NCBI RefSeq assembly: GCF_017068455.1
Contig: NZ_CP070608.1
Location: 3,842,501-3,906,500 of the forward strand
Source: Fulvivirga lutea
GTDB lineage: Bacteria > Bacteroidota > Bacteroidia > Cytophagales > Cyclobacteriaceae
DNA: 64,000 nucleotides
Direction: 5' to 3'
Below, one piece after another: positions 1 through 64,000 of the stretch. The translations under genes were made by a program, and so were the position numbers. How positions within the stretch are numbered: the stretch's first letter is position 1; the number at the start of each line of letters is the position of its first letter. Below the pieces are notes generated by a model. It worked only from the letters and a program-made list of their open reading frames with translations, ran no database searches and was not told the DNA's origin.

Positions 1-32
1 AGAAGATAGCCTCTTAGAACAAGAGAATGTTA

Positions 33-2237
33 TCAGGCTTCTAGTCTTGAAACCTTGACTACCCCTTCTACTTTTTCAAGCTTGGTTATTAATAAATCTA
101 AATGTCTAGTATCGTTCACATAAAGCATTATTTCTCCCTCAAAGATTCCTGAATCGGTGTCGATAGACATTGACCTCATATTCACTTTAAGTTCATCAGA
201 AATTATTTTGGTAACATCATTAATAAGGCCTACTCTATCTGTTCCGATTATCTTCATACTAACTAAGAAAGCTGCTTCGTGCTCGCTGGCCCATTTAGCC
301 TTGACAACTCTATGTCCATGATTTGCAAGTAACTCTGGGGAATTAGGGCATGAGACTCTATGTATTTTAATCCCTTCGGTAACAGTTACAAAGCCAAATA
401 CATTGTCTCCTGGAATTGGATTACAGCATTTCGCTAACTTGTAGTCAATCACATCCATATCTTCGCCTATTAATAGGACATCATTGGACTTTACCTTTAC
501 AATCTCTTTCTCAAAGGAGCGAGCGTCTGAAATTTTTGAGGTAGGACGCGATTTTATTGTACCCGAGGGCTTAAAGTCTTTAAACCTCCTTAGATCTTTA
601 TTATCTATAAGACCTTTCCCTGCGCGTAAATACAGATCGAAAATACTTCCCATGTTGAAATAAGCTCTGAGCTTATCCACTGTTTCATGGTTGTTATCGA
701 TTTTAAACTGTCTTAGCTTTCTGAAGAGTAACTCTTTACCTTCTTCAGCCAGCAGTTTTTTATCTTCTTTTAGACCATCCTTTATCTTACTCTTAGCCTT
801 TGAAGTTACTACAAAACGTAGCCAATCTTCATTTGGCTTTTGCTTATTGGAAGTTAGAATTTCAACCTGATCGCCATTTTTAAGGGTATAGTTAATAGGC
901 ACTAGTTTTTGATTAACTTTTGCTCCTATACATTTTGCTCCAACTTCTGTATGAATTTCAAATGCAAAATCCAGAGCTGTGGCGCCCCTCGGTAATGTTT
1001 TTAGTTCACCTTTAGGAGTAAAGGCAAAAACCTCATCACTAAATAGGTTACCTCTAAAGTCATCAACAAATTCTAATGCTGATGAATCATTTTGTTCCAG
1101 CATGTCTCGAACTTTTGATATCCACTGCTCAAGACCGGAGCTTCCGGCATCACTCTCTTTATACTTCCAATGGGCAGCATATCCTTTTTCAGCAATATCG
1201 TCCATGCGCTTGGTTCTAATTTGAACTTCCACCCACTGACCGTTTTTCGCCATTACGGTAGTGTGCAAAGATTCGTATCCATTGGCCTTTGGTGTACTTA
1301 TCCAGTCGCGCAACCGATCAGGATTGGGTTTATAGAAATCAGTTACTATGGAATACACTTGCCAGCAAGCAGCTTTATCAGCTTCTGGCGGCACATCTAA
1401 AATGATACGAATCGCAAAAAGGTCATAAACTTCCTCAAAAGGAATATCCTGTTTCTTCATTTTATTCCAAATGGAGTATACTGACTTCGGCCTGCCCTTG
1501 ATTACATAGTCCAAACTAAGATCATTCAAATTTCTTTGAATTGGCCTTATAAAACTCTTAATAAACCTGGTGCGGGCTTCTTTAGTAGCATCAATTTTTC
1601 GTACTAAATCTTCGTATACTTCAGCTTCAGTATACCGAAGATATAAATCCTCCATTTCAGACTTAATCGTATAGAGACCAAGCCTGTGAGCTAAAGGAGC
1701 ATATAAGAATATTGTTTCTGATGCGATTTTATATTGCTTATTAACCGGCATACTTTCCAGAGTACGCATGTTGTGCAACCGATCAGCCAGTTTTACAAGA
1801 ATTACCCTGACATCCTCTGAAAGTGTAAGAAGCATTTTTCTAAAATTCTCGGCCTGTTGTGAACTACCATGCTCAAATACGCCAGAGATTTTAGTTAAGC
1901 CATCTATTATTCGAGCAATCTTTCTACCGAAATCTCTTTCAATATCTTTGATTGTCCATTCAGTATCTTCAACAACATCGTGAAGTAGTGCTGATATTAT
2001 TGAGGTTGTACCCAGGCCAATTTCTGTAACGCAGATTCTTGCTACAGCAATAGGGTGAAATATATATGGTTCACCTGATTTTCTTCTTGTACCACTGTGT
2101 GCTTCTAAGGCTGTATTAAAGGCCTTCCTTATTAACTTGGAATCGTTGTCCTTTAAAAACGGCTTCGCATTTCTGAGAAGCTGACGATATCTTTTTACAA
2201 TCTCCTTATTTTCTTCTTCAACGTCAATTTCAATCAT
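33..2237 (-). CDS. rel: Bifunctional (p)ppGpp synthetase/hydrolase, RelA/SpoT family
   Basis: This long-form RSH enzyme makes and degrades the stringent-response alarmone (p)ppGpp in the cytoplasm. The 734 residues match the usual family length. Domain order: an HD hydrolase domain with the paired H86-D87 in HDVVEDT; a synthetase domain (about 240-370) with GRPKSVYSIW, GYESLHTTV and VEVQIRT; a TGS domain (about 400-465); a Cys-rich zinc-finger-like segment containing AKCCNPIPGD near residue 605; and a C-terminal ACT domain. The stretch DRLRD sits where bifunctional enzymes carry a basic RxKD motif and monofunctional RelA an acidic one, so both activities are expected. The ATG start is followed by a short acidic leader. 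It is divergent from the tRNA-Leu gene. Family assignment is secure; the dual activity is inferred from intact motifs. Confidence 0.95.
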   Translation of the reverse strand: MIEIDVEEENKEIVKRYRQLLRNAKPFLKDNDSKLIRKAFNTALEAHSGTRRKSGEPYIFHPIAVARICVTEIGLGTTSIISALLHDVVEDTEWTIKDIERDFGRKIARIIDGLTKISGVFEHGSSQQAENFRKMLLTLSEDVRVILVKLADRLHNMRTLESMPVNKQYKIASETIFLYAPLAHRLGLYTIKSEMEDLYLRYTEAEVYEDLVRKIDATKEARTRFIKSFIRPIQRNLNDLSLDYVIKGRPKSVYSIWNKMKKQDIPFEEVYDLFAIRIILDVPPEADKAACWQVYSIVTDFYKPNPDRLRDWISTPKANGYESLHTTVMAKNGQWVEVQIRTKRMDDIAEKGYAAHWKYKESDAGSSGLEQWISKVRDMLEQNDSSALEFVDDFRGNLFSDEVFAFTPKGELKTLPRGATALDFAFEIHTEVGAKCIGAKVNQKLVPINYTLKNGDQVEILTSNKQKPNEDWLRFVVTSKAKSKIKDGLKEDKKLLAEEGKELLFRKLRQFKIDNNHETVDKLRAYFNMGSIFDLYLRAGKGLIDNKDLRRFKDFKPSGTIKSRPTSKISDARSFEKEIVKVKSNDVLLIGEDMDVIDYKLAKCCNPIPGDNVFGFVTVTEGIKIHRVSCPNSPELLANHGHRVVKAKWASEHEAAFLVSMKIIGTDRVGLINDVTKIISDELKVNMRSMSIDTDSGIFEGEIMLYVNDTRHLDLLITKLEKVEGVVKVSRLEA

Positions 2238-2281
2238 ACAAAACCGGGTTCATTTAAAAACAAAAAAACTAAAATTTTATA

Positions 2282-2312
2282 TTTGCACAATCAGAATTTA
2301 TAAATACATTTG
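2282..2312 (+). promoter_or_regulatory. Bacteroidota-type promoter of tRNA-Leu
   Basis: TTTG (2282-2285), a 19-bp spacer, then TACATTTG (2305-2312) match the Bacteroidota primary-sigma consensus TTTG-N19-TAnnTTTG exactly. Transcription would begin about 6-8 nt downstream, roughly 12 nt before the mature tRNA at 2331. Confidence 0.8.
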
Positions 2313-2330
2313 CACTCCATTTTGAAATAA

Positions 2331-2412
2331 GCGGATGTGGCGAAATTGGTAGACGCACTAGACTTAGGATCTAGCGCCTCACGGCATGGGGGTTCGAGTC
2401 CCTCCATCCGCA
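2331..2412 (+). tRNA. tRNA-Leu (anticodon TAG)
   Basis: The 7-bp acceptor stem GCGGATG/CATCCGC closes an 82-nt cloverleaf with discriminator A. The anticodon stem CTAGA/TCTAG encloses loop CTTAGGA, giving anticodon TAG (reads CUN leucine codons). A long variable arm, typical of class II tRNA-Leu, precedes the T-arm GGTTCGAGTCC. The 3' CCA is not encoded. Confidence 0.97.
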
Positions 2413-2421
2413 CAAAGAAAT

Positions 2422-2463
2422 ACCCTCGATCACGATGAATAAAAATCGAGATTGAGGGTTTTT
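2422..2463 (+). terminator. Rho-independent terminator after tRNA-Leu
   Basis: ACCCTCGATC (2422-2431) pairs with GATTGAGGGT (2450-2459) with a single internal mismatch and is followed by a T-run. It separates the tRNA from tig. Confidence 0.75.
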
Positions 2464-2498
2464 AATTTACAATATCACCGAACTAAACCTCTATTACT

Positions 2499-3833
2499 TT
2501 GGACATCTCATTAGACAAAAAAAGTTCAACAGAAGCTATTATTAAAGTTAAGTTAAACGAAACTGATTATCAACCTAAGGTTGAGGAAAAAGTGAAAGAT
2601 TATGCCAAGAAAGCCAACATTAAAGGCTTCAGACCGGGCAAAGTACCTACGGGTCTCATCAAAAAGATGTATGGCAAATCTATCTTAGTAGAAGAAGTAA
2701 ATAATACTTTATCTCAGTCGATCAACAATTATGTAAAAGAGAACAATATCCAACTCATTGGTGAGCCTCTACCCGATCAGGAAAAATCTAAAAACATAGA
2801 TTGGGACACTCAAAAGGAATTTGAGTTTGAATACGAGATTGGAATGGTTGATGACTTTAAATATGATATCTCATCTAAAGTGAAAGTTAAATCATACACC
2901 ATAGAGCTTGATAAGAAAGGGCTGAATGAAACCCTTGACAATGTTAAGAAACAATTTGGTGAAGTCACCAACCCTGAAGTAAGTGAAGAAGGTGATGATC
3001 TCTTTGGAACGTTTCAAGAAGTTGATGGTGATTTATCCAATGAATCATTATTGAAATGGGATAACATTAATAAGAAAGAGCAGAAGAAATTCAAGGGGCT
3101 TAAGTCCGGAGATTCTGTTGAAATTGAAATCCATAAATTGGTAAATGACATCCATGATTTAATGAGCTTATTAGATATTGGTCATGATAAGGCTCACGAT
3201 ATAAAAGGAAAATTCACGTTTACTGTAAAAAATGTTAACAGAACGGTACCAGCAACATTGAATCAAGACTTGTTCGATAAGGTTTTTGGTAAAGATGTAG
3301 TAAAATCTGAAAGTGAGTTTACTGAAAAGGTAAAACAGACTGTTGAAGAAAATTATAAGAGAGAATCTAACCTTTTATTAAACAGAGATATAAGAGATAC
3401 TTTAATTAAGAGTACCAAAATTGAAGTACCTGAAAAATTCTTAAAAAAATGGCTTCTTGTAACTAATGAAGGTAAAGTTACCGAGGAAGATATTGAGAAG
3501 GAGTTTGATGAATATGTTAGGTCATTGAAGTGGGACTTATTGCGAAACAAAATAAGTGAAGACAACGAAATTAAAGTTGAGCACGCTGATGTAAAAGACC
3601 GAGCAAAAGGGATGATTTTAAGTCAATTAGGTGGTCCTGCTGCTGCTGAGCAATTGAAGGATCATTTAGATTCATTTGCAGACAATTACCTTCAAGCTGA
3701 AAATGGACAGAACTATATGAAAGTTTACAATGAGCTTCGTGAAGACAAAATCATGGACTTAGTTAAAGAAAAAATATCGGTTAGCGATAAAAAGGTAAAC
3801 TTGGAAGAGTTTAAAAAAGCAGCCGAAAACTAA
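2499..3833 (+). CDS. tig: Trigger factor, ribosome-associated chaperone
   Basis: Trigger factor binds near the ribosomal exit tunnel and shields nascent chains. The N-terminal ribosome-binding domain contains the signature GFRPGKVP at residues 43-50. The central segment at the PPIase position (about 150-245) is divergent and lacks a recognisable FKBP core, so prolyl isomerase activity is doubtful. The C-terminal part is rich in charged helices, as in the chaperone arms. The 444-aa length is normal. The start is a TTG: an in-frame stop at 2484 leaves no upstream ATG, and no internal ATG precedes the ribosome-binding signature. It sits directly before clpP-clpX, the same tig-clpP-clpX order as in many bacteria, but a terminator separates them here. 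Confidence 0.93.
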   Translation: MDISLDKKSSTEAIIKVKLNETDYQPKVEEKVKDYAKKANIKGFRPGKVPTGLIKKMYGKSILVEEVNNTLSQSINNYVKENNIQLIGEPLPDQEKSKNIDWDTQKEFEFEYEIGMVDDFKYDISSKVKVKSYTIELDKKGLNETLDNVKKQFGEVTNPEVSEEGDDLFGTFQEVDGDLSNESLLKWDNINKKEQKKFKGLKSGDSVEIEIHKLVNDIHDLMSLLDIGHDKAHDIKGKFTFTVKNVNRTVPATLNQDLFDKVFGKDVVKSESEFTEKVKQTVEENYKRESNLLLNRDIRDTLIKSTKIEVPEKFLKKWLLVTNEGKVTEEDIEKEFDEYVRSLKWDLLRNKISEDNEIKVEHADVKDRAKGMILSQLGGPAAAEQLKDHLDSFADNYLQAENGQNYMKVYNELREDKIMDLVKEKISVSDKKVNLEEFKKAAEN

Positions 3834-3857
3834 TTAATAACGATTAATGTTATGAAG

Positions 3858-3887
3858 AAGCTCACCTTAAATGGATGGGCTTTTTTT
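3858..3887 (+). terminator. Rho-independent terminator after tig
   Basis: AAGCTCA (3858-3864) pairs with TGGGCTT (3876-3882) with one G-U pair, followed by a run of seven T. It isolates tig from the clpP-clpX unit. Confidence 0.7.
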
Positions 3888-3942
3888 ATATAAATCTAGA
3901 TTTTCTTACTAACATTGAGTACTTTAAAAGAGATAAAATACG

Positions 3943-4611
3943 ATGATAAATAAAGAAGAACTTAGAAAATTTGCTGTTAAAGGTCAAGGTATAAGCGGTC
4001 ATGCATTTGATGATTACTCAAGTGCTATCGAAAATATGACTCAATACGTTATTGAAGAACGACCTGGAAACTTCCGTGCTATAGATGTTTTTACCCGACT
4101 GATTTCTGACAGAATCATATTTCTAGGAATGGGAATTGATGATCAGATTGCGAACATTATTACGGCTCAGTTGCTCTTTTTAGAGTCTAGCGACCCGAAA
4201 AAAGATATTATTATGTATATCAACAGCCCAGGAGGCTCTGTATATGCCGGGTTGGGTATTTATGATACAATGCAATATGTGAATCCTGACGTTGCTACAA
4301 TTTGTACTGGTCTTGCAGCTTCAATGGGTGCGGTACTTCTTGCTTCAGGGCATGATAAAAAACGATCTGCACTACCACATGCAAGAATCATGATTCACCA
4401 ACCAATGAGTGGTATGCAGGGGCAGGCATCAGATATGGAGATATCGTTAAAGCAAACATTAGAAGTTAAAAAAGATCTTTATAACATACTAGCTAAACAC
4501 AGCGGTCAGAAATACGATAAAATAGAGAAAGATTCTGATAGAGATTATTGGATGAGGGCAAGCGAGGCCAAAGCATATGGCTTGATCGATGAGGTATTAG
4601 AGAAAAAATAA
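3943..4611 (+). CDS. clpP: ATP-dependent Clp protease proteolytic subunit
   Basis: ClpP forms the double-heptamer serine protease chamber that degrades substrates unfolded by ClpX. The catalytic triad is visible: S127 in [11 protein letters not shown]152 in [10 protein letters not shown], and D201 in the segment before YWM. At 222 aa it is about 15 residues longer at the N-terminus than E. coli ClpP, consistent with a propeptide or a Bacteroidota-specific extension. It starts at an ATG and is followed after 4 bp by clpX, so the two are very probably cotranscribed. Functional assignment is secure. Confidence 0.97.
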
Positions 4612-4615
4612 AATT

Positions 4616-5851
4616 ATGTCAGAAGTTACTTGTTCATTTTGCGGTAGAAATAAAAAAGATGTTGATTTAATGATCTCGGGTATACACGCGCACATTTGTG
4701 ATAAGTGTATTACTCAGGCCAATCAAATTCTTAGTGACGAAAAGAAAACAGGTAGCGGTTCTACAGGTGCTCCTAGTTTTAACTTGGTAAAGCCTGTTGA
4801 AATGAAAAAATTTCTTGACGAATTCGTTATTGGTCAAGATGAAGCAAAGAAGGTGATGTCAGTTGCTGTTTATAATCACTATAAGCGATTAATGCAGAAA
4901 CCAACTGATGATGATGTGACGATTGAAAAATCTAACATTATTATGGTTGGAGAAACAGGAACTGGCAAAACATATTTAGCCAGGACTCTCGCTAAAATAT
5001 TACAAGTGCCGTTTTGCATCGCTGATGCTACTGTACTTACTGAGGCGGGTTATGTTGGTGAAGATGTAGAGAGCATACTTACCAGACTTCTACAGTCAGC
5101 TGATTACGATACCGATGCTGCGGAGCGCGGTATCGTTTACATTGACGAGTTAGATAAGATTGCACGAAAGTCGGACAACCCTTCAATAACAAGAGATGTA
5201 AGTGGAGAGGGCGTTCAGCAAGCATTGCTAAAACTATTAGAAGGTACAACAGTTAATGTGCCTCCCCAAGGGGGCAGAAAGCACCCTGATCAAAAAATGA
5301 TTTCAGTAAACACCGAAAACATTCTATTTATTTGCGGTGGTGCTTTTGATGGTATATCTAGAAATATTGCAAAAAGAATTAATACAAGACCGTTGGGATT
5401 TGCTTCTAAAGAGGATGCTTTAAAACCTTTAGATGTTGAAAATGATAATTTACTTCAATTTGTAACTGCACAGGATTTAAAAAGTTTCGGGTTAATACCT
5501 GAACTTATTGGTCGTTTGCCGGTATTGACATACCTGAACCCTCTTGATGAAGAGGCATTAACTAAGATATTGACTGAGCCTAAAAATGCTCTAATTAAGC
5601 AATATGAAAAATTGTTTAAAATGGAGGATATAGAAGTAGAGTTTAAAAAAGGTGCTATTGATTTTATAGTAACTAAAGCGATGGAATACAAACTCGGTGC
5701 TCGTGGATTGAGGTCTATCTGTGAGGCTATTGTTAATGATGCGATGTTCGAAATGCCATCTACAAAAGATTCATCTAAACTTATAGTAACAAGGGCCTAT
5801 GCTGAAGAGAAATTTAACAAGTCTCGATACAGTAAGTTGAAGGTTGCCTAG
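4616..5851 (+). CDS. clpX: ATP-dependent Clp protease ATP-binding subunit ClpX
   Basis: ClpX is the hexameric AAA+ unfoldase that recognises tagged substrates and feeds them to ClpP. An N-terminal C4 zinc-binding domain has C6, C9, C28 and C31. The Walker A motif GETGTGKT lies at 112-119 and Walker B VYIDELDK at 174-181, followed by sensor and arginine-finger regions ([18 protein letters not shown]). The 411-aa length is typical. It lies 4 bp after clpP. Its TAG stop lies in a 4-bp CTAG shared with the stop of the convergent lpxB. Confidence 0.97.
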
Positions 5852-6945
5852 TTTAAATATTTTATTATTAATTCAGCGGTATTCTTAGAGGCAGAACCTA
5901 TGTCTAACGTACGTTCTATTTTATTATAGTCTTCAATTATTTGTGCTCTCTTGTTGTCATCTTTAATCAATAAATAGAGTTCGTTTTCGAGTTGGTTTTT
6001 ATTTAAATCATTTTGAATAAGCTCTTTCACAACGGGTTTATCTGCGATTAAATTTACAAGAGAGATATAGCCTACTTTAATCAACCTCTTTCCTATTACG
6101 TATGAAGTAAAACTTGTTTTATAAATGACAACTTGTGGTACTTTTAGTAGTGCCGTCTCTAAAGTTGCTGTACCAGAAGTTACAATAGCGGCTTTACTTT
6201 GTTTCAACAAATCGTAAGTATTTCCTTCTGTGAGCTCAACGTTTTCAAAATCCTCTAATCCAAAATATTGAGATAGTTCAAGGTTATTAACCTTCGCAAT
6301 CACAAAATACAACTGAGGATTATTGATGATAACTTTTTTAACCTCAGGCAATGTAGTTTTTAATTCCTGAGACCTACTCCCAGGTAGAATGGCAATGATA
6401 GGTTTATCGTTATTAGAGAAACTTACTTCCTTATAATTGTGGTTTTTAATAGCATCCAAGACAGGGTTTCCGACATAATCAACATCCCAATCGAATTTTT
6501 TGTAGAATTCTTTTTCAAAAGGAAGAATAACAAACATTCTATCAACTAGACGTTTAATTTTATACGCCCTTCCTTGATTCCATGCCCATACTTTAGGCGT
6601 AATGTAGTAGAAAACCTTGATTCCTTTTTTATGTAAGAAGGAAGCTAACTTTAAATTAAATCCACCATAATCGATTAGAATAACGACATCAGGCCGATAA
6701 GATATTATATCCTCTTTGGTTTTAATAAGGAATGACCTTATTGTTCTGAGGTTCAGCAACACCTCTAAAAACCCCATGAAAGCTAATTCCTTGTAATGTA
6801 TATTAGCATCAAGTCCTGCACTTATCATCTCATCACCACCAACGCCCCTAAAGTTTGCTGATTTATCAAGCTTAGATATTTCCTTTATTAAATTACTGCC
6901 GTGAAGATCTCCAGACCTTTCACCAGCAACCAGGTAATATCTCAT
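5848..6945 (-). CDS. lpxB: Lipid-A-disaccharide synthase
   Basis: LpxB (glycosyltransferase family GT19) joins UDP-2,3-diacylglucosamine and 2,3-diacylglucosamine 1-phosphate to make the lipid A disaccharide at the inner membrane. The N-terminal GERSGDLHG (8-16), GVGGDEM (34-40), the segment [11 protein letters not shown] (about 116-126) and YVGNP (157-161) are characteristic, as is LPGSR near residue 188 in the UDP-sugar-binding half. Length 365 aa is normal. It starts 6 bp after the PTPS-like gene upstream and is probably cotranscribed with it. The 3' end overlaps clpX by 4 bp in convergent orientation, leaving no room for a terminator. Confidence 0.94.
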
Positions 6946-6951
6946 ATTGAT

Positions 6952-7374
6952 TTAACCATAATATTCTACAAAATTTCGAGGTGTCTCATACAATTTGATG
7001 CTGTACAATTGAGCATTAGGTGCAATGAGTTCAATTTGAGGCTTTAGAATTTTCCAAAATTCAATGACAAGGTTTTCTGTGCTGGCCATCTTCCCAATCA
7101 TAAAATCCACATCAAGATTCAAATTTTTATGATCAACTTTGGCAATGATTTCTTTTCTAATAAGTGAACTTAGTTTCTTCAAATCAATCACGAATCCTGT
7201 TTCTTTGTCAGGCTCGCCCTTTACGGTTACAATTATCTCAAAATTATGCCCATGCCAATTCGAGTTGGCGCAGGGACCAAAAACTTCCTCATTTTTCTCC
7301 TCTGACCAGTTTGGATTATACAGCTTATGTGCTGCATTAAAATGTTCATGTCTACTTACGAAAACCATATCCAT
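6952..7374 (-). CDS. 6-pyruvoyl-tetrahydropterin synthase/QueD-family enzyme
   Basis: This 140-aa protein belongs to the PTPS/QueD family, which converts dihydroneopterin triphosphate either to 6-pyruvoyltetrahydropterin or, in queuosine synthesis, to 6-carboxytetrahydropterin. The zinc ligands H16, H41 and H43 and the catalytic Cys C35 are visible. The spacing between the Cys and HGH is five residues (Cx5HGH, as in PTPS) rather than the three of E. coli QueD. The motif VDHKNLNLD supplies the conserved Asp-His pair. It is followed by lpxB with a 6-bp gap. No other queuosine or pterin gene is in the window, so the exact reaction remains open. Confidence 0.85.
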   Translation of the reverse strand: MDMVFVSRHEHFNAAHKLYNPNWSEEKNEEVFGPCANSNWHGHNFEIIVTVKGEPDKETGFVIDLKKLSSLIRKEIIAKVDHKNLNLDVDFMIGKMASTENLVIEFWKILKPQIELIAPNAQLYSIKLYETPRNFVEYYG

Positions 7375-7385
7375 TAAATATGATG

Positions 7386-7393
7386 CAAAGATA
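7386..7393 (-). promoter_or_regulatory. Candidate -7 box of the PTPS-like/lpxB unit
   Basis: On the minus strand TATCTTTG matches TAnnTTTG and ends 11 nt before the start codon at 7374. The -33 element is weak (TTTA at 18 bp). The transcript leader would be only a few nucleotides long. Confidence 0.5.
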
Positions 7394-7467
7394 CTAAAGG
7401 CAACATTTTAATAAACCTTTTACATAATTGAATGTAATTAGGTTATTTTGTCAAAAACCAGAACATA

Positions 7468-8418
7468 ATGATAGTAGTAACAGGAGCCGTAGGATTTATT
7501 GGGAGTCAGCTTATTGAAAAGCTAAATAATGAGAATTTCAATGACATTATAGCAGTTGATAATTTCGACAGAGAGGATAAAAACAAAAATATTGCAGGGC
7601 TCAAAATAAGTAAGAGGATTGATAGAGACCAATTCATTAATTGGCTAGATCTCAACGGCCAGAAAGTTGAATTCATCTTTCATATAGGTGCAAAAACGGA
7701 TACTACTCTTTTTGATGTTGAGCTACTAACAAAAATGAATACTGAATATACCAAGTCAGTTTGGAAGTTATGTATTAAACACCAAATACCGCTGGTTTAT
7801 GCATCATCTGCTGCTACTTATGGTCTCGGTGAATTTGGTTACGATGACAACGAAGAGGAAATACCTAAGCTAAAGCCTTTGAACCCCTATGGACAATCGA
7901 AGCAAGATTTTGATGTTTGGGCACTTGAACAGGATAAAAAACCGCTGTTTTGGGTTGGTTTAAAATTCTTTAATGTCTACGGGCCTAATGAATACCACAA
8001 AGGAAGAATGGCTTCAGTAGTTTGGCATGCTTACAACCAAATTAAAAATACTGATGCAATGAAGTTGTTTCGATCGCATAATCCTGAATTTAAAGACGGT
8101 GAACAAATGAGAGACTTTGTTTATGTGAAAGATGTGGTAGACGTTTGTCTTTGGCTAATGCATCATAGAAAGGATTCTGGGATTTATAATTTAGGTAGTG
8201 GAAAGGCAAGAACATTTCTTGATTTAACGAAAGCTGTTTTTAAGGCGATGGACAAACCAGAAGATATTTCATTTATAGATACTCCAGAAGATATTAGGGA
8301 CAAGTATCAGTACTTTACAGAGGCTAATATGAGTAAATTAGTTTCAATAGGTTACAATAAAAAATTCCACACCTTGGAAGAAGGTGTGGACGATTATATA
8401 AGTAAATTTTTAATATAG
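7468..8418 (+). CDS. hldD: ADP-L-glycero-D-manno-heptose 6-epimerase
   Basis: This NAD(P)-dependent short-chain dehydrogenase-type epimerase makes ADP-L-glycero-D-manno-heptose, the precursor of the LPS inner-core heptoses. The nucleotide-binding loop GAVGFIGS lies at 6-13, and the catalytic Tyr-Lys pair is Y141/K145 in YGQSK. The segments KFFNVYGPNEYHKGRMAS and MRDFVYVKDVVDV match this family rather than general GalE-like epimerases. The 316-aa length is typical. It is transcribed alone, divergent from the PTPS-like/lpxB unit, so lipid A and core genes lie back to back. Confidence 0.9.
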   Translation: MIVVTGAVGFIGSQLIEKLNNENFNDIIAVDNFDREDKNKNIAGLKISKRIDRDQFINWLDLNGQKVEFIFHIGAKTDTTLFDVELLTKMNTEYTKSVWKLCIKHQIPLVYASSAATYGLGEFGYDDNEEEIPKLKPLNPYGQSKQDFDVWALEQDKKPLFWVGLKFFNVYGPNEYHKGRMASVVWHAYNQIKNTDAMKLFRSHNPEFKDGEQMRDFVYVKDVVDVCLWLMHHRKDSGIYNLGSGKARTFLDLTKAVFKAMDKPEDISFIDTPEDIRDKYQYFTEANMSKLVSIGYNKKFHTLEEGVDDYISKFLI

Positions 8419-8488
8419 CTTTATCAAAGATTATTATTCAATTTTAACCTGAATTATTAACTTTCAACTTTGGTTAAACATATTAACA

Positions 8489-10090
8489 ATGAGATTATTA
8501 TTAATTTTCCTTTCTCTTTTCTTTTTTAACAATTCCTATTGCCAAAATACTGTTGGTTTAATTGAGAGCTCCCCCGATAATGTAAGTGATGGTTATACCC
8601 TATTTTCACCGATGGGACAGCTAAAAACATTTTTAATAAACAATGATGGTCAAATAGTGAATTCCTGGCAAAGTGAGTTCGTCACTGGCTTCACGGTTTA
8701 TCTTGATGAGGAAGGTAATTTATTTAGGGGTGGTCAATATGGTCCCGAAGGAGCAATCAACGGTCCAGGTGGGGGTGGTGTAATTGAAAAATTTGATTGG
8801 GACAACAATTTACTTTGGCAATATTTTTATTCTGATTCTGAAAAAAGGCATCATCATGATTTTGAGGTTCTTCCCAATGGGAATATAATTATAATAGGTT
8901 GGGAATTAAAAAGTGAAACAGAGAGCGTTGAAAATGGACGACTTCCGGGAACTTTAGATGAAGGTGAACTTTTTGCTTGCCATCTAGTTGAAGTTAAACC
9001 TTCAGGTGCAACTGGTGGAGATATAGTTTGGGAATGGTATGTATGGGATCACTTAATTCAAGACAATGATCCTTCCAAAAGGAATTATGGCTCTGTATCA
9101 GAACATCCCGAGCTAATAGATATTAATTATTTTACTTCTGTTAGAAAATCGTGGAATCATATAAATTATGTTGACTATAACGCTGAACAAGATTTGATTA
9201 TGCTCAGTGCTCATGCTTATAGTGAGGTTTGGATTATCGATCATAGTACATCTTCAGAAGAAGCAGCGAGTCATTCTGGCGGGTTTTACGGCAGAGGTGG
9301 CGATTTACTTTACCGATGGGGTAACCCACAAGCATATAAGAAAGGCGATGATCAAGACCGAAAACTTTTCAGTCAACATTTTACACATTGGATACCTGAA
9401 GGGCTCCCTAATGCAGGTGAAATTATGCTCTTTAATAATGGAGAATTTAGAGAGAGTAATTATTCTAGTATTGATATTTTTGATCCTGGAACATTTACAT
9501 ATAATAACACAGGCCTTTTCGAACCGCTTGCATTTACCTCTTCATATACTAGTAATCCTCAGGAGGATTTCTTCTCGTTGCGATTTTCATCTGCCCAGCA
9601 ATTACCTAACGGTAATATATTAATATGTGAGGGAGCGAAAGGAAACTTGTTTGAAGTTAATTCATCTGGTGAAAGAGTTTGGTTATATGTCAATCCTGTT
9701 AATCCTGAGCAAGTTTACAAGCAAGGTGACATTGCTGTCGGAAATACAGTATTTATGGCTCATAAATACTCAATTGAATTCAACGGCTTCAATGGTAAAG
9801 ACTTATCTCCTAAAGGATTTATAGAATTATATGATCAAGTTACTTCTAACGATCTAAATAAAGATATCAATACCACAACATTGGAGATATATCCTAATCC
9901 CGCATCAAGACAGTTAGTAATCAAAGGAAGTATAGGTAATATAATTACTATAAAAAATGTTGCGGGACAAGAATTGATGAGTATAGAACTCACTCAAAAA
10001 AGTCAAGTAATAAATATTGAACAATTACCAGATGGGCTTTATCACATACATTCTCCAAATGGTCGTGTAGTTAGATTAATAATTAATTGA
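8489..10090 (+). CDS. Arylsulfotransferase (ASST)-like protein with T9SS sorting domain
   Basis: This 533-aa protein has a cleavable signal peptide (about 1-18, ending near SYC-QN) followed by a beta-propeller of the arylsulfotransferase/ASST type. Recognisable features are LYDEEGN-like strands, the histidine cluster HHHDFEVLPNGN at 121-132 and later segments such as SAQQLPNGNILICEG and GERVWLYVNP. The C-terminal 70 residues starting with LEIYPNPASRQ and ending with RLIIN are a type A T9SS sorting domain, so the mature protein should be exported through the outer membrane. ASST enzymes move sulfate between phenols; that activity is inferred from fold only, and the acceptor is unknown. It appears monocistronic. 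Confidence 0.8.
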   Translation: MRLLLIFLSLFFFNNSYCQNTVGLIESSPDNVSDGYTLFSPMGQLKTFLINNDGQIVNSWQSEFVTGFTVYLDEEGNLFRGGQYGPEGAINGPGGGGVIEKFDWDNNLLWQYFYSDSEKRHHHDFEVLPNGNIIIIGWELKSETESVENGRLPGTLDEGELFACHLVEVKPSGATGGDIVWEWYVWDHLIQDNDPSKRNYGSVSEHPELIDINYFTSVRKSWNHINYVDYNAEQDLIMLSAHAYSEVWIIDHSTSSEEAASHSGGFYGRGGDLLYRWGNPQAYKKGDDQDRKLFSQHFTHWIPEGLPNAGEIMLFNNGEFRESNYSSIDIFDPGTFTYNNTGLFEPLAFTSSYTSNPQEDFFSLRFSSAQQLPNGNILICEGAKGNLFEVNSSGERVWLYVNPVNPEQVYKQGDIAVGNTVFMAHKYSIEFNGFNGKDLSPKGFIELYDQVTSNDLNKDINTTTLEIYPNPASRQLVIKGSIGNIITIKNVAGQELMSIELTQKSQVINIEQLPDGLYHIHSPNGRVVRLIIN

Positions 10091-10147
10091 ATAAACATTA
10101 ATATTAACTATTCTTTCAATTAAGAATACTAATTGACTCTTTATAAA

Positions 10148-10177
10148 AAATGCTCTTGTAATTATCAAAGAGCATTT
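10148..10177 (-). terminator. Rho-independent terminator for the lipoprotein gene
   Basis: AAATGCTCTT (10148-10157) and AAGAGCATTT (10168-10177) form a 10-bp perfect stem. On the minus strand it is followed by a T-run, so it terminates the 10199-15409 unit; on the plus strand the T-run is short but it may also serve the ASST-like gene. Confidence 0.75.
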
Positions 10178-10198
10178 ACCAATTTCTGAAACAAAAAA

Positions 10199-10579
10199 TC
10201 AATTATTATCTGGCCCTTCTATTTCCGTTTTGGTCTTACTCTTTTTAGATTCAACATCATAAATAATAATAAAGTCATTCTTATTCTTACTAGGAGGTAT
10301 AATACCTGGAGTCTTGAATATTTCAAGCCTGTGAGAATCATACCATTTTACATAACCACTCTCGTACGAATCTTCATACACTTTCAATTTATCTTTTACT
10401 ACTGAAAAGTGGTTTACTCCGTAAGTTGCTGGATTAATAACTAAAGTATATTCTTTATCAGGACTTAAAATGATTTTACTCCTCGTCTCTGAGTTGTCCT
10501 GCATACCAGAACTAGATGTATTAGACGAATTACAGGAGAATACCAGTAACAAAGAACAAAATAATATTATTTTTTTCAT
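10199..10579 (-). CDS. Small predicted lipoprotein, unknown function
   Basis: The 126-aa product starts with a lipoprotein signal peptide ending in LVFSC (Cys16), followed by a Ser/Asn-rich linker and a compact domain of about 90 residues that alternates beta-strand-like segments (YTLVINPATYGVNHFSVV, then a YESGYVKWYDSHRLEIF stretch). I recognise no family. It lies 3 bp after the 1608-aa secreted protein on the same strand, so the two are probably cotranscribed and may act together at the cell surface. A strong hairpin follows its stop. Confidence 0.8.
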   Translation of the reverse strand: MKKIILFCSLLLVFSCNSSNTSSSGMQDNSETRSKIILSPDKEYTLVINPATYGVNHFSVVKDKLKVYEDSYESGYVKWYDSHRLEIFKTPGIIPPSKNKNDFIIIYDVESKKSKTKTEIEGPDNN

Positions 10580-10582
10580 TTA

Positions 10583-13500
10583 CTACCTATTTACTATTAT
10601 TTGTCTAGACAACACATTATTTCCATTGATCACTTTCAACAAATAAGAACCCGAAGACAATCCAGTAATATCTAAAGTGATTATGTTATTAGTCAATTGA
10701 TTATTTCTGTACACTCTTACTCTCGTACCAAAAAGATTATAAATTTCACAGTCAACAGAATTTCCAAAACTTCTACTATCCAATGTTACTTTTAAAACAT
10801 TTGATCTAATTGGGTTAGGATAAAGATTAAAATTTACATTGTCTGAATCCCTATATATGCTTGAAATAACAGTTTGTACATCACTTTCCACAAAACACCC
10901 ATCAATACCTACCAACACTGAATAGTCGACATTAAACTCATTAATAGTAATAGTTTGGTCAGTCTCACCAAGTATCTCTTCACCATTTTTGAGCCATTGG
11001 AATTCATCACCAGTGGAAGCCGTAAGAGTTGCAGAATTTCCGGGAAGATAATCAATTACAAATGGTTCTGGTTGGTGTAATGGTGCAATTGATATCTCTT
11101 CTTCCTTTATTACTTCACCGTTAATTGTACCCACGGCTGTTAAAACCACCGTATTTGTAGTTAAAACATCACTCTCATAAGTTACAGTATGTGGTCCAAT
11201 ACCCTCTGCCATCTGTGGCGTAGCATTTAATCCAAAATCCCATGTAAGGCTTTCAATTGTACCATTCGACAAATTTATAAAATTCAGCACTTGCCCATCA
11301 CATCCTGTATCACCGCTAATTGAAAAATCAGCGACAGCAGGGCCAGGTTCTGGACCTAACAACTGAAAGTCATCTAGTGCCATTCCAACATCGACTGTCG
11401 CTGCATCACTTAAAAATAAAAATCTAAAGATCACATTATTGTTCGGATATAAAAAAGATACATCAGTACTGAAAGTCACAAACTCACCTTGTGTATCACC
11501 ACTAAAAATTGGTTGATTGGCACCAAACACAGATAAAGGATCACTTATTTGATTATACCAACCTTCCTCTTCAACATTGTTAAGTTTTACCCAGCTATCT
11601 CCTAAATCAACAGAATATTCCACTATAAACCCGTCCCAATTATCTTCAAATTTATGTTTAGACTTGAATTCAAGAGTATAATTACCCAGTGTATTAAAAG
11701 CAAATGTAGGTGAAATAAGTCTGGCTTCTGAATCATCAACATACTCTGAGTCATTTAGGCCTATAACCCACGCATTTGATCCACTTGCTGTTCCATCTTT
11801 TCCATCAATTGGTGAATTACCCAATTCAAAGCCAGTACCTGTTATATTTTGAGCTCCAAAATCAGTGGTATTCGTTTCAAAATCACCTCCATCATCAAGC
11901 AAATAAGGTACTTCTCTTTTGGGAAGAACAATTATATAATCCGTTTTAGTATTAACCAAAGTTTCTACATTATTAACAATTTCTAAACTTACTGTATAAA
12001 TACCCGGGCTACTATACAAATGAATAGGGTTTTCAACATCTGAAGCCGTTCCATCACCAAAGTCCCAAGCAAAGGATTGAGCTCCATTTGATAAATAAGT
12101 AAATTCAACTTGTTGATCAACTGATACAATAGTCTGATTTGCTGTGAATTCTGCACTAGCTTCAGATACAATAATCTCGAAATCATCAATCATGAATCCA
12201 TCTCGATCATAGACACTTCCTTCATTATCATTACCCGAACCTGTATTAACTGAACTAACAAACCTGAAAGAGACGTTAGCTTGACCAGCCAAATTATTTA
12301 GTAGATATTGAGTAATTTCGTTATCGACCGAATTATCTATTGTTCCGTTATCGGTTGTTAAGCTTGTAGCATTCCAGCCAACTTTATTAAAAAACACGGA
12401 CTGTTCTATAGAACATCCTGTGTTATCACCCCTATTATACCAGTTAGTACCTTCTAGCTCACCTTGTGAAGTACCTAAAGTAAACCAATTAATACCACCA
12501 TCTATACTATACTGTAATTGCAAACCATGTGGAGCATTACAATAACCATTTTCCATACTCTTATAAAATGACAATTTGTATTCCTTAGTATTATCAGACA
12601 TATCAAATGCAGGTGAATATAGTGCACATATATAGTCAAAACCTTCATCCGAGATGTCAGTAGTAAGTCCTGTCTTCCAAGTATTTGTTCCTGAATTAAC
12701 AGTTGTTAACCTGTTTCCTGGAGCACCTCTTTCCCAATGATCAATACCATTTAATAAAGACTTTGAAGTAAAATCGTCCGGGTTAGACTCGAAACCCCCT
12801 CCATCTGCAGCCAGATAGGGGGTGGATTTTACTGGTAGAATTGTAACATAGTTAATCTTTTCTTCAATACTAACTCCTCCATCGATAGACAAAGAAATTG
12901 TATAATGTCCAGGAGTATTATATGTGTGTGTCGGATTCTGATCACTGGAATTAGTTCCGTCACCAAAATTCCACGTCCAATCATTGTTAGGTAGTAGAGA
13001 ATTATCTGAAAATTGAACAGGGACACCAACATATGCTACTACCTGATCTGTTTGAAAATCAGCATTTGCATCTTTCGCAAAAATATTGGTAGTAAAAACT
13101 CCTCTACCGTATGTGGCCACCGATACTATTCCATCAGACTCTCTATATCTTAACATATCACACCTCACATTAGCCAACCCTGAATTAGTCGGTTCCCAAT
13201 CAGGTGTTCCAGAAAACGAATTGGTTGACCAAACTCCTAGCTCAGTAGCCAGCATAACTTGATCATAATTCTCTGGATTATATAGACCCCATCTTACGGG
13301 CATATCAGGTAAGTTATCTTCCTTACTAATCCAATTGGTTCCTCCATCTGTGGTTTCATATACAGAAGAAACCCCATAATTCGAGAATGTTACAAGTAGT
13401 TGATCATCAGTTGCACCTACGTCAATACTTGAAACCCAACCTCCAGGGTTAGCTTCAAAATTGCCAGTAATTTCTGTTACACTAGGCGTACTGGTATGAG

Positions 13501-15409
13501 CATTATCTATTGAAAAAATTAGCCCCTCTCCTCCGCTAACTCGAACACCAACGAAAAGTCTATTTGATGTGTAAGGAGATGCTTTTATGGTTGTTATCTG
13601 TCTTGAAGATAATTCAATTTCTATCGTTTCTAATTCTGAAGGAGAAGAAGTGATATCGGTAATTCTTGTAAATTGATTAAGACCACCTGCTCCATACAGA
13701 ATATCCGACTCGCTATCATATTCCGAAGGGTTTATAAATCTGCCTAAACTTTGATCATCTGAAATATTCGTAAATGTCCTACCTCCATCTGAAGACCAAC
13801 GGTAAGAATTAAAAACAAAACTAGTAATCTGATAATTTGGATTATCTTGATCAATGAAACAAAATCCACCATCGCCACCTGTTGCCTCTAAAGTAGATCC
13901 TACACCAGCTCTTGTAAACTTTTGTGTACCATTATCTTGAGCGCCCGCAAGCATATAATTAGAGCCAACGCTATTTTCAATAGCTACCGAATAAAATGTT
14001 GTAACATTATATCCTAAATTCCTATCATCAAACTCTGGATTATTTGAATTACCAACATTTGCAGAATACGATACTCCGCCATCACTTCCAAAAATAGCTT
14101 CATTTGGGTAGCCTGGCCTAAATGTAATTTCATGTTGGTCTGCATGTACGTAATCATCACAAAATGATCCAGTCCAGTAAGAAATGGGTTGCCAGCTTAT
14201 GCCTCCATCAGACGATTTATGTAAGTCTATACCACCGGCAATTACTATTGATGGATTATTTGGGTGTACAGCGAGTATTAAATCAAAAAAAGCTTGTCCT
14301 CGAGTAAAATGGCTTGCACCCATTGAACAATCTTGTTCCATGTAAAGAGGAATCGTTACATCTTCCCAATTTTCTCCTGAATTCACTGATTTCTTGAACC
14401 AAGCAACATCTTGATCGTCACGGCCTCCATCTGCTACTGCATATATTATATTTGGATTTGAAGGTGATATCGCAACCTCAATTCTAGTAGCAGATGCCCC
14501 CTGAGGAGTAACGTTTGACCAAGTTAAGCCATCATCTGTTGACTTAAATATTGCTCCACTGGAGTTAACTCCTTGTGTAGCAATGATCATTCCATTAGAT
14601 GCTATTTCAACATCTCCGAACCTTCCATCTATAACTTTATTCCATGAGCTACCTCCGTCCGTTGACCTGTATAAACCTTCAAGCGTTGAAGCAATAACCG
14701 TTGATTCATCTGTCACTTCTATTTTTTGTACAAAATGAAAATTGAATTTATCTGTATTTGCTAATTGGGACCATGTATTACCTCCGTCCGTAGTTTTCCA
14801 AATTCCGAGACCTTGAATGTCACTTGTATAACCCAGGCCTGTACCCATATAAAATATTTGAGAATTATTTGGATCATATGCTAAGCTACTTATGGCTAAA
14901 TTATCGAGCATATCATCAACAGCGACCCACTTCTTTGTTGGGTCAGTAATATCATCATTGTACCACAGACCACCACCAATGGCACCAGCCCAAACTTTCT
15001 TACTTTCATTATCATTTGGGTCAAACATTAAAGCCCTTGTGCGACCTGCTACATTATTGGGTCCACGCTCATTCCACTGAACACCTGGTATTGCAGTCAA
15101 TTGATCCATTTTATTCGCTAATATGGATTGTTTTTTACTAAAGGCTTCTAATTGTCTTTGGACTGGTGGATAGCCCAGCTTAGGGTCCATAGTCATTTCA
15201 AACTCTTGGATATATGCCAAATCTGGTCTGTCTCTTTTAGGTAATGATTCAAAATTAGTAACCCCCCTCTTATTCAAGGTATGAAGTTTACTAAGCTGTT
15301 CCTCATAGTAAATACGTTCTGGTCTACTATCAAATAATTTATTAATGCCAATTAAAACTAGTGTTCCAATAAATAAGAAAAGAATCGAGGTGGTATATTT
15401 TATTTTCAT
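10583..15409 (-). CDS. Giant modular T9SS-secreted protein: Asp-box propeller, PKD and jelly-roll modules
   Basis: The 1608-aa protein begins with a hydrophobic export segment (about 8-25). Residues about 105-770 form a sortilin/BNR-type propeller with at least seven Asp-box-like motifs (for example KTTDGGNTW, RSTDGGSSW, KSSDGGISW). Then come a PKD domain (about 786-858, WNFGDGT), a jelly-roll/MAM-like module (about 860-1080), a second PKD (about 1086-1160, WDFGDGT), a second jelly-roll module (about 1166-1353), a third, degenerate PKD (about 1356-1430, WDFGLNA), an Ig-like segment (about 1446-1510) and a type A T9SS sorting domain starting at NLYPNPIRSN. The domains suggest adhesion or polymer binding; no catalytic residues are evident. 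A lipoprotein gene follows after 3 bp. Confidence 0.85.
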   Translation of the reverse strand: MKIKYTTSILFLFIGTLVLIGINKLFDSRPERIYYEEQLSKLHTLNKRGVTNFESLPKRDRPDLAYIQEFEMTMDPKLGYPPVQRQLEAFSKKQSILANKMDQLTAIPGVQWNERGPNNVAGRTRALMFDPNDNESKKVWAGAIGGGLWYNDDITDPTKKWVAVDDMLDNLAISSLAYDPNNSQIFYMGTGLGYTSDIQGLGIWKTTDGGNTWSQLANTDKFNFHFVQKIEVTDESTVIASTLEGLYRSTDGGSSWNKVIDGRFGDVEIASNGMIIATQGVNSSGAIFKSTDDGLTWSNVTPQGASATRIEVAISPSNPNIIYAVADGGRDDQDVAWFKKSVNSGENWEDVTIPLYMEQDCSMGASHFTRGQAFFDLILAVHPNNPSIVIAGGIDLHKSSDGGISWQPISYWTGSFCDDYVHADQHEITFRPGYPNEAIFGSDGGVSYSANVGNSNNPEFDDRNLGYNVTTFYSVAIENSVGSNYMLAGAQDNGTQKFTRAGVGSTLEATGGDGGFCFIDQDNPNYQITSFVFNSYRWSSDGGRTFTNISDDQSLGRFINPSEYDSESDILYGAGGLNQFTRITDITSSPSELETIEIELSSRQITTIKASPYTSNRLFVGVRVSGGEGLIFSIDNAHTSTPSVTEITGNFEANPGGWVSSIDVGATDDQLLVTFSNYGVSSVYETTDGGTNWISKEDNLPDMPVRWGLYNPENYDQVMLATELGVWSTNSFSGTPDWEPTNSGLANVRCDMLRYRESDGIVSVATYGRGVFTTNIFAKDANADFQTDQVVAYVGVPVQFSDNSLLPNNDWTWNFGDGTNSSDQNPTHTYNTPGHYTISLSIDGGVSIEEKINYVTILPVKSTPYLAADGGGFESNPDDFTSKSLLNGIDHWERGAPGNRLTTVNSGTNTWKTGLTTDISDEGFDYICALYSPAFDMSDNTKEYKLSFYKSMENGYCNAPHGLQLQYSIDGGINWFTLGTSQGELEGTNWYNRGDNTGCSIEQSVFFNKVGWNATSLTTDNGTIDNSVDNEITQYLLNNLAGQANVSFRFVSSVNTGSGNDNEGSVYDRDGFMIDDFEIIVSEASAEFTANQTIVSVDQQVEFTYLSNGAQSFAWDFGDGTASDVENPIHLYSSPGIYTVSLEIVNNVETLVNTKTDYIIVLPKREVPYLLDDGGDFETNTTDFGAQNITGTGFELGNSPIDGKDGTASGSNAWVIGLNDSEYVDDSEARLISPTFAFNTLGNYTLEFKSKHKFEDNWDGFIVEYSVDLGDSWVKLNNVEEEGWYNQISDPLSVFGANQPIFSGDTQGEFVTFSTDVSFLYPNNNVIFRFLFLSDAATVDVGMALDDFQLLGPEPGPAVADFSISGDTGCDGQVLNFINLSNGTIESLTWDFGLNATPQMAEGIGPHTVTYESDVLTTNTVVLTAVGTINGEVIKEEEISIAPLHQPEPFVIDYLPGNSATLTASTGDEFQWLKNGEEILGETDQTITINEFNVDYSVLVGIDGCFVESDVQTVISSIYRDSDNVNFNLYPNPIRSNVLKVTLDSRSFGNSVDCEIYNLFGTRVRVYRNNQLTNNIITLDITGLSSGSYLLKVINGNNVLSRQIIVNR

Positions 15410-15680
15410 TACATATAATGTTAATCCCTTAAATTAAGAAGTGATAAATAAAGTTCCCAATAAGATCGTAAAAATAAATAAAGAATCCCTTTAATAAGAT
15501 GTAATTCTTCATCTTAAAATAGTTACTATCGCTACTGAAATTGTATCCTCCTTTTACAAATAAGAGTACTATTAATTATGTATTTAACAGGATTAATAAT
15601 AGCGTAAATTTGAAGCTTTCAATATAAACGATTATCTATGGTACTATAGACATCATTTAGTAATAGTATTTATCTCAAAA
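15410..15680. other. Intergenic region between the giant T9SS gene and the SUS operon terminator
   Basis: About 270 bp of AT-rich sequence. It should hold the minus-strand promoter of the 1608-aa gene, but I find no clear TTTG-N19-TAnnTTTG match, no ORF of note and no RNA gene. Confidence 0.5.
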
Positions 15681-15710
15681 AAAAAGAGACCCGAAGTGGG
15701 TCTCTTTTTT
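15681..15710 (-). terminator. Strong bidirectional terminator at end of SUS operon
   Basis: AAAAAGAGACCC (15681-15692) pairs with GGGTCTCTTTTT (15698-15709) across a 5-nt loop. It has A/T tracts on both sides and lies 20 bp past the stop of the last SUS-operon gene, the only transcription unit ending here. Confidence 0.88.
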
Positions 15711-15729
15711 GTTCTAGTTCAAATTAATA

Positions 15730-16569
15730 CTAATTTACTGAGGTAGGTGTATAGGTTGTAACTCCATTTTCACCCCAGCGAGTTGCTAACCAATAAATGG
15801 TAATAACTCCTGTAGCAGGATCATAATTACTATCAGGTTGATCCGGGTCTTGAATTATAGTCCCTCCAAACTGATCACTGACAGGCATGCCGTCCATGTT
15901 AGTCCAAGTTACAACATTGGTATCTTCATCAACTGTTATAAGAGCATTTCTTGCCGATGTGCCATATTCTTCATTGTAATCATTACTCCAAAGGCCTCCT
16001 GATATATCATTAACGAAATAACTGTCACCACAGTCTACTGCCAATAATAATTCAGAAAAATTATACGGACCTGAATCAAAGTCATCAAAACCAATTACTG
16101 TGTTCACTGCATAGTTATTATCTAATGGAGCACAAGTAATAAGTACATCTGTCTCTATCGATGCACTCTTACTAACATCTTCTCCATTTCTAATCTGTGA
16201 ATCAGTAACTGTAACAATTAGCGTAATGATGCCTTGGGAGAAATCACTTGGTGCCGTGTATTCCACTACAACGTCCCCTTCAGTAATCCCTGCAAAAGCA
16301 GATGTAACTGAAAAGCTTCCTCCTACACCTACACCAAACTGATCAACATCTGTTAATGTCACCTCTGCCAAACCTGCCGGTGCATCTACTACTGATAATG
16401 TAATGGTAGTAGAACCGCCTGTTGGAACTGTTTCATCCGAGACTGTAAAACTAAAAACAGCCGGAGCATCCAGTAACGGTGGTTCCTGAATATCCTGATA
16501 GTCATCCACGCATGATGATAGTAGCTGACCTGCAGCTACTATCATGAGTATATATATTAAGTTCTTCAT
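15730..16569 (-). CDS. SusCD-associated outer-membrane lipoprotein (last gene of operon)
   Basis: The 279-aa product has a lipoprotein signal (LLSSC, Cys20) followed by an acidic linker, an Ig-like beta domain (about 35-145, with FSFTVSDETV and ITLIVTVTDS strands) and a C-terminal domain starting near ITCAPLD. The C-terminal domain resembles that of the neighbouring 305-aa lipoprotein: both have a Cys-Ala start, a DIS motif flanked by aromatics, FGGT, and a final GV-(I/L)-T strand. In Sus-like systems such lipoproteins often bind ligand at the cell surface (SusE/SusF role); that role is inferred from position. It lies 16 bp after the upstream lipoprotein gene and ahead of a strong terminator. 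Confidence 0.8.
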   Translation of the reverse strand: MKNLIYILMIVAAGQLLSSCVDDYQDIQEPPLLDAPAVFSFTVSDETVPTGGSTTITLSVVDAPAGLAEVTLTDVDQFGVGVGGSFSVTSAFAGITEGDVVVEYTAPSDFSQGIITLIVTVTDSQIRNGEDVSKSASIETDVLITCAPLDNNYAVNTVIGFDDFDSGPYNFSELLLAVDCGDSYFVNDISGGLWSNDYNEEYGTSARNALITVDEDTNVVTWTNMDGMPVSDQFGGTIIQDPDQPDSNYDPATGVITIYWLATRWGENGVTTYTPTSVN

Positions 16570-16585
16570 GTTCTCTATCTTTTAA

Positions 16586-17503
16586 TTACTTTTTAGTTAA
16601 AACAACTGTCCAACCTAAACCATTAAATGCTTCAAATAGTGGTAAAGTCAAAACACCATTCTCCTGATCCCATGATCCAGGACCCACCTGAGTTGTACCA
16701 CCAAAAGTATTTGTAGGGAACATAACCGGTGCACCACAAATATCATAGATATCTGCAGGGTAAGCAGTACCTCCAAAAGGAACATACGCCAACGATGAAA
16801 TATCTGATATCTCATATCTGAATGGCTCAGGGCCTTTAAACGTAATCGTCACATCTTCATTGCGGTCTCCTAGAAATCCTCCATAATTGGTGTCTACAAT
16901 TTCACTGGTGTACTCACCTACGATATCCTCAACCGGTGAAGCACAACCTACATATAACTGCCAGTTAGACGTAAAACTAGTTGTACCCGCTGAATTCACA
17001 ATATTGGGCGTTACATTCGAGTTACCACCTATTGTCGCTTCAGGGTATACCCTACCGTCAACCATTGTGGTAGTATTGGTGAACGTAAATAAATCACCAC
17101 CACCGATATCATTCAGGGAAGTTAGCTCTGCTAACCCATTTACAATTTCAGTAGCAGTAATCTCCAAACCTGTCAAGTTACCACCAGCAGCAGCAATCTC
17201 AGCTCCGGTTACGGTCTCCAATACCACTGAACCTGTCGTTACTGTCCCATCTTGTGATGTGTACGACACTGATATATCTACCTGAGCTATATCATTCGGA
17301 TTCTCTGAAAAAATCTCGAAAACCGACTTGGCTGAAGATAAATCATCCAGGTTGATAAACAAGAAGTCCTGGTCTAACACTATTCTTACATTTGGACCCG
17401 TACCGAGATCATCAGTAGGAATCCTTTGTGTATCCTCGTCCTCACATGATGCAAAGAACACCAGCGAGAAAAGTATCAATGAATATTTAAATATATTTTT
17501 CAT
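16586..17503 (-). CDS. SusCD-associated outer-membrane lipoprotein
   Basis: The 305-aa protein begins with a lipoprotein signal (FFASC, Cys20) and an Asp/Glu-rich linker, which in Bacteroidota favours surface export. A beta-rich N-terminal domain (about 40-185) precedes a C-terminal domain beginning at GCASPVEDIVGEY. This second domain shares motifs with the following lipoprotein and is reminiscent of lipocalin-like or calycin-like surface domains, but I cannot name the family. It sits 17 bp after susD and 16 bp before the 279-aa gene. Function as an accessory ligand-binding protein is inferred from context only. Confidence 0.8.
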   Translation of the reverse strand: MKNIFKYSLILFSLVFFASCEDEDTQRIPTDDLGTGPNVRIVLDQDFLFINLDDLSSAKSVFEIFSENPNDIAQVDISVSYTSQDGTVTTGSVVLETVTGAEIAAAGGNLTGLEITATEIVNGLAELTSLNDIGGGDLFTFTNTTTMVDGRVYPEATIGGNSNVTPNIVNSAGTTSFTSNWQLYVGCASPVEDIVGEYTSEIVDTNYGGFLGDRNEDVTITFKGPEPFRYEISDISSLAYVPFGGTAYPADIYDICGAPVMFPTNTFGGTTQVGPGSWDQENGVLTLPLFEAFNGLGWTVVLTKK

Positions 17504-17520
17504 TCTTAAAATCTTTTAGA

Positions 17521-19182
17521 TTAATTAACATCCCAAAATACCCTGTCTGTAGCAATAACTCTTTGGCTTGGCGCTGCTGCGTTGAGTTGTAAGTTATTGA
17601 TGTCATAAGGTAATGAAACAGGAAATTGTCTTGTCTGAACGGTTACGTTCAAGTTATCTGTATTACCATCGTGCAATCGAGGGAAGCCCGTTCTACGAAT
17701 ATCGTTGTAGCTGATAGTAGAGTTACCAAATTGGGCCAACCACTTAGAAACCATGATCAACTCCAATTGCCCTGCTGGTGAAGCCGCATCATAGTTAGCC
17801 ATTACAGCGTTCACATATGTTGAGATTGCTGTTGCTGACATGGTAGGTGCTCCTGCTGAATTAGCTACCGCATTTACCTTGGCAAATGAAGTGTTCAGCG
17901 CTGATAAAAATAAATCCCGAGCTGTCTCATTTGTCACACCTACCTGAGCTAACTCCGCTCGTATGAAATACACTTCACTCGCATCTAACAATCGCTGAGG
18001 AGTGTTACCCGGGCCAGTCACCTGACCTGCATTTAAAGTAGCAGCATTCGAAGCTGTTCCACCATCTCCATCATCATATCTTCCACCCAGCGGGTATAAC
18101 CCTGCTAAAGACTGTGAATTACTTTGATCAAAGCCTTCATTAGGGTCTATATTGAATGAATGAGAAAAAATCGATAAGAATGCTGAACCACTTCTTGAAG
18201 GGCAGTAGGCACATGGATTCTCTGCATCTGCATCACCTGAACCTGCTGGAAGCTGGTTAAAAATGTAGTATGGAATTCGTGGATCCCTTACTCCTGCTCC
18301 TGCTGGTAACAACCCGCCATGGGCAAACGTATCTTGCCCTCTCAATGTCTCAAAAAAGAATGGGTCTATGTAATTACCATTACCTGCTGTCCACTCAAAT
18401 GAGAATCCTGGATTCCTGTTCTCAGGGTTGAAACTCGTTCCATAGTCTAATTCAAAATCATCAGCTATCGCCTCTATGACCCCGTCAGTAATCGCTGCTT
18501 GAGCATCCGCTGTCACATCTCGCTGAAGCCTTACGTTATTCAACATTCTCAGCTTAAGACTGTTACCAAACGTTATCCAACTATCTGCGCTACCACTATA
18601 GATTAAATCTCCCTTTACTGAACCATCGACTCCAGCCTCTAAATTACTTAACCCTGTTTCCAGTAAAGTAAACAGATCATTGTATACTGCTAAACCATCA
18701 TCAAAGGTTGGTGATTCGTTCCCTGCACCCTGACCAATCTCAAAGTAAGGTACATCTCCCCATAAGTCAACAACATGGGACATAATGTAAACTCTCATTA
18801 ATTGTGCCGCACCAAGAGTAGCAAAGTCCTCCTCTTCTGTCGCTTGCTCTATAGCAACCTGAAGATCAGTCATCGCTCCTGCATAAATACTCTGCCAGCC
18901 TGTCGTCACTGCAAAGTCTGTCCCTTGTAATGAATAATCATTCAAGGTACCTCTTTGAACCCAGTGCTTCACAATCGTACCCGTATACAACCCTAAACCA
19001 CCACTACCATTAGCGAAAGTATAGGACATATTCGTCTGCGCTGCCGTCATTAACTGACCAGTAGGCACAGACAAAGGGTTATTCGGATCATCATTGATGT
19101 CCAAAAAGTTCTCTTCACATCCAGCAAGTACCATTACTGATAATGCTAGTGTATATATCTTTAGTTTAAATAAATTTCTCAT
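17521..19182 (-). CDS. SusD/RagB-family nutrient-binding lipoprotein (SusD_2-type)
   Basis: SusD-like lipoproteins cap a SusC transporter at the outer membrane and capture nutrient. The 553-aa product has lipobox LAGC (Cys22) and the family hallmark NFLDINDDPNNP right after it. The pattern with an early QLMTAAQ segment, TPR-like helices around 110-270 and a C-terminal NDIRRTGFPRL motif fits the SusD_2 subgroup rather than classical starch-type SusD. It follows susC after 9 bp. Members of this subgroup are associated with varied substrates, so no ligand can be read from the sequence. Confidence 0.93.
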   Translation of the reverse strand: MRNLFKLKIYTLALSVMVLAGCEENFLDINDDPNNPLSVPTGQLMTAAQTNMSYTFANGSGGLGLYTGTIVKHWVQRGTLNDYSLQGTDFAVTTGWQSIYAGAMTDLQVAIEQATEEEDFATLGAAQLMRVYIMSHVVDLWGDVPYFEIGQGAGNESPTFDDGLAVYNDLFTLLETGLSNLEAGVDGSVKGDLIYSGSADSWITFGNSLKLRMLNNVRLQRDVTADAQAAITDGVIEAIADDFELDYGTSFNPENRNPGFSFEWTAGNGNYIDPFFFETLRGQDTFAHGGLLPAGAGVRDPRIPYYIFNQLPAGSGDADAENPCAYCPSRSGSAFLSIFSHSFNIDPNEGFDQSNSQSLAGLYPLGGRYDDGDGGTASNAATLNAGQVTGPGNTPQRLLDASEVYFIRAELAQVGVTNETARDLFLSALNTSFAKVNAVANSAGAPTMSATAISTYVNAVMANYDAASPAGQLELIMVSKWLAQFGNSTISYNDIRRTGFPRLHDGNTDNLNVTVQTRQFPVSLPYDINNLQLNAAAPSQRVIATDRVFWDVN

Positions 19183-19191
19183 AACTATTTC

Positions 19192-22100
19192 TTAAAAAGT
19201 TAAGTTAACTGTTACACCATATCTTCTTGTCGAAGGCGCTGAAGTAAACTCGTATCCTTGCAAGTTGGTGTTTCCAAACTGGCTTACCTCTGGATCAAAA
19301 TTTGACGCCTCTGGGAAATTAGGGGCATTATACCATAAGTTTCTACCTGATAAAGTCACCTTAGCCGATCCAAATGGAGTCTTCTCCAATAAAGATTTTG
19401 GAAGCGTATAGCCCAATGTTACCTCTCTCAAGCGAACTACGGTCGCATCCCAAATAGACCACTCATCCTGACCATTAATCGCAAATGACTGACCGAAGTA
19501 AAGGGTGTTTACTTCCACCATCGTGGTGTTTGGTATCTTGTCACCATTCTCATCACGGATAGGTTCATTCGTGTTAGGATCACCATAAACTCCTGGGATG
19601 ATCTTATTAACTTCCCTGTCCTCAGTGTCCTTGGTTACACCTCTACCCAATAAAGAAAGGTTCGTTACCGAATACAAATCTCCTCCTTGTCTCCAGTCAA
19701 GTACTGCTGACAACGATAGCCCTTTCCAGCTGAATGAGTTCGTTATACCCACAATGAAATCAGGGTTCGGGTTGCCTATAATCTCAGGATTCAATGCCGG
19801 AATCAACTGCCCGTTAGCCGGATCAATTAATAAATTACCTTCATCGTCACGTGAGTTCACACTTCCTCGGATCAAACCATACTCTTCACCAGGAAGATGT
19901 ACTGATTGCACAGATCCTGCAAAAGTATTACCTAATACCAATTCATCAGAACCTGGTCGTAATGACTCAATCACGTTCTTATTATGAGTAAACGTACCTA
20001 CAAAATCCCACTGGAATCCATTACTCAACTTCAATGGAGTAGCCGTTAACGTAAGCTCAATACCCGTGTTACTCAACTCACCACCATTCGTTAACAACGA
20101 AGTAAATCCTGTCTCAGCTGGAATGGCTACCTGTACAATCTGATCCGTAGATGTTCGCTCGTACACAGCCACATCAAGACCTAATCGATTGTTGAAGAAC
20201 TTAGTCTCCAATCCTAACTCAAACTCAGAAGTTTGCTCCGGTTTCAAGTTGGGGTCTCTTGCAATATTTGATAACGTAGAACCTGAAGTACCATTAAATG
20301 GTAAAGCAGTAGCTCCTGCCTGGGCCAAACCATTGGCATTCAACAAAAATACCGGTACAATCTGGTAAGGCGCTGTATCATTACCCACCTGGGCCCAACT
20401 TGCTCTGATCTTACCAAAAGACAACACATTCGACTGTAAATCAAACGCATCAGTGAAGATAAATGAAGTACTCACCGCTGGGTAGAAGAAACTTCTGTTA
20501 TCCTCAGGTAAGGTAGAGGACCAGTCATTTCTTGCCGTTAAGTTCAAGAACAAAAAGTCTCGGTAACCAAAGTTCATATCAGTATAAGCTCCGATCAATC
20601 TTCGTTGGAAGAAAGTACCTCCTGATGGAATGACTGAGTTTGTGTTATCTATATCATTAATAAAGAAATCCACATAACCTATACCCGTGTAACGCTGGCC
20701 TTCACCTGTTCTCTGGTTGATGTTATGTCCTAATATACCTCTGAAGCTAATATCTTCAGTGATATCCTTAGTCACCGTCACAATAAAGTTCGACTCTATC
20801 TCCTGGAATCGATCATACGCATTGATGATCTGACCCGATCCACCAGCTCCTCTTGATCCTGGTCGGAAGTAATCTGTCGTGGTTTGGTTATAGCCATTCA
20901 CTCCCAGTCGGTAAGTAAGGTTTAACCAATCCAATACATCATAGCTCAAGTTGAAGGAAGCTACGTAACGATCTGTTTCTGACTCAATACCTGCATTCTC
21001 AACAGACCATAAAGGGTTATCAGCCTGACCTGGACCAACCATAAATACAGATGCATTTGTTAATGGGTTCTGGAAAGGCTGGCCGTGTAAATCCCAGTTA
21101 CGTCCTAAATACAACGTTCTGGCAAAAGCAGAACCATTACCAATCGCATTGTTGGCTCCTCCCTGGAACGACTCTTGAACGGAAGAAGTATATTGTAAAT
21201 TACCACCTACGTTAAGTCCGTTGTCCAACTGAGTCTGACCTCCTAAACTAACGTTTGTACGATTAAACTGAGTGTTGGGCACTATACCCTCCTGCTTCGC
21301 TCTCGATACAACTAATGTACTTTGAGCTTTCTCATTACCTCCCGATACTCTTAATGAGTTCTCAAGAAATGTTCCTGTCTGAAAGAAATCTTTCACGTTA
21401 TCGGGATAAGCTCTGTATGGTACTGTTGTACCCCAAAACTCCTCAAGACCTATCACTCCATCATACCAGTGTGGAATCTCAGTAGTAGTCGCATAAGGCT
21501 TCGCTCCAACAAATGGTGCTCCCCATGATCCATTCACTTGCTGATAGTTGAAGTTCGTTCCCGTTCCATACGAATTTTGGTAATCAGGAAGGTTTGCAAC
21601 CTCTTCCATGGCAAAGTTACCTGTGTAAGAAATCTCTAGTCCTTTTTTACTAGCACCTGAAGATCCTGTCTTAGTAGTAATTACGATTACTCCATTCGCA
21701 GCTCTGGTACCATATAAGGCAGCTGCCGCTGCTCCCTTTAGAACGTTTACTGACTCAATGTTATTAGGATCTAAATCCTGGAAACGGCTACCAAAAGCTC
21801 CTCCTCCCGTTAACTGGTCACTATTGAACCCCGGACCTGATCCATTAGTATCATTATTATATGGGATACCATCCACTACGAACAAAGGTTGGTTATTACC
21901 TAATAAAGAGGAGTTACCTCTAATAGTAATACGTGTAGCACTACCTGGTGCACTACTAGATCCTCCAATATTAACACCGGCTACTTTTCCTTGCATCGCT
22001 CTCAAAGCATCTGGTTCTGATACACCTGATACTTTATCGCCTCCTACTCTTTCTACACCATAACCCAGTGCTTTTGCTTCTCTTTGGATACCTACCGCTG

Positions 22101-22428
22101 TTACTACAACTTCTGAAAGCTGCTGAACATCCGGTGACATCTGAATATCAATTACAGATCGCGAACCGATAGCTACTTCTTCAGTCGCCAATCCAATAAA
22201 TGAAAATACTAATGTACCACCATCAGAAGGTACACTTAACTTGAAGTTACCATCAATGTCGGTAACAGTACCTGTGGTTGTACCTTTTAGTACAACGTTA
22301 ACACCGGGTAGAGATGAACCATCCTCGATAGAGGTGACTTTTCCCGACACAGTGCGCTCTTGAGCCCACGAATCGCTGAACGCGAATGCGAACATCAACA
22401 TGAAACTAAGCAGTAAAAACTTCTTCAT
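19192..22428 (-). CDS. SusC/RagA-family TonB-linked outer-membrane transporter
   Basis: This 1078-aa TonB-dependent receptor imports oligomeric nutrients. After a signal peptide (about 1-22) comes a carboxypeptidase-regulatory-like domain (about 24-105), a TonB-box-like EVVVTA segment (about 105-111), the plug domain with the SusC signature around QPLFVVDGIPYNND (about 183-196), and a large beta-barrel ending in the terminal Phe typical of outer-membrane proteins. It is the first gene of a four-gene operon with SusD and two lipoproteins, spaced 9-17 bp. There are no glycoside hydrolases, peptidases or anti-sigma factors beside it, so substrate and regulation are unknown. Confidence 0.95.
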   Translation of the reverse strand: MKKFLLLSFMLMFAFAFSDSWAQERTVSGKVTSIEDGSSLPGVNVVLKGTTTGTVTDIDGNFKLSVPSDGGTLVFSFIGLATEEVAIGSRSVIDIQMSPDVQQLSEVVVTAVGIQREAKALGYGVERVGGDKVSGVSEPDALRAMQGKVAGVNIGGSSSAPGSATRITIRGNSSLLGNNQPLFVVDGIPYNNDTNGSGPGFNSDQLTGGGAFGSRFQDLDPNNIESVNVLKGAAAAALYGTRAANGVIVITTKTGSSGASKKGLEISYTGNFAMEEVANLPDYQNSYGTGTNFNYQQVNGSWGAPFVGAKPYATTTEIPHWYDGVIGLEEFWGTTVPYRAYPDNVKDFFQTGTFLENSLRVSGGNEKAQSTLVVSRAKQEGIVPNTQFNRTNVSLGGQTQLDNGLNVGGNLQYTSSVQESFQGGANNAIGNGSAFARTLYLGRNWDLHGQPFQNPLTNASVFMVGPGQADNPLWSVENAGIESETDRYVASFNLSYDVLDWLNLTYRLGVNGYNQTTTDYFRPGSRGAGGSGQIINAYDRFQEIESNFIVTVTKDITEDISFRGILGHNINQRTGEGQRYTGIGYVDFFINDIDNTNSVIPSGGTFFQRRLIGAYTDMNFGYRDFLFLNLTARNDWSSTLPEDNRSFFYPAVSTSFIFTDAFDLQSNVLSFGKIRASWAQVGNDTAPYQIVPVFLLNANGLAQAGATALPFNGTSGSTLSNIARDPNLKPEQTSEFELGLETKFFNNRLGLDVAVYERTSTDQIVQVAIPAETGFTSLLTNGGELSNTGIELTLTATPLKLSNGFQWDFVGTFTHNKNVIESLRPGSDELVLGNTFAGSVQSVHLPGEEYGLIRGSVNSRDDEGNLLIDPANGQLIPALNPEIIGNPNPDFIVGITNSFSWKGLSLSAVLDWRQGGDLYSVTNLSLLGRGVTKDTEDREVNKIIPGVYGDPNTNEPIRDENGDKIPNTTMVEVNTLYFGQSFAINGQDEWSIWDATVVRLREVTLGYTLPKSLLEKTPFGSAKVTLSGRNLWYNAPNFPEASNFDPEVSQFGNTNLQGYEFTSAPSTRRYGVTVNLTF

Positions 22429-22571
22429 ATTGTAATGTTTAGGTTAAAAATTAAAAATAGTTTGCCTTAAACTTAGAATAAAATTCGGAAACGATAAACA
22501 ATTCAAATAAAAAAATAATGCGTTTTACGGGAAAAGGGAAACAAAATATAAGTCACTACGTAATAGACTCC

Positions 22572-22590
22572 CCCAGATTGGGTGATACCC
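22572..22590. promoter_or_regulatory. Overlapping inverted repeats upstream of susC
   Basis: CCCAGATTGGG (22572-22582) and GGGTGATACCC (22580-22590) are two inverted repeats that share the central GGG arm, so only one hairpin can form at a time. They lie about 145-160 bp upstream of the susC start and just after the stop of the OmpA-family gene. There is no T-run, so a simple terminator is unlikely; an operator or attenuator for the SUS operon is possible. Confidence 0.4.
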
Positions 22591-22599
22591 TAAAAATGA

Positions 22600-24516
22600 T
22601 TAAAATTCAACTATTTTAAATTCTATTCTTCTATTAAGAGATTTGTTCTCTTCTGTAGTATTAGGAACCAATGGGTTAGAGGCTCCCTTACCTTTAAAAT
22701 ATAGCCTGGATTGATCTATTCCTGCATTTTTTAAATATTCAACAACGCTTTCAGCTCTTTTCAACGACAATTCTTGATTGTAAGAATCATTGCCATCGTT
22801 ATCAGTATGGCCGACTATTTCAATCCTAACCTTTGGATTATCCTTTAAAAAGGAAATTATCTTCTTTAATTCTGTCTTAGAGTTATCCTTAAGGCTATAA
22901 CTATCGGTGTCGAAAAATATATTATTCAATCTGGTAGAAACATTTTCCTTAATTGGGCTCAAGTATATATCCATTGCTACTGGCTCGGAGTCGTTATTCA
23001 ACTCCATCTTAAATGTATATGTATTAAATAGGTATGATTTTGCGTTTGCATATAATGCATATTCGGAGCCCTCGGTAAGGACCATCAAGTATTCACCAGT
23101 AACAGAATCTGAATACACGACTGACAACCTTTCATCTTGTGACAAATCAAATAATTCAATTTTTGCTTTAAGTGGGGATTTTGTTTCTGCATCGCGCACA
23201 ATTCCTTGTACATAAGAGGCCTTATTCTCTAATTCATAAATTTCAGACAATTCAAATTCATAGAGAACGCCTTTCTTCTCAGAGTTTAATGATTCATTAG
23301 AGTAATAACCTTTGTCACCTCTCGAAGTAATAAATAGGGAAACCTGATCTTCACCATTATTAATAGGTGAGCCTATATTAACAGGTTTCGACCAACTGTC
23401 ATTATCTCTTTGTGAACTATATAGGTCGAACCCACCAAAACCAGGCAGGCCGTTAGTTGCATAATATAATATGAGTCCGTTAGGATGAATAAAAGGAGAA
23501 ACCTCTTCTTGTACTGTATTAACGAGTGGGCCCATGTTCTTGGGCTTGGACCAAACCTCCGAATCATCTTTATATGAAACCCAAATGTCGCGACCCCCTA
23601 ATCCGTTTGGTCTGTTAGATATAAAATAAAGGGTTCTACCATCAGCCGAAAGGCTCGGTTGGGATTCCCAATACCTGGAATTTATATTAGGCCCCAAATT
23701 TTCTGGCACTGACCAAACGCCACCTTCCTTTTCACTTATATATAAATCACAGCTTCCATATCCATTTCTGCCGTAGCACGAAGTAAAAATTAATACTCGG
23801 CCATCTGCAGAAATCGTACAAGTACCTTCATTGAACTGAGAATTTATGTTGGATGAAATTGATTCAGGGGCAGACCATTGGCCATTAGAGTCTAGTTTAC
23901 AAATAACCAAGTCCTCGTCATCATTTGGAGTATCTCCTAATCTTCTAGTAAATATTAAGGACTGACCATCAACAGTAACTACAGGAAAATACTGCATTGC
24001 AAAAGCGTTGACCGTATCTGATAAGGGCTTCGGGTTAAATGACACCTCCCTTTTATTATTTTCAATTGCAAACTGTGCATTGGATAGAATCGTATTTGCT
24101 TCCATAACTCTTTGAGAGTTTCTTGGATTATATGCCAGATACTTATTTATGTAATCAATGGCTTGCTTATAGTCATTCTTTCTTAAATACAGTTCTCCTA
24201 ATTCGAAATAAGAGGGCCCATTATTTTCTCCTTTTAATTCAATGACATTGAGAAAAAGAGATTCGGCTTTTGTAAGATCCCCTTGAGCCTTATATATGGT
24301 GGCAAGCCTAAAGTAAGCCTCATGAAATTTTTTGTCTTTTTGAATGGATTGCTCTAAAAGGCTAATCGCTTGATTATACTGACCTCTAACCCTATAATTA
24401 TCAGCTTCGTAATATAGCTCAGCTGCTTTCTTTGATTTTGTACTAAGACGTGATTGAGCTATTGACTGATAAGCACAAAAAAATAGACAACATATAATAA
24501 GGTGTATTTTCCACAT
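22600..24516 (-). CDS. PorE-like OmpA-family protein: TPR, PD40 propeller, OmpA domain
   Basis: The 638-aa protein has an N-terminal signal peptide, TPR repeats (about 28-150), five PD40/WD40-like propeller repeats (about 170-415, for example SADGRVLIFTS and SADGRTLYFIS), a carboxypeptidase-regulatory-like segment (about 430-510) and a C-terminal OmpA peptidoglycan-binding domain (about 525-638, FFDTDSYSL and VGHTDNDG). This order is the one described for PorE, the T9SS component thought to anchor the secretion core to peptidoglycan. Unlike PorE of Porphyromonas there is no lipobox Cys at the cleavage site, and Bacteroidota have many paralogues with this architecture, so the T9SS role is not certain. 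It lies 40 bp after folD. Confidence 0.82.
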   Translation of the reverse strand: MWKIHLIICCLFFCAYQSIAQSRLSTKSKKAAELYYEADNYRVRGQYNQAISLLEQSIQKDKKFHEAYFRLATIYKAQGDLTKAESLFLNVIELKGENNGPSYFELGELYLRKNDYKQAIDYINKYLAYNPRNSQRVMEANTILSNAQFAIENNKREVSFNPKPLSDTVNAFAMQYFPVVTVDGQSLIFTRRLGDTPNDDEDLVICKLDSNGQWSAPESISSNINSQFNEGTCTISADGRVLIFTSCYGRNGYGSCDLYISEKEGGVWSVPENLGPNINSRYWESQPSLSADGRTLYFISNRPNGLGGRDIWVSYKDDSEVWSKPKNMGPLVNTVQEEVSPFIHPNGLILYYATNGLPGFGGFDLYSSQRDNDSWSKPVNIGSPINNGEDQVSLFITSRGDKGYYSNESLNSEKKGVLYEFELSEIYELENKASYVQGIVRDAETKSPLKAKIELFDLSQDERLSVVYSDSVTGEYLMVLTEGSEYALYANAKSYLFNTYTFKMELNNDSEPVAMDIYLSPIKENVSTRLNNIFFDTDSYSLKDNSKTELKKIISFLKDNPKVRIEIVGHTDNDGNDSYNQELSLKRAESVVEYLKNAGIDQSRLYFKGKGASNPLVPNTTEENKSLNRRIEFKIVEF

Positions 24517-24556
24517 AGATTTTTAAATCTATGCATCCAAAACGAAAATACCGAAT

Positions 24557-25447
24557 TTATATTTCTGTAGTAATAGTGCTTTTTGTTGTTGCTGCCTTTA
24601 GGGTATTCATAAGAAGTGAGGCGATTGTCATCGGTCCAACGCCACCAGGAACTGGAGTAATAAAAGACGCTTTCTTTTCCACTTCTTCAAAATTAACATC
24701 ACCACTAAGTATATAGCCTCTTTCATTATCTTCTGTAGGAATTCGTGTGATGCCCACATCCACTACTGCTACGCCTTCTTTAACCATGTCGCCTGTTATT
24801 AGTGCCGGCTTGCCAGTAGCTACTATTAATATATCGGCCTGCTTAGTGTAATGTGCTAAGTCGACCGTATGTATATGACAAACTGTTACGGTGGCATTTT
24901 CGTGGTAGGCCATTATAGAACTCATGGGTGCGCCAACAGTTCGGCTGTTGCCTACCATCACGCAATGTTTTCCTTTAATATCTACCTTATACCTTTTAAG
25001 CAGTTCCACAATACCGAAAGGTGTGGCCGGAAGCAATCCCGGATGCTTGGAAGTAATACGACCATAGTTTTCGTTCGTAAAGCCATCAACATCTTTATGT
25101 GGTAGTATTCTATCCGTCACTTTTGATGCCGAAATATGATCAGGGAGTGGAAGTTGCACAATCAGACCATCAATATCTTCATCGGCATTTATCCGTTCAA
25201 TCTCAGTCATCAGTTTTGATTCTGAAATTGTAGTAGGAAAATTAAGTAGGGTATATTCGAAACCTACCCGTTTACACGCTTTAATTTTATTGTTTACATA
25301 TGTCTGGCTGGCACCGTCATCACCTACTAGAATTGCGGCCAGGTGTGGAGCTTTTTTATTTTTTGCTTTTAACGCATCAACTTCCGATTTGATTTCTTCT
25401 TCAATTTCTCTGGAAACCTTTCTTCCGTCTAGTATTGTAGCCGACAT
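24557..25447 (-). CDS. folD: Methylenetetrahydrofolate dehydrogenase/cyclohydrolase
   Basis: FolD oxidises 5,10-methylene-THF to methenyl-THF and hydrolyses it to 10-formyl-THF in one-carbon metabolism. The catalytic Lys is K54 in TYVNNK; the LIVQLPLP (94-101) and KDVDGF (118-123) signatures and the C-terminal PVPGGVGPMT are intact. The nucleotide-binding loop, usually GRSxIVGxP, reads GNSRTVGAP at 166-174, and the downstream CHSRT-type motif reads CHIHT, so cofactor preference could differ from the usual NADP. Length 296 aa is normal. It follows lepA after 6 bp. Confidence 0.93.
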   Translation of the reverse strand: MSATILDGRKVSREIEEEIKSEVDALKAKNKKAPHLAAILVGDDGASQTYVNNKIKACKRVGFEYTLLNFPTTISESKLMTEIERINADEDIDGLIVQLPLPDHISASKVTDRILPHKDVDGFTNENYGRITSKHPGLLPATPFGIVELLKRYKVDIKGKHCVMVGNSRTVGAPMSSIMAYHENATVTVCHIHTVDLAHYTKQADILIVATGKPALITGDMVKEGVAVVDVGITRIPTEDNERGYILSGDVNFEEVEKKASFITPVPGGVGPMTIASLLMNTLKAATTKSTITTEI

Positions 25448-25453
25448 AATTTA

Positions 25454-27238
25454 TCAATCTAATTTAAGTACTGCCATGAATGCCTCTTGAGGAATTTCAA
25501 CATTTCCTACCTGACGCATTCTTTTTTTACCTTTCTTTTGCTTCTCTAATAATTTACGCTTCCTTGAAATATCACCCCCATAACATTTTGCCAAAACGTT
25601 TTTTCGCATTGCCTTTACAGTTTCTCTGGCGATAATTTTGGTACCGATAGAAGCCTGTATTGCTATTTCAAACATTTGACGAGGAATCAAATCCTTTAGT
25701 TTTTCACACAGGCGTTTTCCCCACTCGTAGGCTTTATCTCTATGAACGATAGCAGAAAGTGCATCCACTTTCTCACTATTTAACATGATATCCAGTTTAA
25801 CCATCGATGACTGCCTGTATCCGATAAGCTCATAATCCAATGAGGCATAACCACGAGATAATGTTTTCAATTTATCGAAGAAATCAAAAACGATCTCAGC
25901 CAATGGCAATTCAAATGTTAATTCAACTCTATTGGAAGTGAGATAAACCTGATTCTTAATAATACCTCGCTTATCGATACACAGGCTTATTATATTACCG
26001 ATGTAATCTGCCTTACTTATGATTTGAGCTCTAATAAATGGCTCTTCAATATGAGAAACCGTATTTGGCTCAGGCATTTCTGATGGTGCATTAATATTAT
26101 ACACTGAACCATCCGTTTTTACAGCATGAAATTGAACTGAGGGAACGGTAGTGATCACTGTCATATCAAACTCACGCTCGAGTCTTTCCTGAACAATTTC
26201 CATGTGCAGCATTCCAAGGAATCCACACCTGAATCCAAACCCTAATGCCGCTGAAGTTTCAGGTTCCCATATTAACGAAGCATCATTTAATTGAAGCTTC
26301 TCCATAGAGGCTCTCAACTCCTCAAATTCACTAGTATCCACAGGATAGATTCCGGCAAAAACCATCGGCTTCACATTCTCAAAACCTTTCACTGCCTTAC
26401 AGGGACGATCTACGTGTGTTATCGTATCACCCACCTTAACTTCTTTGGCGACTTTAATACCTGATATGATATAACCCACATTCCCGGCACTAATTGAATT
26501 CTTTGGTTGTTGCTTCAATTTTAATACCCCAATCTCATCGGCTTCATAGGTTTTATTGGTATTTACAAACTTTACCTTCTCTCCTTTCTTCAGTGTTCCA
26601 TTAAACACTCGGAAATAAACCTCAATGCCTCTGAAAGGATTAAACACAGAATCAAAGATCATAGCCTGTAATGGTTCTTCAGGATCACCTTTTGGAGCAG
26701 GGATTCTTTCTATAATTGCAGAAAGAATGTTATCGATACCTATACCCTCTTTCGCACTGGCATGGATAACTGATTCAGGGGCACAGCCAATTAATTCAAC
26801 AATCTGGTCTGTAACCTCCTCCGGCATGGCACTAGGTAAATCAATTTTATTTAAGACTGGAATAATCTCCAGATCGTGCTCTAATGCTAAATATAAATTG
26901 GAGATTGTTTGAGCCTCGATACCCTGAGCTGCATCTACAATTAGTAGTGCTCCTTCGCATGCTGCGATGGAACGAGAGACCTCATAAGAAAAATCTACGT
27001 GTCCCGGGGTGTCAATCAAATTTAGAGTATAATCTTCACCATTAAATTTGTAATCCATTTGAATGGCATGCGACTTAATGGTTATCCCTCGCTCACGCTC
27101 CAAGTCCATATCATCCAGCAACTGCTCTTGCATATCCCTATCACTCACGGTACCTGTCGCCTGCAATAGCCTATCTGCCAACGTGCTCTTGCCATGGTCG
27201 ATGTGTGCTATGATGCAAAAATTTCTAATGTTTTTCAT
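25454..27238 (-). CDS. lepA: Elongation factor 4 (LepA)
   Basis: LepA/EF4 is a ribosome-associated translational GTPase thought to act in initiation or back-translocation under stress. The G-domain has AHIDHGKS near residue 12, DTPGHVDF and NKIDLP, and the C-terminal half carries the LepA-specific domain ending [12 protein letters not shown] chose the ATG at 27238, which gives the canonical [17 protein letters not shown]-terminus; an in-frame GTG at 27265 would add nine residues of no family relevance. It heads a unit with folD (6-bp gap) and the PorE-like gene. A possible minus-strand -7 box TACTTTTG lies at 27372-27379. Confidence 0.95.
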
Positions 27239-27434
27239 GTGTATAGTTGAATGTTCAACGGTCACATGGAATTCGTAATAATCTTATTCATTAAAATTAA
27301 AAGAAGCTTTAATGAATAAAATTGTCCTCATTTCATGTTAGACTAATCCCTTATCCTCTAATTTTGACCTGCAAAAGTAGCTAATAATTAGCTGGAAAAG
27401 AACAACGAGAACGAACATATATTTTACGACTGAA

Positions 27435-27968
27435 ATGAACATTGCTGAGAAGAAAAGACAGAATAATATTGCCGAATACATCATTCACATGTATCAGTCT
27501 GAAGACTTAATAAGAGCCTTTGAATGTGATATCGATAAAGTGAAAGAATATGTACTAAAACACATTCCAACAGAAGGTACTACCAAGAAAGAGTTAGAGC
27601 ATTGGTATCAGCAACTATTGGAGAGAATGCAGCATGAGAATATACTCAGCAGTGGGCACCTTAAAGAAACTCATGAAATTGTGGCGCAATTAGATGAGCT
27701 CAAACAAGAGTTAGTTCATAATGACGAAGAATTTAAATCGATATACACAAAAGCAGAAAGCCATATTCAACAAATGCTCCAACTGGCCGAAGGTAAAATT
27801 AACAGTGAAGTGCAAATTTGCCTCAATGGGGTATATGGTTTATTAATTGCTAAAATTAACGGTAGAGATATTCCGGATGAGTTTAGAGAATCAATTGAGG
27901 AGTTTGGAAATGTACTCTCCTACTTAAGCTATAAATACAAGCAGAAGCACTTTTTAAGCAATAACTAG
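27435..27968 (+). CDS. DUF4924-family protein
   Basis: The 177-aa cytoplasmic protein begins with KRQNNIAEYIIHMYQSEDLIRAF, the conserved start of the Bacteroidota DUF4924 family. It is largely alpha-helical with a predicted coiled-coil stretch around 80-115 and no signal peptide. No catalytic motif is visible and no function is known for the family. It is divergent from lepA. Its TAG stop is in a CTAG tetranucleotide shared with the stop of the convergent methyltransferase gene. Confidence 0.85.
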   Translation: MNIAEKKRQNNIAEYIIHMYQSEDLIRAFECDIDKVKEYVLKHIPTEGTTKKELEHWYQQLLERMQHENILSSGHLKETHEIVAQLDELKQELVHNDEEFKSIYTKAESHIQQMLQLAEGKINSEVQICLNGVYGLLIAKINGRDIPDEFRESIEEFGNVLSYLSYKYKQKHFLSNN

Positions 27969-28690
27969 TTGTAATTATTGGGTTTTAAAATTGCTAAGTA
28001 TTGATCATGCTCATCAGTAAAAACTATTTCGCAATGCCAGTCATTCTTCTTGGCCTCTGATTGTAGCAGAATTGGATCAATGTATAACCAATTAAACCAT
28101 TCCCCAAGAATACTTTCGTACTCATAGCAGAACTCTACCTCACCGTAATACCTATCCTTAGGCATTTCATCGGCCATATATTTTACATCACTAGAATCTA
28201 CAATTACCCGACCTCCGCTATTTAAAAGTGATTTTAGGCTGCTGAAGAAAATAGGAATATTCTCTAACTTTTCGCACAATCCAAACCCGTTCATCATTAA
28301 CAGTAGCGTGTCGAATTTTTCTTCGATGTTTCGATAATCATCGCAAATGATGTTTTTAGCACCTTCATGAGCCATAATGTAACAGCCTACTTCAGATGTC
28401 TCCACCGCTGTGACATCATGTCCGTTATTATTTAGGTTTAGTGTTAAAGCTCCGGCTCCTGCACCAATATCTAAGATTTTGCCCTTACATAAACTCAAGG
28501 CTTTTTTCTCAAGTTCTGTAAAGTCATATTCCTCTCTGAAAAACACCTCAACCGGCATAATTTCAGGATTTCCATAGTTATTATGAAGCGTTAATTCTGA
28601 GCACTTGCCGTTATAGTACAGGTCATGAAGTGCAGCATCAAAGGGAGTCAAATCAGGATAAGTATTTTTCTGCTCTTTTCTTGATGTCAC
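27965..28690 (-). CDS. Class I SAM-dependent methyltransferase
   Basis: The 241-aa protein carries motif I of Rossmann-fold methyltransferases (ILDIGAGAGA, 72-81), the acidic residue ending strand 2 (E97 in VTAVETS) and a MNGFGLCEK segment at the motif IV position. The substrate is not predictable from the sequence. The start codon lies 38 bp inside the end of the upstream TerB-like gene, a long overlap that suggests translational coupling. The 3' end shares a CTAG with the convergent DUF4924 gene. Confidence 0.8.
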   Translation of the reverse strand: MTSRKEQKNTYPDLTPFDAALHDLYYNGKCSELTLHNNYGNPEIMPVEVFFREEYDFTELEKKALSLCKGKILDIGAGAGALTLNLNNNGHDVTAVETSEVGCYIMAHEGAKNIICDDYRNIEEKFDTLLLMMNGFGLCEKLENIPIFFSSLKSLLNSGGRVIVDSSDVKYMADEMPKDRYYGEVEFCYEYESILGEWFNWLYIDPILLQSEAKKNDWHCEIVFTDEHDQYLAILKPNNYN

Positions 28691-29063
28691 TCTTGTCTAC
28701 CGCCTTGGATGGATCCAAATAGGTTGTAGAAACTAAATCAAACAGTGCTTCTTCATTGTAACCTAATTTTTTGATGACTTGCCAACAAAATTTCATTTCT
28801 TCTTTATCAATTCTGCCGTCAATTTTCATCACCATCACAAGGTTGGTCATTAGTTCGACTTTTTGCTCTCTGGTGAAATGTTCAATAGATGGAATGTTAT
28901 GTTCAGCTCTTGTCTGATCTATTATTGCCTCAATGTCTTCAGAAGAAACATTTGAAGAAGCCCCAATTTGTCTGATTAATTCCAACTCAGCCTGATCGGT
29001 TTCACCATCAATTTTGGCCATCATTACCAAAATATTTAAATGCGGATTTTCTTTTAAGGGCAT
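28653..29063 (-). CDS. TerB-like (tellurite-resistance TerB domain) protein
   Basis: The 136-aa helical protein contains two internal repeats of the TerB/DjlA-N fold pattern, each with an acidic cluster: MAKIDGETDQAELELIRQI (about 15-33) and VMKIDGRIDKEEMKFC (about 77-92). The IDG-x-x-x-xEE motif is typical of the metal-binding loop in this fold. TerB domains occur in tellurite resistance and in membrane-stress systems, but a standalone domain is not evidence for either. It overlaps the downstream methyltransferase by 38 bp. Confidence 0.8.
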   Translation of the reverse strand: MPLKENPHLNILVMMAKIDGETDQAELELIRQIGASSNVSSEDIEAIIDQTRAEHNIPSIEHFTREQKVELMTNLVMVMKIDGRIDKEEMKFCWQVIKKLGYNEEALFDLVSTTYLDPSKAVDKSDIKKRAEKYLS

Positions 29064-29144
29064 AGATCTGATTTTATGACATTAATAAAGCAATTTAATA
29101 AATCCTGATAAATAAACCTTTAGTTTTAAGTTGATCTATACTGA

Positions 29145-29735
29145 ATGAACTTTCTCGCTCACATATACCTATCTGGCGATAACCAAAAACTAATGGTTGG
29201 AAACTTTATGGGTGACTTCGTGAAAGGCAGCAGTTTTGATCATTATGACGATCTGCTTGTAAAAGGTATATGGCTGCATAGAGCTATTGATGAATACACA
29301 GATCAGCATGAAGTTGTGCACAAAAGTAAGGATCGGTTGAGAGCAAAATACAGGCATTACTCAGGGGTGATTGTAGATGTTTTTTACGATCATTTTCTTG
29401 CCAAAAATTGGTCAGATTATCATACTACAGATTTGCTGACATTCACTCAAAACGCCTACTCAATATTATCCAACTTTAAGAACATTATGCCGGCTAAAGC
29501 TCAATACGTTTTACCATATATGATGGATGGAAATTGGCTTTACCACTATGCAAAAACAGAGGGTATTCACAGATCACTTTCAGGTATGGCAAGAAGAACC
29601 AAATTTAACTCTAAAATGGATGAAGCTGTGAATGATTTGAATGACCATTACACTGAATTTGAAAGTGAATTCAAACTCTTTTTTGAGGACCTAAAAGAAT
29701 TCTGTTCCGATTGGATAGCTAAGGAATTGGCCTAA
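29145..29735 (+). CDS. acpH: Acyl carrier protein phosphodiesterase
   Basis: AcpH removes the 4'-phosphopantetheine group from holo-ACP. The 196-aa protein begins with the family hallmark MNFLAHIYLSGDN and has VGNFMGDFVKG, the LHRAIDEYTD segment and the VDVFYDHFLAKNW motif with its metal-binding Asp/His residues. This HD-like helical fold (DUF479) is confidently recognised; the activity is taken from characterised homologues. It is followed by a small conserved gene after 22 bp. Confidence 0.88.
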   Translation: MNFLAHIYLSGDNQKLMVGNFMGDFVKGSSFDHYDDLLVKGIWLHRAIDEYTDQHEVVHKSKDRLRAKYRHYSGVIVDVFYDHFLAKNWSDYHTTDLLTFTQNAYSILSNFKNIMPAKAQYVLPYMMDGNWLYHYAKTEGIHRSLSGMARRTKFNSKMDEAVNDLNDHYTEFESEFKLFFEDLKEFCSDWIAKELA

Positions 29736-29741
29736 TTTTGC
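29711..29741 (+). promoter_or_regulatory. Promoter of the 122-aa gene
   Basis: ATTG (29711-29714), a 19-bp spacer and TAATTTTG (29734-29741) fit the Bacteroidota consensus with one mismatch in the -33 box. It lies within the 3' end of acpH. The start codon at 29758 is 16 nt downstream of the box. Confidence 0.55.
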
Positions 29742-29757
29742 AGAAACAATTTTTGTT

Positions 29758-30126
29758 ATGAATAACGATCCAGAATTAAACGGCAAATATTTAGGCTCAA
29801 TAACGCAAGATTTTGCAGTAGTTTCTGACACGCTTAAAGAAGCATCCTACCAAATAAGAAAAAGAGGCTTCTCAGATCATCCAGTATTTGCAATCGCTAA
29901 GTTTGAACAGCCTATTGGGCAGTTGCTCATAGCCAAAGAAGACCTTGCCGTTAACTGGAATTACAATGCTTCTTTTTTGGATGAATTTGTACAGCGTGAA
30001 ATTGTGGCGGCTGATAAAGTAGATGAATTTAAGGCGAACTATAAAGACCCTGACGAATTTTGCTGCCTATTCGTAATAGACGATGACTTTACAAAATTCG
30101 TATTTATACCTTATCCAGAAGATTAA
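29758..30126 (+). CDS. Conserved hypothetical protein (122 aa)
   Basis: A soluble 122-aa protein without signal peptide or membrane segment. I recognise no named family, but its mix of hydrophobic strands (HPVFAIAKF, GQLLIAKED) and a conserved-looking C-terminal block FCCLFVIDDDFTKFVFIPYPED suggest a compact alpha/beta domain. It follows acpH and has its own likely promoter. The TAA stop falls in a TTAA tetranucleotide shared with the stop of the convergent thiL gene. Confidence 0.75.
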   Translation: MNNDPELNGKYLGSITQDFAVVSDTLKEASYQIRKRGFSDHPVFAIAKFEQPIGQLLIAKEDLAVNWNYNASFLDEFVQREIVAADKVDEFKANYKDPDEFCCLFVIDDDFTKFVFIPYPED

Positions 30127-31160
30127 TCTTTTTTGTAGTGATTCCAGCCTTGCGCCTTAATATCAATCAGGTTTTCTTGTTTGGTTACCATTTTACAGCC
30201 TTCTGAAAATTCTTTTACATAGCCAATAAAGTGGATGTCAGAATGATTCTTGAGCTTTTCATAATCATCTTGATTGATGGTAAAAAGAAGCTCATAATCT
30301 TCACCGCCATTCAATGCTGCAGTTGTTGAGTCTATACCTAACTCATAGCCAGTATCGTAAGTCTGTTTGTCAATAGGCAATTTATCTTCATAGATCTGAA
30401 CACCAATTTTGGAGCTTTTAGCAAGGTGCATGAGTTCTGAAGCCAGGCCGTCTGAAATGTCGATCATAGAAGAAGGTACCAGTTTTAATTCTGCCAGCTC
30501 ATGAATTATATCCATTCTTGCAGACGGTTTAAGTTGCCTTTGTACTATGTAATCATATTTATCCAATTGGGGCTGCATTTCCGGATTAGACAAGAACACT
30601 TGTTTTTCGCGCTCCAACACCTGCAGACCTAGGTAGGCAGCTCCTAAATCTCCGGTAACACAAATTATATCGCCTTTCTTTGCTCCTGAACGTTTAACCA
30701 CTGATTTCTTATCCACCTGACCCAATGCAGTAATCGACAACACTAATCCGCTGGCAGAAGAACTTGTGTCACCTCCAACAAGGTCAACCTTAAAATCTTC
30801 ACACGCCTTTAAAATTCCTTGATAAAGCGTATCCACAGCTTCTAAGGAAAACCTATTACTTAAACCAATATTTACAGTAATTTGAGTGGGAACGCCATTC
30901 ATAGCCGCTATGTCTGATACATTTACAGCTACTGCTTTGTAACCCAAGTGTGCCAATGGCATATAGGATAAATCGAAGTGCACGCCTTCCAAAAGCATAT
31001 CGGTGGAAACCAAAAGCTGCTTATCCTTTACATCTATTATTGCGGCATCATCACCTATCCCTTCAAGGGTAGATTTATGCTTATTTTTAGTGCTATTTTT
31101 GATACGCTCAATAATTCCAAATTCTCCTAAATCACTTAATTCAGTCCTTTTTTCAGCCAT
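30123..31160 (-). CDS. thiL: Thiamine-monophosphate kinase
   Basis: ThiL phosphorylates thiamine monophosphate to the active cofactor thiamine diphosphate. The 345-aa protein has the AIRS/PurM-like fold with GIGDDAAII near residue 35, STDMLLEGVHFD, AVNVSDIAAMNG, LVGGDTSSS and a C-terminal MIDISDGLASEL and LNGGEDYELLFT, all family signatures that bind ATP-Mg. It stands alone with no other thi gene in the window. A minus-strand -7 box TAACTTTG is at 31214-31221, 53 nt upstream of the start. Confidence 0.95.
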   Translation of the reverse strand: MAEKRTELSDLGEFGIIERIKNSTKNKHKSTLEGIGDDAAIIDVKDKQLLVSTDMLLEGVHFDLSYMPLAHLGYKAVAVNVSDIAAMNGVPTQITVNIGLSNRFSLEAVDTLYQGILKACEDFKVDLVGGDTSSSASGLVLSITALGQVDKKSVVKRSGAKKGDIICVTGDLGAAYLGLQVLEREKQVFLSNPEMQPQLDKYDYIVQRQLKPSARMDIIHELAELKLVPSSMIDISDGLASELMHLAKSSKIGVQIYEDKLPIDKQTYDTGYELGIDSTTAALNGGEDYELLFTINQDDYEKLKNHSDIHFIGYVKEFSEGCKMVTKQENLIDIKAQGWNHYKKD

Positions 31161-31305
31161 TTTCTATTAAAATTTAGATGTAACTCAACGGTTAAAACCG
31201 CAGTTCAGCGTTGCAAAGTTATACTTAATCTAGTATCGGCCATTGTCTTGGTGACTAAAATGCTTCTCAGGCGTATTTAGTAACAAAACAACAACCTATA
31301 AGAAG

Positions 31306-31479
31306 ATGAAAGGAATAATTGCAGAAATATTGGTAGTTGCGCTTATGTTAGTTCTTTTTGCATCATGTGGCCCGAGGCCTCAGTACAAAACCGCAAAGGG
31401 AAAAAAGAAATTAAAATACTATAATTCGGTACAATACGACCGTGTTGATGTGGCAGATTATAAGAAAATCAGGAATTAA
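31306..31479 (+). CDS. 57-residue predicted lipoprotein
   Basis: ATG at 31306 opens a 57-codon frame ending at TAA 31477-31479. The product has a hydrophobic signal of 20 residues ending LFASC (Cys21), then a short very basic tail with KTAKGKKKLKYY and SVQYDRVDVADYKK. The lipobox, the coherent basic tail and the in-gap location support a real gene. Its end overlaps the convergent epimerase gene by 11 bp. Similar tiny lipoproteins occur in other Bacteroidota, from memory; no function is known to me. Confidence 0.65.
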   Translation: MKGIIAEILVVALMLVLFASCGPRPQYKTAKGKKKLKYYNSVQYDRVDVADYKKIRN

Positions 31480-31873
31480 TCTCCTGGCATAGTTCTACAA
31501 GAACACCATTAGTAGATTTAGGGTGTAGAAAGCAAACCAATTTGTTATCTGCACCTTTTTTTGGCTTCTCATTAAGCAAAATAAAACCCTCATCTTGCAG
31601 ACGCTTCATTTCCGCTTCAATATCAGTTACATCGTAGGCAATATGATGAATACCCTCGCCCTTCTTTTCAATAAACTTAGCTATAGGGCTTGCCGGATCA
31701 GTTGCTTCCAGTAATTCTATTTTAGATTCGCCCATTTGGAAGAAAGAAGTGTTTACATTTTCTGATACAACTTCTTCCGTTTTGTAGGGCTCTGTATTTA
31801 ATAATGAAGAAAATAATTTATTTGACGTTTCAAGGCTTTTAACGGCTATTCCAATATGTTCTATTTTGTTCAT
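31469..31873 (-). CDS. mce: Methylmalonyl-CoA epimerase
   Basis: This 134-aa VOC-fold enzyme interconverts (R)- and (S)-methylmalonyl-CoA on the route between propionyl-CoA and succinyl-CoA. Metal-binding His/Glu positions are visible: H6 (KIEHIGIAV), the ELLEAT segment (about residues 52-57), HHIAYDV (about 76-82) and the terminal LVELCQ (Glu). The EGIHHIAYDV block distinguishes it from glyoxalase I. The other genes of the pathway (mutase, carboxylase) are not in the window. Confidence 0.88.
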   Translation of the reverse strand: MNKIEHIGIAVKSLETSNKLFSSLLNTEPYKTEEVVSENVNTSFFQMGESKIELLEATDPASPIAKFIEKKGEGIHHIAYDVTDIEAEMKRLQDEGFILLNEKPKKGADNKLVCFLHPKSTNGVLVELCQEINS

Positions 31874-31984
31874 GAGTAGTTTTTATCTTTGTGCTGACAA
31901 TAGAACGTTAAAGTTTGAAACTTTTTGCCCTTGTGAAAAGTTTTAGTTTAAATTTATTTCTCCAAAGCAGAAAGAAATATAATT

Positions 31985-32398
31985 ATGATGGAGACAGCAA
32001 ACGACATACATGTAGAGGCGGCCCGGATTCAAAAAGATATAAAAAGCTATTTAGGGCTAAGAAGTAATGCCCTGATTTTTGAATACAGTAAATTTGAAGG
32101 AAAGATTAAATTGGATTTGATAACTATCAATCCGAGGCACAATCAATCTTTTTTATTTCATTCTGAATTAGGTTTCGACAAAGTAGATGCATTAAAGAAA
32201 ATGCTTACTTACGTTGAGAATTATAAGGAGAAAGAAAGCTCTTATACTATTCAGTGGATAGCTAATAATGAAAATAAGGAGTTGCACACTTCTTACTTTA
32301 GAGCAAGTAGCATTTACGATGCGCTAGATAAGTTGTATTACGGTAGAGATAGTAATACAATTACCGTTTTTAGTGTAGTATTGAATCCAGTGGCTTAA
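31985..32398 (+). CDS. Conserved hypothetical protein (137 aa)
   Basis: A soluble 137-aa protein beginning with two consecutive ATG codons (31985 and 31988); either could be used. It contains alternating amphipathic helices and strands (NALIFEYSKFEGKIKLDLIT and SYTIQWIAN) and ends in ITVFSVVLNPV. No family recognised. It precedes the iscA-type gene by 10 bp, so the two may be linked transcriptionally, although a -7 box for iscA overlaps its stop. Confidence 0.75.
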   Translation: MMETANDIHVEAARIQKDIKSYLGLRSNALIFEYSKFEGKIKLDLITINPRHNQSFLFHSELGFDKVDALKKMLTYVENYKEKESSYTIQWIANNENKELHTSYFRASSIYDALDKLYYGRDSNTITVFSVVLNPVA

Positions 32399-32403
32399 TT
32401 TTG
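32396..32403 (+). promoter_or_regulatory. Candidate -7 box of the IscA-type gene
   Basis: TAATTTTG overlaps the stop codon of the upstream gene and ends 5 nt before the ATG at 32409. No good -33 box is present at 18-21 bp. If used, the mRNA would be nearly leaderless. Confidence 0.4.
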
Positions 32404-32408
32404 CAATT

Positions 32409-32735
32409 ATGATAAGTGTAACAGATAAGGCGAAAGATAGAATTATAGAATTGAGGAATCAGGAAGGTAAGTCTGATGACCACAACATCCGTGTGTTGGT
32501 ACAAGGTGGTGGTTGCTCAGGTTTGATGTACGACCTAAAATTTGATTCTGCTGTTGAAGATAGCGATGAAGTGTTTGAAGATAAAGGCGTAAAAATTCTT
32601 GTTGACAAGAAAAGTTTGCTTTACTTATTAGGCACTACATTAGACTTTTCAGACGGACTAAATGGCAAAGGCTTTCAGTTTATTAACCCAAATGCCACAA
32701 GAACTTGTGGTTGTGGAGAGAGTTTTGCGGTTTAA
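32409..32735 (+). CDS. A-type iron-sulfur cluster carrier (IscA/ErpA/HesB family)
   Basis: A-type carriers hold and deliver Fe-S clusters to apoproteins. The 108-aa protein has the three invariant cysteines: C36 in GGGCSG, and C100 and C102 in CGCGESF near the C-terminus. The family length and the residue pattern between (LDFSDGLNGKGFQFINPNA) are typical. No SUF operon is in the window, so whether it is SufA-, IscA- or ErpA-like cannot be decided. A strong terminator follows. Confidence 0.92.
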   Translation: MISVTDKAKDRIIELRNQEGKSDDHNIRVLVQGGGCSGLMYDLKFDSAVEDSDEVFEDKGVKILVDKKSLLYLLGTTLDFSDGLNGKGFQFINPNATRTCGCGESFAV

Positions 32736-32754
32736 GTATCGAATTACAATATTT

Positions 32755-32783
32755 AAAAAGGCTTCCGATCGGAAGCCTTTTTT
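32755..32783. terminator. Bidirectional terminator
   Basis: A near-perfect palindrome, AAAAAGGCTTCC then GATC then GGAAGCCTTTTT, with A and T tracts outside. It ends the iscA-type gene on the plus strand and reaches the stop of the 614-aa gene on the minus strand. Confidence 0.9.
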
Positions 32784-34626
32784 ATTTACCCATTGCTTTT
32801 ATTACTCGATCCTCCTGTATAAGAACATCACGCATGAGGAGATTATGTGGAAACACCTTTAATTTAGATTTTTTAAACCCGTGCATAATTTGAATTAATG
32901 AATCAGCTGTAATCAATGATAAATTAAGTTCATATTCAAGACCAACATCCTTTATAAAGTCATCACTGAATTCCGGTCCAATCAATAATGATTTAATCAC
33001 AGTATAGCCTTTTGATTTAGCCAAGTCTGAATATGCCTTTAACTGTCTTTTTACAGCACTGAATTTATTATACCCACTATCCTTGTTAGTTTTACATTCA
33101 ACAATTATCAATTGATTTTTGCCCAAATCAATCACCAGATCAATCTTATCTTTTTTAGTGTTTAATGTTTTTCTAATTGAATCATCAACTTTAAAGCCAA
33201 GGTTTTGAAAAATCTTCATTGTTAATGACTCGAATTTCAGGCCTATTTCACTTTCTTTTATTCTTATTCCATTTTCTTTTAACGTTTTGATATCCCTGTA
33301 GCCAAAAGCTGAGTAATTCTCTAAATACATATTTTCAGAATCTTTAAAGACTTCCAATACATTAGAAATTAAATTTCCTCTGGTTTTGGCTCCTTGTTTT
33401 GAGGCAAATTTCGATAGTTCTTTTTCTGGAATTACCTCTAATACATCGCGAGGTTTTATATTGTAATCTAAAAGGTACTCACTGCTAAGAACTTTTTCTT
33501 CTTGTAATTCAAACTCCTGTTTTAGGATAGCATTGACTTTGGGTATCAATTCATTAATTTCATTCAGCATCTTCTCATATCCTTCATGAGAGATGCCAAC
33601 TTTAGTGTCCTTTTCGATATGGTCAAAATAATCAATGAGATTTTGAATCTTTTCCTCAACAGTTGCTCCTTTTAATGACGGTTCTATTGAAAGACCTTTA
33701 TCACATAACTCTGATATAAATTTTTTCTTCTCTGTTAATTTCGTATCGTCTTTGTAGATATCATTTGAAAGTATTGTACTAAAGGAAATACCTTCGTTGA
33801 TTATATTTTTGATCTTAATATCAAGCGGTTGCTTCCAATCAATGTTATGTTTTTTACATACGAGATTAATTTGAGGCTCTCTTATCTGCTTTAAAACTCT
33901 TCTAAAGAACTTATCGGCTACCTCTTTTCCTCTAATTTTCCGGAGAACCCTTACCATTTCATCAGCTACATAAACCATGTTATTCTTCTTAGAATAGAAG
34001 ACTATACCCGTATTTTTTAGTTGGTCAATTACACTTTGAACCTCCATTTTATCAATGGGCACAACCATGTAATTTATGAGCTTAATTTCTTCTTGCGAAA
34101 GCTCTAATTGTTGTGATAATGTGATCAAGATTGATTGCTCATCTGCGGTAATTTTTGGTTCTTGATTATTATCCTCATCATTATAATATGCAGTATGGAC
34201 ACATGCTTTATAAATAAGATAATCTCGTATTCTCGACTCTGAAGAGTCGTGTTCTTTCAGATCATTTTCTAACTGTTTTATTTTCTTTTTGATTTGCTTT
34301 ATTTCCTGCTCATATAGTCTAGAAAGCCAATCTTGTTTCATAATACAATTGCCATCTCTAATTATAATATCAATTAGTATATCGAGTTGAGATGTCACAT
34401 TAACAAATTCTGTTTTTATGAAACTCGCAAATTCGTTCTCAAGGAGAGAAAATACATTAGAGATATTCTGACTATCTATATTCTTTAAGTCTCCACTGTA
34501 TTCTGAAATTATCTTATCAACTTTTGAATAATTAGCCGGGTTTTCTGAGAGAATGCCATCAATAATTTTAAGGAAAGAGTTCTTTTCAAAAGAATTTAGG
34601 CGATCGAGAATTTTCTCTAATTTCAT
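32782..34626 (-). CDS. Large protein with C-terminal PD-(D/E)XK (Mrr-like) nuclease domain
   Basis: A 614-aa Lys/Ile/Asn-rich soluble protein. Residues about 1-150 are helical with a coiled-coil stretch (about 98-125); about 150-450 are helix-rich with no family I recognise. The C-terminal domain (about 460-590) has the nuclease triad in order: E466 in KFESL, D496 in KIDLVID, and E510-C-K512 in IVECKT, plus Q528/Y532 in a helix resembling the QxxxY of Mrr-type nucleases. A short segment before it (KTRGNLISNVLE, about 407-418) could be a SAP-like DNA-binding helix pair. It lies alone between housekeeping genes. A role in defence or repair is inference from the nuclease fold; no methyltransferase, helicase or reverse transcriptase partner is adjacent. 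Confidence 0.75.
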   Translation of the reverse strand: MKLEKILDRLNSFEKNSFLKIIDGILSENPANYSKVDKIISEYSGDLKNIDSQNISNVFSLLENEFASFIKTEFVNVTSQLDILIDIIIRDGNCIMKQDWLSRLYEQEIKQIKKKIKQLENDLKEHDSSESRIRDYLIYKACVHTAYYNDEDNNQEPKITADEQSILITLSQQLELSQEEIKLINYMVVPIDKMEVQSVIDQLKNTGIVFYSKKNNMVYVADEMVRVLRKIRGKEVADKFFRRVLKQIREPQINLVCKKHNIDWKQPLDIKIKNIINEGISFSTILSNDIYKDDTKLTEKKKFISELCDKGLSIEPSLKGATVEEKIQNLIDYFDHIEKDTKVGISHEGYEKMLNEINELIPKVNAILKQEFELQEEKVLSSEYLLDYNIKPRDVLEVIPEKELSKFASKQGAKTRGNLISNVLEVFKDSENMYLENYSAFGYRDIKTLKENGIRIKESEIGLKFESLTMKIFQNLGFKVDDSIRKTLNTKKDKIDLVIDLGKNQLIIVECKTNKDSGYNKFSAVKRQLKAYSDLAKSKGYTVIKSLLIGPEFSDDFIKDVGLEYELNLSLITADSLIQIMHGFKKSKLKVFPHNLLMRDVLIQEDRVIKAMGK

Positions 34627-34750
34627 GATGCTTATCTTTAAATAAAGTCAATATTAAATTTAAATATGACAATTTAAGATAAGTAAAACTACATTATTTT
34701 AAAAGTGAATCATATTAAGCTTTGAAAGCTTAGGAAAGGTTTTTTATTTT

Positions 34751-34780
34751 ACCCACCCCTAGCCCCTCCCGAGAGGGGAA
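34751..34780. repeat. Intergenic GC-rich palindromic repeat element
   Basis: ACCCACCCCTAGCCCCTCCC followed by GAGAGGGGAA contains CCCCTC-CC-GAGAGGGG-type inverted arms (CCCCTC at 34763-34768 with GAGGGG at 34773-34778). It is far more GC-rich than its AT-rich surroundings. Similar elements are scattered through Bacteroidota genomes, from general knowledge; only one copy is in this window. Confidence 0.6.
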
Positions 34781-34791
34781 TATGCATTCCA

Positions 34792-35211
34792 CTAATCTAT
34801 AGTTGCAATACACTTCAACTCAATAGCAATAGGGGTTGGCAGTGAGTTTATTTCTACGGTAGTTCTGCACGGCTGATTATCCTTGAAATACTCTGCGTAA
34901 ATAGCATTGTACTTCTTGAAATCTACCTTAATATTCGTGAGAAACACCGTAACATCTACTAGTTTATCCCAACTACTACCTGAAGCCTCTAAAACTAACC
35001 GTACATTTTCAAATACAGAATGGCACTGGGCTTCAATATCATAGTCAGTTATATTACCATCAGCGTCTAGTGTAACACCTGGTATTTCTTTTGTTCCTTT
35101 TTTTCTGGGCCCAACTCCTGACAGAAACAATAAGTTACCCACTTTACGTGCGTGAGGGTATAAACCTACCGGTTCTGGTGCTTTGTCCGAGTTTTTAATG
35201 CTATCGCTCAT
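34792..35211 (-). CDS. RidA/YjgF-family protein, 2-aminomuconate-deaminase-like
   Basis: RidA-family trimers hydrolyse reactive enamine/imine intermediates. The 139-aa sequence has the N-terminal PVGLYPHARKVGNLLFLSGVGPR and the C-terminal RTTVEINSLPTPIAIELKCIATID; the latter matches the family signature but with a Thr instead of the usual Ser after the Arg. The block GVGPRKKGTKEIPGV resembles 2-aminomuconate deaminase of kynurenine degradation more than E. coli RidA. No other tryptophan-degradation gene is nearby. It lies 2 bp after pepP on the same strand. Confidence 0.8.
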   Translation of the reverse strand: MSDSIKNSDKAPEPVGLYPHARKVGNLLFLSGVGPRKKGTKEIPGVTLDADGNITDYDIEAQCHSVFENVRLVLEASGSSWDKLVDVTVFLTNIKVDFKKYNAIYAEYFKDNQPCRTTVEINSLPTPIAIELKCIATID

Positions 35212-35213
35212 AC

Positions 35214-36503
35214 TTAAGAATTCATCAAATCTTCAATCTCTTCGGCTTCAATAGGGATATTGCGCATCAGGTCGAATGTGCCATCTTTGGTAATTACAAT
35301 GTCATTTTCAAGTCTTACCCCGAGACTTTCTTCTCTAATATAAATTCCAGGCTCCACAGTAAATACCATGCCTTCCTTCATCTCCTGATAAATATTAGGC
35401 ACATCATGCACATCTAAACCTATATGGTGCGAAGTGCCATGCATAAAGTATTTTTTGTAAACTGGGTTTGATGGATCCTGGTTTTTTACATCCGTTTTAT
35501 CGATCAGACCTAAACCTATCAATTCGCTCTCCATCAACTTGCCCACCTCTTTATGGTATTCAGGAATTACATTTCCTGGCCTCAACATTTTGGTGGCCTC
35601 TCTTTTTACTTTTAATACGGCATTATAAACCGCTTTTTGACGCTCCGTGAACCTACCATTAACAGGTATTGTACGAGTCATGTCGGCATTATAATTGGCA
35701 TATTCAGCGCCTACATCCATGAGCAGCAGGTCGCCATCTTTACACTCCTGATTATTATCAATATAATGTAGCACACATGCGCTGTATCCTGAGGCTACTA
35801 TTGGCGTATATGCAAAACCTCTAGAACGGTTTCTCACAAATTCATGAAGATATTCGGCTTCAATCTCGTATTCCATTACGCCTGGCTTCACAAACTTTGC
35901 TACCCTTCTAAAGCCTTTTTCAGTGATATCACATGCAATTTGCATGGCATCAATCTCGTATTGAGACTTAGAGGTACGAACGTTATGCATTAATGGTGCA
36001 GAACGTTCATACTTATGAATGGGGTACTTATCCTTACACCAATTTAAAAATCTTCTATCCCTAGTCTGAACCTCAACAACTGCTCTTATATGCTCATTTG
36101 TATTCAGGTAAACATGCTCTGCCTCAGCCATAAGTGTGTTAAACACACCTTCGAAGCTCGATACCCAAAGGATATTTTTTATTCCTGAAATTTCCTCAGC
36201 TTCTTCTTTGGTGAATTTATGACCCTCCCAGATTGCGATATTTTCATTCGTCTCTTTTAAGAACAACACTTCAGAGAAGGTTTTATCGTAAAAATCAGGG
36301 AATAACACCAACATACTTTCCTCTTGGTCTATGCCTGAAAGGCTCAACAAATCGTTATTTTGACGAAAAACCATCGTTCCATCAGCATTCGTTGGCATGA
36401 TATCATTAGAATTAAAAACAGCTATTGAGTTGGGCTTCATTTGCTCCACAAACTGCTTTCTGTTTTTTATGTATAGTTCTTTATTAAGAGGTGTATATTT
36501 CAT
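35214..36503 (-). CDS. pepP: Xaa-Pro aminopeptidase, M24B family
   Basis: This 429-aa metallopeptidase removes the N-terminal residue from peptides with proline at position 2. An N-terminal creatinase-like domain (about 1-170) precedes the pita-bread catalytic domain with its five metal ligands: two Asp in LLMDVGAEYANYNADMTR, the His in FMHGTSHHIGLDVHD, and Glu in FTVEPGIYI and LENDIVI. Length is typical for bacterial AMP/PepP. It overlaps no neighbour but runs to within 2 bp of the RidA-like gene, suggesting cotranscription. Confidence 0.93.
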   Translation of the reverse strand: MKYTPLNKELYIKNRKQFVEQMKPNSIAVFNSNDIMPTNADGTMVFRQNNDLLSLSGIDQEESMLVLFPDFYDKTFSEVLFLKETNENIAIWEGHKFTKEEAEEISGIKNILWVSSFEGVFNTLMAEAEHVYLNTNEHIRAVVEVQTRDRRFLNWCKDKYPIHKYERSAPLMHNVRTSKSQYEIDAMQIACDITEKGFRRVAKFVKPGVMEYEIEAEYLHEFVRNRSRGFAYTPIVASGYSACVLHYIDNNQECKDGDLLLMDVGAEYANYNADMTRTIPVNGRFTERQKAVYNAVLKVKREATKMLRPGNVIPEYHKEVGKLMESELIGLGLIDKTDVKNQDPSNPVYKKYFMHGTSHHIGLDVHDVPNIYQEMKEGMVFTVEPGIYIREESLGVRLENDIVITKDGTFDLMRNIPIEAEEIEDLMNS

Positions 36504-36557
36504 AATGGCTAATTAGTCTAATTTCAGTAGAAGTTAAATTCTGCTAAATTTAATGTT

Positions 36558-37988
36558 ATGAATAAATTTAAACTTTTGATTTATGCCCTCATGCTATTTG
36601 CAGGCACTTTGCGGGCGCAGCAAAAGTACTGGATATATCTAAAAGACAAAACGGCCTCAGTTGAGGATATCAGAAATACCGCCAATGCGTTTGGTACTAC
36701 CCCAATTGTTATTTCTGACTGGTTAAAGGCCTATTCCAGCAATTTATCTTATGAGCAAATCAATAGTTTAAAATTAAATGCTGCTATCGCTGGGATTAGT
36801 GCCGTGCGCAGTCATATTATTACTCATGGTAGTATTATCGAGCCTTTCCAGATACACAAGTCGCTCGATCAGATTAAAGCCGATACACTCATACAAATGG
36901 GTATTAATGGTAAGGGTATAAAAATTGGAATTATTGATGCCGGCTTCCTCAATGCAGATAAAAATAGATATCTAAAAAAGGCCATTGAACAAGGACAGGT
37001 AAAAGGCTATAAAAATTATATCGACCCTGAACTCGTAAACCCTTTTGAGGGCACCTCTTTGAACAATGATAATCATGGCACCGAAGTGTTTCAGTTTATT
37101 GCGGGTAATAGTATTGAAATGACGACCGGGCTAGCTACAGAAGCTACTTATTACTTAGCCCGAACTGATCGCTCAGAATCTGAGTATCATGCGGAGGAAG
37201 ACTATTGGATAGCAGCCCTGGAATGGATGTACAGCGAAGGTGTGCGCCTTGTTAACTCTTCATTGGGCTATAGCGATGGTTTTGATACCCCAGATACCGA
37301 TTATTTACCTGAAAATGTTGATGGGAAGTTCAGTGCAATTACACGCGCTACAGATATTGCTATTAATGACAAAGGGATGACCATTGTGCTATCAGCCGGA
37401 AATGACGGTAACAAAGACTTCAAAATCATTTCAATACCCGCTGATGCTAAAGGCTCAATTGCTGTTGGATCTACCGGATATAGGTACTGGGATCGATTGG
37501 ATTATAGCTCCATTGGTCCGGAGCATTTGAAAATGGTTAAGCCTGACTTTTCTTGTTATGCTTCTGGTGGCACTTCCTTCTCAGCCCCAATTATTACCGG
37601 ATTAATTGCCTGCATGAAGCAGCTCAAGCCTGGAATAACAAATAGCGAGATAATAAATTTATTGGCCAAGTCATCACATTTATATCCGCATCCCAATAAT
37701 TACCTTGGATATGGTGTGCCTGATGTAAATAAACTGCTCCATTTAATGGCAGATAATGATCAAAAGGTATGGGGAAGCGAGCAAATTCAAGCAACGGATA
37801 CGCTTACAATTGAACTGCCAAAGAGTTATAATATCATGTCTTTTCATAAGAAAAATAGCTACATAGTTTTAAAACAAGAAAAACTTCGTTGGCGAGACAA
37901 TAAGGTTACTGTGGAGCAATTTGAAGGTGCAAAGTTTACTACAGTAACAAACGGTAATAAAGTCTGGGAGATTGAATGGGTGGATTAG
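36558..37988 (+). CDS. Secreted S8 (subtilisin-type) peptidase
   Basis: The 476-aa protein has a signal peptide (about 1-20, ending LRA-QQ) and an inhibitor-like propeptide region to about 110. The catalytic triad is D127 (GIIDAGF), H173 (NDNHGTEV) and S340 (GGTSFSAPI), with the oxyanion Asn N282 in SAGNDG. There is no T9SS YPNP-type sorting tail; the last 70 residues form a short beta domain. The substrate is not predictable. It is a single transcription unit, divergent from pepP, and its stop overlaps that of the convergent RES toxin gene by 4 bp. Confidence 0.92.
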   Translation: MNKFKLLIYALMLFAGTLRAQQKYWIYLKDKTASVEDIRNTANAFGTTPIVISDWLKAYSSNLSYEQINSLKLNAAIAGISAVRSHIITHGSIIEPFQIHKSLDQIKADTLIQMGINGKGIKIGIIDAGFLNADKNRYLKKAIEQGQVKGYKNYIDPELVNPFEGTSLNNDNHGTEVFQFIAGNSIEMTTGLATEATYYLARTDRSESEYHAEEDYWIAALEWMYSEGVRLVNSSLGYSDGFDTPDTDYLPENVDGKFSAITRATDIAINDKGMTIVLSAGNDGNKDFKIISIPADAKGSIAVGSTGYRYWDRLDYSSIGPEHLKMVKPDFSCYASGGTSFSAPIITGLIACMKQLKPGITNSEIINLLAKSSHLYPHPNNYLGYGVPDVNKLLHLMADNDQKVWGSEQIQATDTLTIELPKSYNIMSFHKKNSYIVLKQEKLRWRDNKVTVEQFEGAKFTTVTNGNKVWEIEWVD

Positions 37989-38437
37989 ATGCTTTTAAAG
38001 CGATTGTCAAATAAGAATTCCTCTGTTGCCAATAATTTGATCTTCTTAAAATCCAAATGCTGGGGATTAATGAGGTAGTTAGATTCTTCGGGTATAATTA
38101 CAGAAGGTACCCGTAAAACGCATGTTTCTTGCGTAACAGCCCATTTATCACCCATGTGCCGAGTTTGTAATTGCGATTTGAAACTAGGCCAGTTTTTCGG
38201 TAGATCATTTACTGTAACCTCTTCAATGACTATAGTCTCTGGAATTTCAATCACTAACGTTCTAAATTGAGCATTAAGTCCTTCACTGCTCCTATGCACT
38301 AAGTTTTCTAAACAAGCCAACGACCTTGATGAGGCTGTATAAACGACAAACGTTCCTGCAGAATTCCATCTGGCAGGCCTGCCTGATGCTACAATTTTAT
38401 TGGCAAATTCTGCATGAACAATGCGATATACGATCAT
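37985..38437 (-). CDS. RES-domain toxin of Xre/RES toxin-antitoxin pair
   Basis: RES toxins are NAD+-degrading enzymes (NAD phosphorylase or glycohydrolase activity in characterised members) whose action arrests growth. The 150-aa product has the family motif spread YRIVHAEFA, GRPARWNSAGTFVVYTASSRSLACLENLVH and a C-terminal NYLINPQHLDFKKIKL block, including the conserved Arg (R5), Tyr (Y33), Ser (S37) and Glu (E44). It lies 4 bp inside the end of the upstream antitoxin gene, the usual antitoxin-first arrangement and a sign of coupling. No other toxin is near. Confidence 0.88.
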   Translation of the reverse strand: MIVYRIVHAEFANKIVASGRPARWNSAGTFVVYTASSRSLACLENLVHRSSEGLNAQFRTLVIEIPETIVIEEVTVNDLPKNWPSFKSQLQTRHMGDKWAVTQETCVLRVPSVIIPEESNYLINPQHLDFKKIKLLATEEFLFDNRFKSI

Positions 38438-38856
38438 GCAGTATCTCCATATTTGATACGATCTAACTCATCTGATATTAGATCTATACCATCAGATGTT
38501 TTTATCAAATCAAACGGAATATAACCCCCGAGCCCATAAGCAGATTTTGACATCCAATTTATAAATGAAGACCTATCACCAAAAACAGATACTCCTTTGT
38601 GATAAAGTGCAACCAGTTTGAGCATAAGTTCACTTCTAATCGGGCTGAACTTAATATTATTGACCTGGTACTTATTAATGGTTTTGTGTGTTAATTCAAT
38701 CACTTCCGCCATGTAATCATTATGGCCAAAAAGTTTTACGACATCTGTAAAAATATCAGCTGAAACGCCTTTTTGAGCAGATAGAACGATAGTTGTAGGA
38801 TCGGCAATTTTTGACCTGTACCTTCCATAAATAACTTGTGGTTCATTAGCTTCCAT
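38434..38856 (-). CDS. Xre/MbcA/ParS-family antitoxin with DUF2384
   Basis: The 140-aa protein is a DUF2384 antitoxin that binds and neutralises RES toxins and represses its own operon. Its C-terminal part has the DUF2384 pattern VALYHKGVSVFGDRSSFINWMS...GGYIPFDLIKTSDGIDLISDEL, where the penultimate segment normally inserts into the toxin active site. The N-terminal half (about 40-90) carries the helix-turn-helix region. It precedes the toxin with a 4-bp overlap. GGAAA-type repeats sit upstream of its start. Confidence 0.86.
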   Translation of the reverse strand: MEANEPQVIYGRYRSKIADPTTIVLSAQKGVSADIFTDVVKLFGHNDYMAEVIELTHKTINKYQVNNIKFSPIRSELMLKLVALYHKGVSVFGDRSSFINWMSKSAYGLGGYIPFDLIKTSDGIDLISDELDRIKYGDTA

Positions 38857-38882
38857 ATTTCCCAGTGTTTATTCTAAGGTAC

Positions 38883-38913
38883 GGAAATTTTTCCAAATTT
38901 GTTGGAAATTTTT
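38883..38913 (-). promoter_or_regulatory. Candidate operator of the Xre/RES operon
   Basis: Two direct copies of GGAAATTTTT (38883-38892 and 38904-38913) start 21 bp apart, two helical turns. Between them, TTTCCAA (38890-38896) and TTGGAAA (38902-38908) form an inverted pair with a 5-bp spacer. The cluster lies 27-57 bp upstream of the antitoxin start, where autorepression is expected. Binding is inferred. Confidence 0.55.
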
Positions 38914-38914
38914 C

Positions 38915-40780
38915 TTAGTTCAGTTCAGACAGCTCTAACCACCTTAGTTCTTTTGCATCTAAATCACTCTTAGCCTTGTCCAGCTCCTCACCCCAGCTAA
39001 TTAACTTGGCATGATCGGTTTCTCCGGATATTAGCAACTGCTCCATTTCTGCTATTTTCTCATTTAGTTTTTCAATTTCACTTTCTAACTGCTCAAATTC
39101 CCGTTTCTCATTGTAGGTGAGCTTTCTAGTAGCGTCCTTTACTTTCTCCGTTTTATCTTTGTTTTCGATAACGTCAGGTTTGTTTTCCTTTCTTTCTACA
39201 GCCTTAGACTCACGATAAACTGAATAATTGCCAGGGAAATCTTTAATGGCCTTACCTTCTTCAAAAACAAACAGGTGCTGCACAAGCCTGTCCATGAAAT
39301 AACGATCGTGTGAAACAATCACTAAACATCCCTGAAATTGATGCAAAAACTCTTCTAATGTTCTCAGAGTAATTAAATCCAGGTCATTAGTTGGCTCATC
39401 GAGAATTAAAAAATTAGGCCTGCCCATCAGTACTTTTAGCAATTGCAATCTGCGTTTTTCTCCTCCACTAAGGTTATCTACGTAATCGTACTGGGCTTTT
39501 GGTGCAAAATTAAACTGGGTTAAGAGCCTTGAAGCAGATACTTCCTCTTTCCCGATAGATATAAATTCAGCTACTTCCTGAACTACTTCAATCACCTTCA
39601 TACCCGACTTAAAGTTGGGCTCTGCTTGCTCATAATAGCCAAATACTGTTGATTGCCCTTTATCCACTTTGCCGCTATCTGCAGCTAATTTACCTGTGAT
39701 TATTTTCAGAAATGTAGATTTCCCCGAACCATTATGACCAATAATCCCAATTCTATCGCCTTTTTTAAATGTATAGCTGAAATCATTAATGAGCTTTTTA
39801 TCGCCAAAAGATTTATTTAAATGCTCCAGTTCCAACACTTTTCCGCCTTGCCTTCTTTGCTCGATATCTAAATTAACCTCACTTTTAGAGAGGTTTACAT
39901 GCGCCTTCTTCTTTGTATCTTCAAAAGCATCGATTCTATATTTGGCTTTCGTACCTCTTGCCTTCGGCTGTCTGCGTATCCACTCCAGCTCAGTTTTATA
40001 TAGATTTCTGGCTTTTTCCTTTTCCGATTGGGCAATCGTCTCGCGTTCCGCTTTTTTATCGAGGAAATAAGAATAGTTACCAGAATAAGAATATACCTGC
40101 TGGTTATCTAATTCAATAATCTCATTGGTTACATTTTCCAAGAAATAACGATCGTGAGTTACCATTACAATGGCCATTTGGCTTGAAGCCAGATACTTTT
40201 CCAGCCATTCGATAGCTTCCAAGTCAAGGTGGTTAGTGGGTTCATCAAGAATTACTAAATCAGGCTTTTCCATCAAGGCCTTTGCTAACCCTACTCTCTT
40301 CTTCTGTCCGCCCGACATGCTGGAGATATTCTGAGATAGGTCCTCAATGCCTAACTTACCCAGAATCTCTTTAATCTGAGATTCAAACGTCCAGGCGTCC
40401 GCTTCATCCATTTTGCTCATTAACTCCGTAAGCCTTTCCATGGATTTAGGATCACTCTCGGCTTTGGAAAGATGGTATTCGTATTCCTCTATAAGTTTGG
40501 CCAACTCCTTATTTCCTGACAAAACGGCCTCAATTACATGGTCTGTTTCAAACTCAGGTTGCTGTTCCAGGTAAGCAATACTTACTTCGTTATTCACTAC
40601 TACTTCACCCTTATCAGGTACATCTACTCCGGCCAAAATTTTTAGTAAAGTAGTTTTTCCACTACCATTTACACCTACAAGCGCCACTTTTTGGCCCTGG
40701 CCTATCCCAAAGGTTACGTTCTCGAAAAGTACCCTTTCACCAAACGATTTGGAAATGCTATCAACTGACAAGTAATTCAT
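38915..40780 (-). CDS. ABC-F family ATPase, Uup-like
   Basis: ABC-F proteins are soluble two-domain ATPases that act on the ribosome or, in the Uup branch, in DNA precise-excision and ribosome biogenesis. The 621-aa protein has Walker A GVNGSGKTT (36-44) and a second GHNGSGKST near residue 350, two LSGG-type signatures (SSMSGGQKKR and NLSGGEKRR), two LDEPTNHLDL/LDEPTNDLDL Walker B-D blocks, and a C-terminal charged coiled coil (about 540-621) characteristic of Uup. A minus-strand TAGTTTTG box ends 5 nt before its ATG. Confidence 0.9.
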   Translation of the reverse strand: MNYLSVDSISKSFGERVLFENVTFGIGQGQKVALVGVNGSGKTTLLKILAGVDVPDKGEVVVNNEVSIAYLEQQPEFETDHVIEAVLSGNKELAKLIEEYEYHLSKAESDPKSMERLTELMSKMDEADAWTFESQIKEILGKLGIEDLSQNISSMSGGQKKRVGLAKALMEKPDLVILDEPTNHLDLEAIEWLEKYLASSQMAIVMVTHDRYFLENVTNEIIELDNQQVYSYSGNYSYFLDKKAERETIAQSEKEKARNLYKTELEWIRRQPKARGTKAKYRIDAFEDTKKKAHVNLSKSEVNLDIEQRRQGGKVLELEHLNKSFGDKKLINDFSYTFKKGDRIGIIGHNGSGKSTFLKIITGKLAADSGKVDKGQSTVFGYYEQAEPNFKSGMKVIEVVQEVAEFISIGKEEVSASRLLTQFNFAPKAQYDYVDNLSGGEKRRLQLLKVLMGRPNFLILDEPTNDLDLITLRTLEEFLHQFQGCLVIVSHDRYFMDRLVQHLFVFEEGKAIKDFPGNYSVYRESKAVERKENKPDVIENKDKTEKVKDATRKLTYNEKREFEQLESEIEKLNEKIAEMEQLLISGETDHAKLISWGEELDKAKSDLDAKELRWLELSELN

Positions 40781-40785
40781 GGGTG

Positions 40786-40793
40786 CAAAACTA
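40786..40793 (-). promoter_or_regulatory. Candidate -7 box of the ABC-F gene
   Basis: On the minus strand TAGTTTTG (TAnnTTTG) ends 5 nt before the ATG at 40780. No clear -33 element. It predicts an almost leaderless mRNA. Confidence 0.45.
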
Positions 40794-40863
40794 GCTAAAT
40801 AGTATCTAGCAACATTTAGGAATTATTTTTAACTTGTGTTGAAATCATTAAAATCAAACCAAC

Positions 40864-41481
40864 ATGAAAGTTTTAAAATTTATTGGACTCGGCTTATTAG
40901 CTATTGTCGTTTTAGCAGTTATCTATGCTGCATTTCAACCCAAAGAAGGGCAAACCGAAAGATCTATTGTAATTGAGAGGAGCCCCGAGGCTATTTACCC
41001 TGTAATTACCACTATGAAAAGTTTCAATGAATGGTCTCCTTGGTTTACGATTGACCCAGAAACAAAGTATACCTATGAGGGCCCGGAAAGTGGTGTGGGA
41101 GCAAAAATGGCGTGGGAAAGCGACCACCCTGAGGTAGGTGCAGGTTCTCAATGGATCATTGAGGCAGATGAAAATAAAAGTGTTACGCTTCAATTAGATT
41201 TCGGTTTTGCTGGTGAATATTATTCTGACATGTTTTTAAAACCAGTTGAAAATGGAACTGAGGTTACCTGGACATACAGATATAAGGATTTAGACTTGAT
41301 GGGCGCCTTTTTTGCCTCTGCTATGGATGCTGAGGGTATGGTGGGCGATCAATACGTGACTGGTTTAAAGCAACTAAAGGAATATGTAGAATCTCAGCCT
41401 ATGCCTAAGCCTGAAGTTGAAGAGGAAATGATGGAATCTGACTCTACAGCTATGGAAGAAGAGATGGCTGAAGGGGAATAA
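40864..41481 (+). CDS. SRPBCC (START-like) domain protein with membrane anchor and acidic tail
   Basis: The 205-aa protein starts with a single transmembrane helix or uncleaved signal (about 5-23), followed by a polyketide-cyclase/START-like SRPBCC domain (about 34-178) with the recognisable SFNEWSPWFTIDPETKYTYEGP and GSQWIIEADENKSV pattern. The final 28 residues are strongly acidic with repeated Glu and Met. SRPBCC domains bind hydrophobic ligands; no ligand is predicted. It is divergent from the ABC-F gene. A REP-like palindrome follows 50 bp after its stop. Confidence 0.85.
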   Translation: MKVLKFIGLGLLAIVVLAVIYAAFQPKEGQTERSIVIERSPEAIYPVITTMKSFNEWSPWFTIDPETKYTYEGPESGVGAKMAWESDHPEVGAGSQWIIEADENKSVTLQLDFGFAGEYYSDMFLKPVENGTEVTWTYRYKDLDLMGAFFASAMDAEGMVGDQYVTGLKQLKEYVESQPMPKPEVEEEMMESDSTAMEEEMAEGE

Positions 41482-41533
41482 GTATTAGGATGATCTATAC
41501 GAAAATAGAGACGTCTTAAAATTAAATTAATTT

Positions 41534-41613
41534 CGTCATTGCGAGGAATCGAAGCAATCTTATAATGGATTCGACACATTTGTAAAGATTGCTTCACTTT
41601 GTTCGCAATGACG
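41534..41613. repeat. REP-like palindromic intergenic repeat
   Basis: CGTCATTGCGAGGAATCGAA GCAATCTT at 41534-41561 and AAGATTGCTTCACTTTGTTC GCAATGACG at 41585-41613 are imperfect inverted arms that flank a 23-nt loop. The core CGTCATTGCGAGGA...GAAGCAATCT is a well-known dispersed intergenic repeat in Bacteroidota genomes (general knowledge). One copy is in this window. Confidence 0.85.
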
Positions 41614-41636
41614 TTCTACTTTTCAGACTCATTTTA

Positions 41637-42608
41637 TTACCCAGATTCATGATCTCTGGCTTGATAGCGCTTTTCTTTCCACTCTTCCAATTCCTGCTTT
41701 CGTTTTTGTAGTTCCTGATCACTGAATTCAAAATCAATTAATTGATCTAAATCGGGCTGACCGGCATCAATCCAGCAGGTGTACCAAAAATCACCAATCA
41801 TTTTTATAGCCCTGGTCATTTGTCTTTCCACCATACCATCTAATTCTTTGTGGTAGGCCCTTGAAAAATCTTTTGAATATACTCGCACCGTGCTCGCGCC
41901 TCGCGTTTCAAATGAAGACTTCTTATCAGCGCCCATTTTCTCACTGAGCTGTTTTTCGAAAAACAATACTGAATCTAAGGCTTCATGAGCCTGAATCAGT
42001 GCATCCCAGGCTGCAATTTGAGTGTTGGTGATATACTGTGCATTTCCTACAAAATAATTGTAGTCATTGGAATACAGTTCGGGTAACCTCGATTCCCAAA
42101 ACCCGTGAATACCGTGTTGATTGGTCAATTGCCCATTATAATTCTCAGTAGTATGTAGCGGCACATTAGCATCCCCAATGTAATGGCCTAAATCGGCAGA
42201 TAACCTGAGAATAGCTTCTGCATCCTGTATACGCATAGCATCTGTGAGCCATTGCTTTACTCTGTAAATATGCCATGGAACAATGCCATAGGCCTGTAAA
42301 GTATCTTCTGTATATTTTTCAACTGCCTCATTCCAATAGCGTGGAAGTTTGTATACCGCACTGTCACCATAGACATCCGCATCTAAATAGTGCCTTGGGG
42401 CTTCATTTTCCACTGCATACCGTCTTTTGTCAGGATTTACCGCATTTTCAGTAATGTATTGGATATTAAACTTATAAAAGCCAACCATTTCTATAGGAAG
42501 AGTAAAAACCGCTAGTCTATTAATTTTCTGATGCGCAAAAAAGCCCCATATCGCATTAGAACAGGTGAAAATGCATGTAAAAAGAAGTATGAGGACGGTT
42601 TTTTTCAT
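41637..42608 (-). CDS. Zinc-dependent phospholipase C/S1-P1 nuclease-family protein
   Basis: The 323-aa protein begins with a signal peptide whose cleavage near SNA would leave IWGFFAHQKIN at the mature N-terminus; in this family the near-N-terminal Trp and following His residues ligate zinc. Other metal-binding segments are visible: HYLDADVYGD, PWHIYRV, DLGHYIGDANVPLHTTENYN and GIHGFWESRLPEL. The motif pattern fits the all-helical Zn-PLC/nuclease superfamily, so either phospholipid or nucleic acid hydrolysis is possible. I chose the ATG at 42608; an in-frame TTG lies nine bases further upstream. Confidence 0.85.
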   Translation of the reverse strand: MKKTVLILLFTCIFTCSNAIWGFFAHQKINRLAVFTLPIEMVGFYKFNIQYITENAVNPDKRRYAVENEAPRHYLDADVYGDSAVYKLPRYWNEAVEKYTEDTLQAYGIVPWHIYRVKQWLTDAMRIQDAEAILRLSADLGHYIGDANVPLHTTENYNGQLTNQHGIHGFWESRLPELYSNDYNYFVGNAQYITNTQIAAWDALIQAHEALDSVLFFEKQLSEKMGADKKSSFETRGASTVRVYSKDFSRAYHKELDGMVERQMTRAIKMIGDFWYTCWIDAGQPDLDQLIDFEFSDQELQKRKQELEEWKEKRYQARDHESG

Positions 42609-42671
42609 GGATGACAATTATAATTCTAATTTCTGGTAACGATAAATATTTAAATAATATTAAAGTGTTGT

Positions 42672-42702
42672 TTTGTATAAAAATAAAATAACATTACCTT
42701 TG
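42672..42702 (+). promoter_or_regulatory. Promoter of rpsT
   Basis: TTTG (42672-42675), 19-bp spacer and TACCTTTG (42695-42702) match the Bacteroidota consensus exactly. The ATG at 42742 lies 40 nt downstream. Confidence 0.85.
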
Positions 42703-42741
42703 CACACTCAAAATTAAATAGAGTAGTTGAAATAAGAGCAT

Positions 42742-42993
42742 ATGGCAAATCATAAGTCAGCGTTAAAAAGAATTAGATCAAACAACGCAAAAAGATTAAG
42801 AAACAAGTATCAGCACAAAACTACCAGAACGTTTATCAAGAAATTGAGAGAAACGACTGACAAAGCTGAAGCTCAAGGTTTATTGAAAACAGTGGTTTCA
42901 ATGATCGACAAGCTTGCAAAGAAAAATATTATTCACAGAAATAAAGCTGCGAACAACAAGTCTAAATTAACTAAGTTGGTTAACAGTCTTTAA
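42742..42993 (+). CDS. rpsT: 30S ribosomal protein S20
   Basis: S20 is a small helical protein that stabilises 16S rRNA in the 30S subunit. The 83-aa, strongly basic sequence has the typical MANHKSALKRIRSNNAKRLRNK start and a C-terminal NIIHRNKAANNKSKLTKLV block. It has its own consensus promoter and a terminator 22 bp after the stop, as is usual for this monocistronic gene. Confidence 0.97.
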   Translation: MANHKSALKRIRSNNAKRLRNKYQHKTTRTFIKKLRETTDKAEAQGLLKTVVSMIDKLAKKNIIHRNKAANNKSKLTKLVNSL

Positions 42994-43014
42994 TCTGTAC
43001 GAAGATTATACAGG

Positions 43015-43047
43015 AAACCGCTTTGAGCAATCAGAGCGGTTTTTTTA
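43015..43047 (+). terminator. Rho-independent terminator after rpsT
   Basis: AAACCGCT (43015-43022) pairs with AGCGGTTT (43035-43042), followed by a run of T. It reaches the stop codon of the convergent membrane-protein gene. Confidence 0.85.
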
Positions 43048-43569
43048 TTGCTTACTATTCTGGGCAATGTGCAGGAACTTCATCAATGTACCCAGATACA
43101 ACGTGAGAAATAGCATGTATTCCATTTTTGAGTAGCTGTAAATAAATTCAAATTCATAAGCCTTGAATACATTCAGCTGCTTAAGTAGCACACACAGAAA
43201 GCCTACAAAGAAATAAATGAGCCCTACTTTTTGCCCAAATACAATACTTAGCACACAGGCATGAATAAAATAAGTAATAAACAACATTGCCGCTAAGGCA
43301 TTTTGATTATCAATAGCGGTAGTAACCACATAAGCTGTAGTGCAGACGAAGCTGATTCCTATTAAAGCCATTACAGCCTCTTTAAATCGAAATCTGGAGA
43401 TATACATGAGTATAGCAGGAACGCAGAGGTTAATTATTATTGAAGGGATGAGATATACCTCACTTTCAGGATGACGAAATGTGAGCGCAACTATAAAGAG
43501 CCCTAACAAAAACTGAAAGTAGCAATATAAGAGGAATGCATTTTTCTTGGCATCGTCATTAAAGAGCAT
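43045..43569 (-). CDS. Small integral membrane protein, unknown function
   Basis: A 174-aa protein with about six hydrophobic segments (AFLLYCYFQFLLGLFIVALT, then IIINLCVPAILMYI, AVMALIGISFVCTTAYVV, AAMLFITYFIHACVLSIV, LIYFFVGFLCVLL and YMLFLTLYLGTLM). No motif or family is recognised. Length and topology recall the N-terminal sensor module of some Bacteroidota histidine kinases without the kinase. I chose the ATG at 43569; a TTG lies three codons upstream. The end abuts the rpsT terminator. Confidence 0.7.
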   Translation of the reverse strand: MLFNDDAKKNAFLLYCYFQFLLGLFIVALTFRHPESEVYLIPSIIINLCVPAILMYISRFRFKEAVMALIGISFVCTTAYVVTTAIDNQNALAAMLFITYFIHACVLSIVFGQKVGLIYFFVGFLCVLLKQLNVFKAYEFEFIYSYSKMEYMLFLTLYLGTLMKFLHIAQNSKQ

Positions 43570-43737
43570 AGGAGTCAAAATAGATGTTTAAAAGCACAAT
43601 TAAATACATTTATTGAAATCTAGCAAAGAAATATTATTCTTCACCAACAAGCTTTACGCCCCAATGTCAATTTAGCACTGTTCAAATAATAACATTTAGA
43701 AGAAGACGTTGATCTTCCTTTTTTGATAAATTTAAGA

Positions 43738-44772
43738 ATGCTAAAAAAAATCAATAAATCACTTCGAAAATACTCTCCTATCATAAATGCAGTGGGAATT
43801 ATATTGATTCTAGTAGGATTATATTTTAATTACTTGGAAATAAATTCAACAGACAAATTAGAAGACAACCCAATGTGGCGTACTGATGTAATTCGAGCGG
43901 ATTCCAATCCTTTACAAGATGAATTAAAATTCACTGCATTAAATGACCTTTACAACATTCAAAAAGTTACCATTTGTCTTTTTGGTGCAGAAAGATTGTC
44001 AGTTTATGAATATAGCTCAAATTCGATTGGATCATATGAATTAAAAAATGAGCTCAACAATGTTTATAACTATTATTTCAATTTAGACACTTACAAATGT
44101 CAAGTATGCCGTGAGGAAGATTCATATCCATTTGTTGCCATCATTGACTACGAAAAGTTTGGGAAAAGATATAGATCCGCAATCCTTTATAATTATCACT
44201 ATGTAGCATACCTAAAAAGCAAATCTAGTGATGTAAAATTTAAGTCCGAATCAATTGAGTTTGTAAGAAGTGTGTCACTGGATTCTTCATCTATAGCCAG
44301 AGAGCTAATATTATTTAATGCAAATAATTCCTTTTTATCTAATTTTCCAAATGGACAACTGAAAGCCAAATCAACAATAGCACATAACAATAAAAAGTAT
44401 AAACCCTTTATAAACCTGATTGGCCTGAATTTGTCAGAGTTTATTCATGTAATTAAGGTAGAAGGAATTGATTATACATTAAGCATAAAATTGCCTCTTG
44501 AGTTATATGATTCAACTGCAAAAGCAAAGAAGAGATTGTATGATAAACAATTACTTGAAGCTCTAAGCACATATGACTATGATCAAGGTTTGGTTGATCA
44601 GCTAAATGAAATTGAAATTTATAAGCAAGAATTTAGCTCAACCAGCGCTTCTATTAATTTTGATGCTATGATTAACAAGAAGGATACAATTGTTAATCAA
44701 GAAGTATGGAACAGGTGGTATCAAATGAATAATAAGCTATTAAAATCCATTATTGACAAAATTGAAATGTAA
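43738..44772 (+). CDS. Orphan protein with one membrane helix (344 aa)
   Basis: The product has a basic N-terminus, one transmembrane helix (about 16-36, INAVGIILILVGLYFNYLEI) and a 305-residue soluble region with no recognised domain. It is rich in Asn, Lys, Ser and Tyr and very AT-rich, unlike the housekeeping genes around it. A CQVCREED cluster (about 120) could bind metal but has only two cysteines. The ATG at 43738 is preferred to the in-frame TTG at 43723. It stands alone with about 150 bp of empty sequence before it and 340 bp after, consistent with recent acquisition. Confidence 0.7.
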   Translation: MLKKINKSLRKYSPIINAVGIILILVGLYFNYLEINSTDKLEDNPMWRTDVIRADSNPLQDELKFTALNDLYNIQKVTICLFGAERLSVYEYSSNSIGSYELKNELNNVYNYYFNLDTYKCQVCREEDSYPFVAIIDYEKFGKRYRSAILYNYHYVAYLKSKSSDVKFKSESIEFVRSVSLDSSSIARELILFNANNSFLSNFPNGQLKAKSTIAHNNKKYKPFINLIGLNLSEFIHVIKVEGIDYTLSIKLPLELYDSTAKAKKRLYDKQLLEALSTYDYDQGLVDQLNEIEIYKQEFSSTSASINFDAMINKKDTIVNQEVWNRWYQMNNKLLKSIIDKIEM

Positions 44773-44973
44773 TTCAAATTCAACTCTCACAGTGATTGAG
44801 TATTCTACCGTCATTCTAAACCATTTACTAAGGACAATCTGGAAAAAACTAGATGATATTAACATTTCATGGAGCAGTCAAGATTAGTTCCTCACTATTT
44901 ACAATTAGCATATAGTATCGCATTTGTTAAATTTTTTTAGCGATTGATCTTCAATATGCTAAGTGAAGTAAAA
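44773..44973. other. Non-coding stretch after orphan gene
   Basis: About 200 bp without a convincing ORF, RNA gene or repeat. It leads into the hairpin at 44975. Confidence 0.5.
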
Positions 44974-44974
44974 C

Positions 44975-45007
44975 AAAGAAAGCCTCTGAAATTCAGAGGC
45001 TTTCTTT
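44975..45007. terminator. Bidirectional terminator near tRNA-Lys
   Basis: AAAGAAAGCCTCTGAA (44975-44990) pairs with TTCAGAGGCTTTCTTT (44992-45007) across a single-nucleotide centre, a 16-bp arm with A and T tracts at both ends. It abuts the duplicated tRNA 3' end. Confidence 0.85.
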
Positions 45008-45024
45008 GTGATCCCGCTGGGGCT
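45006..45024 (-). repeat. Duplicated 3' end of tRNA-Lys (19-bp direct repeat)
   Basis: The 19 bp TTGTGATCCCGCTGGGGCT at 45006-45024 is an exact copy of 45112-45130, which spans the acceptor 3' strand, discriminator, part of the T-arm and 3 bp of 3' flank of tRNA-Lys. The copies are 106 bp apart. Between them lies a further hairpin, CCTGAC (45026-45031) with GTCAGG (45047-45052), and no ORF. Confidence 0.85.
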
Positions 45025-45084
45025 TCCTGACGTTTGCTTATGCAAAGTCAGGATAGACTTCTCGCCCCAACTTCTATAAATGCA

Positions 45085-45108
45085 AAAAGCTATCCGAAGA
45101 TAGCTTTT
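45085..45108 (-). terminator. tRNA-Lys terminator
   Basis: On the minus strand AAAAGCTATC-TTCG-GATAGCTTTT forms a 10-bp stem with a stable tetraloop and a T-run, starting 6 nt after the tRNA 3' end. Confidence 0.85.
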
Positions 45109-45114
45109 ATGTTG

Positions 45115-45187
45115 TGATCCCGCTGGGGCTCGAACCCAGGACCCTCTCCTTAAAAGGGAGATGCTCTACCAACTGAGCTACGGAATC
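45115..45187 (-). tRNA. tRNA-Lys (anticodon TTT)
   Basis: The 73-nt minus-strand sequence folds as a cloverleaf: acceptor GATTCCG/CGGGATC with one G-U pair, D-arm GCTC...GAGC, anticodon loop CTTTTAA giving TTT, T-arm CTGGG-TTCGAGC-CCCAG, discriminator A. CCA is not encoded. Confidence 0.97.
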
Positions 45188-45199
45188 TTTCATTAAAAA

Positions 45200-45242
45200 T
45201 CCATTGAAATTGGCTCTTTTTTGACACCGTTTTTTCAATGGA
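45200..45242 (-). promoter_or_regulatory. Inverted repeat in the tRNA-Lys leader
   Basis: TCCATTGAAA (45200-45209) and TTTCAATGGA (45233-45242) are perfect 10-bp inverted arms. They span almost exactly from the predicted transcription start to 13 nt before the mature tRNA, so the primary transcript would begin with a hairpin. Confidence 0.6.
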
Positions 45243-45246
45243 GTTG

Positions 45247-45277
45247 CAAAGATAATAGGTCGGATTATAACTGCAAA
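45247..45277 (-). promoter_or_regulatory. Promoter of tRNA-Lys
   Basis: On the minus strand TTTG (45277-45274), a 19-bp spacer and TATCTTTG (45254-45247) match the Bacteroidota consensus exactly. Confidence 0.82.
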
Positions 45278-45364
45278 CATTCCTAACATTTTTTAGCAAA
45301 AACTTTCTTACCCACCTTTCGTGTAATTGATTTAAACTACTTGGTAAATGTTTTTTCACAACCA

Positions 45365-45372
45365 TATATTTG
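45365..45372 (+). promoter_or_regulatory. Candidate -7 box of the TPR/SH3 gene
   Basis: TATATTTG ends 4 nt before the ATG at 45377. The -33 position has only TTGG. It would give a leaderless or near-leaderless mRNA. Confidence 0.4.
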
Positions 45373-45376
45373 TTCC

Positions 45377-46087
45377 ATGAAAAGAATCCTGGGTTTAATC
45401 ATTGTTTTACTGTGCAGCACTGGCGCTTACTCGCAAAGTTTAGCCACTGCCGACTCACTATTTAATGAAGGTAAGTATACCGAGTCATTCGAAATTTATA
45501 AAACCCTTCTGGAAGAGGAGAAAGTTGTAAGCCCTTCCATGCTACTTAAAATGGCCTACATTAAAGAAGGACTTGGAGGAACCTCAGACGCCCTGTATTA
45601 TTTAAATCTGTATTATTTGAAAACAGCCGATAAAAAGGTTCTATTTAAAATGGAAGAACTGGCTCAAAAGGCTGGTGCAGATGGTTATGAGTACAATGAT
45701 TTCGAATTCATTCAAACGGTATTCTTTAAATATTTTAACACAATTGTATTAACCCTTATCTCCATTGGAATACTGTTACTTGCAATTTCGTTCTATTTAA
45801 AATTCAGAAAGGGTGTAAGTCCGGCCGTACCATCTATTTTTATGGTATTTGTATTAGCCCTTACCTTTGTTCTGATCAACTTTGGAAAGCAATATAACAG
45901 AGCTGTTGTAACAAAATCTAATGCCTATTTAATGAGTGGCCCTTCATCTGCAGCAGAGGTGTTAACCATCATTAAAAAAGGCAACCGAGTAGAAACCAAA
46001 GGAACTACTGACATCTGGACTAAAATTGAGTCCAACTCCAAAGTGGGTTATATCAAAACAGAAAAGTTAAAAGAAGTAGAACTTTAA
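45377..46087 (+). CDS. TPR and SH3-domain membrane protein (BatE-like)
   Basis: The 236-aa protein has a signal peptide (about 1-20), TPR-like helices (about 24-95, ADSLFNEGKYTESFEIYKTLL), two transmembrane helices (about 115-170) and a C-terminal bacterial SH3-like domain (about 180-236, NAYLMSGPSSAAEVLTIIKKGNRV...WTKIESNSKVGYIK). This order resembles BatE of Bacteroidota aerotolerance (bat) operons, but no batA-D genes are in the window, so only the architecture is claimed. I chose the ATG at 45377; a TTG frame extension upstream would overlap the promoter. Confidence 0.8.
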   Translation: MKRILGLIIVLLCSTGAYSQSLATADSLFNEGKYTESFEIYKTLLEEEKVVSPSMLLKMAYIKEGLGGTSDALYYLNLYYLKTADKKVLFKMEELAQKAGADGYEYNDFEFIQTVFFKYFNTIVLTLISIGILLLAISFYLKFRKGVSPAVPSIFMVFVLALTFVLINFGKQYNRAVVTKSNAYLMSGPSSAAEVLTIIKKGNRVETKGTTDIWTKIESNSKVGYIKTEKLKEVEL

Positions 46088-46089
46088 CA

Positions 46090-48789
46090 TTAGTACATCA
46101 CACTTACAGAACCTCGGTATTCTCTATTGGTATAATTAATTTGATAGAAGTAAACACCTGATGGTACACCATCGCCTGTCCATTTGAAATCTCTGTCCGT
46201 ACTACTGAATACTTTTCTTCCCCATCGATTGAATATCACTACCTCCTCAAACTGCCCTGCACAGTTATCGATAGGTAAAATATTTTCTAACTCATTGGTA
46301 GCCTCATTCATGTTATACATTCCAAAATACTCATTGAGGCCATCACCGTTAGGAGTGAACAAGTTCGGTGGAAGAATATCGGTTTCTCCTGCGTTCTGAT
46401 CTATCACATGTATTGTAAAGTCTTTACTAATTCCTTGAGGGTTATAACAATTCAAATCCCTTGCAATGAACGTAAGGTCAATTGTTCTGGTTAGGTTAGC
46501 ACCTGTTAAGTCAGTGCAATCCGGTGTCCATCTAAACACAGACTGGGCAGTACCTTTTTCCCTGGCTGCGGCAAATTCAAAAGGGTCTGTTGATGAACGC
46601 TCAAACAAATCCAATAAGATTGTATCACCCTCGGCATCCAAGGCACGAATGTTCAATTCAATTTCAGTATTTACAATTACTCCAATACTGTCACCAATGA
46701 TTGGCACACTGTTTAAACTGTTGATAAAAATATCTGGCGGTGCATTTGTTGGCGGACTCAGTAATATATCAATTTCCAATGTATCGATATTTGTTAACTG
46801 GCAATCGTCCAAATCTTCTACAAAGAATTCCAGCCTGAAAGAGTCCAGTTCAGCTTCATATTGGCATGGAATTTCCCAAAGGAACTTACTGGTAAGGCCA
46901 GGATTGCCGGAACCTTCCTTATTTTCGAATGATGCGCCCACATCTCCAAAATTGAAGTTGGCTCCTCTTCCAAAGAGGTTGATCTGATCATTATCATTAT
47001 CCCTACCCCTAATATCTAAGTCTACAGTTTGGCCATAATTATAATTGAGTTTTAGGTAGGAATCTGCCGGTCGTTGCGATTCAAATACTCGTGGCTTGGT
47101 TTGATCAGGAAAATCAATATTGAGCGTCATGATTGTATTTCTTGGATCTTCATACAAACACTGATCTTCATCATCCAAACTCAATAAAATATCAAAGGCC
47201 TTTCTTATGCCTGTTGGGACTTCAACATCCCTACCTGCGGACAGATTAATATTATTTGCATTACAATCATAATTCCAGCTAAAAGTAGTAGTAACTTCTC
47301 TATCGCCAAATACGGGTTCAGTGAATGACATACCTACCTCTTCTAAATCAAAACCTAGTGGTGTTATTTCAAAAGTTACAGGGTCTTCTGCATCGTAACC
47401 GTTAATATCAAATGTCAGAGAACCATTAGCCTGAGAAATGACAGTCCTGTTGTATGAATTGATACGTGTCCCATTTCTGCTTTCTGCATAGTAGGCAGTA
47501 GTATTGGGCGGTGGCTCAATATTGAGGGTAACAATAACCGTATCTAATGCTGGTTGCGGACAAGCATCGTCTAATGCGATTATACCAATTTGGTAAGGTT
47601 TATTTCGCACATAAGGGCATTCTGGAAAGCAAATTTCAAAACGTGCAGTATCCAGTTCATTGACAATTGAAACGTTTTGAGAAACATCAATGGTTATTCC
47701 TTCAAGATCTGCATCAAAGTTGATAGGAATAGGCTGAATATTTACATCTTCAGAAACATCTCCACTTACTGGAATATCATTGACCAAAATTTCAATACAA
47801 CGCTCTGCTGCTCCAAAAGGAAAAAACAGTTGAGTTCCTTCAGAATAAAAGCCACTCGCCCCTTTTTCTCTTGCTCTTACCACAGGTGGCTCGTTAATGC
47901 AATTGCTTACCACCAACATTTGAAAATCTCTGCGCATCACGCCTATCTGCTCACCATCTCTAAACTCTTTACACTCTACAGCAAAAACATATAAACCTGT
48001 TGATCTTGGTGTTAGTGTTAATAAACCTTTGTCAGAGATCGCCAAGTCGGGATCACCACCTACAATATTTTCTAAACTGAAACCTGGCTTCCAAATTACT
48101 TCCGGGTATGGGCCAGGGTTGGGCGTAACTGGAAGTGCATTTTGAGTATCAACAGTGCTGTAAGGCGTTACAAGCGAATATACTAATGAATCTCCATCGT
48201 CATCAATGCCGCCAAAATCAGCAAAATAAAAATTATCTACGCAGCCATAATCCCTTAATGGAGGAAATAATCGAGGTGTAGAATTTATGAATTGTTGGCC
48301 ATCTCGTACGACAGGTGGAAATTCCAAATAGAACGTTTGACCAGCACTAGTACCTGCCCCTGCTGGGTTATCGCTGAAAATATTAGTGATTGTGTAATTT
48401 CTACAGCAGCGTTCCCAAGCAACATAATACCCTTCAGGGTCATCATATTCTTCCGCAGATAATGTTAATGGCGCAGTGTAAAATATTCTGGATGTCACCA
48501 ATTGTCCATCGTCACACTCTACATTACTGTAGGGAACGAATACATCTTCAGTAACATTAAGTAAAATGCTCCGCATTTGAGCATTATCAGACTTTCTATA
48601 GATGTAGGCAGTAATCGAATTTTGGCGTGCACCAGGTGTGCCATTTAATTCATCAAAGTAGAGTACCATATTTAATTGGTAGTCGAAATCCTCGACATGC
48701 AACAATTCAAATTCGCCACCTACGATATGCGAAGCAAAAACAGTAAGTTTGCCGACCAATAGAAAAAACAGAAGTAGAAGTTTTCGCAT
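46090..48789 (-). CDS. Large secreted protein with gliding-motility-type T9SS C-terminal domain
   Basis: The 899-aa protein has a signal peptide (about 1-19, ending TVFA-SH) and several repeated beta-sandwich segments of about 110-130 residues with the theme of conserved DxD-G-D, for example GGIDDDGDSLVYSLVTP and GRDNDNDQINLFGRG. The last 95 residues start with PNLFTPNGDGLNEYF, contain VVIFNRWGRKVF and W-GDGVPSGVYFYQI, and are the gliding-motility-associated (type B) T9SS sorting domain. It is expected on the surface or released. A minus-strand -7 box TACCTTTG lies at 48817-48824. Confidence 0.88.
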   Translation of the reverse strand: MRKLLLLFFLLVGKLTVFASHIVGGEFELLHVEDFDYQLNMVLYFDELNGTPGARQNSITAYIYRKSDNAQMRSILLNVTEDVFVPYSNVECDDGQLVTSRIFYTAPLTLSAEEYDDPEGYYVAWERCCRNYTITNIFSDNPAGAGTSAGQTFYLEFPPVVRDGQQFINSTPRLFPPLRDYGCVDNFYFADFGGIDDDGDSLVYSLVTPYSTVDTQNALPVTPNPGPYPEVIWKPGFSLENIVGGDPDLAISDKGLLTLTPRSTGLYVFAVECKEFRDGEQIGVMRRDFQMLVVSNCINEPPVVRAREKGASGFYSEGTQLFFPFGAAERCIEILVNDIPVSGDVSEDVNIQPIPINFDADLEGITIDVSQNVSIVNELDTARFEICFPECPYVRNKPYQIGIIALDDACPQPALDTVIVTLNIEPPPNTTAYYAESRNGTRINSYNRTVISQANGSLTFDINGYDAEDPVTFEITPLGFDLEEVGMSFTEPVFGDREVTTTFSWNYDCNANNINLSAGRDVEVPTGIRKAFDILLSLDDEDQCLYEDPRNTIMTLNIDFPDQTKPRVFESQRPADSYLKLNYNYGQTVDLDIRGRDNDNDQINLFGRGANFNFGDVGASFENKEGSGNPGLTSKFLWEIPCQYEAELDSFRLEFFVEDLDDCQLTNIDTLEIDILLSPPTNAPPDIFINSLNSVPIIGDSIGVIVNTEIELNIRALDAEGDTILLDLFERSSTDPFEFAAAREKGTAQSVFRWTPDCTDLTGANLTRTIDLTFIARDLNCYNPQGISKDFTIHVIDQNAGETDILPPNLFTPNGDGLNEYFGMYNMNEATNELENILPIDNCAGQFEEVVIFNRWGRKVFSSTDRDFKWTGDGVPSGVYFYQINYTNREYRGSVSVMY

Positions 48790-48853
48790 AAGCTACCTTA
48801 AATATAGAAGTAAAGTCAAAGGTAAGTCTGATTAATTGCGAATTGATTGAAAC

Positions 48854-50266
48854 ATGAAGATAAAAAATAAAATTCTAAAAAGTATAACAATTGAGGGGTT
48901 AGCTGCTGAAGGAAAATGCTACGCTAAATGGGATGGACAAATCATTTTTATTGGCAATGTGGCTCCGGGGGATGTGTGCGACTTAAGAATTACAAAGAGA
49001 AAGAAGAGTTTTCTGCAGGCTGTTCCTACACATTTTCACTCTTATTCTGAGTTACGTAAAGAGCCATTTTGTGAGCATTTTGGTACGTGTGGTGGTTGTA
49101 AATGGCAGCACATTGGTTATGCTACTCAAACCAAGAGTAAGGAACAGCAGGTTGTAGATCAACTGCAACGGATTGGAAAAGTAGCGTATGACCAACTACA
49201 TCCGATCATTGGGAGTGAAAAAACACAGTATTATCGTAATAAGCTTGAGTTCACTTTTTCGAATTCAAGATGGTTAACCAGAGAAGAAATTGCCTCTGGT
49301 AAAGAATTTGAAAAAAATGCCTTAGGATTCCATATTCCAGGTCGATTTGACAAGATTTTGGATATTAATCATTGTTACCTTCAGGAAGATCCCTCCAACA
49401 AAATCAGATTGGCTGTAAGAGATCTGGCGCTTGAGAAAGAGATATCTTTTTTTGATCTGGTAAAACAAGTTGGTTTTTTAAGAAACCTGATAATTAGAAC
49501 GGCAAGTACGGGTGAAGTAATGGTGATTCTTCAAGTGACTGAAGATGACCAGAAAACTATCCAGCTTTTCACAGACCTTATTGCATCGTTTGATGAAGTT
49601 TCTTCTACCAATTATGTGGTGAACAATAAAGGAAATGATACATTTCATGATTTAGAAGTAATATGCGTTGGTGGCAAGCCCTATATTGAAGAGCAAATGA
49701 CTTTCCCTCATTCTGATGAAAAAGTAACATTTAGAGTTGGTCCTAAGTCTTTTTATCAAACTAATTCAGAACAAGCCGAAGTATTGTATAAGCGTGCATG
49801 GGAGTTGGCTAAAATAAGTTCAGAAGATACTGTCTATGACTTATATACGGGTACCGGAACAATAGCTAATTATGTATCTAAATCTGCTAAAAAGGTGGTA
49901 GGCGTTGAGTATGTAGAAGCTGCCATTGAAGATGCCAAAATCAACTCTGAAATAAATGGTATTGCAAATACTACCTTCTATGCGGGTGATATGAAGGATA
50001 TTCTAACGGCTGATTTTATTAATGCCAACGGTAAACCAGATATCATTATTACCGATCCGCCTCGTGCAGGTATGCATCCCGATGTGTGCAATGTGCTATT
50101 AAAGAGTGATGCTAAACGAATTGTTTATATCAGTTGTAACCCTGCCACTCAAGCGAGGGATTTGGCTTTACTCAATGAAAAGTACAGAGTAACTGAAGTG
50201 CAGCCGGTAGATATGTTCCCGCACACGCATCATGTTGAGAACATTGCCGTATTGGAGTTGAAATAA
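48854..50266 (+). CDS. rlmD: 23S rRNA (uracil-C5)-methyltransferase, RlmD/TrmA family
   Basis: The enzyme methylates C5 of a uridine in 23S rRNA using SAM. An N-terminal TRAM domain (about 5-60) is followed by the cluster cysteines C73, C79, C82 and C174 that in RlmD bind a 4Fe-4S centre. The methyltransferase domain has YDLYTGTGTIANYV, the DPPRAGMHPDV motif and the catalytic Cys in YISCNPATQARDL near residue 425. Length 470 aa fits. RlmC- or RlmCD-type site choice cannot be settled from sequence. It stands alone, divergent from the T9SS cargo gene. Confidence 0.85.
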   Translation: MKIKNKILKSITIEGLAAEGKCYAKWDGQIIFIGNVAPGDVCDLRITKRKKSFLQAVPTHFHSYSELRKEPFCEHFGTCGGCKWQHIGYATQTKSKEQQVVDQLQRIGKVAYDQLHPIIGSEKTQYYRNKLEFTFSNSRWLTREEIASGKEFEKNALGFHIPGRFDKILDINHCYLQEDPSNKIRLAVRDLALEKEISFFDLVKQVGFLRNLIIRTASTGEVMVILQVTEDDQKTIQLFTDLIASFDEVSSTNYVVNNKGNDTFHDLEVICVGGKPYIEEQMTFPHSDEKVTFRVGPKSFYQTNSEQAEVLYKRAWELAKISSEDTVYDLYTGTGTIANYVSKSAKKVVGVEYVEAAIEDAKINSEINGIANTTFYAGDMKDILTADFINANGKPDIIITDPPRAGMHPDVCNVLLKSDAKRIVYISCNPATQARDLALLNEKYRVTEVQPVDMFPHTHHVENIAVLELK

Positions 50267-50287
50267 AAAGGAGGCTAATGCCTCCTT
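50264..50287 (-). terminator. Terminator of the blaI-M56 operon
   Basis: AAGGAGGC-TAAT-GCCTCCTT forms an 8-bp stem at 50268-50287. On the minus strand it is followed by a T-run (TTTTT A), so it terminates the minus-strand operon; on the plus strand only two T follow. Confidence 0.7.
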
Positions 50288-50290
50288 CCA

Positions 50291-52081
50291 CTATCTTTTA
50301 TAAATCACCCCATCAGGCTCATTATCGAAGTGTTTTTCATAGATGTCACGATATTTTTTGGCATCAGAATCTGAAACTTTATCTCCATTCACCAGCACAT
50401 CTCCATTTCTCTCAAATTCTAAGTCTGATAGTCTTTCACTGCCTTTGAGGTAGCCATCCTTTCTAATTTCATCCACTAGCTCGTTTTCAAATTCCTCCAC
50501 TCTCTTTTGAATATTATGAGCCATGGCTTCAATTTCTCTCACTCTCAATTCTTCTACTTTTAGCTGCTTTTCCATTACTTCTTTGGCTCGCTCAAGCTCT
50601 GCATGAATGCGTTCCTCATCAACTAAAACCCGCTGAGCCATTTCCTTCGCACGTAATACTTCAGCCTGAATCATGTCCTCAAATCGCTTATCATCGAACT
50701 TGCTCATTTTAATACTCAGCTCTTCTGACATTCTGTTGAGTTCTTCACCGTGTTCTGCATAGAAATCTTCAAACTTTTTAGAAAACTCTTCCATAAATTC
50801 TTCCGACCATCTTGTCAGTTCTTCAGACCTGTCAAAATGGATTGAGTTTCTTCTCGGCCAATCATCATTTCTCCAGTCATCATCTTCTTCTAACGAATCC
50901 TTCTTTACCACTCGAGTTTCTTTTACAGCTCTTTTTTCTTCTACCCTTACGTTGGTTCTGGTTTGCACAACTCTATCGTCATCTTCTTTCGGATTCTCCC
51001 TATCGTCAGCAAACGCTACATCATTATTACTTTTCACTTTGACTTTCTTCTGTTGAGCGTCTACAATTGTATTTTTAATTACATCATTCTGATGTAAACG
51101 AGTTGGCTTGTCTTTTTTGGAGTACCAACTAAAGCTCATAATAATAGCCGCCATGACCAATAGCGCTATTAATTTTACTTCCATTTTGTTTTGAGTTTTC
51201 ATACCTGTTAATCGTTTTATTCGTGTTATTAAGTTGTTATTGGTTGCAAATTGAGTGGCCAATAGAGGACGTAATCTCACCTCCTCTACCGCTGCAAGAG
51301 TTTTAATATATTCATTCTTATTTTCTAAAATTGACACTACTTCGTCATCCACAGCATTCTCTCTTTCAGCTCGAATAATGCCTGAAATCACCCACACAAA
51401 AGGATTAAAGAAGAAAATCGATTCAATTAAATGCTGTAAAATATTAACCAGAAAATCGTATCGCTTGATATGAACCAGTTCGTGTGAAATGATCAATTCA
51501 AGCTGACTCAAACTTAGGTTGGATGCATAGGAAATTGGAAATAAAATAACCGGTTTTAAAATTCCTACTACACACGGGACATCAATCCTTGTAGAAAATT
51601 TTAATTGTACAGGTTTTGATATACCCAATTTACTACTAAGTGTATTTGTAATTTCATGCCATTTATCATTAGTTACCAAAACAGATTTACTCACAAGCCA
51701 TTTGAGATACACAATGCTGCCTGTAAACCGCAGAAGCATGGCGCCAACACCGGCAAGCCAAATAAAAACAATACTTTGAATATGTGATTGTATCCAACTT
51801 ATGAATGCTATCGTACTTACATCTTCTACCAGATTACTTGAGAATACAAAGTAAACTTGATTCAACTCACCAGACTGAATTGAGCTGGTTTGGTAATACC
51901 AGAATGTGGCCAATGCACTTATTGATAGCATCAATAGTGCGATGCATGCCAACAGATATTTAATGGAAGAAGACTCGACCCTAAAAAGTGCCTTGAAACC
52001 AAACAGCACCAAAACCATGAACAAACCTTGCCACATTGAATGTAGAAGTGTGTACCCGATAGCTTCAATTACTCCAGTCAT
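50291..52081 (-). CDS. BlaR1/MecR1-type M56 membrane metallopeptidase
   Basis: BlaR1-type proteins sense a signal and trigger cleavage of the BlaI repressor. The 596-aa protein has four hydrophobic segments (about 8-30, 40-62, 90-128 and near 215-235), the zinc site H200-E201-LV-H204 (SHELVHIKRYD) and downstream E241 (RAEREN). A fifth transmembrane helix (LIALLVMAAIIMSFSWY, about 303-320) precedes a long soluble tail. Instead of a penicillin-binding sensor domain, the tail (about 320-596) is a highly charged coiled coil of Glu/Arg-rich helices. The signal is therefore not a beta-lactam in any obvious way. It overlaps blaI by 4 bp. Confidence 0.88.
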   Translation of the reverse strand: MTGVIEAIGYTLLHSMWQGLFMVLVLFGFKALFRVESSSIKYLLACIALLMLSISALATFWYYQTSSIQSGELNQVYFVFSSNLVEDVSTIAFISWIQSHIQSIVFIWLAGVGAMLLRFTGSIVYLKWLVSKSVLVTNDKWHEITNTLSSKLGISKPVQLKFSTRIDVPCVVGILKPVILFPISYASNLSLSQLELIISHELVHIKRYDFLVNILQHLIESIFFFNPFVWVISGIIRAERENAVDDEVVSILENKNEYIKTLAAVEEVRLRPLLATQFATNNNLITRIKRLTGMKTQNKMEVKLIALLVMAAIIMSFSWYSKKDKPTRLHQNDVIKNTIVDAQQKKVKVKSNNDVAFADDRENPKEDDDRVVQTRTNVRVEEKRAVKETRVVKKDSLEEDDDWRNDDWPRRNSIHFDRSEELTRWSEEFMEEFSKKFEDFYAEHGEELNRMSEELSIKMSKFDDKRFEDMIQAEVLRAKEMAQRVLVDEERIHAELERAKEVMEKQLKVEELRVREIEAMAHNIQKRVEEFENELVDEIRKDGYLKGSERLSDLEFERNGDVLVNGDKVSDSDAKKYRDIYEKHFDNEPDGVIYKR

Positions 52082-52455
52082 TTTTGTTCATCATTTAGTT
52101 TATCGATATACTCCTTAATCTCTTTAAGCTCCTTAGCATCAGATTTTTTGTTACCTAAAACCTGCATCACCATTTTCATAGCTGAACCCTGAAATGCGGT
52201 TTCCATAAGCTGCTCAACCAGTGTTTGTTGTATCGACTCTTGATTAATAATTGCCGTATACCGATGTGTTTTACCAAACAACTCTCTGGACACAATTCCC
52301 TTTTCGTGCATGATTTGCATGAACTTCAAAGTGGTGGTGTAACCTACCTCCTTTTCGGTGGATAGTTGTTCATTTACTTCCCTAACCGTTGAAGGGCCTT
52401 GCTTCCAAAGCACTTGAAGTATTTCTAATTCCTTATCAGTGGGTTTAATTTTCAT
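52078..52455 (-). CDS. BlaI/MecI/CopY-family repressor
   Basis: The 125-aa winged-helix repressor matches the family throughout: PTDKELEILQVLWKQGPSTVREV, then GYTTTLKFMQIMHEKGIV and the wing with THRYTAIINQE. A dimerisation region forms the C-terminal 45 residues. It begins 2 bp after a 16-bp palindromic operator and is followed by the M56 gene (4-bp overlap), so it very likely represses its own operon. The TACGAA-type operator differs from the TACA-N3-TGTA of Staphylococcus BlaI, but the repressor family is clear. Confidence 0.92.
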   Translation of the reverse strand: MKIKPTDKELEILQVLWKQGPSTVREVNEQLSTEKEVGYTTTLKFMQIMHEKGIVSRELFGKTHRYTAIINQESIQQTLVEQLMETAFQGSAMKMVMQVLGNKKSDAKELKEIKEYIDKLNDEQK

Positions 52456-52456
52456 A

Positions 52457-52472
52457 TACGAAACTATTCGTA
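52457..52472. promoter_or_regulatory. BlaI operator O2, over the transcription start
   Basis: TACGAAACTATTCGTA is a 16-bp palindrome (TACGAA-N4-TTCGTA). It lies 1 bp upstream of the blaI ATG and covers the predicted transcription start. Confidence 0.8.
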
Positions 52473-52474
52473 GA

Positions 52475-52505
52475 CAAATGTAAATTTTGATTTTTAGAAA
52501 ACAAA
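52475..52505 (-). promoter_or_regulatory. Promoter of the blaI-M56 operon
   Basis: On the minus strand TTTG (52505-52502), exactly 19 bp, and TACATTTG (52482-52475) match the Bacteroidota consensus perfectly. The promoter is bracketed by operators O1 and O2. The leader would be about 10-15 nt. Confidence 0.85.
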
Positions 52506-52511
52506 TTTTAA

Positions 52512-52527
52512 TACGAATTTTTTCGTA
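52512..52527. promoter_or_regulatory. BlaI operator O1, upstream of -33
   Basis: TACGAATTTTTTCGTA is the second 16-bp palindrome of the same format. It ends 6 bp upstream of the -33 box. The two operators are 55 bp apart centre to centre (about five helical turns). Confidence 0.8.
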
Positions 52528-52630
52528 GATAGTTTCATACCACTCACGTAACTATTTATAAGAGTCTGTTAAACAGATGTCTACAGATGGGTTTTAATTG
52601 ATTTTCTTTCTTATATTCAAGTTTAGAATT

Positions 52631-53692
52631 ATGGCTAAACTCTCGAATGTATTAAGAATAGGCATTATTATTTTAGGCTTTATGGTTGGCTATGCCATGC
52701 TCACTGCCATCTTGTTCTATTTCGAGTCGCAGGACCCTAATGCTACCATTAAAGATTATGGTGATGCAATTTGGTTTGCCATGGTTACCTTGACCACTGT
52801 TGGTTATGGAGATTTGACTCCTGTTACGCAGGAGGGGCGCATTTTTGGTTCTATTTTTTTGTTGGCTAGTCTTGGTTTTTATGGTGTCATGATCGGTCAA
52901 ATAAGTAGCATAATGAACACCATAAGAGAGAATAACAAACTGGGTATGAACGGAACAAACTTTACGAATCATGTAGTGATGGTAGGCTGGTCAGATTTTG
53001 GAAAAGCCGTTATTGATCAGCTAATAGCAGCAGGAAGGCAAGTAGCCGTTGTTACTAAGGAAAAAGACAACATCGATATTATAAGGGAGTTCTACCCTAA
53101 CAAAAATGTATTTACGCTCTTTTCTGACTACAGTAATGTGGAGATGCTCACCAAATTGAATGTAGAAGAATGTTCCATTATTTTCGTGAATTTGGATGAT
53201 GACACAGAAAAACTAGTGTACATACTTAATTTAAAGAAGCAGTTTAGCGATTTAAAATATGTGGTAACATTAGACAATGCCAACCTTAAAACCACTTTCC
53301 AAAGTGCAGGGGTAACCTATGCTGTAAGTAAACATGAAATAGCATCCCGTTTGTTGGCCAGCTATATTTTTGAGCCCGATGTGGCTGAATATTCTGAAGA
53401 AATATTATCCTACCCGCAAACAGACGAGCATTATGATATAAAGCAGTATAAAGTTTTAAAGGATAACCCTTACAATGGGCAATTTTACGACAAAGTTTTC
53501 TATGACATTAAAAAGGAGTTTAATGTTGTTTTGATTGGAATAGTGAAAATTGAAGATGGCAAAAGAACTCTGATGAAGAACCCGGAAGAAACAGTAAAAA
53601 TCTCAGAGGAAGATTATTTGATAATGATCATTAATAAGAACTCTGTTAAAAAGCTAAAACGATTCTTTAATGTTGATGAAGGCTATTTATAA
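52631..53692 (+). CDS. Potassium channel with RCK (TrkA-N/TrkA-C) domain
   Basis: A two-helix K+ channel of the MthK type: transmembrane helix 1 (about 7-30), pore loop with selectivity filter TVGYGD (56-61), transmembrane helix 2 (about 70-92), then a TrkA-N/RCK nucleotide-binding domain starting at HVVMVGWSDFGKAVID (about 107-125) and a TrkA-C-like domain (about 265-353). It gates on ligand binding to the RCK ring. The ATG at 52631 gives the natural helix 1; an upstream in-frame TTG adds 11 hydrophobic residues and is less likely. It is transcribed divergently from blaI. Confidence 0.92.
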   Translation: MAKLSNVLRIGIIILGFMVGYAMLTAILFYFESQDPNATIKDYGDAIWFAMVTLTTVGYGDLTPVTQEGRIFGSIFLLASLGFYGVMIGQISSIMNTIRENNKLGMNGTNFTNHVVMVGWSDFGKAVIDQLIAAGRQVAVVTKEKDNIDIIREFYPNKNVFTLFSDYSNVEMLTKLNVEECSIIFVNLDDDTEKLVYILNLKKQFSDLKYVVTLDNANLKTTFQSAGVTYAVSKHEIASRLLASYIFEPDVAEYSEEILSYPQTDEHYDIKQYKVLKDNPYNGQFYDKVFYDIKKEFNVVLIGIVKIEDGKRTLMKNPEETVKISEEDYLIMIINKNSVKKLKRFFNVDEGYL

Positions 53693-53696
53693 GAAA

Positions 53697-53722
53697 CCCT
53701 GACACCTTATTCAGGGTCAGGG
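53697..53722. terminator. Hairpin between K+ channel and clpB genes
   Basis: CCCTGAC (53697-53703) pairs with GTCAGGG (53716-53722); a second pairing with the direct copy TCAGGG (53711-53716) is possible. There is no T-run, so termination is uncertain. Confidence 0.35.
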
Positions 53723-53753
53723 CCTCTACCAAACTACACTTATCAAACTAGTG

Positions 53754-56360
53754 CTAAATTTCAACCTGATCTAAATTGAGAAACTCAATTTGACCATCGT
53801 CATTTATATCAACGCCAACAAGGCTCTCTTTATTGACTTTACCTGCTAAAATTTCTTTAGAAAGTTGATTTAAAATCTCTTTCTGCAACACTCTCTTCAA
53901 TGGTCTTGCACCAAATTGAGGATCGAAACCTTGCTTAGCTAAGTAATCCAATGCCTTATCAGAAATTTCAAGCTTCACTCCATTGTCCTCCAACATCTTC
54001 TGAATTGACTTGAACTGTATATCCACAATTTTTCGGATATCGGCTTTAGAGAGTGGTCTGAACATAATGGTTTCATCAATCCTGTTCAAGAACTCTGGTC
54101 TCATCGACTTTTTCATTAATTCAAATACCTGATTTTTAGTAGTCTCAAGAACTTCTTCATGGTTATCATCCGTCATATTTTCAAAATTCTCCTGAATAAT
54201 GTGCGAGCCCATATTGGTTGTCATGATGATGATCGTATTCTTGAAGTTGGCTACGCGCCCTTTATTATCGGTCAATCTACCTTCATCTAACACCTGCAAC
54301 AAGATGTTGAACACATCGGGGTGCGCCTTTTCAATTTCATCTAAGAGAATAACTGAGTAAGGCTTTCTTCTTACAGCTTCCGTTAACTGGCCGCCTTCAT
54401 CATACCCTACATATCCCGGAGGCGCTCCTACCAAACGGCTCACTGAATGTCTTTCCTGATACTCCGACATGTCAATGCGTACCATGGCATTTTCATCGTT
54501 AAACAGGTATTCGGCCAAAGCTTTAGAAAGCTCGGTTTTTCCAACACCTGTAGTACCTAAGAAAATGAACGAACCGATTGGCCTTTTAGGGTCTTGTAAT
54601 CCGGCTCTGCTCCTTCTCACTGCATCTGAAAGAGCCTGAATGGCCTCCTCTTGTCCGGCAACTCGTTTTCCTAATTCCTCTTCAAGATACAACAGCTTTT
54701 CACGCTCACTTTGAATCATTTTAGAGAGTGGTATGCCCGTCCAGCGAGAAACAACTTCTGCAATATCTTCTGAGTCTACTTCTTCTTTTAGCATAGAAGA
54801 CCCTTGTTGCTCCTTCATTTTAGCCTGGAATTTTTCAAGATTTTGTTCCGCTTCTACAAGCTTACCGTATCGAATCTCTGCTACCAGACCAAAATCGCCA
54901 GCCTTCTCTGCTTGCTCCGCCTCAAACTTAAGCTTATCAATTTTTTCCTTTTCATTTCTGATACCCTGAACAACTGCCTTCTCATTTTCCCACTTGGCTT
55001 TCAGATCATTTCGTTTGTCAGTGAGTTCGGCAATTTCCTTGGTAAGATCTCTTTCCTTGTCTTTATCCTTTTCTCTTCTAATGGCCTCTCGTTCAATTTC
55101 TAATTGCATAATTCGTCTGTTCAACTCATCAAGCTCTTCAGGCATAGAGTCCATTTCTAATCTGAGTTTAGAAGCTGCCTCATCCATTAAGTCAATGGCC
55201 TTATCGGGCAAAAACCTATCTGAGATATATCTATTAGATAGCTCTACGGATGCAATCACAGCGTCATCTTTTATTCTTACACCGTGGTGCAGTTCGTATT
55301 TCTCCTTAATACCTCTGAGTATAGAAATTGCATCAGGTGTTGATGGCTCATCAACTGTAACTGATTGAAACCTACGCTCTAACGCTTTATCTTTTTCAAC
55401 ATACTTTTGGTACTCCTTAAGGGTAGTTGCACCAATTGCATGCAACTCGCCTCTTGCCAGCGCAGGTTTTAAGAGGTTCGCAGCGTCCATGGCTCCTTCT
55501 CCTCCACCTGCTCCAATTAAAGTGTGAATCTCATCGATGAACAAAATAATTTGCCCATCAGAATCTACTACTTCTTTAATTACGGACTTTAAACGCTCTT
55601 CAAACTCACCTTTATATTTGGCGCCAGCTACTAAAAGACCCATATCTAATGAGATAAGAATCTTGTCTTTTAAGTTTTCCGGAACATCGCCATCTACAAT
55701 ACGCTGTGCCATACCTTCCACAATGGCCGTTTTACCCACACCCGGTTCACCGAGTAGTATAGGATTATTCTTTGTTCGTCTGGATAATATCTGAAGCACT
55801 CTTCTGATCTCATCATCCCTACCTATTACCGGATCTATTTTACCTTTCTTGGCTTGCTCATTCAAGTTCACAGAATAGCGTTCCAATGATTTGTACTTAG
55901 ATTCTGCATTCTGATCCGTTACCCTGCTATTACCTCTTAGCTCTTTAATAGCAGCCAACAACGTTTTGTACTCAAAACCAACATCCTTTAATAAGGAGGC
56001 CACCTTATCTTTACCTTGTAATAATCCAATAACTATATGCTCAACGGCTATGTACTCGTCATTGAACGTTTTTAGTTCTTTTTCTGCCTTTTGAAGTGCT
56101 GCGGCAGAATCGTTAGACAAGTAAGGTTTTTGACCACTTATTTTAGGGTAGCTCTGAATAATTTCTTCCAGTTTGGCGCTTAAATGGACCTGATTTACAT
56201 TTAACTTTTTAATAATAAATGAAACCAAGTTTTCATCAGTGCTGAGAATAGCACTTAACAGGTGGCCAGGCTCAATGGCCTGCTGCTCAAAGCCCAAAGC
56301 CACTTCTGCTGCTTTTTGCAAAACCTCCTGCGATTTTATTGTGTACTTATCAAAATTCAT
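53754..56360 (-). CDS. clpB: ATP-dependent disaggregase ClpB
   Basis: ClpB threads aggregated proteins through its hexamer together with DnaK. The 868-aa protein has an N-terminal Clp_N domain (1-145), NBD1 with GEPGVGKT at 204-211, the coiled-coil M-domain (about 395-530, Glu/Lys/Arg-rich) and NBD2 with GTTGVGKT near 607, plus the [11 protein letters not shown] Walker B. The M-domain distinguishes ClpB from ClpA and ClpC. The gene is monocistronic. I see no CIRCE or sigma-32 element in the 190 bp before the start. Confidence 0.96.
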
Positions 56361-56550
56361 TTTTTTATAACTTTTGTAGTCGGCAATCAGTTATCTCAAT
56401 CTCGATCAATTAATTGCCTCATATTTCTTTTAATTATTCTTTCAATAGATATTTGTCAAATAGTAATCCAACTATTAAATCAGGTCATAATGGCATATTA
56501 TATTTAAATATTACCTTAAAATATGTCAATATGTCTTTAATAAATCGCAT
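56361..56550. other. Intergenic region between clpB and thioesterase gene
   Basis: About 190 bp of AT-rich sequence between divergent start codons; no repeat, RNA or clear promoter motif identified. Confidence 0.4.
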
Positions 56551-56988
56551 ATGAGTAATAACAAAATAGTCCCCCCTTCTGAGTTCATTCACACAGCTTC
56601 TTACACGGTTGCCATATCAGACATTAACTATGGCGGTCATGTAGGTAATGACAAAGTACTCACCATTATGCAGGAGGCACGGATGCAGTTTTTTCAACAT
56701 CATGGCTATAAAGATGAAGTTTCGATAGAAAATAATGTTGGTATTATTGTAACTAATGCAGCTATAACCTATAAATCGGAAACATTTTATAGAGATGAAC
56801 TGGTGATTAAGATAGCCATTGAGAACATCTCAAAAGTTGGATTTGACATGCTGTATGTTATCGAAAATCATACCTCAGGTAAAATAACCGCGCTTGGCAA
56901 AACCGGCATTGTTTGTTTCGACTATGAGCAAAAGAAGATTGCCTCAATTCCAACGAAATTTCTTCAAATAATAAAGCAAGGAAATTAA
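56551..56988 (+). CDS. Acyl-CoA thioesterase, 4HBT hotdog family
   Basis: The 145-aa hotdog-fold protein has the 4-hydroxybenzoyl-CoA thioesterase signature AISDINYGGHVGNDKVLTIMQEARMQFF (about 22-49), with the conserved Asp and the Gly-His pair of this group. Such thioesterases hydrolyse acyl- or aryl-CoA; the substrate is not inferable. Its stop lies 18 bp before rlmN, but rlmN has its own -7 box. Confidence 0.82.
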   Translation: MSNNKIVPPSEFIHTASYTVAISDINYGGHVGNDKVLTIMQEARMQFFQHHGYKDEVSIENNVGIIVTNAAITYKSETFYRDELVIKIAIENISKVGFDMLYVIENHTSGKITALGKTGIVCFDYEQKKIASIPTKFLQIIKQGN

Positions 56989-56993
56989 GATAC

Positions 56994-57001
56994 TATCTTT
57001 G
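56994..57001 (+). promoter_or_regulatory. Candidate -7 box of rlmN
   Basis: TATCTTTG ends 5 nt before the ATG at 57007. No clear -33. It predicts a near-leaderless mRNA. Confidence 0.4.
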
Positions 57002-57006
57002 CAGCT

Positions 57007-58047
57007 ATGGCAGCAAAAGACATCAGGCAACTTAGCGTAGAGGATATTGGCGATTACTTCGAGTCGATAGGTGAAAAGCGCTTTCGCGCCAAGCAAGTAG
57101 ATGAATGGCTATGGAAGAAATCAGCCAAAGATTTTGACCAGATGACTAACCTTTCGTTGGCCACTCGAGAGCAGTTAAAAAAGGACTTTGTAATAAACCA
57201 TATTGCGGTTGATCAGATGCAGCGCAGCTCTGATGGCACCATCAAAAATGCAGTTAAGCTATATGATGGAATGACTGTAGAATCTGTATTAATTCCAACT
57301 GAGAAACGGATTACGGCCTGCATTTCCAGCCAGGTAGGTTGTAGCCTTGATTGTCATTTTTGTGCAACAGCCAGACTAAAACGCATGCGCAACCTTAACC
57401 CTGACGAGATTTATGATCAGGTGGTTGCCATTAAAGAGCAAGGCGAGCAATTCTTCGGAAGACCGTTGACCAATATTGTTTTCATGGGCATGGGCGAGCC
57501 ATTATTGAATTATAATAATGTGATTGCTGCCATTGACAAAATTACAGGCGATAAGGGATTGGGAATGTCAGCTAAACGAATTACTCTTTCCACTGTGGGT
57601 ATACCTAAGCTCATAAAGAAAATGGCCGATGATGAAGTGAAATTCAACCTGGCAGTATCGTTACATTCAGCCATTAACGAGACCCGCTCTAAAGTAATGC
57701 CTATCAATGAAAAGAATCCATTGGAAGATCTTATTGATAGCCTTAAATACTGGTACGATAAAACCCGAAGAAAAATCACTTATGAATATGTGGTTTGGAA
57801 AGGCATTAACGACCAGCAAAAAGATGCCGAAGCACTATTAAAGATTTGTAAAGCCGTTCCTTCAAAGGTTAACTTAATAGAATATAACCCAATAGATGAT
57901 GGTGAGTTTCAGCAGGCAGACCCTGCCGCTATTGGCCTGTATGTGAGGTTGTTAGAACAAAATGATGTAGCCATTACTGTTCGAAGAAGCAGGGGTAAAG
58001 ATATAGATGCAGCGTGCGGACAATTGGCCAATAAGGGTGAAAATTAA
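57007..58047 (+). CDS. rlmN: Dual-specificity RNA methyltransferase RlmN (radical SAM)
   Basis: RlmN methylates C2 of A2503 in 23S rRNA and A37 in some tRNAs. The radical-SAM cluster cysteines are C112, C116 and C119 (GCSLDCHFCATA); the resolving/methyl-carrier Cys is C337 in AACGQLANK near the C-terminus. The 346-aa length and the segment FMGMGEPLLNY are typical. It closely follows the thioesterase gene and precedes the histidine kinase by 61 bp. Confidence 0.96.
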   Translation: MAAKDIRQLSVEDIGDYFESIGEKRFRAKQVDEWLWKKSAKDFDQMTNLSLATREQLKKDFVINHIAVDQMQRSSDGTIKNAVKLYDGMTVESVLIPTEKRITACISSQVGCSLDCHFCATARLKRMRNLNPDEIYDQVVAIKEQGEQFFGRPLTNIVFMGMGEPLLNYNNVIAAIDKITGDKGLGMSAKRITLSTVGIPKLIKKMADDEVKFNLAVSLHSAINETRSKVMPINEKNPLEDLIDSLKYWYDKTRRKITYEYVVWKGINDQQKDAEALLKICKAVPSKVNLIEYNPIDDGEFQQADPAAIGLYVRLLEQNDVAITVRRSRGKDIDAACGQLANKGEN

Positions 58048-58108
58048 TCTGGTTATTCCCTTAGATTATTAGGGTTACATTCTTAAATTGTTGGTTATTA
58101 AATAGCTG

Positions 58109-59809
58109 ATGACCAGATTTTTAGCCACGATAACAAATTTTGGAGTAGGTGAAGAAACCACTGACTTTGAAAAATTAAGGATCAGGCTCATCAATATTTT
58201 TGCTCTATTAGCCGGTGTGCTGGCCTTAGTTTTCGGCACGCTAAACCTTACTCTTGGGATCTACACTCAAGGGTTTATAATTTACACCGGTGTATTTATT
58301 TTAACAGTACCTACTCTTTATCTCAACTATAATTTAAAAACAAAAACGGCCAAATTATATTTAATTGGGGTTGGGTTTATCTTCATTGATGCCGTGGTTT
58401 TCAGAGCTGTTTTAAACTATGAGAACAGGTATAATGAAATATTTATGGTGGGTTATTCAACTATCATTGTCGTGCTTCTCGATAATCCAGGAAAGCTAAT
58501 TCTATTTCTATTAACCGCCATTAGTACATTGATAATGATTACCATCAGGCAATTAAATGCAGGTCTAGAAATTACCAACGATACTATAATGGCCTACCTG
58601 AATACTGCAGTGGCCTTTTTTTGTGTCTACTATTTTACGGCAGTGTACAGAAATGCCCTTTTGGCCAATGTAAATAAACTAAAAGAATATAGCAGCACAC
58701 TTGAAATACAGGAGAAGGAAATCATACAACAAAGGGATGAAATATTTAAAAACCGACAACTAATAAGGGCTACAATTGATAGCTTACCTGTTTTTATCGG
58801 TTTGCTTGATATGAATGGTAAGTATCTGATTGCCAATTCGCTCTATGAAAAAACATTTAATATTCCGGTTCAGGAAATTGAAACAATGCACTACACAAGT
58901 GTATTGCCAGAAAACATTCTTAAAATTCATGAACCTTTAATTATAGAAGGATTAAAAGGCAACTCTCCTGATTTTAATGAGCAAGTAAAGATGCCTGATG
59001 GAAGAAAAATATACACACTTGGTAAATATATCCCCATTTTTGATGCAAAAAAGGAGCAATTCGCACTGGCAGTTTATGTGATTAACATTACAGACTTAAA
59101 GGTAACAGAGAAAAAATTAATTGAACTAAACAAAACCAAAAACAGACTGCTTAGTATCATTAGCCATGATATTCGAGGGCCGCTCAACTCACTCAAAGGC
59201 ATGATGAGTATCCGAGATACTATGTCGGAAGAGGAGTTTGAGGAGTTTAACAATAAACTGAGCATTCAACTTGGTAAGGTTACCTTTAATATTGATAACT
59301 TACTGAATTGGGCTAAAACACAAATGGAAGGCTTTAAGAGCAAGCCTGAAAAAGTAAATATCGAGAAGATATTAGAGCAAAATATCGATTTGTATAAAGA
59401 AGATTTAGTAGCAAAAAATATTGCTTTAACCAGCAGCCACGTTGTAACTTCTGAAGCCTGGGTAGATCAGGAAAGCCTGAAACTTGTGGTGAGAAACTTG
59501 CTAAGCAATGCTATTAAATTTACTCCTGAGAGAGGTACGATTGAGATCATCTCATCTGAAGGTCCGGATGAAATTATTATTGACATTATAGACAGTGGCG
59601 TAGGAATTTCTGAGGCACGCATTAAAGAATTACAAGCCGGGGCTAAGTCCATTAAATCGGAATCTGGCACGTCAGGGGAATCTGGCACAGGACTGGGCTT
59701 GTCATTAAGCATTGATTTAATCAAGCTGAATCATGGTAAGTTGATGCTCACCAACAATAGAACCACCGGAACCACCGCGCGAATTATTCTTCCGAAGAAT
59801 AAATCATAA
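58109..59809 (+). CDS. Membrane PAS sensor histidine kinase
   Basis: The 566-aa kinase has about six transmembrane helices (about 30-190), a coiled-coil linker (about 195-215), a PAS domain (about 215-325, LIRATIDSLPVFIGLLDMNGKYL), a DHp domain with the phospho-accepting H353 (ISHDIRGPLNSLKGMM) and a HATPase with N-box NLLSNAIKFTP, G1 DSGVGIS and G2 GTGLGLSL. No response regulator gene is adjacent. Its TAA stop overlaps the end of the convergent aldo/keto reductase gene by 6 bp. Confidence 0.92.
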   Translation: MTRFLATITNFGVGEETTDFEKLRIRLINIFALLAGVLALVFGTLNLTLGIYTQGFIIYTGVFILTVPTLYLNYNLKTKTAKLYLIGVGFIFIDAVVFRAVLNYENRYNEIFMVGYSTIIVVLLDNPGKLILFLLTAISTLIMITIRQLNAGLEITNDTIMAYLNTAVAFFCVYYFTAVYRNALLANVNKLKEYSSTLEIQEKEIIQQRDEIFKNRQLIRATIDSLPVFIGLLDMNGKYLIANSLYEKTFNIPVQEIETMHYTSVLPENILKIHEPLIIEGLKGNSPDFNEQVKMPDGRKIYTLGKYIPIFDAKKEQFALAVYVINITDLKVTEKKLIELNKTKNRLLSIISHDIRGPLNSLKGMMSIRDTMSEEEFEEFNNKLSIQLGKVTFNIDNLLNWAKTQMEGFKSKPEKVNIEKILEQNIDLYKEDLVAKNIALTSSHVVTSEAWVDQESLKLVVRNLLSNAIKFTPERGTIEIISSEGPDEIIIDIIDSGVGISEARIKELQAGAKSIKSESGTSGESGTGLGLSLSIDLIKLNHGKLMLTNNRTTGTTARIILPKNKS

Positions 59810-60718
59810 CGAGCCGACTAATTCAATCATTCGACCTCTCATTTTTGCTGATGGTAACCTTCCAAGACCTGCTTTTAAATTATCTACCATGTGATGGGGT
59901 TTAGATGTGCCGGGTATAGCACATGTAACAGCCTCATTAGAAAGAAGATATTTGAGAAAAAACTGCCCCCAACTATCACAATCAAACTCCTGAGCCCAAT
60001 CAGGCACTTGTTTGCCTTTTACCTTATGAAACAGAGAACCACCGCCATAAGGTCGATTGATAAGAACAGATATCCCTCTCTCTTTGGCTAAGGGTAAAAT
60101 GGAGTTTTCTGCTTCTCGAGAATCAATAGAATAGTTCAATTGAATAAAATCGATAGGTTCTGACTTCATGATTGATTCCATTTTACTAAAAGCACTGGAA
60201 ACATAATGGGTAATTCCGATATATCTAATCCTGCCCTGTTCTTTCCAATCTTTGAGAGTCTTAATGTGCGTTTGCCAATCCAATAAGTTATGAATTTGCA
60301 TTAAATCCATTTTGGGCTTTTTCATCAGTTGCATCGACTGGTTCATTTGGTTGATACCTGATTGCTTACCGGAAGTCCAAACTTTGGTAGCCATGAAAAG
60401 CTCATTTGTAATGCCAAGCTTTGCGCTTAACTCACCAACCACTTCTTCCGACCTACCATACATGGGCGATGAATCTACCACAGAGCCACCATAATTTCTA
60501 AGCTCACGAAGCACTTGAGTCAAAGCATCACGTTCCGTAGAGTTACTTCCAACATCAAAAGTCTGCCATGTTCCCAACCCTACTACAGGAAGCATCTCAT
60601 TGGTTGTTCCTATTGCCCTCGCTCGAATGTTACTCGTATCCAAATCAAATGATTTAAAACCCAGGCTTAAGCCTGCACCCGCTGCTGATATTAACTTAAC
60701 TGCATTTCTACGATCCAT
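59804..60718 (-). CDS. Aldo/keto reductase with Tat-type leader
   Basis: A 304-aa aldo/keto reductase-fold protein. The N-terminus MDRRNAVKLISAAGAGLSLG resembles a twin-arginine signal, so it may be periplasmic. The AKR core shows GLGTWQTFD, DSSPMYGRSEEVVGE (catalytic Asp-Tyr pair), LFMATKVWTSG, the MQIHNLLDW His and a C-terminal PGTSKPHHMVDNLKA cofactor segment. Substrate unknown. It follows the NTT-like transporter after 4 bp. Confidence 0.86.
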   Translation of the reverse strand: MDRRNAVKLISAAGAGLSLGFKSFDLDTSNIRARAIGTTNEMLPVVGLGTWQTFDVGSNSTERDALTQVLRELRNYGGSVVDSSPMYGRSEEVVGELSAKLGITNELFMATKVWTSGKQSGINQMNQSMQLMKKPKMDLMQIHNLLDWQTHIKTLKDWKEQGRIRYIGITHYVSSAFSKMESIMKSEPIDFIQLNYSIDSREAENSILPLAKERGISVLINRPYGGGSLFHKVKGKQVPDWAQEFDCDSWGQFFLKYLLSNEAVTCAIPGTSKPHHMVDNLKAGLGRLPSAKMRGRMIELVGSL

Positions 60719-60722
60719 CTCT

Positions 60723-61835
60723 CTATTTTAAAATTACACTTACTTTTTTACTTGTATAGTACCAAACTGCCACCAAGGGTATAATTGCTAATGATTTAAA
60801 GGCGAGTCCAATTCCTAAACTGTTTAATCCTGCAAAAAGTAGCGCGCCCAGCATATCTCCACTTCGATAAATAGCGGCATCCAAAAAGCCCTTATACTTA
60901 TTCATGCCAGGTTTAATGCTGTAATAAAGCTCCCTGCTTGGCTTGGTGATGGTAAAGTTTCCCGTACGAAATACGACCACTGCAAATAGAATTGGAATTA
61001 GAGATGGTGAAAGGAAAATAAGTAGAAATAGCGATGCAGTTATCACCGGAATGGCCGTCACATGCTTTTCAATTTTAATATTTTGCTTAACCAGTAAATG
61101 GTGAACTGCCAACGTAAGCAAGCTAATGAGCAAGTCTCTGAATCCGAATACAATTTGAGGTTCTATGAAATTTTCATATCTGGAGATAATATCAAGTTGT
61201 TGATAGTATAAATAGGTAGCTACCAAGGAGTAAAGTAATAGGAATGAGCCATATCTGGTTTTGTCAAACCTCCTATATGAATCGGGAGTTTTCATCCTTA
61301 CTTTATCACCAGCATAAGACATGGCAATACTAAAAGAAGCTGCAGCCATCACTATAAGGCCATTCAAAATCAGTGGCAGATAATCTTTGAAGCCAGATGC
61401 CACTAACGTTACCACCAGAATTGATCCAAGAATGGCACCCACAGAACCATAAGCAATAATAAAAGCAACATGACTTTCGGATTTACCTTCACACTCAGAT
61501 AACGCTCTCCAAAACTGGGTAAGAATGACCAAGCTGATAGAACTTATTAATACGTAAATAAGTGACGCTTCTAATGGACCGTTCAGATAATGCGATATTG
61601 GAAAAATGAATACGAAAAGTACTGACAACAGGTAAAATCCGGATTTTCCATTAACATGAAATAGAAGTGCAGAAAAGACAATCAGAAGTACGAATGACAG
61701 CAACATAAGCAGTGGTAATATCTCCAAGCCTGCCATAAGTGCACTATCATCTTTCACCGGCCTAACCATTTGAAGCACAACCATGAGCAAGGTAAAAGAA
61801 CATGTACTCCAGAATATAAATCCTCGATTTTGCAT
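60723..61835 (-). CDS. NTT/AAA-like membrane transporter (COG3202 type)
   Basis: The 370-aa protein has about ten to twelve transmembrane helices. The segment TKPSRELYYSIKPGMNKYKG then FLDAAIYRSGDMLGALL near residues 297-333 matches the signature of the nucleotide transporter (AAA, ATP:ADP antiporter) family, which sits inside the MFS fold. It is shorter than plastid or rickettsial ATP carriers (about 500 aa), so substrate may not be ATP/ADP. It is followed by the aldo/keto reductase after 4 bp, suggesting a shared unit. Confidence 0.65.
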   Translation of the reverse strand: MQNRGFIFWSTCSFTLLMVVLQMVRPVKDDSALMAGLEILPLLMLLSFVLLIVFSALLFHVNGKSGFYLLSVLFVFIFPISHYLNGPLEASLIYVLISSISLVILTQFWRALSECEGKSESHVAFIIAYGSVGAILGSILVVTLVASGFKDYLPLILNGLIVMAAASFSIAMSYAGDKVRMKTPDSYRRFDKTRYGSFLLLYSLVATYLYYQQLDIISRYENFIEPQIVFGFRDLLISLLTLAVHHLLVKQNIKIEKHVTAIPVITASLFLLIFLSPSLIPILFAVVVFRTGNFTITKPSRELYYSIKPGMNKYKGFLDAAIYRSGDMLGALLFAGLNSLGIGLAFKSLAIIPLVAVWYYTSKKVSVILK

Positions 61836-61900
61836 GTAACAAACCTGCTAAAAGCTCCTTCGCTTAATACAAGCTTTAGTTAATGCACATGTTGGTTTAA

Positions 61901-62911
61901 TTAATTAGTATGCTTTTCGCGATACTTGGAGGGAGTGGTTTTGGTAAACTTTTTAAAGGCCTGATTAAACGAGGATAGGGAATTAAAGCCACAATCGAAT
62001 GCTACGCTTGAAACTGTAAAATTCGGACTTTGTTTCAGTATTTCCTTAGCCTTTTCCACTCTGTAGCTATTCGTGAAATCAACAAAACTCATTTTTAACT
62101 TACTACCGAAAATTAAAGAAAGCAGATGCTTAGGGATATTCAACTCTTCAGAAAGCTTGGAAAGCGAATACTCATTATCAAGGTAAGGCGACTCTTCTTC
62201 ATAATACTTCAGAATCTTTGTCTTGTATCCTTCAGCCTGATCTTCATCTAAATTAATGTTCTTGTATTTCGATTCGACATTGAAAATAGCATTGCGTTTT
62301 TTTATCAGGTAAAAACTAAGAAAATAGACTACCGCAGAATATACTATAGGTGCATAATAATACGGATTTAACCGTAGTTGATAATTGGAGAAGTAGATGA
62401 ACACAAAAACCAATACACCAATTGTAAGTAACAAGCCCCAGGAAAATTGAAGCTTGTTAAAGCTGTTTCGTAAGTTGAGCAGTACTAGTAAAGATATAAT
62501 CAGATAGATAATCGACTGAAACAATAACGCAGTATAACCACCCTGGTACCAGAAATCTTCTACAGAAAGCCAGGGAGCAGCCAGGAAAATTATTATCCCC
62601 GGGATAAAATGAATCCAATTTAATGGCCTCCAAGAAACTGTATTCTTCATTGAAAGGATGTAGAATAGCAACAATGGGCCAACGAAGTAATGTGCGGTAA
62701 AACCCACATTTAAGAACCATAATGGCACATCTTCGGTAAAAATGTACAGCGTTGATTTAATCACTCTTAACCCGAGCATCAGGAATAGAGCACCCAGAAG
62801 CTTTGACGACACGCTCCTTTTATCAAAAAAGATTAGAAAGTCGACACCCAAAAATATACTTTGGATACCTCCTACACTGCACACTATTAGAATGATATCT
62901 CTAATCGTCAT
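61901..62911 (-). CDS. AraC-family regulator with membrane-embedded N-terminus
   Basis: The 336-aa protein has seven predicted membrane helices in the first 205 residues and a C-terminal AraC-type DNA-binding domain (about 235-336), with the motifs LSKLSEELNIPKHLLSLIF and VASVAFDCGF-like SSVAFDCGFNSLSSFNQAFKK. It is a one-component regulator with a membrane sensor, a common Bacteroidota design. The signal is unknown. It follows the FtsX-type permease gene after 32 bp, so control of that transporter is possible but not shown. Confidence 0.87.
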   Translation of the reverse strand: MTIRDIILIVCSVGGIQSIFLGVDFLIFFDKRSVSSKLLGALFLMLGLRVIKSTLYIFTEDVPLWFLNVGFTAHYFVGPLLLFYILSMKNTVSWRPLNWIHFIPGIIIFLAAPWLSVEDFWYQGGYTALLFQSIIYLIISLLVLLNLRNSFNKLQFSWGLLLTIGVLVFVFIYFSNYQLRLNPYYYAPIVYSAVVYFLSFYLIKKRNAIFNVESKYKNINLDEDQAEGYKTKILKYYEEESPYLDNEYSLSKLSEELNIPKHLLSLIFGSKLKMSFVDFTNSYRVEKAKEILKQSPNFTVSSVAFDCGFNSLSSFNQAFKKFTKTTPSKYREKHTN

Positions 62912-62943
62912 GAAACGAAAATAGAGAATTCTAATTAATTATA

Positions 62944-64000
62944 TCATTCATTTCGCAATACGGTTACCGGATTGAGCATGGCAGCGCGTATTACATGATA
63001 AACTGTAGAAGCAGCAGCAAAGAACACGGTTAATGATAAAGTAAAGAGTAAAATGAATGAATTGAATTCGATATGAAAGGCAAAGCCTGAAAGCCAGTCT
63101 TTACCAAAATAAATTACGAAGGGTATGGCTATTAAATTGCCAATTGCCACCAGCACAAGAATATCTTTAAAAATCAATTTCATTATTGATAAAACACTTG
63201 AGCCCAACACCTTACGAATCCCGATTTCTTTAAGTCTCTTTTCCACCATGAAAAAAGACAATGAAACCAATCCCAAAAATGAGATAAACAACGTGAGATA
63301 GGTAAATACTTTAAAAACCTCAAAAAATACACCTTCAGCATCATGTCTCCGGTTAAGCTGACTATCGAGCCAGTAGTAAGAGAATGGTAGTTCTGGAAAT
63401 GTTTGTTTGAATATAGATTCAATTCCTGCAATGTTTTGCTGATAATTGGTTGATTCCATTCTTATCATCATATCCGACAATTCCGTACTGATGTTAAAAT
63501 AGGCCGTTGGTTTAAAATCTTCTTTCAGCGACTCTTGAAAGTAATTATCAACCACTCCAATGATTTCAAACTCCCCCATGCCCATAAACTGCACGCGATT
63601 TCCTAAGGCCGCCTCAGCATTATTAAATTCATAAAGTTCTAAGGCCTTGCTATTAATAATTACCCTGTTGCTATCTGCTTCATTTAAGAAGTATCTTCCT
63701 GCTACTAACTTTGATTGTAGCATTGGAAAGTAATCTTTACCCACAACCATCTTAAAACAAACTGCACTGTTCGATCTTTCATCATCCTCCCCTATTCTGG
63801 CCGTACCTCCACGCCAACCTACTTGTTTTCCCGGCACATCTGAGGTAAAAGCGGCTTTTGATGCATAGCCAGAAGCAATTAACTGATTTTTGAAAAGTGT
63901 AAGCTTACGTTTGTGATCATCGGGGTTTTGAAACAGATCCGAAGCCTCTACTATTAAAGTTTGAGAGGTATCAATGCCTAAATCCTGCTCATTCATGAAC
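62944..64000 (-). CDS. ABC transporter permease, FtsX/MacB type (partial)
   Basis: The frame continues past the window edge, so this is the C-terminal 350 or so residues of a permease of about 800 aa. It shows a MacB-like periplasmic core domain (about 1-220 of the visible part) and then three membrane helices with the FtsX segment MVEKRLKEIGIRKVLGSSVLSIMKLIFKDI typical of these permeases, ending in LNPVTVLRNE. In Bacteroidota this family exports antimicrobial agents, lipoproteins or peptides. The visible part begins downstream of an ATG that is in the middle of the gene, not a true start. Confidence 0.88.
   Translation of the reverse strand, partial: FMNEQDLGIDTSQTLIVEASDLFQNPDDHKRKLTLFKNQLIASGYASKAAFTSDVPGKQVGWRGGTARIGEDDERSNSAVCFKMVVGKDYFPMLQSKLVAGRYFLNEADSNRVIINSKALELYEFNNAEAALGNRVQFMGMGEFEIIGVVDNYFQESLKEDFKPTAYFNISTELSDMMIRMESTNYQQNIAGIESIFKQTFPELPFSYYWLDSQLNRRHDAEGVFFEVFKVFTYLTLFISFLGLVSLSFFMVEKRLKEIGIRKVLGSSVLSIMKLIFKDILVLVAIGNLIAIPFVIYFGKDWLSGFAFHIEFNSFILLFTLSLTVFFAAASTVYHVIRAAMLNPVTVLRNE

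Follow-up and report, generated by a model that had tools for sequence, protein, structure and literature searches.

The promoter of the blaI gene studied here lies between two matching 16-base palindromes that are almost certainly the switch by which the repressor controls its own gene, because palindromes of the same kind occur at the same place before nearly all of the close relatives that we examined. We consider it very probable that both palindromes are operators bound by dimers of the adjoining BlaI, which would repress its own promoter sterically until relieved by the M56 protein encoded next to it; binding, repression, cleavage, and the contacts between residues and bases are predicted here from sequence. 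The putative operators are supported by comparative genomics, namely by their presence, their uniqueness in the genome, their conservation, their spacing, the promoter between them, and the correlation of site type with BlaI subfamily.

The window, which is the whole stretch of 64,000 nucleotides from Fulvivirga lutea that was analysed, contains on its minus strand, in this order, a distal palindrome (O1), a -33 box, a -7 box, a proximal palindrome (O3), blaI, and the gene for an M56 membrane metallopeptidase. O1 (52512-52527, upstream of the -33 box) reads TACGAATTTTTTCGTA on the forward strand and TACGAAAAAATTCGTA on the gene strand. O3 (52457-52472) reads TACGAAACTATTCGTA on the forward strand and TACGAATAGTTTCGTA on the gene strand, and its position is kept in the orthologs. 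Both were found exactly where the initial annotation had placed palindromes of the form TACGAA-N4-TTCGTA, and the spacing between them is 55 bp. On the minus strand the gap between the palindromes is TTAAAATTTGTTTTCTAAAAATCAAAATTTACATTTGTC. It holds the promoter claimed for it, TTTG-N19-TACATTTG with a spacer of 19 nt, and homologous gaps give this promoter independent support. The -33 box (52502-52505), of which a TTG is conserved in the homologous gaps, reads TTTG, the -33 consensus of the Bacteroidota sigma-A promoter. The -7 box TACATTTG (52475-52482) is conserved between operators and matches the TAnnTTTG consensus reported in PMC9723704, so that both Bacteroidota sigma-A boxes are present. 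Because the sigma-A -7 box is placed at -12 to -5 relative to the start in the same source, blaI transcription would start near 52470, within O3. The proximal palindrome had been said to cover the start and to touch the start codon, and the distal one to end next to the -33 box; O3 indeed lies over the predicted start, 1 base from the blaI ATG (52455), and O1 is 6 bases from the -33 box. The blaI gene (52078-52455) is predicted to encode a winged-helix repressor of 125 aa (PF03965) with a recognition helix at residues 39-52 that includes L43, K44, Q47, and M49. It overlaps by 4 bp with the M56 gene (50291-52081), the product of which is BlaR1-like and contains a HELVH motif.

The simplest mechanism for such an arrangement is exclusion of RNA polymerase. 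A BlaI dimer on O3 would cover the start site and a dimer on O1 would abut the -33 box, so that polymerase would be shut out and blaI-M56 held at a low basal level. An envelope signal would activate the M56 protease, leading to inactivation of BlaI and expression of the operon. More sensor and more repressor would then be made, giving a self-resetting switch.

The 4.14-Mb genome contains TACGAA-N4-TTCGTA at exactly two positions, both of them in the blaI promoter. The relaxed pattern TACGA-N6-TCGTA identified the same two sites, and its reversed control pattern occurs six times. When single bases of the 175-bp intergenic region were shuffled 200,000 times, two of the shuffles contained one or more exact sites.

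A search for BlaI in 147 genomes of the same family gave 124 genomes with a match at E <= 1e-10. Among the matches listed, identities fall into two groups, one at or above 40% and the other at or below 36%. The ortholog set comprises all 92 copies with at least 40% identity among the matches listed, the window included, and the distant set comprises 18 copies with 24-35% identity, which are part of the weaker matches listed. TACGA-N6-TCGTA is present within 250 bp upstream of blaI in 86 of the 92 orthologs, with at least two sites in 78, three in 31, and the exact TACGAANNNNTTCGTA in 38. Upstream of the distant copies it was found in 0 of 18. Four orthologs (L077, L124, L127, and L128) have ACGAC-N4-GTCGT instead, giving 90/92 with this variant, and L030 has a pair of sites farther upstream (520 and 491 bp before the start of the match), giving 91/92 when it is counted. 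In L030 a reading frame of 150 aa (1031-1483) lies between the operator pair and blaI, which suggests that a first gene was added to this operon. The one other ortholog, L110, contains a degenerate site only.

Similar results were obtained with a named set consisting of the best 80 of 502 orthologs, which overlaps partly with the genomes of the 92 and includes Spirosoma, Larkinella, Pedobacter, Chitinophaga, Dyadobacter, Pontibacter, Saprospiraceae, Melioribacter, and others. Sites were found in 78 of the 80, with at least two in 75 of them and three in 23. Start codons were assigned by script, and L281, the clear sites of which were missed by the script, is counted here as a miss. The initial annotation had staked its model on operators being conserved before orthologous blaI genes, and the model passed this check in both sets. 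A frame bearing HExxH follows blaI in 76 of the 80 named loci (62 by script, and 14 more when the other 18 were inspected again). Of the four loci left, three lie where the contig ends before such a frame could appear, and in the fourth, L243, none was found. The Pedobacter panaciterrae locus (L289, 1535-1965) has two blaI genes, each with paired sites, and the second of these is followed by an M56-like frame.

Pooling both ortholog sets gave 167 unique promoters (172 records before duplicates were removed). Of these, 159 have sites, with two sites in 96, three in 53, and one in 10. All 202 spacings between neighbouring sites are within 23-33 or 50-58 bp and they peak at 24-25, 30, and 56 bp. 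There are 109 spacings of 23-28 bp, 58 of 29-33 bp, and 35 of 50-58 bp, and 34 of these long spacings are 53-58 bp. The gaps contain promoter elements. TTTG occurs in 73 of the 109 short gaps (shuffled mean 12.3) and TTG in 49 of the 58 middle gaps (shuffled mean 17.0). In the long gaps, TTG-N18-22-TAnn(n)TTG oriented toward blaI is present in 27 of 35, the window included (shuffled mean 0.1, largest 2 in 2000 shuffles); it was found in the opposite orientation in 0/35 long gaps, and in 0/35 upstream control stretches. Three-site arrays have a blaI-ward promoter between the outer sites in 36 of 52 cases and one of the other orientation in none of the 52. The general design is thus a comb, in which operators alternate with the promoter boxes in the order O1/-33/O2/-7/O3. 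The two-sided bracket described for the window is present, but it is one variant of this three-slot layout in which the middle operator is missing. The window has O1 and O3, and inspection of the gap by eye revealed no remnant of O2. The spacings are not whole helical turns, so looping would gain no special support from them.

We also searched with the pair of sites alone, using no protein. This paired pattern matches 24 of 296 genomes across the phylum, and the reversed pattern matches none. Inspection of the 24 loci, one per genome, showed that 19 lead directly into a BlaI gene with a helix of the YxTxLKxMQ type, one (L170) leads into a BlaI with another helix, and four are not beside BlaI. 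The last group consists of L153, where the pair is associated with an outer-membrane gene, and L166, L167, and L168, which gave no convincing reading. Within the order, 177 of 341 genomes contain the paired pattern and none contains the reversed pattern. The window itself is missed by this search because its gap of 39 exceeds the limit of 37. The BlaI of L170 (1501-1542) has the helix YTTIMSVMKK, with TACGACGATCATCGTA twice upstream. Thus, a helix with L43-K44 is not required for reading TACGA-type sites, and L170 may represent a separate origin of TACGA recognition.

In a profile search, the window BlaI matched PF03965 with 92.6 bits against a cut-off of 22.6, and the PDB sequences closest to it are those of M. 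tuberculosis Rv1846c (2g9w), MecI, and BlaI. A predicted structural model (pLDDT 80.5, with the C-terminal half of low confidence) had its best Foldseek matches among MecI/BlaI structures (1okr, 1sd6, 1sd4, 1xsd, and 2d45), of which 1xsd and 2d45 are DNA complexes. Judged by this model, the protein has the MecI/BlaI winged-helix fold. Scores against the NCBIfam BlaI/MecI models (39.9, 23.5, 22.6, and 21.6 bits) are under the cut-offs of 180, 250, 250, and 250. The M56 protein matched PF05569 (119 bits against 31) over residues 19-289 of 596. This was the only Pfam domain found in it, with no match to a penicillin-binding sensor domain and no Pfam family in the C-terminal half at E <= 0.001; its score with NCBIfam blaR1_generic was 94.7 bits, below 400. 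The C-terminal half is highly charged and looks like a coiled-coil.

The two BlaI groups differ in both operator and recognition helix. ACTA-N6-TAGT was found before 12 of the 18 distant copies, in all 12 in the form AACTA-N6-TAGTT, and is lacking before the other six; it occurs before 0 of the 92 window-class orthologs. Twelve of the 18 distant copies have an ACGA-class copy alongside them in the same genome, and the F. lutea genome itself holds one BlaI of each class. Its second BlaI (L006, 1468-1866; C1:2724062-2724397, minus strand) contains PF03965 and the helix AYNTVSTIVRIL. Near its start are AACTAATATTATAGTT and AACTATTTTATTAGTA, which are dyads of the ACTA-N6-TAGT type. The class with this helix is like that of the window in its PF03965 domain and in having 16-bp dyads in its own promoters, often several per promoter, and differs in the sequence of these dyads. 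By eye, an M56-like frame follows the second blaI, which gives a parallel system with the other operator class.

Alignment showed that L43, K44, Q47, and M49 are present in all 92 orthologs. The 18 distant copies have S (16) or A (2) at position 43, T (12) or S (6) at 44, R (18) at 47, and L (15), M (2), or I (1) at 49. Because all 92 orthologs share L43, K44, and Q47 and none of these occurs in any of the 18 distant copies, in two of which M49 is found, the comparison indicates that the window BlaI is of a subfamily with its own operator specificity, ACGA in place of ACTA. We infer from the alignment that the half-site TACGA (ACGA) would be read through the recognition helix by L43, K44, Q47, and M49. 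The mec operator is TACTACATATGTAGTA, that is, TACTA-N6-TAGTA, and given this operator the ACGA class would differ from it in base 4 of each half-site. A tree built from 111 proteins has the ACGA group on one side of a branch with support of 98/91 and likewise separates the other group (99/99), with the groups labelled by identity class, few columns, and a midpoint root. The tree took in 91 ortholog rows, and L067 was left out after the script had fused it to a long open frame. Residue 48 varies with base 6 of the half-site in a tally of strict sites only, in which half-sites were counted regardless of kinship. Ile goes with A in 201 of 276 half-sites, Asn with T in 54 of 84, and Arg with C in 9 of 10; among rarer residues, Leu goes with A in 8 of 12 and Val with T in 6 of 8. 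A clade with the helix LKQ[MI]QRM (L077, L084, L087, L121, L123, L124, L126, L127, and L128) has mostly ACGAC-N4-GTCGT sites.

The system resembles staphylococcal BlaI/MecI in its PF03965 repressor of the same fold, the adjoining M56 protease gene, and the dyads over its own promoter. It differs from staphylococcal BlaR1 systems in that no penicillin sensor was found in the window M56 protein and in that the window promoter is of the Bacteroidota type. Neither a beta-lactamase gene nor a PBP gene was recognised in or beside the blaI-M56 operon. The operator consensus given for staphylococcal MecI/BlaI in PMC5341023 is [AG]NATTACA[AT]NTGTA[AG][TG]NT with a TACA/TGTA core. This core is absent from the window sites (TACGAANNNNTTCGTA), in agreement with the earlier statement that the consensus is other than that of Staphylococcus. 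The scissile bond given in the same source, Asn101-Phe102, aligns with Gln98-Val99 in the window BlaI. The cleavage site is thus not conserved, which gives no support to a cut at the corresponding bond.

Related systems are also described outside the staphylococci. DAP-seq and EMSA of BlaI_0696 and BlaI_1845 from Clostridium thermocellum gave regulons of only three operons and one operon, and the promoter of the own blaR1-containing operon has two inverted-repeat pairs (PMC8457756). The half-sites reported there, GTCTAT and GACTAT, are nearer to the ACTA class of the distant copies than to ACGA. CopY/CopR belongs to the same family and also has 16-base operators, two of them in a pneumococcal promoter, but its consensus RNYKACANNYGTMRNY is unlike the window sites (PMC7253601). 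CopY has a C-terminal Cys-X-Cys metal site, whereas the window BlaI has no cysteine in its 125 residues; its NCBIfam match to CopY/CopR is weak (41.9 bits, cut-off 121.95). That BlaI can regulate its own operon from paired dyads and can have a very small regulon was already known, as reported in PMC8457756. Among the top matches listed from the open-licence literature, we found no description of the operator class, the promoter comb, or the link to a helix signature, and we regard the system as a well-supported new variant among BlaI systems.

Other explanations for the palindromes were considered. The gene divergent from blaI encodes a K+ channel with a TrkA_N domain (52631-53692), and its ATG is 104 bp from O1. 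The sites could be shared with this gene, in which case BlaI-M56 would regulate potassium flux, and in the relatives L022 and L023 blaI likewise has a channel gene nearby that shares the TVGYGD filter motif. We think this unlikely given that the motif is near only 3 of the 167 unique promoters, searched up to 1.5 kb upstream with at least 1.4 kb available in 162. In L023 another gene is between the channel and blaI, no clear TTTG/TAnnTTTG promoter for the channel was seen by eye, and operator sites are kept where the channel neighbour is missing. The sites could also be those of a different transcription factor with blaI among its targets, since binding by BlaI itself is deduced from the DNA and protein sequences. 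This has a very low probability in view of how site type tracks BlaI subfamily, with ACGA in one group and ACTA-N6-TAGT in most of the other, even within one genome, and of the BlaI genes reached by searching with nothing but the paired pattern.

Two further possibilities concern the repeats as structures. If the palindromes acted as RNA elements, a proximal hairpin at the blaI start might control translation, and a 6-bp stem (-5.9 kcal/mol, z -0.97) is predicted for a transcript beginning at 52474. With 52470, the predicted start, however, the value is only -2.7 kcal/mol (z 0.18), and O1, which has the same format, is upstream of the promoter and outside the transcript, making this reading highly improbable. 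Repeats that flank a promoter also recall the invertible, phase-variable promoters of the Bacteroidales kind, which exist in this phylum (PMC8748976). Here, each repeat is itself palindromic, arrays of three occur, 27 of 35 gaps have the promoter pointing toward blaI and none of the 35 has it pointing away, and no recombinase was recognised by eye among the ORFs of 46-58 kb. The chance that the window contains an invertible promoter is negligible.

The motif had been offered as a means of finding the regulon of the signal sensed by the M56 protein, and in the F. lutea genome it did not lead to a wide one. The whole-genome pattern search gave no other strict TACGA-N6-TCGTA target, and one-mismatch sites number 67 compared to 178 for the reversed pattern, which is no excess. 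With two strict sites and no excess of near-sites, a wider BlaI regulon in this genome is not supported at the sensitivity used. The context of 22 near-sites in 20 stretches, picked by eye from genome listings, showed that 17 are inside ORFs and five are not wholly within one. Two stretches have two near-sites apiece, 525 bp apart in L328 and 817 bp apart in L331, and these are the sole candidates, weak ones, that we kept for further targets. The near-sites of L331, TACGAATAACTGCGTA (2001-2016, C1:203311) and TACGAAGAACTGCGTA (2818-2833, C1:204128), are near-identical and asymmetric (TACGAANAACTGCGTATG), and may belong to another factor. The first precedes a gene resembling response regulators and overlaps the end of a gene resembling sensor kinases; the second is before the gene for a secreted-looking protein of 333 aa.

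Arrays before other genes were found elsewhere in the order. We picked 20 further stretches from genomes with extra pairs, 16 from g85 (one genus in another family of the order), three from G507, and one from G600, a make-up that is not a frequency. Five arrays are before blaI-M56 and 12 (11 from g85 and one from G507) are before a protein of 812-839 residues. The remaining three are before an S41 peptidase (G573), before an aspartyl protease (G507), and in one unclear position. Five of the 12 long proteins were scanned and all have an OMP_b-brl_3 beta-barrel and a carboxypeptidase-regulatory domain; the other seven were assigned from their length and N-terminus only, and both proteases were named by domain scan. 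These candidate beta-barrel and protease targets would point to a function in the envelope and not in beta-lactam resistance. A papain-like protease gene, recognised by eye behind M56 in seven Chitinophaga-type loci, was rejected as a target, with no TACGA/TCGTA in the 130 bp before it (0/7).

Bacteroidota BlaI proteins are often labelled beta-lactamase regulators, one example being three Dyadobacter proteins, which may be of either class, in PMC12584681. The ACGA class has its own DNA code, a window M56 protein in which no beta-lactam sensor domain was found, and visible other targets that are beta-barrel and protease genes. On balance we lean toward the view that Bacteroidota have two orthogonal BlaI-M56 classes, ACTA and ACGA, often in one cell, and that the ACGA class, with its fixed helix signature, partial code between residue 48 and base 6, comb promoter, and, in some lineages, beta-barrels and secreted proteases, would be an envelope-signal system of its own. 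The operator provides a direct handle for regulon finding in Bacteroidota genomes. It also makes it possible to test whether a single base (ACTA to ACGA) switches specificity within a repressor family, and could be useful for an orthogonal repressor-promoter pair in Bacteroidota. In the same order, paired TACGA-N6-TCGTA sites are before PF14905 outer-membrane beta-barrel genes in L216, L217, L218, L224, and L233, and in L232 (2142-3479), from G507, a three-site array is directly before the aspartyl-protease gene.
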